Shown here piece by piece: positions 1 through 41,219 of a stretch of 41,219 bases of DNA. The translations under genes were made by a program, and so were the position numbers. Under the pieces are notes generated by a model that had not been told where the DNA came from, ran no database searches, and saw nothing but the letters and a program-made list of their open reading frames with translations. Source of the stretch: a bacterium (GTDB lineage Bacteria; Bacteroidota; Bacteroidia; Bacteroidales; P3); the NCBI GenBank assembly GCA_014803485.1, contig JAAVBQ010000029.1:1-41219 (forward strand), in the 5' to 3' direction. Each line of letters begins with the position of its first letter. Positions within the stretch are counted from its first letter, which is position 1.

Positions 1-203
1 ATGAAAATCTTATCGGCCTCTTTCCCTTCTCTCATTTTTTTGGTTTTTCCGAAGGATATTTGGGCAATAAATGCAAAGGCCTACCTTCGACAATGAACAA
101 TGGAAGAACGAACTACTCCTACGACTTTGACCATGATGGTTTCGTGTCAACCATCTATGTAAACGGAAAACCCGACTATCGAATTACCTACCTCAAAAAA
201 TAG
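1..203 (+). CDS. C-terminal fragment of a lipoprotein-like protein (partial, 5' end outside window)
   Basis: An open frame enters from the left edge (first whole codon at base 3) and ends at TAG 201-203, giving about 66 residues. It is missing from the ORF track because no start lies inside the window. The motif GYLGNKCKGLP and the final YLKK closely match GYFSNFCKRFP and the terminal YLKK of the lipoprotein encoded at 5332-6129, so I read it as the tail of a paralogue. The run YSYDFDHDGFV resembles the short beta-strand repeats of Bacteroidota lipoproteins of the DUF4595 kind, but that family name is a guess. Function is unknown. A strong terminator follows 22 bases after the stop. Confidence 0.6.
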   Translation, partial: ENLIGLFPFSHFFGFSEGYLGNKCKGLPSTMNNGRTNYSYDFDHDGFVSTIYVNGKPDYRITYLKK

Positions 204-216
204 TTTTTGCAAAAAC
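203..216. repeat. 14-bp palindrome GTTTTTGCAAAAAC
   Basis: A perfect palindrome overlaps the stop codon of the partial lipoprotein gene. Its right part (TTGCAAAAACAAAG, 207-220) recurs exactly at 933-946 on the other side of the repressor-like gene. Function unknown; it may be a protein-binding site or simply AT-rich leader sequence. Confidence 0.35.
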
Positions 217-225
217 AAAGAAGAG

Positions 226-253
226 GGGCAGTCCATTGCGGACTGCCCTTTTG
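226..253. terminator. Bidirectional intrinsic terminator
   Basis: A 9-bp perfect stem GGGCAGTCC / GGACTGCCC with loop ATTGC is followed by TTTTG on the + strand and preceded by A-rich sequence. It lies between two converging genes, the partial lipoprotein (+) and the regulator (-), so it probably ends both transcripts. Confidence 0.8.
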
Positions 254-254
254 T

Positions 255-881
255 TTATCTATCCTTGTGTTGCTTCTTGATATACTTCTCCAACCTGTTC
301 ACCTTGGCTTTCAAGGCTTCCATCTCTGCCAGAATCTTCTTTATCGTCCTGAGCGAAACCACCTCCTCCTGTTTCAACATAGCACCCTTACCGTTCAGAA
401 CCCACTCCATATTGAGGCGCGGATAGGTCGTCTCGATGTCCGCCAGCTGCCGCAACGTCAAATCCTCCTTTAACGCCTTGTCGTAAGCCCTGCGCGTCCA
501 CTTCAACTGCTCCAACGCCACCTTAATCTGGATATTCTCCGCATACAGAAAAGTTACGAAGCGGTCCACCTTCCGCATCTCCCCCTGCGGCGCCGTTTCA
601 TTCCGCTTGTACAGCATTTCCTCCTCTCCGGTTATTACCCAACCTATATTAATCTTGGAATCTAAAACTTTTATCTTTTCTAATAGCTTTTGAGGAACAG
701 GTGCATCCCCTTTCAATATACGCCAAAAACTTGGATAAGCTTTATATCCCAACAAAAAGCCCAAGTCTCTACGACTTTTTGCCACCGCGCAACCAATTAA
801 ATAATCACACACTTCACAAAACCTCACCGCCTGTTGTTTAAGGAGTTTTTCCTCCAACATTCCTTTTTCTTGTTTTTTCAT
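255..881 (-). CDS. Double-HTH phage-repressor-like regulator with C-terminal coiled coil
   Basis: The predicted 208-residue protein looks like the XRE/CI-like repressors common in Bacteroidales mobile elements. The first half contains a helix-turn-helix-like stretch ending in NIGWVITGEEEML. The second half repeats the pattern and ends in NMEWVLNGKGAML; this 'xxWxxxGxGxML' ending is typical of the family. The last ~30 residues form a Lys/Glu/Leu-rich coiled coil, probably for dimerisation. The ORF track begins at 977, but its first 32 residues are AT-rich leader translation, so I use the ATG at 881 (860 is an alternative). The gene diverges from the 980-5016 operon and its start lies inside that operon's promoter, which suggests it controls the operon and itself. 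The exact DNA target is inferred, not shown. Confidence 0.75.
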   Translation of the reverse strand: MKKQEKGMLEEKLLKQQAVRFCEVCDYLIGCAVAKSRRDLGFLLGYKAYPSFWRILKGDAPVPQKLLEKIKVLDSKINIGWVITGEEEMLYKRNETAPQGEMRKVDRFVTFLYAENIQIKVALEQLKWTRRAYDKALKEDLTLRQLADIETTYPRLNMEWVLNGKGAMLKQEEVVSLRTIKKILAEMEALKAKVNRLEKYIKKQHKDR

Positions 882-899
882 ATAGTTTATGTACTTTTG
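870..899 (+). promoter_or_regulatory. Promoter of the 980-5016 accessory operon
   Basis: A Bacteroidota-type promoter: -33 box TTG (870-872), 19-bp spacer, -7 box TACTTTTG (892-899), matching TTTG-N19-TAnnTTTG apart from one base. Transcription would start near 906 and give a leader of about 75 bases. The regulator's ATG (881, opposite strand) lies between the two boxes, so transcription of one gene could interfere with the other. Confidence 0.6.
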
Positions 900-905
900 T
901 GAAAG

Positions 906-930
906 AATGTATACATAAAATATATACATT
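906..930. promoter_or_regulatory. Inverted-repeat operator candidate
   Basis: AATGTATA (906-913) and TATACATT (923-930) form a perfect 8-bp inverted repeat around a 9-bp AT-rich spacer. The left arm also lies in a 10-bp palindrome ATGTATACAT (907-916). It sits at the predicted transcription start of the + operon and upstream of the divergent regulator, the expected position for an autoregulatory repressor site. Binding itself is an inference. Confidence 0.5.
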
Positions 931-979
931 ACTTGCAAAAACAAAGTATATAACAATACTTTACGCAAATATAACAAAC

Positions 980-1228
980 ATGAAAGACTTTCGCATAGGT
1001 GAAAATTTCAGCAAGTTCGGCGCCACCTACACGGTGCGCGCCGGCGGAGGGTGTACCTGCTGCGCCTTCCACGGGCAGCCGGACATCTGCTCCACCCTCG
1101 CCTGCCGTGGCGATGAGCGCGGTGACGGCCGCAACGTGCATTTCGACGGCATCCCCCTCACACCCGGCATCCTGTCGTCGGCGGCCGCCACCTCCGGCGA
1201 ACGTGCCTTTAACCTTATAAAACGATAG
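980..1228 (+). CDS. Small Cys-rich protein, possible zinc ribbon (82 aa)
   Basis: The start is the ATG at 980 (MKDFRIG), not the upstream ORF-track start at 899, which lies in the promoter. Residues 25-42 hold Cys25, Cys27, Cys28, Cys37 and Cys42, followed by an ERGDGRNVHF segment. Small proteins of the form C-x2-C...C...C..ER.DG..V.F occur in Bacteroidales phages and mobile elements, mostly unnamed; the resemblance is from memory. Four of the cysteines could bind zinc. It is the first gene of the operon under the putative repressor, 4 bases before the next gene. Function unknown. Confidence 0.6.
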   Translation: MKDFRIGENFSKFGATYTVRAGGGCTCCAFHGQPDICSTLACRGDERGDGRNVHFDGIPLTPGILSSAAATSGERAFNLIKR

Positions 1229-1232
1229 CATT

Positions 1233-1610
1233 ATGTATGTAGTTGACACAAGAGCCTCTATTTTAATCTGCGTCGGACTCCTATTCTTTTTAGTGGCGAT
1301 GCTGATGGTACGCTATGTATGGTTAAACGATATAGACCTGGACAGACTACAAAAGAGAGGTATTCTTATCTCGGCCTTCATCCTGCTCACGGTACCCGTC
1401 GTTTGCTTTTTCGAAATCAAGAAAAATAATCCGCCAACAAGAGTACCCACAACTCGTGAACTTATCAAGGAAATATCGAACCAACAGCACGCAACGGACA
1501 GCCTCATGTCCGCCCGTTTGATTCACCTGGAAGAACTATGCGACAGCCTGCGCCTGATAGCCACCCAAAATTCAGAAACAGAAAACCTTGCAACTAAACA
1601 TCATGAGTGA
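1233..1610 (+). CDS. Small two-TM membrane protein, copy A
   Basis: A 125-residue protein with two hydrophobic segments (about residues 8-28 and 45-62), then a polar, probably cytoplasmic, tail of about 60 residues containing LEELCDSLRL. The same arrangement and the motif LEKLCDSLQL occur in the 4284-4613 product, so the two are probably related. The stop overlaps the start of the next gene by 8 bases (ATGAGTGA), indicating translational coupling. No known function recognised. Confidence 0.65.
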   Translation: MYVVDTRASILICVGLLFFLVAMLMVRYVWLNDIDLDRLQKRGILISAFILLTVPVVCFFEIKKNNPPTRVPTTRELIKEISNQQHATDSLMSARLIHLEELCDSLRLIATQNSETENLATKHHE

Positions 1611-1962
1611 CATATACACCACCCAAGAAGAACTGACCACCGTGGTAAAACAGGTGGTCGAAAAAGTGATTGACCGCCATCTGCGCATCATGTACGCCAA
1701 TGCCCGCCATTCGGTTCAGGCCAGCCCCCGGCTTTCGTCGGTGGGTTTCCTTGTCGGCCTGGACGAGATATGCGGCTTCCTGCATTGCTCCCGTCCCACC
1801 GCCATCAAGCAACTGAACACGACTTTGAAACGCGCCGTGCTGTCCGGCAAGGGCGGGAAACGCTATATGCTGGACGGCGACATGGCGGCGCGGCTCCTCT
1901 CCCATGCAGCGGAACGGAATCGCAAAACCGTGAACACACCCAAATGCAAGAAACATGATTGA
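1603..1962 (+). CDS. DUF3853-like helix-turn-helix protein, copy A
   Basis: The protein has 119 residues from the ATG at 1603; the track's start at 1588 lies further inside the previous gene. The C-terminal half (GLDEICGFLHCSRPTAIKQL..., then KRYMLDGDMAARLL) fits the small winged/HTH domain of DUF3853 proteins, known from Bacteroides mobilisable elements and probably DNA-binding. The N-terminus is an amphipathic helix region. A second, clearer family member ends the operon (4666-5016). The stop overlaps the primase-like gene by 8 bases. Possible roles are an element-specific regulator or replication accessory protein; sequence alone cannot decide. Confidence 0.6.
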   Translation: MSDIYTTQEELTTVVKQVVEKVIDRHLRIMYANARHSVQASPRLSSVGFLVGLDEICGFLHCSRPTAIKQLNTTLKRAVLSGKGGKRYMLDGDMAARLLSHAAERNRKTVNTPKCKKHD

Positions 1963-2929
1963 CATAAGCCTTATCCGACAGATTCCCATTGAGAACTGGC
2001 TTGCCTCACGCGGCATCGAGCCGGTCCGTCAGAACGGCCACGACCTGTGGTACCACTCGCCCCTGCGACAAGGCGACCGCACCCCCTCCTTCGTGGTACA
2101 CCGCAACTCCAATTTCTGGAAGGACTTTTCTTCCGGCGAGGGCGGCAGCATCATCGACCTGGCCATGCATCTGAACCAGCGCCCCTATATCGACACCATC
2201 ATGATGTTGTCGGACTTCGCCCCCGAGGCCAAGCAATACACGCCGATGATGCCGGCATTGGGCGGCCCCGGGGATAGCGCCGCCACACCCCGCTCGTTCG
2301 AACTGCTCAAGGTGAAGCCTTTCGGCGGGAACCAAAGCCTGGTGGATTATGTGCGGCAACGGAACATAGACCCGTCCGTGGCGACACGCTACGGATTACA
2401 GGAAGTCTATTATCTCAACAGCCGTGGCCGACGGTGCTTCGCGCTCGGCTTCCCGAACGACAGCGGCGGCTACGAAATCCGCAATCCCTACTTCAAGGGC
2501 ACCATCGGCAACAAGGCCATCACCACCATTTCCGCCAAAGACCCTTCGGTGGCGGCAGTCTTCGAGGGCTTCACCGACTATCTGTCCTACCGCCAGCTGC
2601 ACCCCGAGTTCCGCGGCATGGCGGTTGTGCTCAATTCCACCGCCCTGGCGGAGCGTGCCGTCCCCGTCCTGCAGGAGTGTCGGGAAGTGACCCTGCTGCT
2701 GGACAATGATGCCGCCGGCAACGAAAAGACGGCTGAAATCACCGCCCGTCTCGCCCAGCTCGCACCGAGCTGCCAAGTAAAGGACGGACGCACCGAATAC
2801 GCCGCCCACAATGACCTGAACGATTACCTGCGGGCCTCTTCCATGAATGAAAAGACGACACGGAGGGAAGAGGTACGACGGGCGGCACCCATGCCGAACA
2901 AGCATAAATCACACACTCATAAATTTTAA
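1955..2929 (+). CDS. Toprim-domain primase-like protein with degenerate CHC2-type N-terminus
   Basis: A 324-residue protein. The N-terminus (about 1-75) follows the layout of the DnaG zinc-binding domain (WYHSPLRQGDRTPSF...GGSIIDLAM) but has no zinc cysteines. A toprim fold follows, with the conserved Glu in VFEGFTDYL (E204) and the DxD pair in LLLDNDAAG (D250, D252). This short form is common in Bacteroidales mobilisable elements and is thought to act in element DNA replication. It lacks helicase and full RNA-polymerase domains, so primase activity is uncertain. The Lys/His-rich C-terminus may bind DNA. It lies two genes upstream of an SSB gene, consistent with a replication role. Confidence 0.8.
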   Translation: MIDISLIRQIPIENWLASRGIEPVRQNGHDLWYHSPLRQGDRTPSFVVHRNSNFWKDFSSGEGGSIIDLAMHLNQRPYIDTIMMLSDFAPEAKQYTPMMPALGGPGDSAATPRSFELLKVKPFGGNQSLVDYVRQRNIDPSVATRYGLQEVYYLNSRGRRCFALGFPNDSGGYEIRNPYFKGTIGNKAITTISAKDPSVAAVFEGFTDYLSYRQLHPEFRGMAVVLNSTALAERAVPVLQECREVTLLLDNDAAGNEKTAEITARLAQLAPSCQVKDGRTEYAAHNDLNDYLRASSMNEKTTRREEVRRAAPMPNKHKSHTHKF

Positions 2930-2940
2930 AGAGCCTCATC

Positions 2941-3435
2941 ATGATTAACCCTTTCAAGCCCTCCCCTGCCGACGCGCCCGAAAACCGCGATATATGCTTC
3001 CGATACAACCGCTATCGCCGTTATCTCGGCCGCCAGCGACGCCGTGAAAAACGGCGCAATATGTCGCTGTACGTCATGCTGCCCGTCATGGCGGCGGCCT
3101 TAATCATATCGTTGTATCACACTTTCGCACCCAAGCGGCAATTGCTGCCCACTGCGGAGAGTGCGGGCGTGAACCTTCTGCCCGACAGATTCCTCCAATC
3201 CCTCGACAACGCTTCCACACGGCTCGACAGCATCCTGCACGTGTTTATGCCCGACGACAGTGTGTCGGCCCGACAACTGCGGGAGAGGTTCGATTCCTTG
3301 GATCCGAACTTCGACCTCTTTCTGGGAGAGCCGGGGCTCGGCACCTTCCTGAATGTGGTTTCCGCCTGTGCGGAATTCGCCTCTGTCGGAAAACAGGCCG
3401 AGGCCCAAACGGAAAAACAACCCGAAAAAAGATAG
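2941..3435 (+). CDS. Hypothetical single-TM protein
   Basis: A 164-residue protein. It begins with a very basic segment (RYNRYRRYLGRQRRREKRR), then one transmembrane helix at about residues 41-60, then a longer predicted external or periplasmic part with SLDNASTRLDSILHVF and an acidic middle. The tail is rich in Gln, Glu and Lys. By the positive-inside rule the basic N-terminus stays in the cytoplasm. It stands 11 bases after the primase-like gene and 2 bases before ssb. No family recognised. Confidence 0.6.
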   Translation: MINPFKPSPADAPENRDICFRYNRYRRYLGRQRRREKRRNMSLYVMLPVMAAALIISLYHTFAPKRQLLPTAESAGVNLLPDRFLQSLDNASTRLDSILHVFMPDDSVSARQLRERFDSLDPNFDLFLGEPGLGTFLNVVSACAEFASVGKQAEAQTEKQPEKR

Positions 3436-3437
3436 CC

Positions 3438-3860
3438 ATGGCGGGATTTTTAGCAGCGGAACTAGTCGGCCGCATCGGGCAGCCGGCAAAATGGAACGAA
3501 CGGGAACGTCGCTACCTCACGTTCTCGGTGGCGCATAATGTTACAGCGGGGCGCAACGGCATACCGCCCGAAGTGTTGTGGGTTTCCTGCATTTGGTTCG
3601 AAGCGCCCCAAAAAATTGCGGAATACCTCACCGCCGGCACGGAGGTGTTTGTGCGGGGCAGGTTGTCGGTCCACACCTACCGCACTTCGCAGGAGGAAAC
3701 CAAAGTATCGCTCGACATCACCGTCAGCGAGCTCAAAATCCTGCATACCGCCGCCCGCAAGAACGAGGACGGCGGGCAACAGGCCGCCGATCCGTCGGCT
3801 TCTCCGGAGGGCAAGGAACTGGATGCGGCGCAGGATAAAACCTTTTATAGGGATTTTTAA
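3438..3860 (+). CDS. ssb: Single-stranded DNA-binding protein (element-encoded SSB)
   Basis: A 140-residue protein with an N-terminal OB fold: LVGRIGQPAKWNERERRYLTFSVA, then LWVSCIWFE and TEVFVRGRLSVHTY, which follow the strand order of bacterial SSB. The C-terminus ends in DKTFYRDF, acidic/aromatic and reminiscent of the SSB tip that recruits partner proteins, though not the classical DDDIPF. It coats single-stranded DNA, probably during replication or transfer of this element, since the chromosome should carry its own housekeeping ssb elsewhere. Its stop and the next start share one base (TAATG). Confidence 0.85.
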   Translation: MAGFLAAELVGRIGQPAKWNERERRYLTFSVAHNVTAGRNGIPPEVLWVSCIWFEAPQKIAEYLTAGTEVFVRGRLSVHTYRTSQEETKVSLDITVSELKILHTAARKNEDGGQQAADPSASPEGKELDAAQDKTFYRDF

Positions 3861-4252
3861 TGGAGACACTGACGGAAATACAATCGACCGCGAACACATG
3901 GGAATCCTTTGTCCGCATACGAAGAAACGGACAGGTATTCTTCTCTCGGGCGGCGGTGGAACGCCTCCACCTGTCGGCCGGCGACCCGATATGGTTCCTG
4001 ACCGACACCCAAGACGGAAAGGCCTGGTTTTTCCTACGCACCTACGGACAAGCCGCAGGCAAGACACTCCTACGCTGTGTTCCGGGTGGCCAAAGCCTGG
4101 TGTGCAACCACCTCACCTTCAGCCGACAGTTGTTTGCCGCGCTGGAGAAACACAACCCCGCGATTCAGGAATACAATACGTATAAATGCCTGCTGGCCAC
4201 CACCGCCGACGAAAACGGATTGTATTCCATCATGACCGATAAGATTTTATAA
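3860..4252 (+). CDS. Hypothetical protein (130 aa)
   Basis: A soluble protein with no signal peptide or membrane segment and no family that I recognise. The N-terminal half (VRIRRNGQVFFSRAAVERLHLSAGDPIWFL) resembles in rhythm a small DNA-binding or SpoVT/AbrB-like beta-strand unit, where a gene product 'uses' a short swapped-hairpin fold, but this is weak. It is translationally coupled to ssb. Base composition is high-GC like its upstream neighbours, whereas the next two genes are visibly more AT-rich. Confidence 0.55.
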   Translation: METLTEIQSTANTWESFVRIRRNGQVFFSRAAVERLHLSAGDPIWFLTDTQDGKAWFFLRTYGQAAGKTLLRCVPGGQSLVCNHLTFSRQLFAALEKHNPAIQEYNTYKCLLATTADENGLYSIMTDKIL

Positions 4253-4283
4253 CAATACCTATAAACCCTAAAAAAATAATCCT

Positions 4284-4613
4284 ATGCTCGAAGTAATCGC
4301 TCTCATCGTAATCTTCTTATGTTTCATTGTCTCATTGGTGTGCGTGGTATACAGTACGTACCCAAAAAACATTAAGCTTGCTATGTTCTTCGCATACTTT
4401 ACGGCCATGGCTATTTTCTCATGGCAGGCAGTCAAGGCTTATAAGGATATGCTAAACGAAAAGGAAGAGCGCACGCGCTATGTGGAGGAAAGCACACATA
4501 CTTCGTTAGAGAAGTTGTGCGACAGCCTACAACTGGAGCACGTTATTGAAGAAAGCTACGTGACCCTTACTGACAGCACCATCGATATACACTTATTGTT
4601 AAACAAACGATAA
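4284..4613 (+). CDS. Small two-TM membrane protein, copy B
   Basis: A 109-residue protein with two hydrophobic segments (about 3-24 and 34-50) and a polar tail containing LEKLCDSLQL, the counterpart of LEELCDSLRL in the 1233-1610 product. Like copy A it is followed by a DUF3853-type gene, so the pair seems duplicated. A 31-base gap separates it from the preceding gene. Function unknown. Confidence 0.6.
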   Translation: MLEVIALIVIFLCFIVSLVCVVYSTYPKNIKLAMFFAYFTAMAIFSWQAVKAYKDMLNEKEERTRYVEESTHTSLEKLCDSLQLEHVIEESYVTLTDSTIDIHLLLNKR

Positions 4614-4665
4614 GCCATATCCAACAACATACATTTTTGTAACCCCACGCAAAAGAGAAACGACT

Positions 4666-5016
4666 ATGGATATTGATGTACAGGCCTTGCTCAAGAAACC
4701 CATCATGGAGATGACCGGAGAGGAATTCTTGGCCTTATCGAATGCGCGCGCCACACAGGCGATACAGGAAAAACCGCATACGGAACCCATAGCCCATACC
4801 ACCAAGTATGAAGCGACACAATACGTTTTCGGGCTGGAGGGAATCGGAAAGTTATTGGGTGTGGGTAAATCCACCGCCGCCTATTACAGGAAAACCTTCC
4901 TTGCCTCCGCCATCATTCAAGGTGGCCCCCATTGCAAGATTAGAATCGACCGTTCGGAAGCCTTGCGGCTTTTCGAAGAACATATGGGGAAAAACGGTAT
5001 TATAGGGAGTGTTTGA
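4666..5016 (+). CDS. DUF3853 family HTH protein, copy B
   Basis: A 116-residue protein with the family hallmarks: an N-terminal segment MDIDVQALLKKPIMEMTGEEFLAL, then YVFGLEGIGKLLGVGKSTAAYYRK, a helix-turn-helix of the excisionase/MerR-like shape, and a final KIRIDRSEALRLFEEH. DUF3853 proteins occur in Bacteroides mobilisable elements and are assumed to bind DNA. It is the last gene of the operon; a hairpin with a T-rich tail lies about 160 bases downstream. Copy A (1603-1962) is more divergent. Confidence 0.75.
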   Translation: MDIDVQALLKKPIMEMTGEEFLALSNARATQAIQEKPHTEPIAHTTKYEATQYVFGLEGIGKLLGVGKSTAAYYRKTFLASAIIQGGPHCKIRIDRSEALRLFEEHMGKNGIIGSV

Positions 5017-5173
5017 TTAAGGAAAATTTTCATAATTTCGCATAAATGATACCATAAAAACACAAACAGTGAGCCATACGGCACCCACAATACGTGTTGT
5101 ATATTGTGTTTTAAATTATACAACAGACTGAATACCAATACAAGTTAGAGTCCCCGTGGGAGTACGAAGATTA

Positions 5174-5222
5174 AACACCCAATTTTACACCTTCTGTATG
5201 TAGAGCTGGGTGTTCTTGTTTT
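5174..5222 (+). terminator. Possible terminator of the accessory operon
   Basis: AACACCCA (5174-5181) pairs with TGGGTGTT (5207-5214) around a 25-base loop and is followed by CTTGTTTTTAGG. The stem is perfect but the loop is long, so confidence is moderate. Confidence 0.5.
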
Positions 5223-5270
5223 TAGGCCTCTACATAAAATTTCGGGAAAAACTTGATGAAATTGTAGAAC

Positions 5271-5305
5271 AAAAAAGGGGGTTCACCACGTTCTAAAGTG
5301 CCCCC
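5271..5305 (-). terminator. Terminator of the lipoprotein gene
   Basis: Read on the minus strand, a C/G stem of five pairs plus an inner GTG/CAC stem is followed directly by TTTTTTG. It begins about 26 bases after the stop of the 5332-6129 gene, the right place for an intrinsic terminator. Confidence 0.6.
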
Positions 5306-5331
5306 CCGCCTTTTCTTATCGGTGTCCAATA

Positions 5332-6129
5332 TTATTTCTTCAGATAAGAAACTTTCGTGTGAACATCACCTTCACCATCAACATTAAATTCGATAAAGGA
5401 TTCAATAAAGTTGTCATCGCTAAAAGAGTATTCAAACACGTGATGAAACTCTTCTGAATGTTCTGGATATTTAATAGTTATTTCTGTCGGAAATCTTTTA
5501 CAGAAATTGCTGAAATAACCTTCAACCATATAAATTGGATGGTCACTATATTCAAAACCTTTTAAAAAACAGATATTTGTTCGATTTTCTCTGTTGGATA
5601 AATAGGTATAATACTCTTCCCGTCCCTGTCCATCTTTAATTATAGACAATAGATCTTTTTCCCAACTATATTTTCTTGAGAACCAGTCTACATCATCTTG
5701 ATATTCTAACAATCGGCCGCTGGCATCATAAGAAATAGCGTGTGTGGTGGAAACAACCCGCCCGTTTTCCCATCTATAACAAGAATCAATCCGTCCGTTT
5801 ATTCCTTTTTTATAAACGATACTATCAGAACCATCTATAAACACTACAATTCTGTCCTGAAAATACTTATATTGATAACTTTCACGGATTTCGTTATTAA
5901 AACATTGTACAATGGATATGATTCTTTGGTGCTCATCATACTCAAATGAAAGAGAAGATAAATCGTTTTTACCATTAAAGGCTACGAATTCCTGCTCTAT
6001 CTTACTCACCAACCGGCGTCCGTGGCTATCGGTGACGTATTGGGAGGTTTCGGAAGTGGGTTTGTTGCAGGCGGTGACCAACAACAGAACCGCCGTAGCG
6101 GCAAGCACAAGGTGTAATAGTCTTTTCAT
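5332..6129 (-). CDS. Lipoprotein with YD-like beta repeats
   Basis: A 265-residue exported lipoprotein: residues 1-21 form a signal peptide ending in the lipobox LVTAC, so Cys21 or so would be lipidated. The mature part has several short units of the kind 'Y.Y....I....DGSDS', 'ISYDASGRLLEY' and 'SFEYDEHQRIISI', resembling the YD-type or DUF4595-like beta repeats of Bacteroidota surface lipoproteins. The C-terminus (GYFSNFCKRFP...YLKK) matches the fragment at the left edge, so the two genes are paralogues lying on opposite sides of the accessory operon. A -7 box lies at 6164-6171. Role unknown; probably cell envelope. Confidence 0.7.
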   Translation of the reverse strand: MKRLLHLVLAATAVLLLVTACNKPTSETSQYVTDSHGRRLVSKIEQEFVAFNGKNDLSSLSFEYDEHQRIISIVQCFNNEIRESYQYKYFQDRIVVFIDGSDSIVYKKGINGRIDSCYRWENGRVVSTTHAISYDASGRLLEYQDDVDWFSRKYSWEKDLLSIIKDGQGREEYYTYLSNRENRTNICFLKGFEYSDHPIYMVEGYFSNFCKRFPTEITIKYPEHSEEFHHVFEYSFSDDNFIESFIEFNVDGEGDVHTKVSYLKK

Positions 6130-6163
6130 ATTGCTTTTGTGTTTTAATGATACAATAAGGTGG

Positions 6164-6171
6164 CAAAAGTA
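6164..6171 (-). promoter_or_regulatory. -7 promoter box of the lipoprotein gene
   Basis: On the minus strand the sequence reads TACTTTTG, matching TAnnTTTG, 35 bases upstream of the ATG at 6129. No good -33 box at the usual distance. Confidence 0.5.
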
Positions 6172-6206
6172 AGTATTTTATTGGCCAAAATAAAATGTAA
6201 ATTATT

Positions 6207-6316
6207 GTATTTTATTATTATAAAAGGTTGTTTGCGGTCAAAAAAAATGCCAGGCCGCAGAAATTTATCTCCACACTCTCAACCCCATCCGCCCCTCTTT
6301 TATAATAATAAAATAC
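6207..6316. repeat. 19-bp perfect inverted repeats around a 72-bp centre
   Basis: GTATTTTATTATTATAAAA (6207-6225) and its exact reverse complement (6298-6316) enclose 72 bases. The centre is much more GC-rich than the arms (for example CAGGCCGCAG). It could be a small MITE-like element, a long stem-loop RNA or a cruciform site. I see no target duplication just outside the arms. Confidence 0.6.
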
Positions 6317-6454
6317 TCGACAAACGGACACATCATCTCAAAAAAAGTTATCAACAGGATAAGGAGTTTATTGTTTGTGGTTTGCTCCCCGCCAGCGTGC
6401 CTATCGCATTAACCTGTATGCAGGTTGTTAAACTGCTGGTTTATTTACTATTTA

Positions 6455-6691
6455 TTATTTACTGAATATGCACGTAAAAGGATCCACATCTTTCACCATC
6501 AAGCCTCCGATCATAGGTGGCGGAGCAATTGTGATTGTTTTTGACGTACCTGTTAGTCTTAATATTTTTTGCACGAAAGGAATCTTCTTATTTATCGCAC
6601 TTCTGACTTTCGGATTATACGTACTCTCCCAGCCGTACAATAACTGTTGAAAATTTTCAAGTTCTTTTACTATTTCTACTTTGCTACTCAT
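6455..6691 (-). CDS. Small hypothetical protein, possibly C-terminally truncated (78 aa)
   Basis: The predicted protein starts with a helical region (VEIVKELENFQQLLYGWES) and moves to TITIAPPPMIGGLMVKDVDPFTCIF, a pattern that looks like the middle of a longer conserved Bacteroidota protein rather than an end. It then stops abruptly with SK at the border of very AT-rich DNA. It lies 42 bases downstream of the ATPase gene on the same strand and may be co-transcribed. I do not recognise the family; it may be a pseudogene remnant. Confidence 0.45.
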   Translation of the reverse strand: MSSKVEIVKELENFQQLLYGWESTYNPKVRSAINKKIPFVQKILRLTGTSKTITIAPPPMIGGLMVKDVDPFTCIFSK

Positions 6692-6733
6692 TGGATATAA
6701 TCTAAATTGAAATAAATAACGGGTACTGTATAG

Positions 6734-8032
6734 TTAATCTCTCAAACAACCAATTGGTATTATTTTCACCCCGTCCTCGCGAGTGTATGCCATTTCTCCG
6801 CCTGTGAGAACAATCAGTAAATCCGGTTCGCGAAGTCTGATTTGCTTCTCTGCATTGTTCTTCTCAGCTATAAGGCGTTTGATTTCAAGAAGGTGCTTAG
6901 CACCTTCTTCTATTTCCCGACTACCGAGTTTGCATTCTATCAATGCATATCGTCCATCATCAAGGTGTAGCACTGCATCTGCCTCAAGCCCGAGACGATC
7001 ATGATAATACGATAGTCGCCCACCCAATGCTTGTGAATATACACGAAGGTCACGAAAACATAAACATTCGAATATAAATCCAAAAGTATTTAAATCCAAT
7101 TCAAGGCTCTCAGGCGATGCACCCAAAGCGGCTACAGCAATAGAAGGATCCACGAAACAACGTTTCTTGCTGGTACGGATAACCGTCTTCGAGCGAATTG
7201 CAGGAGACCACGCTTCAATATCATCTATTACAAAAAGTTTCTCCAATGCTCCGACATAATCATCAAATGTAGGCATAGAAGTTCCTTCCATTTCCTCGGA
7301 TACATCAGCAAGCATAGCTGTTTTCTTTGCAAGAGTGCATATGTTTCGTGCATATGTACGAAGAATCAGACGTGCCAATGTGGGATTACGGCGTGTTTTA
7401 TCAACCCTTGAAATATCCTTATTGCAAATCTCGTCAACATAATCCTTCGCTATGAGTAGTTTTGCATTTACACTCATATCATCAAGAGACGCAGGCCAAC
7501 CGCCACGACAAGCGGCAAATATCAGCCGATCGATAGAGAGTTGGGATATATCGCCGTCAATATTGTAATCAGGGTCATCGAAAAGGCGGCGCAACGAAAT
7601 AGCACCGTTTGAATCAAGAGACTCGAATAGACTCATTGGATACATTGCCATCTTGGTTATGCGTCCCGTTCCAGTATGCATTATTTCATCATCGTCTATT
7701 ACTGTTGAGCCCGTCAGAATAAACTGCCCCTTCTCTCTACGTTCGTCAACGGCATGGCGAACTGCATCCCATATTACAGGAGCCACCTGCCATTCATCAA
7801 TAAGCCGAGGGGGAGCTCCCTTGAGCAACAGCGAAGGCTTTGTACGTGCAGTAGCAAGATAGCCTTCCCGTCGGTCCGGATCCTGCATCTTTATGACACT
7901 TTCCGCGCGTCGCTCTGCTGTCGTTGTCTTGCCACACCACTTGGGGCCGGCAATCTGTACCGCACCGAAAGCCTCAAGCCTCAAATCAAGAGTCTTGTCT
8001 GCAATTCTACTTAGATACTTTTTTTCTTTCAT
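6734..8032 (-). CDS. AAA-family ATPase with DUF4143 (AAA_14) domain
   Basis: A 432-residue protein from the ATG at 8032; the track's 8044 start is a TTG in the leader. Residues 29-36 (GPKWCGKT) are the Walker A motif and PRLIDEWQ the Walker B region; ILTGS is the sensor-like segment. The C-terminal half (DLNTFGFIFECLCFRDLRVYSQ..., LEADAVLHLDDGRYALIECKLG) is the DUF4143 domain, whose D...E.K pattern recalls a PD-(D/E)xK nuclease fold. Such ATPases are widespread in gut Bacteroidales, often in several copies, with unknown targets. Three 23-bp repeats cover its promoter, suggesting autoregulation. The 78-aa gene follows 42 bases downstream. Confidence 0.85.
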   Translation of the reverse strand: MKEKKYLSRIADKTLDLRLEAFGAVQIAGPKWCGKTTTAERRAESVIKMQDPDRREGYLATARTKPSLLLKGAPPRLIDEWQVAPVIWDAVRHAVDERREKGQFILTGSTVIDDDEIMHTGTGRITKMAMYPMSLFESLDSNGAISLRRLFDDPDYNIDGDISQLSIDRLIFAACRGGWPASLDDMSVNAKLLIAKDYVDEICNKDISRVDKTRRNPTLARLILRTYARNICTLAKKTAMLADVSEEMEGTSMPTFDDYVGALEKLFVIDDIEAWSPAIRSKTVIRTSKKRCFVDPSIAVAALGASPESLELDLNTFGFIFECLCFRDLRVYSQALGGRLSYYHDRLGLEADAVLHLDDGRYALIECKLGSREIEEGAKHLLEIKRLIAEKNNAEKQIRLREPDLLIVLTGGEMAYTREDGVKIIPIGCLRD

Positions 8033-8068
8033 AACTAATTGCAAAGTTAATAATTAAATCTGACACCA

Positions 8069-8076
8069 CAAAATTA
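8069..8076 (-). promoter_or_regulatory. -7 promoter box of the ATPase gene
   Basis: The minus strand reads TAATTTTG, fitting TAnnTTTG, 37 bases upstream of the ATG at 8032. It overlaps the first of three 23-bp direct repeats, so a protein bound to the repeats could block or activate it. Confidence 0.5.
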
Positions 8077-8142
8077 TTTTGTGTTTTTGAACGATTTTAT
8101 TTTGTGTTTTTGAATGATTTTATTTTGTGTTTTTGAAACAAG
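8074..8142. repeat. Three 23-bp direct repeats (8074, 8097, 8120)
   Basis: Three head-to-tail units share TTATTTTGTGTTTTTGAA at exact 23-bp spacing; units one and two also share the next five bases apart from one C/T difference. They lie between the divergent ATPase and ridA genes, upstream of the ATPase -7 box. Spacing of about two helical turns suits repeated binding of one protein on one DNA face. Confidence 0.8.
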
Positions 8143-8147
8143 CATCT

Positions 8148-8179
8148 TTTGCTTCTGCTCTCAACTTTTCGTATCTTTG
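8148..8179 (+). promoter_or_regulatory. Promoter of ridA and downstream genes
   Basis: -33 box TTTG (8148-8151), 20-bp spacer, -7 box TATCTTTG (8172-8179): a near-perfect Bacteroidota consensus promoter. The start would be near 8186, about 30 bases before the ridA ATG. Confidence 0.75.
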
Positions 8180-8215
8180 ACGGCTTTTGAAATTATAAAA
8201 TCCAAATTATAAGTT

Positions 8216-8590
8216 ATGAAAAGAGTTATCGCCACAGAGAACGCTCCCAAAGCTATCGGCCCCTACAGCCAGGCTATCGAGGCCGGCAATCTGATTTTTG
8301 TATCGGGACAGCTTCCCGTAGACCCCGCTACGGGCAAGGTAGCCGACGACATCACCTCGCAGACCGAACAGTCTCTCAAAAACCTGAAAGCCATTTTGGA
8401 AGAAGCCGGCTACACCCTCGACAATGTGGTGAAATGCACCTGCTACCTCAGTTCGATGGACGACTTCAAGGCGATGAACGAGGTTTACGCCCGCTACTTC
8501 ACCAAGGATTTCCCCGCCCGCGCCGCCTTTGCCGTGCAAAAACTGCCTATGGGCGTTTTAGTTGAAATCGAAGCTATCGCGGCGAAGTAA
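8216..8590 (+). CDS. ridA: RidA family enamine/imine deaminase
   Basis: A 124-residue protein of normal length for the RidA/YjgF/UK114 family. Diagnostic stretches are [23 protein letters not shown], the core around [21 protein letters not shown], and the C-terminal [24 protein letters not shown], which contains the conserved Arg that binds the substrate carboxylate. RidA hydrolyses reactive 2-aminoacrylate-type enamines made by PLP enzymes. It lies in the cytoplasm as a trimer in known cases. The gene heads a transcript; the next gene begins two bases after its stop. Confidence 0.95.
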
Positions 8591-8592
8591 GC

Positions 8593-10203
8593 ATGATAGA
8601 ACGCAACACTCCCGAATCGGCTCTGAACGAAAGGCAGGGCGTGGACAAACTGCCCACGGTAAATCCCTATATCTCAAACAACCTACAGGCTCGCAGGGCG
8701 CAGAAGTCCATGAGCACGGAGGAGTATGTAAAAGGCATACGGGAAGGGAACCGCACGATACTGAGCCGCGCCATTACACTTATCGAGAGTACTTTACCCG
8801 AGCATCAACGGCAGGCACAGGAGATTATCGAAAAGTGCCTGCCCTACTCGGGCAATTCGTTCCGTTTGGGCATCACCGGTGTGCCGGGTGCCGGCAAAAG
8901 CACCTTTATCAATACGTTGGGGCTACACTTGGCCCGCACGGGCAAGAAGTTGGCTGTGTTGGCCATAGATCCCAGCAGCGAACGTACCAAAGGCAGCATT
9001 TTGGGCGACAAGACCCGCATGGATGAACTTGCCTGTCAGGAAAATGTCTTTATCCGTCCTTCCCCCTCGGCCGGTTCGTTGGGCGGGGTGGCCCGCAAGA
9101 CCCGCGAATCGGTGATTCTCTGCGAGGCGGCAGGGTTCACCCATATCATTATCGAAACCGTGGGTGTGGGACAATCGGAAACCGAAGCCTACAACATGGT
9201 CGATTATTTCCTGCTCCTGCAGTTGGCCAACTTGGGCGACGAACTGCAAGGCATCAAGCGGGGCATCATGGAAATGGCCGACGGTATCGCCATCAACAAG
9301 GCCGAGGGCGATTTTAGGCCCAAGGCGCTTTTGGCGCAGACCCAACTGCGCAACGCCCTTCAATTGTTTCCTCCCACCGCATCGGGCTGGAAGCCCTCTG
9401 TGGAAATCTGTTCGGCCAAAATCAACGAAGGCGTGACGGGGGTTTGGAGCGTGATTGAAGAGTTTGAACGGTTCTGCAAGCAGAACGGCAGTTTTGAACG
9501 CCGTCGCCGCGAACAACTCAAGAAAGTGTTGCAGAACTCCTTGCAAGAAAACATCTTGGCGCATTTTTTTGCGCAACCCGATACGGAAAAGAATCTGGAC
9601 GAAGCAAGGGAAAAAGTTTACGACTACAAGGTGAATCCCTACACGGCCGCTCAAAAATTGGCGGAAGATTATTTCAATTCGTTGGGGAAATCGCCCCAAA
9701 AACCGGCGGTGTCGCCTGCAAGCCCGGTGGTGCCTCCTGCGCCGAAATCCACCGCGCCACAGTCCGCCCCGAAGCCCGTCCGCTCCGACATACCGCACTT
9801 CGAACACGCCCTGGCCGTAGACGCGGCCTGCGCCGGCAATCCCGGGAAGATGGAATATCAGGGTGTACAGGTAAACAACGGCAAAGTGATTTTTCATGTC
9901 GGTCCTTTCCCCGAGGGAACCAACAACATAGGCGAGTTTTTGGCGATTGTGCACGCCTTGAGTTTCCTCAACAAACACGGCCTCACGCAGACGCCCGTCT
10001 ATTCCGATTCGGTGACGGGAATGGCTTGGGTGAGAAAGAAGAAGGCGAACACGAAAATTGTCCCCTCCGCCCGTAACCGTGAGTTGCTCGATATGGTGGC
10101 GCGGGCCGAAAACTGGCTGCAGACAAACCGTTATCAAAACCCTGTCTTGAAGTGGCAGACGGAAAAATGGGGCGAGATTCCGGCGGATTTCGGAAGAAAG
10201 TAA
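8593..10203 (+). CDS. MeaB-type GTPase fused to a C-terminal ribonuclease HI domain
   Basis: A 536-residue protein with two recognisable parts. Residues ~50-370 are a MeaB/ArgK G3E GTPase: P-loop GVPGAGKS at 96-103, then DPSSERTKGSILGDKTRM and ETVGVGQSE; MeaB protects methylmalonyl-CoA mutase and helps load its cobalamin. Residues ~374-402 are a Pro/Ala/Ser-rich linker. Residues ~403-536 are an RNase HI domain, with candidate catalytic acids D410 (LAVDAACAGNPG), E448 (NNIGEFLAI), D472 (YSDSVTG) and D500 (RELLDMV). In related bacteria both normally occur as separate proteins (established for each family); the fusion is what this sequence shows. The reading frame is continuous, with no sign of a lost stop. 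Both active sites look intact. No mutase genes are in the window. Confidence 0.9.
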   Translation: MIERNTPESALNERQGVDKLPTVNPYISNNLQARRAQKSMSTEEYVKGIREGNRTILSRAITLIESTLPEHQRQAQEIIEKCLPYSGNSFRLGITGVPGAGKSTFINTLGLHLARTGKKLAVLAIDPSSERTKGSILGDKTRMDELACQENVFIRPSPSAGSLGGVARKTRESVILCEAAGFTHIIIETVGVGQSETEAYNMVDYFLLLQLANLGDELQGIKRGIMEMADGIAINKAEGDFRPKALLAQTQLRNALQLFPPTASGWKPSVEICSAKINEGVTGVWSVIEEFERFCKQNGSFERRRREQLKKVLQNSLQENILAHFFAQPDTEKNLDEAREKVYDYKVNPYTAAQKLAEDYFNSLGKSPQKPAVSPASPVVPPAPKSTAPQSAPKPVRSDIPHFEHALAVDAACAGNPGKMEYQGVQVNNGKVIFHVGPFPEGTNNIGEFLAIVHALSFLNKHGLTQTPVYSDSVTGMAWVRKKKANTKIVPSARNRELLDMVARAENWLQTNRYQNPVLKWQTEKWGEIPADFGRK

Positions 10204-10225
10204 AATAGAAAATAACAATATTACA

Positions 10226-13200
10226 ATGTCAACGTATCAGCAAAACGAGTATCTTTTTGAGGTGAGTTGGGAGGTTTGCAACAAGGTTGGAGGCATCTAT
10301 ACCGTGGTGAGCACCAAAGTTCCCTCCATGCAGAAGCGTTTCGGCGAACACTATTTCGCCGTGGGGCCCGATGTATGGAAAGACAAGGCCAACCGCGATT
10401 TTATCGAAGACCGCGATTTGTATGCCGACTGGCGCAAATATGCCGAAAGCCAAGGCATATTTTTCCGCATAGGCCGCTGGAACACCGCCGGAGGCCCCAT
10501 TGCCGTGATGGTCGATTACCGCTCGCTTATCTCGCGCAAAGACGACCTTTTGGGAGCGGCCTGGCGCGACTACAACCTCGATTCGATCTCGGGTCAGTGG
10601 GATTATATCGAACCTTTCCTCTTCGGCTACGCCGCAGGGAGGCTCATTCAGACCTTCTACGAATATCATGTTTTTCCGCAAGAAAAAGTATACGCCCACT
10701 TCCACGAATGGATGACCGGCGCCGGCCTCCTCTTCCTGAAGAAGAACCAGCCACAGGTGGCCACCCTCTTCACCACGCACGCCACCGTTTTGGGACGCTG
10801 TCTGGCCGGAAACGGAATGCCTCTCTACGGCGATCTGGACAAGCTCGACCCCGATGAACTCTCTTCGCGTTTCGGCGTGCGCGCCAAATACTCGCTCGAA
10901 AAACTCTCGGCGCAACACGCCGACTGCTTCACGGCCGTGAGCGAAATCACCAACCGCGAATGCCGCGCCTTTCTCGGAAAGGACATCGACGTTCTCACAC
11001 CCAACGGCTTCGACGACGCCTTTGTGCCGTCTATGGAAGATTTTGCCGCCAAACGCAAGCAAGCCCGCGAAAAACTGCGCGAAGTCACTTCCCAACTTAT
11101 GGGGGAAGAGGTGGACGACCATACCATCTTCTTGATAAACAGCGGTCGCTATGAATTCAAAAACAAAGGCATAGACTTGTTCATCGACACGCTCGCCGCC
11201 CTCAACAAAACCCTGCCCGACGGCAAGAAAGCGGTGGCCTACCTCACCGTTCCCGCCGGTCACGGTCCGGCCCGTCAAAACCTTTCCGCGCGCGAACCCG
11301 AGCGGGATTTCGAACAAAGATTCTGCACCCACTACCTCGACGACCCCTACTCCGATCCCATTCTCAACCGTCTTAAGATAAGCGGCCTCAACAACGCCCC
11401 CGAAGACAAGGTAAAAGTGGTGTTCGTACCCTGCTATCTGGACGGCGAGGACGGCGTTTTCAACCTTACCTACTACGACCTTCTCATCGGTTTCGATATG
11501 TCGGTATTCCCCTCCTACTACGAACCGTGGGGCTACACACCTATGGAAAGCATCGCTTTCTGTATCCCGTCGGTCACCACTTCGTTGGCAGGTTTCGGAC
11601 GTTGGGTAAAAGATCATCATCCCGCTCAAAAAAGCGTAAAAGTGATTGAACGCGATGATTATAATTCTTCGGAGGCGGTTTTGGAAATGGAAACGGCCCT
11701 GCACGATTTCATCTTGCTTTCCGATAAGGAAAGAGAAGAATACCGTGCCGATGCCTACGCTCTCTCGCGTCATTTCCTGTGGTCGCATTTGGGCGAACAC
11801 TACGGACAGGCCTACGGAAAAGCCGCCGCCAAATGGGAAGCAGAGCCCTCGTTGTTGGGCAAATCGCTGCCTGCCAGCAAGGATAAAATCGAATACGACA
11901 CTTCTTCGCAGCCCCAATGGCACAAGTGCATGATAGAATACCGGCTTCCGAAGAAACTGGAAAGACTGCGCGAGTTGAGCAACAACCTGTGGTGGTGCTG
12001 GGACAATCAGGCACAGGACATGTGGGCCTATATCGAACCCGAATTGTGGGTGGAATGCGGTCATAATCCTTTGGCCCTGCTCCGTCTGTTGAGCGCGGCC
12101 CGCTTGCAGGAATTGCAGAATGATGCCGTGTTCAACAAGCTTTTGGACGAGGTTTACGCCCGCTTCACCGCCTATATCGATGAGGGCAAAAACAAAAAAT
12201 CGCCCAAGGTGGCCTATTTCTGCATGGAATATGGCCTGCACGAAAGTCTCAAGATTTATTCGGGCGGCTTGGGCATTCTGGCGGGCGACTATCTGAAGGA
12301 AGCCAGCGACGCCAATGTGGATATGCTCGGCGTGGGCCTGCTCTACCGTTATGGTTATTTCGAACAGAAGATAGACGAAAACGGCTGTCAGAACGCCCGT
12401 TACGTGCCTCAAAGCTTCTCCAAGCTTCCCATCGTGCCCGTACGTGATGAAAACGGTATATGGCGCACGGTGTCGGTATCGTTGCCAGGACGCGATCTTC
12501 TGGCCAAAATCTGGCGGTGCGACGTGGGACGCGTTCCCCTTTATCTCCTCGATACCGATATAGACGAAAACATAGAAGCCGACCGCTGCGTCACCCACCA
12601 GCTCTATGGCGGCGATTGGGAAAACCGCTTCAAGCAGGAAATGCTTCTGGGTATCGGCGGTATCCGTATGCTTCGCCAACTGGACATCCATCCCGATGTA
12701 TATCACTGCAACGAGGGACACGGTGCCTTCACGCTTCTGGAACGTCTGCGCCACTATGTGAGCAACGGTCTGGAATTCTGGCAGGCACGCGAACTGGTGC
12801 GCAATTCCTCGCTTTTCACCACCCATACGCCCGTGCCCGCCGGACATGACGCTTTCGACGAAGATATCGTGCGGACGTATCTGAACGCTTGGGCGGACCG
12901 TCTCAGAATTTCGTGGGAAGATTTCATGGCTTTGGGGCGTATCGATAAAAATCATATTCACGATAAGTTCTCGATGAGCCACTTGGCGGTGAATCTTTCG
13001 AGTGCGGTGAACGGTGTGAGCCGAATCCACGGACGGGTGTCGCAGGAGATGTTCGCCCCGCTCTATCCGGGGTTCTACCCGCAGGAAGTGCCGGTGGGTT
13101 ATGTGACCAACGGCGTGCATCTGGCCACGTGGGCGCACAAGGAATGGCAGGAACTGTTCGCCAAGTATTTCGGTGCCGGGTTCCAAAAGGATGTGTCGGA

Positions 13201-14443
13201 CGCTTCGGCATGGGAGGCCGTGCAGAAGATTCCCGCAAAGGAACTTTCGGATATCCGCAACCGCCGGCGCACGGAACTCATTGATTTTGTAAAGGAGCGC
13301 ATTCAGAAAGAATGGCCCGAGAGAGGCGAAAGCCCGCAAAATCTCATCAAGGCCATTCACGGGTTGCGTCCCGATGTGCTGACCATCGGTTTCGCGCGTC
13401 GTTTCGCCACCTATAAACGGGCGCACCTGCTCTTCAAGAACCTCGGCCGTCTGAGCAAAATCGTAAACGACCCGCAACATCCCGTGCAGTTTATCTTCTC
13501 GGGCAAGGCGCACCCCGCCGACGGAGGCGGACAGGCGCTCATCCGCCAGATTATCGAGATTTCGCAACGCGAGGAGTTTTTGGGGAAAATCGTCTTTCTC
13601 GAAAACTACAACATCGATGTGGCCAAACACATGATTCAAGGGGTGGACGTATGGATGAACACCCCCACCCGCCTCATGGAGGCTTCGGGAACCAGTGGAG
13701 AAAAAGCGCTGATGAACGGAGGTGTGAATTTCAGTGTGTTGGATGGCTGGTGGGCCGAGGGCTACCGCAAAGGTGCGGGCTGGGCGTTGCGCGAGGAACA
13801 GACCTACGCCAACCAAACCTACGAAGATGAGTTAGATGCCGAAACCATCTACACCATGCTCGAACAGGAGATTGTGCCCGCTTTCTACGAAAACGGTCAG
13901 GCAGGAAGCAACGATACGTGGCTGCAGTTCGTGCGCAACAGTTTCTCGCAGATTGCGCCGCACTACACGATGCGCCGTCAGTTGAAAGACTATTACAATC
14001 AATATTACAACTCGTTGGCAGATCGCTACAAGAAACTGCGTGCCGACAATCTGGCCCGCGTGACGGATATGACCCGCTGGATGATCCGCATCGCGTCGGC
14101 ATGGAACGCCATCCATGTAACCGGCTACGATTGCCCCGATTCCACCAACGCTCCCTTGCAGATGGGCCAGGCGGGACATTTCGGCATCACGCTTCACCTT
14201 GCCGGACTCAATCCCGATGAAATCGGGGTGGAAGTGGTGTTCGGACACAAGGAGAACGATCAGGTGAAGGAACTGATACGCACCGAGGACCTGAAGCTTG
14301 AGAAATTCGAGAACGGCAGGGCCACCTACGCGGCCGATTTGGTGCTCGACGGGGCGGGCGTATTCGACTATGCTTTCCGTATGTATCCGAAAAACAGCGA
14401 ATTTCCCGAACAAAACAAGTTCAGGATGAATCGCTGGTTGTAA
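10226..14443 (+). CDS. Fused glycogen synthase (GT3) and alpha-glucan phosphorylase (GT35)
   Basis: A 1405-residue two-enzyme protein. Residues 1 to ~545 look like eukaryote-type GT3 glycogen synthase: FEVSWEVCNKVGGIYTVV at the N-terminus binds the nucleotide-sugar loop, and SYYEPWGYTPMESIA is the donor-site region. Residues ~560-1405 are an alpha-glucan phosphorylase with DUF3417 N-terminal segment (LSNNLWWCWD), LKIYSGGLGILAGDYLKEASD, and the PLP lysine in EASGTSGEKALMNG, K1160 by my count. One polypeptide could thus build glycogen and release glucose-1-phosphate from it. Such long fusions are known in Bacteroidales. It follows the MeaB fusion by 22 bases; the other glycogen genes are at 28788-33788. 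Confidence 0.9.
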   Translation: MSTYQQNEYLFEVSWEVCNKVGGIYTVVSTKVPSMQKRFGEHYFAVGPDVWKDKANRDFIEDRDLYADWRKYAESQGIFFRIGRWNTAGGPIAVMVDYRSLISRKDDLLGAAWRDYNLDSISGQWDYIEPFLFGYAAGRLIQTFYEYHVFPQEKVYAHFHEWMTGAGLLFLKKNQPQVATLFTTHATVLGRCLAGNGMPLYGDLDKLDPDELSSRFGVRAKYSLEKLSAQHADCFTAVSEITNRECRAFLGKDIDVLTPNGFDDAFVPSMEDFAAKRKQAREKLREVTSQLMGEEVDDHTIFLINSGRYEFKNKGIDLFIDTLAALNKTLPDGKKAVAYLTVPAGHGPARQNLSAREPERDFEQRFCTHYLDDPYSDPILNRLKISGLNNAPEDKVKVVFVPCYLDGEDGVFNLTYYDLLIGFDMSVFPSYYEPWGYTPMESIAFCIPSVTTSLAGFGRWVKDHHPAQKSVKVIERDDYNSSEAVLEMETALHDFILLSDKEREEYRADAYALSRHFLWSHLGEHYGQAYGKAAAKWEAEPSLLGKSLPASKDKIEYDTSSQPQWHKCMIEYRLPKKLERLRELSNNLWWCWDNQAQDMWAYIEPELWVECGHNPLALLRLLSAARLQELQNDAVFNKLLDEVYARFTAYIDEGKNKKSPKVAYFCMEYGLHESLKIYSGGLGILAGDYLKEASDANVDMLGVGLLYRYGYFEQKIDENGCQNARYVPQSFSKLPIVPVRDENGIWRTVSVSLPGRDLLAKIWRCDVGRVPLYLLDTDIDENIEADRCVTHQLYGGDWENRFKQEMLLGIGGIRMLRQLDIHPDVYHCNEGHGAFTLLERLRHYVSNGLEFWQARELVRNSSLFTTHTPVPAGHDAFDEDIVRTYLNAWADRLRISWEDFMALGRIDKNHIHDKFSMSHLAVNLSSAVNGVSRIHGRVSQEMFAPLYPGFYPQEVPVGYVTNGVHLATWAHKEWQELFAKYFGAGFQKDVSDASAWEAVQKIPAKELSDIRNRRRTELIDFVKERIQKEWPERGESPQNLIKAIHGLRPDVLTIGFARRFATYKRAHLLFKNLGRLSKIVNDPQHPVQFIFSGKAHPADGGGQALIRQIIEISQREEFLGKIVFLENYNIDVAKHMIQGVDVWMNTPTRLMEASGTSGEKALMNGGVNFSVLDGWWAEGYRKGAGWALREEQTYANQTYEDELDAETIYTMLEQEIVPAFYENGQAGSNDTWLQFVRNSFSQIAPHYTMRRQLKDYYNQYYNSLADRYKKLRADNLARVTDMTRWMIRIASAWNAIHVTGYDCPDSTNAPLQMGQAGHFGITLHLAGLNPDEIGVEVVFGHKENDQVKELIRTEDLKLEKFENGRATYAADLVLDGAGVFDYAFRMYPKNSEFPEQNKFRMNRWL

Positions 14444-14456
14444 TGGTATTTTTCTT

Positions 14457-14464
14457 TAAATTTG
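14457..14464 (+). promoter_or_regulatory. -7 box before the PUR-family gene
   Basis: TAAATTTG fits TAnnTTTG and lies 34 bases before the ATG at 14498. A TTG is present upstream but at a short spacing (16 bp), so the promoter is only probable. Confidence 0.45.
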
Positions 14465-14497
14465 CTTTCAGAAAACCCATAAAAAATTAAAACGACT

Positions 14498-14854
14498 ATG
14501 GAAGATTTCAGGGGTAAGGAACGCGAAAAGGAAGAAGTTTACTCCAAGGCTGTGAAGGCCGGCAAGCGCACCTACTTTATGGATGTGAAAGAGACCAAAT
14601 CGGGCGAGCGTTATCTGACCATCACCGAGAGCAAACGTCTCTTCGACGAGAACCTCAACAAGTTCGTCTACGACAAGCATAAAATTTTCCTTTACAAGGA
14701 AGACTTCGACAACTTCGTAGAGGGCCTGCAAACGGTTATCCACTTTATCCAGACCGGCGAAGTGCCCGTGGAAGACACGCTTTCGGGCGAAAGTCTCGGC
14801 ACGAGCGGCTTTTCGGCCCAGGACGACATGGAATTTGAAAACTTGGGCAAGTAA
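14498..14854 (+). CDS. PUR-alpha family DNA/RNA-binding protein (DUF3276)
   Basis: A 118-residue protein typical of Bacteroidota DUF3276. It carries one PUR repeat: EVYSKAVKAGKRTYFMDVKETKSGERYLTITES, then HKIFLYKEDFDNFVEGL. PUR domains bind single-stranded nucleic acid. The acidic C-terminal tail (about residues 85-118) is low complexity. It stands nine bases upstream of the parA ATG, perhaps co-transcribed with parAB. Cellular role is not established. Confidence 0.9.
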   Translation: MEDFRGKEREKEEVYSKAVKAGKRTYFMDVKETKSGERYLTITESKRLFDENLNKFVYDKHKIFLYKEDFDNFVEGLQTVIHFIQTGEVPVEDTLSGESLGTSGFSAQDDMEFENLGK

Positions 14855-14863
14855 TTGACTTGT

Positions 14864-15643
14864 ATGGGAAAGGTTATTTCGATTACAAATCAAAAAGGCG
14901 GCGTGGGAAAAACCACCACGGCCGTGAACCTCAGCGCGGCGATGGCGGTGTTGGAAAAGAAGGTGTTGCTGATAGACGCCGACCCGCAGGCCAACGCCAC
15001 GTCGGGTGTGGGACTCGATTCGGAAACCGTGAGCGGACACAGTATCTACGAATGTCTGCTGGGCGATGTGGAACCCGATGCCTGCATCAAATCCACCTCG
15101 TTCAAGAATCTCGATTTGATTCCCTCGCACGTGGATTTGGTGGGCGCTGAATTGGAGATGGTTTCCATTCCCGACCGCAATCAGGTGTTGCGGAACAAAT
15201 TGCAGGAAATCCGCAATCGCTACGACTATATCTTCATCGACTGCGCCCCCTCGCTGGGCATCATCACCACCAATGCCCTCACCGCCTCCGACTCGGTGAT
15301 TATTCCCGTACAATGCCAATATTATGCGTTGGAAGGACTTTCCAAACTCCTCAACACCATCCGCATTGTGCAGAGCCGTTTCAATCCCGACCTCGAACTG
15401 GAGGGTATTTTATTGACGATGTACGATGTACGCACCAGTCTCTCGAAACAAGTGGTGGAAGACGTGCGTAAGAATTTCCAGCAGTTGATGTTCAATACCC
15501 TTATCCACAGCAATACAAAATTGGCCGAAGCCCCCAGCTACGGTGTACCTATTCTGGAATACGACATCAATTCGACCGGTGCTATCAACTACCTCAATCT
15601 CTGCAAGGAAATCCTGCAAAGAGATTCGGCCGAAAAACATTAA
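14864..15643 (+). CDS. parA: ParA/Soj chromosome partition ATPase
   Basis: A 259-residue protein from the ATG at 14864; the track adds three residues by starting at a TTG. The deviant Walker A motif KGGVGKTT lies at residues 11-18, then [11 protein letters not shown] (Walker A' region) and [16 protein letters not shown] (Walker B). ParA binds DNA non-specifically as an ATP-bound dimer and moves ParB-parS complexes. parB follows 11 bases downstream, so this is the chromosomal parAB operon. No parS palindrome was found in this window. Confidence 0.95.
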
Positions 15644-15654
15644 AAAGAAAAGAC

Positions 15655-16581
15655 ATGACATCAAAGAGACCGGCTTTGGGACGCGGATTATCGGCATTGA
15701 TGGGCGAAATCCCGGTGAAGAAGGATGCCGAAGCCCGCACCCCCGTCGATATGACCGAAAGCGTTATAGGGGCAATCGCCGCCATTCCCGTGGAACTTAT
15801 CGAGGCCAATCCCTACCAACCCCGCAAGCAATTCAGCAAGGAAAGTCTGGAGGAATTGAGCCAGTCCATCCGCACCAATGGTGTCATTACGCCTATCACC
15901 GTGCGCAAGACGGGCAAGAAATACCAATTGATTTCGGGCGAACGCCGTCTGCGTGCCTCCAAACTGGCGGGATTGAAGGAAATCCCCGCCTACATCCGCA
16001 TGGCCAGCGACAATGAGTCGCTCGAAATGGCCCTGATTGAGAACATTCAGCGCGAAGACCTCAACGCCATTGACGTGGCGCTTTCCTATCAGGCCCTGAT
16101 CGATGCCTGCCACTACAATCAGGAACAGTTGGGCGAGCGTGTGGGGAAAGGCCGCAGCACGGTGGCCAACTTTCTGCGTCTGCTCAAACTGCCCGCCGAT
16201 ATCCAACTCTATCTCAAGGACAATAAGCTCAGCATGGGACATGCCCGTTGTCTGGCCGGCGTGACGGACGAAGAAAAGCAGCTCCGTCTGGCGCGCAATA
16301 TTATCGAAAACGGTCTCTCGGTGCGGCAGTTGGAAGATTTGATTCGTCAAACCGATACCCCTGCCGAAAAGACCGTTGCCGGCGCCAGCAAAACAGGCAA
16401 GACACCGGCTCAAGATGTCGACCTTCCCGATTGGTGTGTGGCGGCGCGCAACCGTCTCGCCGAAAGGCTCAACACGCCCATCGTCGTGAAACCCAAGAAG
16501 AACGGCAAGGGCAGTCTGATTATCGACTATGCCTCGGACGAGGTACTGCAAAAGATTTTTGACGCATTGAATGGAAAGTAA
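15655..16581 (+). CDS. parB: ParB/Spo0J chromosome partition protein
   Basis: A 308-residue protein with the ParB N-terminal CTPase core: NPYQPRKQF, GERRLRASKLAG and ENIQREDLNAID. A helix-turn-helix follows (QLGERVGKGRSTVANFLRLLKLP), then a linker and a C-terminal dimer domain. ParB binds parS sites, spreads along DNA with CTP and stimulates ParA. The gene overlaps the DUF5683 gene by 11 bases, an arrangement seen in other Bacteroidales. Confidence 0.95.
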   Translation: MTSKRPALGRGLSALMGEIPVKKDAEARTPVDMTESVIGAIAAIPVELIEANPYQPRKQFSKESLEELSQSIRTNGVITPITVRKTGKKYQLISGERRLRASKLAGLKEIPAYIRMASDNESLEMALIENIQREDLNAIDVALSYQALIDACHYNQEQLGERVGKGRSTVANFLRLLKLPADIQLYLKDNKLSMGHARCLAGVTDEEKQLRLARNIIENGLSVRQLEDLIRQTDTPAEKTVAGASKTGKTPAQDVDLPDWCVAARNRLAERLNTPIVVKPKKNGKGSLIIDYASDEVLQKIFDALNGK

Positions 16582-17347
16582 GCGAAGTCTTTTCTTTCTC
16601 TTTTTTGTGTTCTTCACCTTTGTGTCGGCAGGGGAGGCTTGGGGGCAGTTCACCCCCTCTTCGTCTGCCGATCCTGTTCTTTATGCCTCGAACGACCTTT
16701 CTTCCGTAAGTCTTGTTCCTGTCGATTTCAGAAAAATAGACCTTATGGAAGAGGGGTTTTCCCAAATGACCGGCCCCAAGAAAAAGGACAGTATCCGCTA
16801 CGAGGCTTCCCCCGGCGTCGACTTCAAGTCCCTCACCTTCCGGCAGCGCAATTCAGGTGCCTTCAAGCGCAGGAAGAAAGGCGGATTGAAAGATCCCGGC
16901 ATGGCGATTCTCTGTTCGGCCGTGGTGCCGGGTCTCGGACAGATTTACAACGGACAATGGTATAAAACGCCCGTTCTATATGCAGGGGTGGGCGTACTGG
17001 CCTATTTCACCGACGATTTTCTCAAACAACGCAACATCTACCAAAAAGAACTGCACGCCCGCACCGACAGTACGGGTGCCCTCAACGCCTCGTTGGCAAG
17101 CTACAGTTTCGACGAAATCCTGCAACTGCGCAATTACTACGAACAATATTTCGAATTGTGCCTGATCATCGCCGGAGCCGTATATCTGCTCAACCTGATG
17201 GACGCGGGCGTTTACGCACATCTGTCGTCGTTCAACGTCACCCCCAATCTCGCCCTTTCCGTGAAACCCTACGCCAACACTTGCTATAATTACAAGACCC
17301 GTTTTCCTTTAGACGCAGGGGTAAAACTTTGTTTCACGCTAAAATAG
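16571..17347 (+). CDS. DUF5683 family membrane protein
   Basis: A 258-residue protein with an N-terminal signal sequence (MESKRSLFFLFFVFFTFVSAG). A hydrophobic core begins with SAVVPGLGQIYNGQWYKTPVLYAG, which is the hallmark of DUF5683, and a second hydrophobic segment lies near residues 195-215 (LIIAGAVYLLNLMDAGVYA). The function is unknown in the family; its position after parAB is conserved in several Bacteroidales. It overlaps parB and is followed seven bases later by dapB. Confidence 0.85.
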   Translation: MESKRSLFFLFFVFFTFVSAGEAWGQFTPSSSADPVLYASNDLSSVSLVPVDFRKIDLMEEGFSQMTGPKKKDSIRYEASPGVDFKSLTFRQRNSGAFKRRKKGGLKDPGMAILCSAVVPGLGQIYNGQWYKTPVLYAGVGVLAYFTDDFLKQRNIYQKELHARTDSTGALNASLASYSFDEILQLRNYYEQYFELCLIIAGAVYLLNLMDAGVYAHLSSFNVTPNLALSVKPYANTCYNYKTRFPLDAGVKLCFTLK

Positions 17348-17354
17348 ACAGGGA

Positions 17355-18080
17355 ATGGAAACGAATCGATCCCTCCGGATAGCTTTGTCGGGTTACGGCC
17401 GCATGGGACGCGAAGTGGAGAAAGTCGCGTGCGCGAAAGGCCACGGAATCGTATGTCGCATCAACGACGGCAAAGATTGGGAAAAGGCACTGCCGGCGCT
17501 GAAAGAAGCGCAGGTGGTGATTGACTTTTCGGAACCTTCGTGTGCGGCGGAAAATATCGGAAGGTGTTTCGACCTGCATCTGCCGGTGGTGGTGGGCACC
17601 ACCGGCTGGGACGCTGCGCGCGATGCCTTGAAAGCACGTTGTCTCCAAGAGGGGCAAGCGTTGATGGAGGCTTCCAATTTCAGCATAGGGGTCTATCTGT
17701 TCATGGCCACGGCGCGGTTTCTGGCGGAGAAGATGAATGCGCAACCCCAATATGCGGCGGGCATCGAAGAGACGCATCATATCCACAAGTTGGACAAGCC
17801 CAGCGGCACGGCCATTACGTTGGCGAAAGAGGTGTGCGGAGAAATGGAACGGTATGGGGATTGGAAAAGTCTTCCGATAACCAGTTTCCGCGAGGGGGAG
17901 GTTTTCGGTATCCATACGTTGACTTTCGATTCGGAGGTAGATACGGTTACGCTTCGGCACGAGGCCAAATCGCGGCAGAGTTTCGCGGCGGGGGCCGTGC
18001 GGGCGGCCGAATGGCTCGCCGCCACCTGCGCAGGCGGAAAGCAAGGGTGGTTCGGAATGAAGGATATGATGGGTTTCTAA
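17355..18080 (+). CDS. dapB: 4-hydroxy-tetrahydrodipicolinate reductase
   Basis: A 241-residue protein, close to the usual ~250. The N-terminal Rossmann fold has SGYGRMGREV for NAD(P)H; VVGTTGW follows; the catalytic segment is EETHHIHKLDKPSGTA, with the His pair and Lys typical of DapB. The enzyme reduces the cyclic precursor in lysine and meso-diaminopimelate synthesis, which also feeds peptidoglycan. The gene runs on directly into the GH3 gene (11-base gap). Confidence 0.95.
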   Translation: METNRSLRIALSGYGRMGREVEKVACAKGHGIVCRINDGKDWEKALPALKEAQVVIDFSEPSCAAENIGRCFDLHLPVVVGTTGWDAARDALKARCLQEGQALMEASNFSIGVYLFMATARFLAEKMNAQPQYAAGIEETHHIHKLDKPSGTAITLAKEVCGEMERYGDWKSLPITSFREGEVFGIHTLTFDSEVDTVTLRHEAKSRQSFAAGAVRAAEWLAATCAGGKQGWFGMKDMMGF

Positions 18081-18091
18081 CAGGGATAGGA

Positions 18092-21000
18092 ATGAAAGCG
18101 ATGAAGGCAAGAAGATTTCGATGGTATGTGATGATGGCGGGATGGCTCCTGGCATCGGCCGGACTGCAGGTGCGGGCACAGCATGCACAGGCCGTTCCCT
18201 ACCCTGCCGAAAGCGATCTTCACACACCCTTTCTCGACAGTATCATCAAAACGCTGAGCATAGAGGATATGGCGGCCCAGACCTTGATTCTGCGCACCAA
18301 AGCCGTTCCCACACCCGAATACATCGTCGAAATGCGCCGCCGGCTGGAAAGCCATCCTTTCGGGGGCATCTGTTTTTTCGCAGGGACCACGCCCGATATG
18401 CTCACGCTTCAGAAAGCGTATAAAGCCGCCTCGCGTCTGCCTCTGCTCTTCAGCATAGACGGAGAATTCGGAGCCGGCATGAGGCTCTCCGACCTGCATC
18501 GTTTTCCGCGTCAGCAGACGCTCGGCGCGGTTTCCGACCCGCAACTCATCTACGAAATGGGGCAGGCCGTGGGGCGACAATGCCGTCTTCTGGGCATTCA
18601 GTGGAACTTCCTGCCCGTGGCGGATGTCAACAACAATCCTCTCAACCCCGTCATCAACACCCGCTCGTTCGGAGAAAATCCCTCCGATGTGGCACGCTTG
18701 GCCTCCCTCTATCTGAAAGGTATGCAAAGCGAAGGTGTGATGGGCTCGGTGAAGCATTTTCCGGGACACGGCGACACCAAGACCGATTCGCATCTCGCCC
18801 TCCCGCTCATCGCCCTCGACAAGAATGTCTTGGACAGCATTCACCTTGCCCCTTTCCGGAAACTTATCCAAGAAGGTGTGGAGAGTGTGATGGTAGGGCA
18901 CCTCAATATCCCCGCCTACGATTCGAGCGGACTTCCCGCCAGTCTGAGCCCGCTTGTGGTGACGCGGCTTCTGCGCGAGGAATTAGGCTATCGGGGACTT
19001 ATCGTGACCGATGGTCTGGAAATGCAAGGGGTGCGCAAGACGCTACAATCCTTACCCAACTATAAGGAGACGGGCGAAGGGGCCATCGAGGTGCAGGCGC
19101 TGCGGGCGGGTTGCGACGTACTTCTGCTTCCCAAAAATCCCGAAGCGGCGGTGAAGGCCATCGCCCATGCGGTCAAGACGGGCAAACTGCCGCGCGAAAG
19201 GCTCGAAAACGCCTGCCGCCGCATTCTCTATTATAAATTCTATCCGACGTTCGCCGCCGACTACAATCGCTATCCGAGTGCGGAAACGTTGCACAACCTG
19301 CCCCGTTTCATCGAGGATTCCCTCAACGGCGCCCCCATCCGGGCCCTGCGGCAGGATATCTACGACCATGCCGTAACGGTGATGGACAATATCAACGAAG
19401 TGTTGCCGCTTTCGTCCACCGTCGCGCCCCGCAAAATCGCCCTGCATATAGGCACGGGCGAAGCCGATGAATTTTCCCGGACCTTGGCCGGATTCGACCC
19501 CTCCCTCGAACAGCTCTTTCTGGGCAAGGATTTCAACTATAGCGCGGTGGCTTCCGGCTCGTTGCTCAACCGTCTCAAAGACAAGGATCTCATTCTGCTC
19601 TCGATTACCAACACAAATTACAACCCGAATAAGAATTACGGTATCTCCGAACAGACGCTGCGCCTTTGCAAAGCCCTGCAGGATGTGCAGATTCCGGTAG
19701 TGCTCTGCGTCTTCGCCTCTCCCTACGCCTTATTGTCGTTTTACGATATGCCGCATATTTCGGCGGCCGTGTGCGGTTATCAGGATGTGGACGAAAGCAA
19801 GCGTGCGTGCGCGCGGGTACTCTACGGGGCCCTGCCCGCCACGGGACATCTGCCCGTGCGTGTGGCGAAATACTGGCCGGCGGGTTTCGGCATCACCACT
19901 TCCGCATGGATACTCGATTTCGACCGCACGTATCAGGAGTCGGGACTTTCGTCCGAAACCCGCCGGCGCATCGACTCTCTGGCCACAACGGGACTGGAGC
20001 AAAAAGCCTACCCCGGCTGCCAGATTCTGATTGCCCGGAAAGGCAAGGTAATCTACGACCAATGTTTCGGCACCGCCACCTACGATTCTCTCTCCGCCGC
20101 CGTGCAACCCAACAGTCTCTACGACTTGGCCTCGCTCACCAAAATCCTCGCCACCACGCTGGCCTATATGCGTTTGTATGAGAACGGTGAGATTGCGCTC
20201 GACGAACCGATACGCAACTATCTGCCGCGTTTGGGTCAAACCAACAAGAAACACATCACATTCCGGCAAACCCTGACCCATCAGGCAGGGCTGAAAGCCT
20301 TTATCCCCTACGTAGACCCGGACCTGATGCACAACGGCAAACCGGTCTTCGACAGTGTGTATTCGTCGAACTACCCGCTGCAGGTGGCCGACCGTCTCTT
20401 TCTGATTAAGGACTACGACAAGGAAATCCGCAAACGTATCGACGAAACGCCCGTCAACCCTCGGAGGCCGTATGTATACAGCGACCTCGGTTTCTACTAC
20501 CTCAACGAAGCCCTGCGGAAAATCACCGACACCACGCTGGACGGCTTTGTGGAACGCGAATTCTACGCGCCATTGGGATTGAAGACCTTGGGGTTCCGTC
20601 CGCTCAACCGCTTCCCGCTCTATCAGATTATGCCCACCGAAAACGATACCCTTGTGCGGAAACGCCAGATTCGGGGCTATGTGCACGACCCCTTGGCCGC
20701 CTTTTCGAACGGAGTGGCGGGTTCGGCGGGATTGTTCGGTTGCAGCCGCGATGTGGCGGTAATAGGACAGATGCTGTTGCAGAACGGCTTTTACGGCGGC
20801 ATTCAGTTCTTCGATTCCGCAACGGTCAAAGCTTTCACTTCCTGCCGTTTTTCGCAAGCCGACAACCGCAGGGGCGGAGGATTCGACAAACCGCCTTTCA
20901 AGAAAGACGACCCCTCGCCCACCTGCGCTTCCGCCTCGTCCGAAAGTTTCGGTCACAGCGGCTTCACAGGCACCTATCTGTGGGTAGACCCCTCCCTCGA

Positions 21001-21109
21001 TTTGGTATATGTGTTCCTTTCCAACCGCGTCTATCCCGATTCGCACAACAAGAAGCTGAACGTGCTCGGAATCCGTACCTCCATTCTGGAATTGCTCTAC
21101 GAAGAATAA
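18092..21109 (+). CDS. Secreted GH3 beta-N-acetylglucosaminidase fused to a beta-lactamase-type serine hydrolase
   Basis: The track's start at 17540 reads through dapB in another frame; the real start is the ATG at 18092 (1005 aa), followed by a signal peptide (about residues 1-32). The first ~560 residues are a GH3/NagZ-like domain with KHFPGHGDT (221-229) holding the His/Asp acid-base dyad and the nucleophile D307 in VTDGLEM. Residues ~620-1005 are a class C beta-lactamase/DD-peptidase fold: SLTK (S681, K684), YSD (Y796) and HSG (955-957). NagZ enzymes remove GlcNAc from muropeptides; the serine hydrolase may act on stem peptides or be an esterase. This two-domain form is known in Bacteroidota. 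Probably periplasmic. Confidence 0.9.
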   Translation: MKAMKARRFRWYVMMAGWLLASAGLQVRAQHAQAVPYPAESDLHTPFLDSIIKTLSIEDMAAQTLILRTKAVPTPEYIVEMRRRLESHPFGGICFFAGTTPDMLTLQKAYKAASRLPLLFSIDGEFGAGMRLSDLHRFPRQQTLGAVSDPQLIYEMGQAVGRQCRLLGIQWNFLPVADVNNNPLNPVINTRSFGENPSDVARLASLYLKGMQSEGVMGSVKHFPGHGDTKTDSHLALPLIALDKNVLDSIHLAPFRKLIQEGVESVMVGHLNIPAYDSSGLPASLSPLVVTRLLREELGYRGLIVTDGLEMQGVRKTLQSLPNYKETGEGAIEVQALRAGCDVLLLPKNPEAAVKAIAHAVKTGKLPRERLENACRRILYYKFYPTFAADYNRYPSAETLHNLPRFIEDSLNGAPIRALRQDIYDHAVTVMDNINEVLPLSSTVAPRKIALHIGTGEADEFSRTLAGFDPSLEQLFLGKDFNYSAVASGSLLNRLKDKDLILLSITNTNYNPNKNYGISEQTLRLCKALQDVQIPVVLCVFASPYALLSFYDMPHISAAVCGYQDVDESKRACARVLYGALPATGHLPVRVAKYWPAGFGITTSAWILDFDRTYQESGLSSETRRRIDSLATTGLEQKAYPGCQILIARKGKVIYDQCFGTATYDSLSAAVQPNSLYDLASLTKILATTLAYMRLYENGEIALDEPIRNYLPRLGQTNKKHITFRQTLTHQAGLKAFIPYVDPDLMHNGKPVFDSVYSSNYPLQVADRLFLIKDYDKEIRKRIDETPVNPRRPYVYSDLGFYYLNEALRKITDTTLDGFVEREFYAPLGLKTLGFRPLNRFPLYQIMPTENDTLVRKRQIRGYVHDPLAAFSNGVAGSAGLFGCSRDVAVIGQMLLQNGFYGGIQFFDSATVKAFTSCRFSQADNRRGGGFDKPPFKKDDPSPTCASASSESFGHSGFTGTYLWVDPSLDLVYVFLSNRVYPDSHNKKLNVLGIRTSILELLYEE

Positions 21110-21115
21110 AGACGC

Positions 21116-21150
21116 CCCTTTTTTAAAATCTGAAAAGGGTTATGTTTTTT
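21116..21150 (+). terminator. Terminator after the GH3 fusion gene
   Basis: CCCTTTT (21116-21122) pairs with AAAAGGG (21133-21139) and is followed by TTATGTTTTTT. It lies seven bases after the stop codon. Confidence 0.6.
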
Positions 21151-21167
21151 CTATTGAATTTTATTAT

Positions 21168-21175
21168 TATATTTG
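21168..21175 (+). promoter_or_regulatory. -7 box of the SUMF1-like gene
   Basis: TATATTTG matches TAnnTTTG, 50 bases before the ATG at 21226, within AT-rich DNA. The -33 region is weak. Confidence 0.45.
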
Positions 21176-21225
21176 CACATTGTTAAAAATAGAAATATTT
21201 GATAAGACTATAAACTATTTCAACA

Positions 21226-22086
21226 ATGAAGCGCATATCTATTATTTTAAGTTTTTTGTTTCTATTCCAAATCGTTTATGCCAGTAAACCTAACAAAGCG
21301 ATTTATTTTCCCAATGAAACTAAAAAGGTATTCGGAATAACCTTTGTCAAAGTGGGAGTGGGTACAAAAAAAGAAATAAAGAACAATACCTTCCAATCCT
21401 ACTACATAAGTACGTCTAAGGTGTCGAGGCGCCAATTTGCTTATTTTCTGAATGACATAAAAGCCGAATATGAGCTTGCCGGCATCTATAAAAACGACAT
21501 ATGTTTACTTTCTGATTTTAGATATGTTGGAAAAGGTCCGGTGTCTTGGGACTACAATTCGAAAAAAAATGAATGGACATACACGCCTAAACCTTTGGCA
21601 AATGAACCTGCCGGAATGGTCACTATACTCGGGGCAAACCAGTTTTGCCATTGGCTTCAACAAGAAACAGGGGAAAATGTACGTTTACCTAAACCCATAG
21701 AATATCGTCCAACCTTGCCACAAAATATCAAGAAATATATAAGAAAGAACAAGAAATCATTAAGTATAGAAGATATAGATTTGATTAAATCACTAAACAT
21801 AGAAAATTTGAGTACAGGTACCGAATGGGCACAATACACACCTGGTAGTGCTTATATTATGAGTTATAGCAAAGATTGTCCTAAAGGACTCTACATTCCC
21901 ATGCTCCTTCTTTCTTGTACCGGTGTAGCTACACCTATCACCATACCTATTTTAGCGTTTGTCAAAATTCCCAAGCTGAAGTTCACGTCATTATATTCGT
22001 CCAACGAAAATTCCACATTTCCAACTGCGGAACCCGATCTTGGTTTCCGTCTTGTTATTCCCGCCCCCAATTACTGGGATGATTAA
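21226..22086 (+). CDS. Exported SUMF1/FGE-fold protein, probably not a formylglycine enzyme
   Basis: A 286-residue protein with a signal peptide (about 1-19, ending VYAS). It has landmarks of the SUMF1 (formylglycine-generating enzyme, GldK-like) fold: STSKVSRRQFAYFL for 'TVTNxQYxxF', PAGMVTILGANQFCHWLQQETG for 'PVxxVSWxDAxxFCxWL', VRLPKPIEY for 'RLPTEAEW', and DLGFRLVIP at the end for 'GFRxV'. The usual SRGGSW...RCAxR segment with the active cysteines is missing, so it is unlikely to convert sulfatase cysteines and may have a structural or binding role. It is markedly more AT-rich than dapB and the GH3 gene, which hints at transfer. It has its own promoter and terminator. Confidence 0.6.
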   Translation: MKRISIILSFLFLFQIVYASKPNKAIYFPNETKKVFGITFVKVGVGTKKEIKNNTFQSYYISTSKVSRRQFAYFLNDIKAEYELAGIYKNDICLLSDFRYVGKGPVSWDYNSKKNEWTYTPKPLANEPAGMVTILGANQFCHWLQQETGENVRLPKPIEYRPTLPQNIKKYIRKNKKSLSIEDIDLIKSLNIENLSTGTEWAQYTPGSAYIMSYSKDCPKGLYIPMLLLSCTGVATPITIPILAFVKIPKLKFTSLYSSNENSTFPTAEPDLGFRLVIPAPNYWDD

Positions 22087-22131
22087 TACACAATATATAA
22101 AACAATAAAATTCATTCTATTACAAGCTTTT

Positions 22132-22162
22132 CAAAAGGTCACCAAGTTGGTGACCTTTTTTG
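22132..22162 (+). terminator. Strong intrinsic terminator
   Basis: An 11-bp perfect stem AAAAGGTCACC / GGTGACCTTTT with loop AAGTT, followed by further T residues, closes the SUMF1-like transcript. Confidence 0.85.
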
Positions 22163-22205
22163 TGAAATACCAACAATTCTCAGACCGAACCCCTGTGGTT
22201 CCACC

Positions 22206-22240
22206 GGGCTGAAAGAATTGCCAAATTTTCCTTACCTTCG
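22206..22240 (+). promoter_or_regulatory. Copy 1 of a duplicated 35-bp promoter, upstream of the yhcG-like gene
   Basis: This 35-bp stretch matches 23460-23494 at 34 of 35 positions (one A/G difference). It ends in the -7 box TACCTTCG (22233-22240, TAnnTTTG with one change). It stands 50 bases before the nuclease start and would drive it. Confidence 0.7.
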
Positions 22241-22255
22241 TGAGGTATTCGCAGG

Positions 22256-22276
22256 ACAGGACATTACTATGTCTGT
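22256..22276. promoter_or_regulatory. Imperfect hairpin or operator before the yhcG-like gene
   Basis: ACAG-g-ACAT, loop TACT, ATGT-CTGT: an eight-pair stem with one bulged G, just downstream of the predicted transcription start and 14 bases before the start codon. It could be a protein-binding site or a leader hairpin. Confidence 0.35.
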
Positions 22277-22289
22277 ACCATAACGAAGG

Positions 22290-23396
22290 ATGAGAGATAT
22301 GGACGATAAACCAACATTTGTATATCGGGACGGAATGTTGTCGGACACGAGATATGTAGAATGGCTATCTGATGTAAAGGCTCGCTTCCGCCAAAGTCAG
22401 ATTAAAGCCTCTATCCGCGTCAATACAGCTATGCTTGAATTCTATTGGGGTGTCGGAAGGGACTTGGTAGCATTACGTGCAGAAGAACGTTGGGGAGCAG
22501 GCGTGGTGAAACAGTTTGCCCTCGATATGCGTCAGGCTTTTCCATCAATAACCGGCTTCTCGGACTCCAATGTCAAGTACATGAAGCAATGGTATTCGTT
22601 CTATTTTGAAGGTGTTACAAAAAGCCAGCAGCCTGTTGGCCAAATAAAAAAAGAAAAAAGCCAGCAACCTACTGACCAATTGGAAATGCCCGAAATCTTC
22701 GGTCACGTGCCTTGGTTTCATCATGTGCATATCATTTCCAAATGCCAATCTCTTGACGAGGCTTTATTTTATATCAACAAAGTAGCTGAAGAGGGGTGGA
22801 GTCGCAGCATACTTGAAAACAAGATTGCGTCCAACTTTTTCCTATCTCAAGGTGCGGCCGTTACCAACTTTGAACGTACATTGCCTTCATCACAAAATTC
22901 ATTGGCCAAAGAAATGCTGAAGGACCCCTATCACTTTGATTTCTTGTCTATGAAGGCTGAATATGACGAGCGTGATTTGGAAGAAGCGCTTGTAGCCAAC
23001 ATAACCCAGTTTTTATTGGAATTGGGCAAGGGCTTCTCTTTCGTGGGACGACAAATGGAGTTGCAGATGCCCGGAGGACAGACTTTCTTTCCCGATTTGG
23101 TGTTTTATCATATTCCGCAACACAGGTATGTCATCATAGAGTTGAAAACGGTAAAATACATTCCGGAGTTTGCCGGCAAACTCAACTTCTATGTCACGGC
23201 AGTCGATGCGTTGCTCCGCGGAGAGGGGGATAATCCCTCCGTGGGGCTGATTATCTGCAAATCCACAGACAAAACCATCGTGGAATGGTCTTTAAAGGAC
23301 ATCAATAAGCCCTTGGGGGTAGCCACCTACCAATTACAGGAAGTGGTTGACCGCACAATGGCAGAACTGGAACTGAGAACAAAGAAATTCTTATAA
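22290..23396 (+). CDS. YhcG-type PDDEXK nuclease (DUF1016)
   Basis: A 368-residue protein; 22290 (MRDMDD) or 22299 may be the start. The N-terminal domain (LSDVKARFRQSQIKASIRVN, LEFYWGVGRDL, FALDMRQAFPSITGFSDSNVKYM) is DUF1016_N, a winged-helix DNA-binding unit. The C-terminal half has the nuclease core FPDLVFYHIPQHRYVIIELK, where D, E and K form the PD-(D/E)xK site. A Gln/Lys-rich linker (near residues 110-130) separates the two. The family occurs scattered in genomes, often near restriction or defence genes; its role is uncertain. It lies between two copies of the pdxS promoter and has a lower GC content than pdxST, so it looks inserted. Confidence 0.85.
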   Translation: MRDMDDKPTFVYRDGMLSDTRYVEWLSDVKARFRQSQIKASIRVNTAMLEFYWGVGRDLVALRAEERWGAGVVKQFALDMRQAFPSITGFSDSNVKYMKQWYSFYFEGVTKSQQPVGQIKKEKSQQPTDQLEMPEIFGHVPWFHHVHIISKCQSLDEALFYINKVAEEGWSRSILENKIASNFFLSQGAAVTNFERTLPSSQNSLAKEMLKDPYHFDFLSMKAEYDERDLEEALVANITQFLLELGKGFSFVGRQMELQMPGGQTFFPDLVFYHIPQHRYVIIELKTVKYIPEFAGKLNFYVTAVDALLRGEGDNPSVGLIICKSTDKTIVEWSLKDINKPLGVATYQLQEVVDRTMAELELRTKKFL

Positions 23397-23459
23397 AGGA
23401 TTCACTCTGCGGAAAGGTTCTGCCACAAAACACAAGAGCCGTTTTTCTGAAATCTCGCT

Positions 23460-23494
23460 GGGCTGAAAGGATTGCCAAATTTTCCTTACCTTCG
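23460..23494 (+). promoter_or_regulatory. Copy 2 of the 35-bp promoter, driving pdxS
   Basis: It is almost identical to 22206-22240 and ends in the -7 box TACCTTCG (23487-23494). Transcription from here would start near 23501 and give a leader of about 60 bases before pdxS. Confidence 0.7.
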
Positions 23495-23503
23495 CAAGTA
23501 ATT

Positions 23504-23522
23504 GAGGCGCACGTTGCGTCTC
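23504..23522 (+). promoter_or_regulatory. Leader stem-loop of pdxS
   Basis: GAGGCGCA pairs with TGCGTCTC (one G-U pair) around loop CGT, at the very 5' end of the predicted pdxS mRNA. Such a hairpin may stabilise the message; there is no T-run, so it is not a terminator. It does not resemble any riboswitch that I know. Confidence 0.35.
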
Positions 23523-23559
23523 ACCTAGCACAACTAAAATTATAAAATTAACTGCAATT

Positions 23560-24450
23560 ATGAAAAATACGAAAGCAAACGATTGGCAAGTGAAAGTGGG
23601 TCTTGCCGAAATGTTGAAGAATGGGGTGATTATGGATGTTACCGATGTGGAACAGGCCAAAATCGCCGAGGATGCCGGTGCCATAGCCGTAATGGCTTTG
23701 GAGCGTGTGCCTTCCGATATTCGTAAACAAGGTGGCGTGGCGCGTATGAGCGATCCGAAAATGATTAAGGAAATCAAGAAGGCGGTGAGCATCCCCGTTA
23801 TGGCCAAATGCCGTATCGGACACTTCGCCGAAGCACAGATCCTGCAGGCTTTGGGTATCGACTTTATTGACGAGAGCGAGGTTCTCACGCCCGCCGATGA
23901 AGAATTCCACATTCACAAACACGATTTTAAGATTCCGTTTGTGTGCGGTTGCCGCAATTTGGGTGAAGCCTTGCGCCGCATAGGCGAAGGTGCGGCGATG
24001 ATGCGTACCAAGGGCGAGGCCGGAACGGGAAATATCGTGGAAGCCGTGCGCCACATACGCGCCTTGATGAACGGCATCCACCGTCTGCAAGGTTGCAGCA
24101 AGGAAGAGTTGATGACCGAAGCCAAGAACCTCGGCGCTCCCTACGATTTGGTATGCTATGTGGCCGAACACGGCAAACTGCCCGTTCCCAATTTCTCCGC
24201 CGGTGGCGTAGCCACCCCCGCCGACGCGGCCTTGATGCGTCAGCTGGGTGCCGAATCGGTATTCGTAGGCTCGGGTATCTTCAAATCGTCCAACCCCAAG
24301 AAAGTGGCCAAGGCGATTGTGGAAGCCACCACGCATTACGACAACCCCGACAAGTTGGCCAAGCTGAGCGAAAATCTGGGCGAACCCATGCACGGCATCG
24401 ATGTCCGTCAATTAGGCGAAAACGAGCTTTTTGCAGGAAGAGGCTGGTAA
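23560..24450 (+). CDS. pdxS: Pyridoxal 5'-phosphate synthase subunit PdxS
   Basis: A 296-residue TIM-barrel protein of standard length. [18 protein letters not shown] is the N-terminal signature, [16 protein letters not shown] holds the substrate lysine K83 (K81 in the Bacillus enzyme), and [14 protein letters not shown] and [22 protein letters not shown] follow. PdxS condenses ribose 5-phosphate, glyceraldehyde 3-phosphate and ammonia to pyridoxal phosphate, with ammonia from PdxT. pdxT follows 16 bases downstream. Confidence 0.97.
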
Positions 24451-24466
24451 GGTATAAGAAATTCGG

Positions 24467-25030
24467 ATGAAGACAATCGGTGTTTTAGGAATTCAGGGTG
24501 CGATAGAAAAGCACCTGGAAAGCGTGGCCGCCATAGGCTGCAAAGGGCTTTGGGTCAAAACCGCCGCCGACCTGAAGAAGATCGACGGCATCATTTTGCC
24601 CGGAGGCGAAAGTACCTCCATCGGCAAGCAACTGGAATGGTTCGGCATGATGAATCCTTTGCGCGAAGCTATCGCGCAGGGCCTGCCCGCATTCGGCACC
24701 TGTGCCGGCATGATTCTGTTGGCCAAAGATATCGAGGCCTGCACACAGGCCCGCATCGGCCTGATGGACATTACCGTACGCCGCAATGCCTACGGCTCTC
24801 AACTGGACAGTTTCATCACCGACCTGCAGGTGAAAGGCATCCAAGGCAAGATTCCCGCCGTATTCATCCGTGCGCCCCGCATCGAAAAATGCGGCAGGAA
24901 CGTGGAGATTCTCGCTTCGCATAAAGACCACCCTGTGTTGGTGCGCCAAAAGAACATGATGGCGGCAAGCTTTCACCCCGAACTGACCGAAGACACCCGC
25001 CTGCACGCTTGTTTTGGCCAAATGCTGTAA
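24467..25030 (+). CDS. pdxT: PdxT glutaminase subunit of PLP synthase
   Basis: A 187-residue class I glutamine amidotransferase. The nucleophile is C79 in GTCAGM, with the His-Pro-Glu triad part at H170 and E172 (FHPELTE), and LPGGEST near residue 45. It releases ammonia from glutamine and channels it to PdxS. The next gene begins one base after its stop. Confidence 0.97.
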   Translation: MKTIGVLGIQGAIEKHLESVAAIGCKGLWVKTAADLKKIDGIILPGGESTSIGKQLEWFGMMNPLREAIAQGLPAFGTCAGMILLAKDIEACTQARIGLMDITVRRNAYGSQLDSFITDLQVKGIQGKIPAVFIRAPRIEKCGRNVEILASHKDHPVLVRQKNMMAASFHPELTEDTRLHACFGQML

Positions 25031-25031
25031 G

Positions 25032-25991
25032 ATGTTTAACCGAAGATACATACGCGAAAAGGTAGTGCAAGCCTACTACGGCTTTGCACAAGGAGGTTGC
25101 GAGAGCGCCCTTTCCTGTCAGAAAAATTTTCTGACAGGTCTGGATCAGACCGCGCAACTCTACTATTATCAACTTGGATTTGTCGTGACGTTGGCCGACT
25201 ATGCCGCCGAACAATACAGACAGGCCAAGGAACGCGGTATCCGCTCGCAGAAACTTCTGGAAGGACTGCGGATGATGGCCGAGAACGCCGCCATAGAGAA
25301 ACTCCGTCGCGACAGCGTGCTCAAAACCAAAACCGCCGAATACCGATTCGATACCCAAGCCCTTCACGACTTGGCCAAGTCCGTTTACGAAAGCCTTTTC
25401 CTCAACCAAGGCGAAGGTTCCGTGGCGGGACGTATGCAAGCCGACACTTCCGACGAAGACCCGTTCCTGCACCATCGCGAATTTTTGCGCCGTCTCTACA
25501 AACGCAAGATTTCCGATCATCCCGCGTTACGGGCCTATTGTGAGGAACATTCCCTCTACTGGGAAGCGGACTACGAATCGGCCTGCTTTTGGGCCTACAC
25601 CACGCTCGCCCGCATGGAAGAAGAAAATGAAACGGGCATCGACGAAGGCTGGACTGTGGACGACGAGGTGGTGACCTTCGGGAAAACCTTGCTCGAGAAA
25701 ACGCTTCTTCATCACGACACCTACAACCGGTATGTGGCCGAAAGCCTCGAAAACTGGCGGCAGGAACGCATAGGAATCACAGAAAGCGTGCTGTTGTGTG
25801 TGGCGGTGAGCGAAATGATAAATTTCCCCTCCATTCCCATCAAGGTGAGCCTGAACGAATATATCGAGCTTTCGAAGCATTTTTGTTCGAAAGACAGTGC
25901 GGCCTTCGTGAACGGAGTGCTCAACAAGGTAGCCGGGAAACTCAAGGAAGAGAAAGTGATTAAAAAAAGTGGCCGGGGCCTGATTGGATGA
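25032..25991 (+). CDS. nusB: NusB-family transcription antitermination factor (long Bacteroidota form)
   Basis: A 319-residue protein from the ATG at 25032; the track's 25014 start lies inside pdxT. The start MFNRRYIREKVVQAYYGFAQ and the C-terminal all-helical domain (LLCVAVSEMINFPSIPIKVSLNEYIELSKHF, then SAAFVNGVLNKVAGKL) are the NusB fold that binds NusE and boxA RNA. The long middle helical part is usual in Bacteroidota, whose NusB is roughly twice the length of the E. coli protein. The yajC gene lies downstream. Confidence 0.9.
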   Translation: MFNRRYIREKVVQAYYGFAQGGCESALSCQKNFLTGLDQTAQLYYYQLGFVVTLADYAAEQYRQAKERGIRSQKLLEGLRMMAENAAIEKLRRDSVLKTKTAEYRFDTQALHDLAKSVYESLFLNQGEGSVAGRMQADTSDEDPFLHHREFLRRLYKRKISDHPALRAYCEEHSLYWEADYESACFWAYTTLARMEEENETGIDEGWTVDDEVVTFGKTLLEKTLLHHDTYNRYVAESLENWRQERIGITESVLLCVAVSEMINFPSIPIKVSLNEYIELSKHFCSKDSAAFVNGVLNKVAGKLKEEKVIKKSGRGLIG

Positions 25992-26020
25992 GGATTATTA
26001 ACCCTAAATTATAATTGACT

Positions 26021-26338
26021 ATGTATTTGATGAACATTATGTTGCAAGCTCCCGCCAACGGTGGAGGCATGTGGCAGCAAATTATGATGATTGCCCTGAT
26101 TCTGGTGATTTTCTATTTCTTTCTGATTCGTCCGCAGATGAAACGCAGCAAGGAAGCCAAGAAATTCCGCGACAGCCTGCAGAAAGGTCAGAAAATCGTG
26201 ACCATAGGCGGTATTCACGGAAAAATCGTGGAAATCGACGAAAACACCGTGACGATTCAAGTGGAGAACGAAGGCCGTCTGCGCATGGAAAAGAGCGCGA
26301 TTGCCTCGAGCGCCACCGAGCAACTTCCCAATGCTTAA
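26021..26338 (+). CDS. yajC: Preprotein translocase subunit YajC
   Basis: A 105-residue protein using the ATG at 26021 (the track starts two codons earlier at a TTG). One transmembrane helix (about residues 18-38, IMMIALILVIFYFFLIRPQ) is followed by the conserved RPQMKRSKEAKKFRDSLQKGQKIVTIGG and the beta-rich VEIDENTVTIQVE. YajC belongs to the SecDF accessory complex of the inner membrane. Its last codons overlap the start of coaE. Confidence 0.93.
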   Translation: MYLMNIMLQAPANGGGMWQQIMMIALILVIFYFFLIRPQMKRSKEAKKFRDSLQKGQKIVTIGGIHGKIVEIDENTVTIQVENEGRLRMEKSAIASSATEQLPNA

Positions 26339-26915
26339 AATCGGTCTTACCGGAGGTATGGGCTGCGGCAAATCTGTCGTAGCCCATATTTTTTCTTCTT
26401 TAGGCGTGGCGGTATACGATGCCGACAGCCGCGCCAAGGAAATCTCGGCTTTGCCTTCCACCCGCACCGCAATAGCTTCACTTTTCGGTGAAGAAGCTTC
26501 TCGAAACCGCAAAATCTTGGCGGAAAAAGTGTTCACTCATCCCGAAGAATTGGCCAAACTCAATGCTCTCCTGCACCCGTTGGTGATGGAAGATTGCAAG
26601 AGGTGGTTCTATGATTTGGCCGCACGCGAGGACTACACCGCTCCTTATGCCGTGGCCGAGGCGGCGATTTTGTTCGAAAGCGGCATGGAGAAACTTTTTG
26701 ATTTTATCGTGACGGTAGAGGCACCGCAGCAGGTGCAGATTGCACGCGCCATGAAACGCGACGGCTCCACCCGCGAACAGGTTCTCGCCCGTCTTTCCCG
26801 CCAGCTCCCCTCCGAAATCCGCCGCCAAAAGGCGGATGCCGTTCTCCTCAACGACTCCATCCATCCCATTCTCCCGGATGTACTGAATCTCGATAAGGAA
26901 TTCCGTCTTAAATAA
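26331..26915 (+). CDS. coaE: Dephospho-CoA kinase
   Basis: A 194-residue protein; the ATG at 26331 overlaps the yajC stop (ATGCTTAA). The P-loop GGMGCGKS lies at residues 8-15, YDADSRAKEI follows, then the AEAAILFESGMEKLFDFIVTVEAP segment common to CoaE. It phosphorylates dephospho-CoA in the last step of CoA synthesis. The 3' end overlaps the converging anmK gene by 8 bases. Confidence 0.95.
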   Translation: MLKIGLTGGMGCGKSVVAHIFSSLGVAVYDADSRAKEISALPSTRTAIASLFGEEASRNRKILAEKVFTHPEELAKLNALLHPLVMEDCKRWFYDLAAREDYTAPYAVAEAAILFESGMEKLFDFIVTVEAPQQVQIARAMKRDGSTREQVLARLSRQLPSEIRRQKADAVLLNDSIHPILPDVLNLDKEFRLK

Positions 26916-28059
26916 GATAGATAGCACCGCCGATATTGTCGTGGCGGGCGCCGGTAACGCTCTTCAGGCAGTTGGGACGCCCCTCCATGCGAAGCACGCC
27001 GAGAAGGGCGAAAATCAAGGCTTCTTTATAGGCGATGAGGGTTTTATCGACTGGAGCGAGGGTGAGGCCGCTCCACGCGGCGATTCGCTCGGCCAGATAG
27101 GTGTTGAGGGCTCCGCCGCCGGTCATCAACATAGAGGCATCGACACAGGCGGCCGAACCGCCCCCGTCGGGGGCGGCGGGGCGAAAGTCCCGCGCCTCGC
27201 GACATACCTGCCCGATTCTCCGGGCGATATGTTCCACCAACGTATGCAGGATGTCTTCCGTGGAAGAATTTTCGTAGGGTTTGACAATCGGCAGGAATTC
27301 GTCTTTGAAATTCTCGAATCCCAAAGACTTGGGTGGCTTCTGCGCATAATAGGGAAGAGCCTCCAATTCTTCGAGAAGCGAGGGGACGAGAGTGCCTTTG
27401 CGGGCCAAACGGCCGTCTTCGTCGTAGGAGAGACCCGCACGGGAGGCGTAGTAATTCAGTGCCATATTGCAGACGCTGATGTCGAAAGCCTCACGCGCCC
27501 CTTTGGCATCGCGATAAGAGATATTGGCGATACCGCCCAGATTGAGGCAGAACGTGTAGTTGCCGAAAAGCAGTTCATCGCCTATGGGCACCAAAGGTGC
27601 CCCCTGCCCGCCCAACGCCACATCGGTGGTGCGGAAATTATTGACAATCGTGAGACCGCTTTCGGCCGCCATGGCCGCGCCGTCGCCGATTTGCAGGGTG
27701 AGCCCGTTTTCGGGTTGGTGAAAGACCGTATGTCCGTGCACGGCGGCAAAGTCCGGCGCGGCAGGCAGGCTCTGCGAGCCTGCCCCGCTTGCAGTTCCTG
27801 CAAGCGGCATGGCGGCGAAACGCCGCAACGCCTTTCCCACGAAATGCCCGTAATCCACATGCAGCTGCGCAAGTTGCAGACCGCTCATATTCACGGCCCC
27901 GGCCAAGCGGCTCCGCCAAACCTCCGGATACGGCAGCGTCTCGGCACGGAGGAACACGTAACGCCATTGCCCGTTTTCACACGTAAACGCGACACGAAGC
28001 AAGTCGAGACCATCTAAAGACGTACCCGACATCACCCCTATCACATCATATCTTTTCAT
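26908..28059 (-). CDS. anmK: Anhydro-N-acetylmuramic acid kinase
   Basis: A 383-residue protein from the ATG at 28059 (the track used a GTG six bases upstream). It starts with VIGVMSGTSLDGLDL, the phosphate-binding ATP loop of AnmK; VNNFRTTDVALGGQGAPLVPIGDEL and NLGGIANISY follow, and MLMTGGGALNTYLAERI is the C-terminal ATP site. AnmK opens and phosphorylates 1,6-anhydro-MurNAc from peptidoglycan turnover. It is the last gene of the GDE-GT4-GH57-tsaB-anmK series (16-base gap to tsaB). Confidence 0.95.
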   Translation of the reverse strand: MKRYDVIGVMSGTSLDGLDLLRVAFTCENGQWRYVFLRAETLPYPEVWRSRLAGAVNMSGLQLAQLHVDYGHFVGKALRRFAAMPLAGTASGAGSQSLPAAPDFAAVHGHTVFHQPENGLTLQIGDGAAMAAESGLTIVNNFRTTDVALGGQGAPLVPIGDELLFGNYTFCLNLGGIANISYRDAKGAREAFDISVCNMALNYYASRAGLSYDEDGRLARKGTLVPSLLEELEALPYYAQKPPKSLGFENFKDEFLPIVKPYENSSTEDILHTLVEHIARRIGQVCREARDFRPAAPDGGGSAACVDASMLMTGGGALNTYLAERIAAWSGLTLAPVDKTLIAYKEALIFALLGVLRMEGRPNCLKSVTGARHDNIGGAIYLI

Positions 28060-28075
28060 ACCCACAACGAAAAAC

Positions 28076-28783
28076 TCAGTTCAGACCTTTTACATGCGGC
28101 TTACCCGCCTTGAAATCCTTGAGATAGAACGGCTCGAAATAGGCCGTGTCTTCGAAACGCCCGTCTTGAAAAGCCTGCTGCGCCAAAGCGGCCATGCACC
28201 GCGCCTCCGGCGCGATGCCGTCCATAAAACGGGCATTGGCCTCGCTACCCAAGACAGCCTTGCATTTTTCGGCGCCGTTGCCGAAAAAATATACGGGACG
28301 GTAGGCGAGATATTCGTTATAACACCCCGCTTCTACAATATCGGCACGCACCCCGCGCACCTCTTCCAATGCAAGATTGTAGAACGCACTGTAGACCTCC
28401 ATACGCCCCGCATCGGTCATAGGACAAAACAAAGCGTCGGCGGGCACTTCGCCCGTCTTGTGCAGACGCGAAACCGCCTCCCATGCCATAGCCTGCAGAG
28501 GGCTCACCGACAGGAGCGGTTTTTGCAGCGCATAGGCCAAACCCTTGGCCGTAGCCACACCGATGCGCAAGCCCGTATAGGAACCCGGGCCTTTGCCCAC
28601 CGCCACCGCGTCCAAATCCTCGGGACGGAGCGCCGCTTCACGCAAAACCTCATCGATAAAAACGGCAATCTTGGCGGCATGATCGTTGCCGGCACAAGAC
28701 TGCCGTCCGAAAAGGATTCCTTCGCGTGAAAGCGCCACCGAACAATTCACCGTGGACGTTTCAATGCAAAGAATCTTTGCCAT
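28076..28783 (-). CDS. tsaB: TsaB, partner in tRNA threonylcarbamoyladenosine synthesis
   Basis: A 235-residue protein with the actin-like ATPase fold of the family: LCIETSTVNCSVAL at the start and AVGKGPGSYTGLRIGVATAKGLAYAL, the TsaB signature. It forms a complex with TsaD and TsaE that installs t6A37 on tRNAs reading ANN codons. TsaB lies four bases downstream of the GH57 gene and 16 bases upstream of anmK, on one probable transcript. Confidence 0.95.
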   Translation of the reverse strand: MAKILCIETSTVNCSVALSREGILFGRQSCAGNDHAAKIAVFIDEVLREAALRPEDLDAVAVGKGPGSYTGLRIGVATAKGLAYALQKPLLSVSPLQAMAWEAVSRLHKTGEVPADALFCPMTDAGRMEVYSAFYNLALEEVRGVRADIVEAGCYNEYLAYRPVYFFGNGAEKCKAVLGSEANARFMDGIAPEARCMAALAQQAFQDGRFEDTAYFEPFYLKDFKAGKPHVKGLN

Positions 28784-28787
28784 GCTT

Positions 28788-30539
28788 TTACTTCTTCTTG
28801 GCCGAGGTTTTCTTAGCGGCGGCCGGCTTCTTGGCGGTAGCTTTCTTCGTGGTGGCGGCAGCGGTCTTTTTCGTAGCCGTCGTGGTCGCTTTTTTCTTCG
28901 TGGCCGTGGCGGTCTTCTTTACCGCAGGTTTCTTCGCAACCGTAGACTTCTTCGCAGCCGTCGCTTTCTTCGCAGCGGCTTTCTTCTCCTTCTCCATTTC
29001 GGCCTTCACTTCTTTCACGGTAGCCTTCACCACCTTCGCCACTTTCTTGCTCGCCTTGGTGGCCTCTTTCCTGGCCTTTTCCAAAGCCACCTTGCCTTTG
29101 GCAACGGTCTCGTTGTCCTTGGCGGCCTTAGCCACTTTCTTGCTCACCTTCACGGCCTCTTTCCTGGCCTTTTCCAAAGCCGCCTTGCCCTTGGCCACGG
29201 CTTCCTTGCCCTTGGTGTTCTTCAATTCGTTCACCTTGCTTCCGGCTTCTTCCGCCATTTTTTTCAGTTTGGCCGAAGCCACCCGCCCTGTAGCCTTTAC
29301 AGCGGCGATAAAATCTTCTTTTTTCATAGTTCCGTTTTCGTTTAGCAGGTCTTCCGCCTCGAGACGTTCGAGGAAGTCGGACCAGACATTCATATAATTA
29401 ATATAAGCATCGTAAGGAGAATCGTAGGGGTTGAGATAGCGGATGGAGGGACGGGTGGTGAAATACTTGGTGGACATGAAACCAAGGTTCTCCACGCCCA
29501 TCAAGAAGCGGAAATCCTTTTGCAATTCCTCGTCCGTGCACACACGCATCACCTCGCAGACCCTACGCCAATTTTCCACCACATCCTTCTGCAAGTCGTT
29601 GGCGTAAAGAGCGGTGAGATCCTTTTCCTCGTCGAGATTCGATACCGTGAAAGGCACATACAAAGCGGGGTAATCTTCCTTCAGGCTGCAAAGTTTGGAG
29701 GGATTCACAAATACATAATCCGTATCGGAAACGATATGGTTCACAAGGGCTTCAAAGAATTCGAAGATACCGCTTCCCTCATCCTGAAATTCACCCAACA
29801 CGCCATAGTTCATGTAGAGGGTGATATGGTCGTTGCCGTTCGTGGCATCGCGGTCCACCTGCATCCTCTCGATGAACTTCTCTGCCGTAAGAGGCCACAA
29901 ACCGCTGTTCTTGTCCGAAAAGCGAAGCGAAATATCCTCACTCAGAACACCGTCCCGCAAGATTATCTTCAATTTGGAGGTGGGATGCGAATAGAGCACG
30001 TGCGGACTCTTCCATCCCAATACCGGCTTGGCGCCCTCGGTCATCACGCCTGCAAATCCCATCTGCGCCACACTTTCACCGATTTCATCATCGTAGAGCA
30101 AATGCGAACCGGCCAACACCGAGGGCTTCTGTCCGAACACTTCGGCCAAGCGCTCACGGTGCAGTTTCACCTGCTTTTTCCACAATTCCCTGTCTAAAAT
30201 AGCCGTGGCGGAACTACTGTAGTCGGTAGCCAGAAGTTCCACACCCTCGCGGGCAATGAGCGTTTTGAAATTGTCGAGCACTTCCGGCATATACCACTCC
30301 ATCTGATCCATCGAACAACCCGTAAACACAAACGAGAAGCCGAACTTGTCGCCGTGTTTGTCCAACAGACCGTTGAGCATGGCGTTGGCCCGATAGTAGG
30401 TGCGCTCCGAAAACCTCTTCAACAGATACTTGTTGCGATAGTCGTCGTAGTAGTTGTGCCGCTGCCCTATATCGAAGAAACGATACGAGCGCAGATAGAA
30501 CGGGTGATGCACCTTGAAAACGATACTTACGGTATTCAT
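28788..30539 (-). CDS. GH57-family protein with a long histone H1-like lysine/alanine tail
   Basis: A 583-residue protein. Residues 1 to ~410 resemble the GH57 alpha-amylase-like proteins of Bacteroidales glycogen clusters (RSYRFFDIGQRHNYYDDYRN; GFAGVMTEGAKPVLGWKSPH; YDSPYDAYINYMNVW). The first motif is KVHHPF, and VELLATDYSSS stands where relatives as I remember them have a Glu-containing VEFLAE-like segment, so the catalytic residues may be altered. Residues ~425-583 are almost entirely Lys, Ala, Thr and Val, with an exact 31-residue tandem repeat (units at 29038-29130 and 29131-29223) and AAKK/AKKP units like bacterial histone H1 homologues. The tail could bind DNA, RNA or another polyanion. 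The start overlaps the GT4 gene's end by four bases. Confidence 0.85.
   Translation of the reverse strand: MNTVSIVFKVHHPFYLRSYRFFDIGQRHNYYDDYRNKYLLKRFSERTYYRANAMLNGLLDKHGDKFGFSFVFTGCSMDQMEWYMPEVLDNFKTLIAREGVELLATDYSSSATAILDRELWKKQVKLHRERLAEVFGQKPSVLAGSHLLYDDEIGESVAQMGFAGVMTEGAKPVLGWKSPHVLYSHPTSKLKIILRDGVLSEDISLRFSDKNSGLWPLTAEKFIERMQVDRDATNGNDHITLYMNYGVLGEFQDEGSGIFEFFEALVNHIVSDTDYVFVNPSKLCSLKEDYPALYVPFTVSNLDEEKDLTALYANDLQKDVVENWRRVCEVMRVCTDEELQKDFRFLMGVENLGFMSTKYFTTRPSIRYLNPYDSPYDAYINYMNVWSDFLERLEAEDLLNENGTMKKEDFIAAVKATGRVASAKLKKMAEEAGSKVNELKNTKGKEAVAKGKAALEKARKEAVKVSKKVAKAAKDNETVAKGKVALEKARKEATKASKKVAKVVKATVKEVKAEMEKEKKAAAKKATAAKKSTVAKKPAVKKTATATKKKATTTATKKTAAATTKKATAKKPAAAKKTSAKKK
29038..29223. 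repeat. 93-bp tandem repeat within the GH57 tail coding region
   Basis: Two units of 93 bp (31 codons) start at 29038 and 29131. They share exact stretches such as GGCCTCTTTCCTGGCC (29061 and 29154) with scattered differences, mainly at third codon positions, so the repeat is old enough to have drifted while the protein repeat is kept. Confidence 0.8.
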
Positions 30540-31819
30540 GATATAGCCTCCTTATAAACCTGTTTGATTTTCTCGGCCGCCGAGCTCCATTTGAGCTGCT
30601 GGGCGTCGGCCGCACCCATGCGGGCGAACGTCCGCGAAAGCGCGGGATAATGCAGAAGTCCGTAGATGGCGTCGGCCATAGCGTCCACATCCCAAAAATC
30701 CACCTTGAGCGCATGATTGAGAATCTCGCTCACGCCCGATTGTTTGGAAATCACCACGGGCACATTCGAACGCATGGCCTCCAAGGGCGAGATGCCGAAA
30801 GGTTCGGACACCGAGGGCATCACATACACACTGCTCATTCCATACATTCTGTCGACATCGGCACCGCGCAGAAAACCGGTAAAGTTGAAGCGGCGCCCCA
30901 TGCCCAAGGCCGCCACGCGACGCACGATGGTATGCAGCATATCGCCCGAACCCGCCATCACGAAACGTACATCCTTGTCTTTTTCCATCACAAGGCGCGC
31001 GGCCTCCACAAAATATTCCGGTCCCTTCTGATAGGTTACGCGCCCCAAGAAAGTAACAATCTTCCTGCGGCCGCGCGCCGTTTCGTCCATCGGTTCCTTG
31101 TCGGGCCCGGGCTCCACGGCATTATACACAGTGGTGACCTTGGCAGGGTCTATGCCATAGCGTTTGACAACAATCTCGCGGGTATAGTTGCTCACCGTGA
31201 TGATTCTGTCGGCGGCCAGCATACCTTCGCGTTCGATGCCGTAGACAATGGTGTTGACATTTTCGCCGGTGCGGTCGTATTCGGTGGCGTGCACATGAAT
31301 CACCAACGGCTTGCCGCTGGCTTTCTTGGCAGCGATGCCCGCGCGGTAGGTGAGCCAATCGTGGGCGTGAATCACATCGAAATCGTAGCCCGTAGCCACT
31401 TTCACCGCCACCATGGCGAGGTTGTTCACCTCGTCCATCAAGTTGGCGCGGTAGGCGCCCGAAAACGAATACTTGCGCTTGGAGTATATCTCCGAATCGA
31501 AATGCGAAGCGCGTTTCAAAGCCTTTTCCAGACTAAAATACTGGTCTGTCCCCACATAAGGGATAAGATTGGCTCCTGCCTGTATATAAGTGAGGTTCTT
31601 GAAAATCTCTTTGTAGAGAGGGTGACGTAAATCCACTTCCACATCCGAGGCATTGACTAAATGCGCCACGCCTTTGTCCTCGTCGCCATGCAGGGTGGGA
31701 GCCACGAAAATCACCTCCACATTTTGGGCCAATAATCCCTTGCACATTCCGTAGCAGGCTGTGCCCAATCCTCCCGAAATATGCGGAGGAAACTCCCATC
31801 CAAACATTAATACCCTCAT
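30536..31819 (-). CDS. GT4 family glycosyltransferase, glycogen-cluster type
   Basis: A 427-residue protein of the GT-B fold. MFGWEFPPHISGGLGTACYG is the N-terminal acceptor region, GRVTYQKGPEYFVEAARLV begins the donor domain, and SVSEPFGISPLEAMRSNVPVV holds the EX7E-like donor-binding motif. Genes of this type lie between the debranching enzyme and GH57 genes in Bacteroides and are predicted to elongate alpha-1,4-glucan from a nucleotide sugar. The gene is 10 bases after the GDE gene and overlaps GH57 by four bases. Confidence 0.9.
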   Translation of the reverse strand: MRVLMFGWEFPPHISGGLGTACYGMCKGLLAQNVEVIFVAPTLHGDEDKGVAHLVNASDVEVDLRHPLYKEIFKNLTYIQAGANLIPYVGTDQYFSLEKALKRASHFDSEIYSKRKYSFSGAYRANLMDEVNNLAMVAVKVATGYDFDVIHAHDWLTYRAGIAAKKASGKPLVIHVHATEYDRTGENVNTIVYGIEREGMLAADRIITVSNYTREIVVKRYGIDPAKVTTVYNAVEPGPDKEPMDETARGRRKIVTFLGRVTYQKGPEYFVEAARLVMEKDKDVRFVMAGSGDMLHTIVRRVAALGMGRRFNFTGFLRGADVDRMYGMSSVYVMPSVSEPFGISPLEAMRSNVPVVISKQSGVSEILNHALKVDFWDVDAMADAIYGLLHYPALSRTFARMGAADAQQLKWSSAAEKIKQVYKEAIS

Positions 31820-31829
31820 ATCCTAACTT

Positions 31830-33788
31830 TTAATTATTGTCAATCATCGCCTTCATGCGCAACAGTTCCGCCACGCTCCAAGCCTGACTGAAAGCGCCTT
31901 TGGCCGCATAGCCGGGATCTCCGTCGTAGATTTCGGCCACCGAACCCAAGCACAATTCCCCCAAAGCCGGTTCAAAATCTTCGTATAAACGTGCGGTCAA
32001 AGTTCTTCCGCTTTCACCGTAAACCTTAATGCAGGCCTCGGCGAAATGTCCGGTCAGCCACGGCCAGACCGTGCCTTGATGATAGGCCATATCCCGCTTG
32101 TCCTGATCGCCCCGATAAACCCCCTTGTAGCGCGAATCGGAGGGCGAAAGGGTGCGCAGGCCGCGCGGCGTGAGCAAGAACGTGCGGACGGTGTCCACCA
32201 CCAGCTGCCCCACCTTCTCGCTCACGGGCGAATAGGGCAACGACACGGCGAAAATCTGATTGGGCCGTATGCTCCAGTCGCGGATGCCGTTCTTGACGGT
32301 GTCGGCCAGATAACCTTTCTCCTTGTCCCAGAAAGTTTGCTTGAACATGGCGGGGAACTGCTCCATACGGGGTTCCCATGTCTTTACGAAATCCTTATCT
32401 CCTCTCTTGCCGCAGGCCTTTTCGGCCTCAACGGCAAACATCACGGCATTATACCAAAGGGCGTTTATTTCCACCGCCGCACCGTCGCGAGGGGTAACGG
32501 GCCGGCCACCTACCACGGCATCCATCCACGTAAGGGCGAAACCTTCCTTGCCGGCATAAATCAATCCGTCTTCGCCCCGCCCTATTCCGTATGGAGAACT
32601 CTGCCCCGAAGCATAGTTCTCTATCACCTGCTTCACCGCATCGCCGAATTCCCGCCAAACGGCCTCAATATTACCTGTGTGCAGGGCATATTGCTGCAGG
32701 GCCCACACAAACCACAGCGGCGCATCCACCGAGTTATAGGCCGAAGCCTCGCCATAACCCACATTGGGAAACAAGCCGCCCACCTGATCTTTGAGCATGG
32801 CCCGCATCACATCCAGAAAGTCGTCTTCCCTACCCGTGCAGAGCGTCAGGCCGGGTAAAGCGATAAAGGTGTCCCGTCCCCAACTTCCGAACCACGGATA
32901 GCCGGCCATAACCTGCAGGCGTTTTTCCTTGCGCACCAGAAACGAAGCGGCGGCGGCCCGGAGACAATTTTCAGACGAATCCAAAGGAATGAGCTCCCTC
33001 ACACCCTGTTGAAAAAGCTTTTCGAACCCATCGCTTTTCTTGAGCGGAGAAAGCCCGGCACAGAAATACACCGACTCGCCCTGTTTGAGCTGCACGCAGA
33101 ACGAACCGGGGGTGAACAGGTCTTCCCTGCAAGGATAACCGCGCTCTTCTTCGCAGGCATACTCCACCTGATGGTACCAATCGGGGCGGATGTCCATGCG
33201 GCAGGGTTCCGAAACCTGCAGATAAAGGTCGGAAAAACCGGGATACATACAGCATTTGATGCCCTTTTCCACAAACTGAGCCTGCGTACAGGCGCTGTCG
33301 TTGCACACGGTAAGTTGGTGCGCGTTGCGGAAAGCCAGAAAAGGACGAATCTCGAGCGAAGTATCGGAATGGGCGTCCACCAACGTATATTTCAGAAAGA
33401 GCCGGTTTTCGGAGGGGTGCATCAGGAGTTCCTTGGTGAGCACCACACCGCCCACATGATAGGTCCAAACCGGATGGGTATGATATTCGAACCGCTCTAT
33501 ATATTTATGTCCCTTGGGTTCGAACACGCCGCCCTTGTATTTCTTCACACCGAGATGAAAATCCCTCTCGCGTTGAATCACGGTCTCTTCCACCGACGAA
33601 AGCAACACAAAGTTGTCTTGACTCAACGCAGGCTGGGCGCAGACAAAAAGCCCGTGGTACTTGCGGCTGTTACAGCCCGCCAGCGTGGACGAGGCATAGG
33701 AACCGTTTTGCGAGACACACACGAACTCTTTATGCAGAGAATCCTCCAAATTGGAAAGACGGTTTTTATCAAAATCGAAAATCTCCAT
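31830..33788 (-). CDS. Glycogen debranching enzyme (amylo-alpha-1,6-glucosidase)
   Basis: A 652-residue protein when started at the ATG at 33788 (MEIFDFDKNRLSNLEDSL); the track's 33815 start lies inside the -7 box. The N-terminal part (SNGSYASSTLAGCNSRKYHGLFV) is the GDE_N_bis-like region. The C-terminal (alpha/alpha)6 barrel holds YPWFGSWGRDTFIALPGLTL, YNSVDAPLWFVWAL and YHQGTVWPWLTGHF, the GDE_C signatures near the catalytic acids. It removes alpha-1,6 branches in the glycogen pathway served by the GT4 and GH57 genes downstream. First gene of the five-gene operon. Confidence 0.93.
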   Translation of the reverse strand: MEIFDFDKNRLSNLEDSLHKEFVCVSQNGSYASSTLAGCNSRKYHGLFVCAQPALSQDNFVLLSSVEETVIQRERDFHLGVKKYKGGVFEPKGHKYIERFEYHTHPVWTYHVGGVVLTKELLMHPSENRLFLKYTLVDAHSDTSLEIRPFLAFRNAHQLTVCNDSACTQAQFVEKGIKCCMYPGFSDLYLQVSEPCRMDIRPDWYHQVEYACEEERGYPCREDLFTPGSFCVQLKQGESVYFCAGLSPLKKSDGFEKLFQQGVRELIPLDSSENCLRAAAASFLVRKEKRLQVMAGYPWFGSWGRDTFIALPGLTLCTGREDDFLDVMRAMLKDQVGGLFPNVGYGEASAYNSVDAPLWFVWALQQYALHTGNIEAVWREFGDAVKQVIENYASGQSSPYGIGRGEDGLIYAGKEGFALTWMDAVVGGRPVTPRDGAAVEINALWYNAVMFAVEAEKACGKRGDKDFVKTWEPRMEQFPAMFKQTFWDKEKGYLADTVKNGIRDWSIRPNQIFAVSLPYSPVSEKVGQLVVDTVRTFLLTPRGLRTLSPSDSRYKGVYRGDQDKRDMAYHQGTVWPWLTGHFAEACIKVYGESGRTLTARLYEDFEPALGELCLGSVAEIYDGDPGYAAKGAFSQAWSVAELLRMKAMIDNN

Positions 33789-33812
33789 AGCCAGAACCTT
33801 TTGACTTCCCTC

Positions 33813-33820
33813 CAAATTTA
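33813..33820 (-). promoter_or_regulatory. -7 box of the glycogen operon
   Basis: The minus strand reads TAAATTTG (TAnnTTTG), 25 bases before the ATG at 33788. It argues against the longer ORF start at 33815, which would lie inside the promoter. No clear -33 box. Confidence 0.5.
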
Positions 33821-33841
33821 CGTATTTTTTTCGATATGAGA

Positions 33842-33889
33842 AGAAAAAAAATAACGCGGGGGCGGATTTTTCAATCCGCCCCCGCGTTA
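33842..33889 (-). terminator. Strong terminator of the secreted-protein operon
   Basis: A 17-bp perfect stem (TAACGCGGGGGCGGATT paired with its complement, loop TTTC, 33852-33889), followed on the minus strand by a run of eight T. It lies 41 bases after the stop of the 33931-37797 gene and insulates the glycogen operon behind it. Confidence 0.9.
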
Positions 33890-33930
33890 AGAGAGGTTCC
33901 GTGCGGGGCGGAACGCCCCGTGTCAGACCT

Positions 33931-36900
33931 TTATCGTACCACCAGTTTCATGGTCACCGTCTTGCCGTTCGTCAAAACGCGCACCATATAGACACCGCTG
34001 TGGTCGAGCGACAAACCGTGTACCCCGGAAGTCATTTCCCTACGCAGTACAATCCGTCCCGTCATATCGTATATCTCCACCATACCGTTGTAGGTCATCT
34101 GCAAATTGAACGCACCGGCCGAAGGATTGGGATAGACCGACACACCGGCATCCTTCGCCTCGGTTTCGTTGTCCAAGGTGGAGGTATAGACATACATGTA
34201 GTCCGAGAACTGTTCTTCGGCACCGTCATACACCGCACTCACGCGATATTCGTATTCATCTTTGTCCTGCGACAGATTGGCATCTGTATATTCGAAGCCT
34301 GTCAACAGGGTTTCATTGATTTTTTCATCATCGCGATACACATTGAAACCTCTCAGTTTGATACCGTCGCTCGTGGTTTTCCGCGCATGCTCGGGAGCCA
34401 CGGCGCCACGGCCCGAAAGTTTCAACGCAGCATCCATCGTCACGGCCTTTCCCGCTATATAAGCTTGGGGATTGGGTGCGGAAGCCGCCGCTTCCAAATC
34501 GCGTTGACGCACCACCAAGGCATTGATACAAAGGTTTACATCAAGATCCATGCGACCCAGATAGTCGAATTGTTCACCGTTCCCCGAAACCAAGTCGGAA
34601 TACTGAGGCTTGCCGGGACCGGCGTCGTAGGCGAATACAGACTGTACCTCTTCGGGATTGTAGGATACCGCATAACCCACCCCGATTTCCTGCTTCTGTT
34701 TCATACGGTAGATTTTGGTGAAATAGGAACGGCACCATTCCCATTCATTGAGCTTATCGTCGTAAATCTGTTGATGCACCTGCTGGTCATCTACATAAAT
34801 CAAGGTGCGGACATTCTCTACCTGCTTGGTTCCCAACATAAATTCCACACCCACCAGATAGAGGTCCTCATCGAATTTGGCCATATCCTCGGCATCCCAA
34901 CCAATGACGCAATATACCTCCGAAGCATCTCCGATTGAGTTGGCGCTGTACGGATTCTTACAGTATCCGTAGGCCATCGGTTCTTCGAAGAAAGGCAGGT
35001 TCCACGAGGCTATCACATCAAATTTTCCATCTTCTTCCTCATGCAGCATTCCCGTCACCTTCACCGCCGAGGGCGCTTCGGCCGTTCCTTTGCCGTTAAG
35101 GGTAATGGTTACGGTGTCGGAGGCCACACACGAATTATCGTAGAAGGCTTCCACCACATACATATATTCCTTGTCCATCTCGGCCGTAACGTCGTAGAAT
35201 TTCTTGTCCGCGAGACGCGGTTCGGAAATCAACGAACCGTCGCGGTACACATTGAAGCCCACCAAGCCTGCGGTGCTCTCAATCTCCCATGTGAGGACGG
35301 TTATGGAATTCGATTCACGAGCTTTCAAATCCGTAGGAGGATTGCACTCGCCGATAGCGTTAATCTCCACGGTAACGGTAGCATTCACTTCCGAAGAATT
35401 GCTGGAGCAACCTTTCTTGTCGAGATATTCTATACTATATACATAGGTGCCCTCGTCCAAAAGGTCTTCCTCGAAATGACGGGAGATAAGGGTGTCGCTC
35501 ACTGGTTTATCGTTGCGATAAACCCTGTAGCCCAATACGCTGGAAGAAGCTTCGATTTCCAGATCCACCACGAAATGGGGATTGACGGAACTCTGCATCA
35601 AACACTCCAACACCACCGTACCGTCGTTCAAGGTTGTCTTCGTGAGGCCCAGCGGGTAGCTGACCTTCGTGTCACCGCCCACATACTCGGCGATACGAGC
35701 GTTTTCGAAGAGGTTCTGCCGATGGATTTCTTCTCCCGTGGCCAAATCGAAGGTTATCAAATCGCAACCGTTGACACCACTTTGATCGGTGATATAGAGC
35801 TTACCGTCGTGACATTCGCTGCCTCCGATAATAAGGCTGGTTAAACCCGTACTGCCGCCGGGAATCATATCATTGGCTCCCCGGGCTGTAACAGGATAGC
35901 GCACCACACTCTCATACCCACCCAAAATCAGATAATCGTCACCTTCGTTAACCGATGGGTCTTGGTTTTCCACATACGCGATATGCGTCACATTCGCGAT
36001 ACGCGTCGACCAATAGCGTCCCATGCTTACTTCCAAAGGATCTTGACCGAGGGTTAGTTCTATAATCTGGCTACTGTTGCAGGCCAGCCAGAAAGTGCCG
36101 TCGTGATAGGTCATGTCGTAGATTGTGGAGGTGGCCAACATAGGAATGTCGGCGGTCTTCAAGGCCTTGTGGGTATACGCATCATATATCGTGAAAATAC
36201 CGCCGCGCGTAGTGGTGTAGATATAGTCGCCCACCTTCACCGCCGCACTCAGCATGTAGCTTTGCGGTTGGAAAAAGCCTGCGGGATAGACATCTCCCGC
36301 CGCTCCCTTGGCCGCACGCCGGCCCAGAGACAAGTCGGACGAAGGCAAATCCCAATCCAACTGTACGGTGCGGTTATAAACCACATTTTTATAGATGTTC
36401 TGCACAGGCAGACAACCGTTGGGGTTGATGACATAAATCGAGACCGAATCGGATTTCGGAGCCGTACCCTCGTCATAAACCGCCTCCACCGAATACCAGT
36501 ACGTGTTTGGGGACACTCCCATATCGAGATATGTATTTTGGTTGGCAGCCACCATCGTGGAGTTTACCTTGGTTTGTCCACGATATACATTATAACCCAG
36601 CACCGTGTATTCGCTCGTTAAAGGAGCGCTCCATCTCACCTGCACGTTGTCCGTTCCGAGATTTTGTTGTGCCTGTACGTCGAGGGCCGGAGCGAAAGCT
36701 TGCTCGGCATCCAAAATCACCACATAGGGATAGAAACTGCCGGCGGCAGTGTAACCGGTAAAGATGCGGGCATCGGAAGAAAGCGACATAGGGGTGTATA
36801 AGTCTATCTCCTTTTCAACATCGAGACCATAGAGATAATGGCAATAGTCGTGCAGATTATATTTGGTTTTAGTGTCGGCAAAATAGAGATAAGGAGTGCG

Positions 36901-37797
36901 GTCCTGGGCCTCCATACCTTCCGCCCCTATCACCACATGGTTGTCCGAAACACCCCACGCGTGCGCTTGAGTATTGTTCGGCCACCGAGGAATATTTTCG
37001 GTGGTAAAGGTGCCCTTCGCCTTGTCGTAGCGCACGATATAGGCATAGCCGTCATTGGCGCCCACGGCAAAACTACCGTCGGTGCTTATCGCGGCAAGTT
37101 CGCCGTCGCTGACCTCGCCTTCCGTGCCGGTATAGTTGATGCTGCCGCGTTCTCTATCCCAAAGCGCTGCCGAAAAGTTGGAATAGGCACGAGGCATGGT
37201 GGCGCGACCGGCAATAATCTTTCCGTCGCCGCTCATTGCCATACCCGTGCTCACAATACCTTTTTCTGTCTCAAAATCGATATCAAAAAATTCGAGCGTA
37301 TCCAGAATATCGCCCGTTTTGGTGTCGAGGATAAGCGTAAGTTGCGGGGTACCCGGTGTGGACATATAGGCCACCGCCATCAAGGTATTGAGATCTTCCG
37401 AAGCGGCCACGATTCTGAAATCATTTCCCCCCGCGTCTTCACTACCCCGGTTCCACCGCGTGTAGTCCTGACATATATCATTGCCCATTTGGGCGTAGTT
37501 CGATGTGATATATTTATCCCAATCTTCCACCGCCACAACATAACCATCCTCGATATATTCGAATTCCCGAGTGGCGAGTTCATAGATAAATCCCTCATTG
37601 CCGTTCTTTCCGAACACAAAGCGACCGTTGCGAGAAAGATAAATCTCCTGCCAATTCTGCAAACCGTAAAAGACAATCATCTCTCCTTTCGAACCTTTCA
37701 CCACTTTGTTCTTGCTCATATCGGGCTGACCCCACAGGGTTGTTCCCGAGAGCAAAGCAATCCAGGCAAAGATTGCAATTTTCTTCAAAATTCTCAT
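33931..37797 (-). CDS. Large secreted fibronectin type III protein with type IX sorting domain
   Basis: A 1288-residue protein with a signal peptide (about 1-24, LLSGTTLWGQ). Residues ~30-375 look like a beta-propeller-like or WD-type region of short repeats (FVFGKNGNEGFIYELATREF, GNDFRIVAASEDLNTL). Fibronectin type III units follow (VQVRWSAPLTSEYTVLGYNVYRG; GLVGFNVYRDGSLIS), with a second propeller-like stretch between about 500 and 700. The last ~70 residues (VYPNPSAGAFNLQMTYNG..., LTNGKTVTMKLVV) are the type A C-terminal signal of the type IX secretion system, which sends the protein across the outer membrane. Substrate or binding partner is unknown. It is 20 bases downstream of the next, related gene, and a strong terminator follows. 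Confidence 0.85.
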   Translation of the reverse strand: MRILKKIAIFAWIALLSGTTLWGQPDMSKNKVVKGSKGEMIVFYGLQNWQEIYLSRNGRFVFGKNGNEGFIYELATREFEYIEDGYVVAVEDWDKYITSNYAQMGNDICQDYTRWNRGSEDAGGNDFRIVAASEDLNTLMAVAYMSTPGTPQLTLILDTKTGDILDTLEFFDIDFETEKGIVSTGMAMSGDGKIIAGRATMPRAYSNFSAALWDRERGSINYTGTEGEVSDGELAAISTDGSFAVGANDGYAYIVRYDKAKGTFTTENIPRWPNNTQAHAWGVSDNHVVIGAEGMEAQDRTPYLYFADTKTKYNLHDYCHYLYGLDVEKEIDLYTPMSLSSDARIFTGYTAAGSFYPYVVILDAEQAFAPALDVQAQQNLGTDNVQVRWSAPLTSEYTVLGYNVYRGQTKVNSTMVAANQNTYLDMGVSPNTYWYSVEAVYDEGTAPKSDSVSIYVINPNGCLPVQNIYKNVVYNRTVQLDWDLPSSDLSLGRRAAKGAAGDVYPAGFFQPQSYMLSAAVKVGDYIYTTTRGGIFTIYDAYTHKALKTADIPMLATSTIYDMTYHDGTFWLACNSSQIIELTLGQDPLEVSMGRYWSTRIANVTHIAYVENQDPSVNEGDDYLILGGYESVVRYPVTARGANDMIPGGSTGLTSLIIGGSECHDGKLYITDQSGVNGCDLITFDLATGEEIHRQNLFENARIAEYVGGDTKVSYPLGLTKTTLNDGTVVLECLMQSSVNPHFVVDLEIEASSSVLGYRVYRNDKPVSDTLISRHFEEDLLDEGTYVYSIEYLDKKGCSSNSSEVNATVTVEINAIGECNPPTDLKARESNSITVLTWEIESTAGLVGFNVYRDGSLISEPRLADKKFYDVTAEMDKEYMYVVEAFYDNSCVASDTVTITLNGKGTAEAPSAVKVTGMLHEEEDGKFDVIASWNLPFFEEPMAYGYCKNPYSANSIGDASEVYCVIGWDAEDMAKFDEDLYLVGVEFMLGTKQVENVRTLIYVDDQQVHQQIYDDKLNEWEWCRSYFTKIYRMKQKQEIGVGYAVSYNPEEVQSVFAYDAGPGKPQYSDLVSGNGEQFDYLGRMDLDVNLCINALVVRQRDLEAAASAPNPQAYIAGKAVTMDAALKLSGRGAVAPEHARKTTSDGIKLRGFNVYRDDEKINETLLTGFEYTDANLSQDKDEYEYRVSAVYDGAEEQFSDYMYVYTSTLDNETEAKDAGVSVYPNPSAGAFNLQMTYNGMVEIYDMTGRIVLRREMTSGVHGLSLDHSGVYMVRVLTNGKTVTMKLVVR

Positions 37798-37817
37798 TTC
37801 TTTATTGTTTATAGTTT

Positions 37818-40800
37818 TTACAATATAATGACTTTAAATGTCGCCATCCCGGCCCCCTCGCTTATGGCGCGCAACAAAACCGCGCCGTGGGGAAGACGGT
37901 GTGTCAGACGCACATCGGCGGAGGAATTCACGGGGAATACGGCCAACCGACGTCCCGTTGTGGAAAACGCCTGCAGTTCCTTCACATATTCGCCGGTGTA
38001 GTTTTCGAGTATGATTTCATCGGCGGTTACACGCACACGCAAAGCGTCGTTCAACTTCGCTTCTTCGGTGGAGGAAACACTTTTGGGAAGCGTGGTGAAT
38101 GATTGTTCCGCCGTCCACGCACTGATTCCGGCCATGCAGACAGCCCGTGCCTTGATATAATACGTAACGGCCTCGCAGTCGGTCAGCCCTCGTATAATTG
38201 TTGTATCGCGTTGAACATCAATCAAATCGAATTCATACGGGCATTCATCCAAATCGGCGGAACGGATACTCAACTGTTTCTTGGGGGCGGAAGAAAGCAC
38301 CACCACAACAACGCCGTCCTGCGTTTCGGTTCCTTCCAGAATTTCGAGACGGGGAACATCGCAATCCTCGAGGGTGGCGAAGACACGGGTACTCGATTTT
38401 TCGCTCACTTTTTCCCGTTCCTCATCGCAATAGGTCAATACATAATATTCGTAGGACGTGCCGCTTTTAAGACCCTCGAGATGTATCGTGGTCTCGCTCG
38501 TGAAGACGGTATCCCACTTCTCACTTTCTTCCTCTCTATACAGAAGGGCATATTCCAAGCCCTCGCCGCTCCAGGAAATATCCACCGAATTGGTTTCGAG
38601 GTGCGATTGGCGCAAACTCTTCACGGGGTCGCAATAGATGTCCGTCCATTCCACTTTTATGTGGTTTGCAAAAATTGTATCGATATCCGTATCGGTTCTG
38701 TCCTGAAATTTCGTGTATAAAGCAATATACAGATAGGGTGTTTCCACCTCAAATTCCACACTGACTTTGTGGGCCTGTGTCGTAAAGTAGCTCGAATCAA
38801 GCACCGCCAATACCTCCGAACGGCTGAAAAGGCTGTCGGGAGATACGAATACGAAAAGGGAATCTTGATGCCAGAACTCATTTGTCCCCCACGTCGTTAT
38901 GTCCAATTGCGCTTTTCCCCGGGTATTGCCTACCGCCAAAACGGGAAAACGCAACCAAAGCGGATTCTCCTTCACACGTTTCAACCATATGAACATGCTG
39001 TCGTTTCCAAATTCCGCCATTCTCCATACTTCTTTATCGGGTTCCCCTAACGAAGCATGGCCCGTGGCGGGCAAGTCCCCCATGCGGAAGGTGATTTCTT
39101 CGGGCATTTTACCGTCGGAAGCCGCCTTCAATACATAAGGTAGACCCCTATGCGTGGTGAATCGAACCATCTGTTCGGCGGAGGTGTCGCCCGCGCCGCA
39201 TACGGCCCGAACGGAAACCTCATAGGGCGTATGGGAGGCAAGGCCTCTGATATTGGCCTCCCGTACAAGAACATCCATTCTTTTTTGGATGGCGGTATTG
39301 GATTCGTTCCAATTCACCACATACGACTCCGCACGCGGCGTATTGTTCCTATCCTCCCATGTCACCAAGGCATTGTTGTGCATCACATCCGAAACCCGCA
39401 AGGCCGAAACCTCGCTGCAAGGCACATAGACACTCACGCTCTGAATGGAGGCGTAGTTACTCCCATCTCGTCCCACTCCTTGGTTCGAAGCCACCGATAC
39501 GCGCAGACGGAAACTTTTGCCTGCGGTTTCGAAAGCCGGAGTCTTTACCGAAAGCATACCCTCGCTCACCTTTGCGCTGTTCGTCACGGTTGCCATCGTG
39601 GTCCAGGCCTCTTGTCCGTCCAAGCGGTATTGAAGGTAGAGGGTGTCGGTTGCATTGGGTGCGGAAGCGAGATATTCGCCCGCTATACTTCCTTCTTTCC
39701 AAAAATACAGATTGAAGATTGCCCCCACCCTGAGATTCTCTCCCGATTCAAAGACCGGTGACACAGCCGTACTGTGCATAATACTATTGTCTTCTACGTT
39801 TTTTAGCATCCGTACACTCAAAATCTTTCCTGTTTTGAGGGATGTAAATTCGTAAACATAGAAAGGATTATCGTTATCTTCACCGAAAAGCCATCCCGCA
39901 GGCCCACCTGCGGCAGGACTGGTTATCTCGACATTAACGGCTGCCGAATCGAAATTCACGGTAGAAGGAACCCTCTGCAAAGTCGAAAAACCCCGGCATA
40001 TCGGTTCGTACGAATATTCGCTTTGGTCGGTGCGGGTCGACCAGGCATAATACCAACGCTCCGTTCCGGCGGTAAGGCCACCTACCCGATACGAAGCGTC
40101 TGTGGCGCAAGGTGCCAACACTTCTATTTTTTCATTGCCTATCGTAATCACATCGCCCGTCGCATACCCGCCCGGCTTGGGGTGAAGCCTGTTGGTCAAG
40201 AGGATTGCGGGCGATATTTGCCGCGTACTTACCGCCAACAGATAGGGTGCGTTACCGGCCTTAGCCACGGAAATGACATAGCCGGTATCGGAAATCGAAG
40301 CCTCCTCCACCTGCAAGGAAGGGGGGAGCATCGCAGTTTTGATTTCGAGACGGGGAATGTCGGTGGCATTGTATTGAAAATTACTGCAAGTGTCGTTGTA
40401 GGGGAAAGCATAGAGATAATAGCGGGTGTCGGGAGTGAGTCCCGTCACTCTCTTGTTCTGTATGTATGAACCGTTTGCCTCGTCCCTCATCGCTACGGTG
40501 GCGAATACGCTCGTGCCTATCTTCAAACCCGCCCTGTCGCTGTATTCGGTTCCATTTTGAGGCAAATCGTTTCCCATAAGGCTCGCCTTGGTGGACAGCA
40601 GAAAAATACACATGGTGCCTTCCGCCCAAAGCATACCTTCCGATGTAGGATTGATTTCGAATTCGGTAGCTGTGATATTGTAGCTCCACCGGGTTATTTT
40701 CGGAGAAGCAATCGCCCGACAGGGAGCCGGCTGCATAAAGGCATACGACTCGGAAGGATAACTTGCATCGGTGATTTCAACATTAGGAATGCCCGGATAC

Positions 40801-41219
40801 GGTTGCACAGTGGTCACCGTTCCGCTCAAATTATTCAGAAAGATATCTTCACTCATGCCGCTGCCGGGAATCAAACCCAGCTTGAAAAAGAAATAATTGG
40901 CACCCGTGCTACTATCCGTACTGCCCGTAGGCCGCATCGCTACGGGAATCAGGGTGATGTTGCCGTCGGGCGTTATCTTGTATTGGAACGAAAGGGGCAA
41001 TGTGGTGGCATTATTCTTGCTGTATACTTTCAGATTTTCGTAGCCCACGAACAAGGTGTCGCCCACAATTTCGTATTTCGCGGTAGCGTTTTCACCGGCA
41101 TACACCGAAGTGACGACACATTCATTTCGTTCCATAACAGCATTATAAGTACCATTGAGGAATTCCAAATACACGAAAGTCTTGAGTTTGCTCGATCCCC
41201 TAATATCCACATCGGGATT
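37818..41219 (-). CDS. Large secreted adhesin-like fibronectin III protein with type IX sorting domain (partial)
   Basis: The N-terminus lies beyond the right edge; at least 1133 residues are visible, and the track's 41210 start is an internal GTG. It contains several fibronectin type III units (VSALRVSDVMHNNALVTWED; SLRQSHLETNSVDISWSGEG) and a cleaved-adhesin/MAM-like jelly-roll region with SFRLRVSVASNQGVGRDGSNYASI. The C-terminal ~85 residues (LQAFSTTGRRLAVFPVNSSAD, ...GMATFKVIIL) fit a type A sorting domain. It is probably a cell-surface or released adhesin or binding protein, transcribed with 33931-37797. Function beyond export is unknown. Confidence 0.8.
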   Translation of the reverse strand, partial: NPDVDIRGSSKLKTFVYLEFLNGTYNAVMERNECVVTSVYAGENATAKYEIVGDTLFVGYENLKVYSKNNATTLPLSFQYKITPDGNITLIPVAMRPTGSTDSSTGANYFFFKLGLIPGSGMSEDIFLNNLSGTVTTVQPYPGIPNVEITDASYPSESYAFMQPAPCRAIASPKITRWSYNITATEFEINPTSEGMLWAEGTMCIFLLSTKASLMGNDLPQNGTEYSDRAGLKIGTSVFATVAMRDEANGSYIQNKRVTGLTPDTRYYLYAFPYNDTCSNFQYNATDIPRLEIKTAMLPPSLQVEEASISDTGYVISVAKAGNAPYLLAVSTRQISPAILLTNRLHPKPGGYATGDVITIGNEKIEVLAPCATDASYRVGGLTAGTERWYYAWSTRTDQSEYSYEPICRGFSTLQRVPSTVNFDSAAVNVEITSPAAGGPAGWLFGEDNDNPFYVYEFTSLKTGKILSVRMLKNVEDNSIMHSTAVSPVFESGENLRVGAIFNLYFWKEGSIAGEYLASAPNATDTLYLQYRLDGQEAWTTMATVTNSAKVSEGMLSVKTPAFETAGKSFRLRVSVASNQGVGRDGSNYASIQSVSVYVPCSEVSALRVSDVMHNNALVTWEDRNNTPRAESYVVNWNESNTAIQKRMDVLVREANIRGLASHTPYEVSVRAVCGAGDTSAEQMVRFTTHRGLPYVLKAASDGKMPEEITFRMGDLPATGHASLGEPDKEVWRMAEFGNDSMFIWLKRVKENPLWLRFPVLAVGNTRGKAQLDITTWGTNEFWHQDSLFVFVSPDSLFSRSEVLAVLDSSYFTTQAHKVSVEFEVETPYLYIALYTKFQDRTDTDIDTIFANHIKVEWTDIYCDPVKSLRQSHLETNSVDISWSGEGLEYALLYREEESEKWDTVFTSETTIHLEGLKSGTSYEYYVLTYCDEEREKVSEKSSTRVFATLEDCDVPRLEILEGTETQDGVVVVVLSSAPKKQLSIRSADLDECPYEFDLIDVQRDTTIIRGLTDCEAVTYYIKARAVCMAGISAWTAEQSFTTLPKSVSSTEEAKLNDALRVRVTADEIILENYTGEYVKELQAFSTTGRRLAVFPVNSSADVRLTHRLPHGAVLLRAISEGAGMATFKVIIL

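Follow-up and report, generated by a model that had tools for sequence, protein, structure and literature searches.

What kind of element does a compact operon of replication and regulatory genes belong to when no gene for its mobility lies beside it? We addressed this question in a 41,219-bp stretch of Bacteroidales DNA, called the window here at its full length, the first position of which is also a terminus of contig C29 (74,825 bp) of genome G000, a 57-contig MAG that is 77% complete. An earlier note, made from the letters of the window, had described nine tightly packed plus-strand ORFs (980-5016) and a divergent repressor ORF (255-881, minus strand), all of which are present [Table 1], and had taken them for the replication/regulation module of a mobile element. 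An att core, an exact empty site, a linked integrase, relaxase and coupling protein, an orthologous conjugative element elsewhere, and presence in two of 13 congeners all agree with that proposal. We consider it likely that positions 1-5165 form an end of a Bacteroidota conjugative-type element inserted in the 3' end of a tRNA-Glu(CTC) gene, that the operon is its regulation/replication module, and that the whole is probably an integrative and conjugative element (ICE). The data do not support an uncharacterised element type, as had been entertained, since the cluster belongs to a larger element of this kind; what we see is the end of an ordinary kind of element whose control operon is uncommon.

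Table 1. Features of the element side of the window (window coordinates; L035 coordinates refer to the orthologous element of genome G011).
Feature	Position	Strand	Remarks
Lipoprotein-like gene, C-terminal part, cut by contig end	3..203	+	Element cargo adjoining repressor; counterpart at same place in G011 (L035 7484-8317), 46% over 74 aa
Hairpin GGGCAGTCC...GGACTGCCC then T run	209..253		Read from sequence; lies where lipoprotein and repressor genes converge; likely terminator
Repressor-like protein, two XRE-type HTH halves and C-terminal coiled coil	255..881	-	Start 860 or 881
Operon promoter CTTG-N19-TAnnTTTG	869..899	+	Kept in L035 8962-8992
Inverted repeat 1, AATGTATA-N9-TATACATT	906..930		Candidate operator; counterpart L035 8999-9022, different arms
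Inverted repeat 2, AAAGTAT-N6-ATACTTT	943..962		Candidate operator; counterpart L035 9038-9056, different arms
Four-Cys mini-protein, 82 aa	980..1228	+	60% ortholog keeps C25, C28, C37, C42
tm1, small membrane protein	1233..1610	+	Poorly conserved; short L035 match, same place
hth1, HTH protein, DUF3853-like below cut-off	1603..1962	+	15.6 bits (gathering 22.1); 61% ortholog
Toprim primase, TraP/mobile-element primase type, zinc ligands lost	1955..2929	+	Pfam/NCBIfam; ~72-73% ortholog
tm2, small membrane protein	2941..3435	+	41% ortholog over 113 aa
SSB	3438..3860	+	PF00436, 41.8 bits, 1.2e-10; 69% ortholog
130-aa protein, no assigned family or fold	3860..4252	+	63% ortholog
tm3, small membrane protein	4284..4613	+	Missing from G011 element
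hth2, HTH protein, DUF3853	4666..5016	+	PF12964, 50 bits (gathering 22.1), 3.5e-13; 47% ortholog
Attachment core TCCCCGTGGGAGTAC, far end of element	5151..5165		Host DNA from 5166

The attachment core is identical to the last 15 bases of a tRNA-Glu(CTC) gene on another contig of the same genome (C25:19066), where the tRNA gene adjoins a tyrosine integrase gene. The empty site was found in genome G004 (L059:6016), whose DNA flanking the tRNA-Glu site is ~95% identical to that of G000; here the tRNA gene runs directly into the sequence that follows 5165 (junction GTTCGATTCCCCGTGGGAGTAC/GAAGATTAAACACCC). Therefore, the window up to 5165 is element DNA, with host chromosome after it, and the element side reaches past 5016 on the right and past 255 to the contig end on the left. 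Judged from these junctions, 1-5165 is the far end of an element inserted at tRNA-Glu.

The leftward extension that had been proposed stops at the contig end, and the integrase-side end was found on C25. The earlier statement that neither an integrase nor a relaxase can be seen thus holds for the window only, as both genes are on C25. Up to the tRNA gene, this contig carries genes for a NikA/MobC_2-type accessory protein, a MobA/VirD2-type relaxase, a MobC-type coupling protein, a large polyvalent protein bearing RadC/LPD domains, topoisomerase III (topB), and, directly after topB, the tyrosine integrase. The relaxase matches PF03432 at 87.8 bits, and its closest NCBIfam model is MobB, below that model's cut-off; the coupling protein scores 989 bits against MobC (cut-off 900). 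Among the features by which an ICE is recognised, we found the integrase, att repeats and empty site, and the relaxase and coupling protein, the latter two both on C25. The assembly gives C25 and C29 as separate contigs, with no physical link between them; the empty site, which joins both flanks exactly, is most simply read as placing the two ends in one element.

A second species of the same genus (G011) carries an orthologous element of 57.8 kb in a tRNA-Ala gene, bounded by 15-bp repeats at 216529 and 274313. It has most of the genes of the G000 element, at 67-86% identity, although the polyvalent and repeat proteins fall below this in places. The co-occurrence of the operon genes elsewhere, which had been suggested as a check, is evident here: of the nine operon genes, all but tm3 are present and in the same order, as are the repressor and the integrase, and the integrase that adjoins the operon is a 72% ortholog of the one on C25. 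In addition, the element carries TraG/VirB4, TraJ, TraK, TraM, TraO and DUF4138. Read from the tRNA, the genes of the G011 element come in the order integrase, operon, tra, mob, topB, and those of the G000 element in the order integrase, topB, mob, followed on the other contig by lipoprotein, repressor, operon, att. By this order, the two elements differ in that the interior is inverted relative to the integrase and att; either an inversion or a tandem of two elements could account for this. Also in the G011 element, an AbiH-family gene lies at the far end, between topB and att (L080 2824-4143; G011:C33:272824-274143), and large repeat proteins resembling phage tail fibre/collar proteins lie beside the tra genes (L054 1-10280); one of these was scanned and gave no Pfam match.

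These arrangements bear on two other ways of reading the locus. Two elements could sit in tandem at tRNA-Glu, the C25 end coming from one and the operon end from the other, and the position of the operon, opposite the integrase end in G000 and adjoining the integrase in G011, would fit this. However, it needs two insertions, and G000 has only one close integrase, the ortholog of the one adjoining the operon in G011, so we regard a tandem as quite improbable. An integrative and mobilizable element, having integrase, relaxase and coupling protein and relying on a helper for the mating pore, is an unlikely alternative: searches of the 77%-complete assembly of G000 found neither a VirB4 nor a DUF4138 gene, and relatives of the primase also occur beside Mob genes in mobilizable elements. 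Against it stand the incompleteness of the MAG, which lacks the middle of the element, and the conjugation cluster of the sister element, whose operon, integrase, mob and topB genes are orthologous; because of this cluster we think an ICE probable and prefer it to a mobilizable element.

The distribution of the genes is patchy. Close relatives of the primase (~72-73%), the 130-aa protein (63%) and the integrase were found only in G000 and G011 among 13 genomes of the genus, the operon marker and the integrase co-occurring in these same two; a further congener (G002) has a 36% relative of the primase only. Across 190 genomes of the family, the 130-aa protein is confined to two, and the integrase, counted with its more distant relatives, reaches 20. 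For every operon gene compared with its ortholog, dN was below dS wherever dS was not saturated; the operon genes compared are under purifying selection, and this counts against a decayed remnant. The earlier note had offered a domesticated remnant as an option; with the exact att and empty sites, the intact linked integrase and the patchy distribution, such selection makes a domesticated, immobile remnant kept by the host very improbable. A phage satellite or prophage remnant, to which the phage-like repressor and palindromes could point, is barely credible, as the linked genes are conjugative, no PHROG structural gene is in the operon, and no close relative was found in viral contigs. Searches of the latter gave no relative of the 130-aa protein or the repressor and a weak 28% match for the primase only; capsid-hijacking or packaging genes and viral relatives, the marks of a phage satellite, were absent from the element parts examined.

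Of the families named in the earlier note, toprim, SSB and the DUF3853 assignment of hth2 stood in the family scans, while the second DUF3853 call, hth1, was sub-threshold only, and the two HTH proteins share only 20-23% identity; the other operon proteins gave no family match above cut-off. The toprim protein was recognised by Pfam as a toprim domain with a degenerate DnaG-type zinc finger (1.7e-11). It has the DnaG-like N domain and the toprim E and DxD motifs (EGFTDYLS, LDNDAAG) of the TraP/mobile-element family, and by sequence it belongs with TraP-type proteins. Its zinc-ligand positions are lost, likewise in relatives at 31-37% identity, and the toprim motifs remain; such relatives lie beside TraO in an ICE tra operon of B. 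fragilis (p214), and in mobilizable elements they adjoin genes for DUF3853, AAA and relaxase proteins. The primase and SSB together point to handling of single-stranded element DNA, and hth2 may be an excision or regulatory factor; in the literature searched, neither the function of DUF3853 nor NBU1 prmN1 was the subject of any paper. For the 130-aa protein, a plasmid search gave no relative, and an AbrB-like motif is a lead by eye only, as the structure model (mean pLDDT 41) was unusable. Homology of tm1 and tm3 was likewise discarded, their common match being just 10 residues. Sequence searches of solved structures gave no match.

The control region has diverged in a patterned manner. Each HTH half of the repressor ends in an IN..W..(T/N)G.G.ML-like motif. 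In the predicted structure, the N-terminal helices have a pLDDT of about 68-88 and the nearest folds are XRE repressors; the fold comparison gave no significant E-value, and no sequence match to a solved repressor structure was obtained. The G011 ortholog is 64% identical overall, with 46/92 positions (50%) in the N domain against 83/107 (78%) in the C part. The promoter upstream of the first gene has the same spacing in both elements, and its consensus is of the Bacteroidota type. Two inverted repeats lie downstream of it at matching positions in both elements, with differing arms. In a shuffled-pair test, set up post hoc once the palindromes had been seen and with shared ancestry removed by the shuffling, two co-located repeats arose in 0/5000 pairs at arms of at least 7 and in 7/5000 at arms of at least 6. 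The greater divergence of the N domain is expected if this domain reads the changed sites, and together with the changed palindromes it suggests a heteroimmunity-like control. Tentatively, and with some doubt, one may extend this to a family of Bacteroidota conjugative elements in which operator positions are kept, operator sequences change along with the DNA-binding half of the repressor, and the interior flips such that the control operon comes to lie at either end.

Related sequences and further genes were also noted elsewhere in G000. On contig C57, a lipoprotein paralog (71%) is followed by an 11-codon stub of the repressor C-terminus, EKYVKKQHKDR and stop (G000:C57:15210-15501; L055 10210-10501), the region matching window 42-295 at ~80% identity across 257 bp. 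This is possibly a relic of a related element near tRNA-Leu; neither a second copy of the 3' end of the tRNA-Leu beside the paralog nor a second att was found. A repeat-like region at window 6118-6434 is 77% identical to another part of C57 (L055 15564-15877), and the two copies precede two unrelated secreted-protein genes. On the host side of the att site lies a DUF4143/AAA_14 ATPase gene (6734-8044), which alignments suggest is missing from G004. Further on are a MeaB GTPase-RNase H domain fusion (8593-10203), seen in most genomes of the genus, and a DUF1016/YhcG PDDEXK nuclease gene (22290-23396) in otherwise housekeeping surroundings.

Returning to the ICE that we favour, its operation can be sketched as follows. 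The element is integrated by a tyrosine recombinase at the 3' end of tRNA-Glu(CTC), and the double-HTH repressor probably keeps the operon off by binding the two palindromes just downstream of the promoter, a binding that we infer because their position is conserved and their sequence changed. Once derepressed, the operon would supply the DUF3853 HTH proteins, which may serve in excision or in further activation, as the family would lead one to expect, and, again by family knowledge, the TraP-type primase and SSB, which may copy and protect the single-stranded DNA of the element after excision or transfer. The roles given to the repressor, primase, SSB and excision factors are drawn from homology only. 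In essence, an apparently orphan operon becomes the defined end of a tRNA-targeting conjugative element for which the att and empty sites are exactly placed. Should the repressor and palindromes act as proposed, they would offer a compact model for the silencing of some Bacteroidota elements and for how related elements share a cell.

Among known systems, the element resembles the CTnDOT-like Bacteroidota ICEs (TraG/J/K/M/O, MobB/MobC) in its MobC coupling protein, MobB-like relaxase, tyrosine integrase and topB, and the sister element does so further in TraG, TraJ, TraK, TraM, TraO and DUF4138. Unlike those ICEs, the elements here sit in tRNA genes, and the TraP-type primase shares with SSB and DUF3853 an end operon under repressor control, whereas in B. 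fragilis p214 it is beside TraO. NBU/Tn4555-like mobilizable elements (L073, L075) share the toprim primase next to HTH/DUF3853 genes, the integrase and the relaxase, and for NBU1, too, integration takes place at the 3' end of a tRNA (PMC5704250). In contrast to them, a coupling protein is carried here, the sister has its own mating genes, and no AAA partner gene adjoins the primase. The control region recalls phage and ICE immunity repressors in its divergent HTH repressor, in the palindromes at the operon promoter, and in the divergence of both the DNA-binding half and the sites, but differs from them in having two HTH halves in one chain together with a coiled coil.
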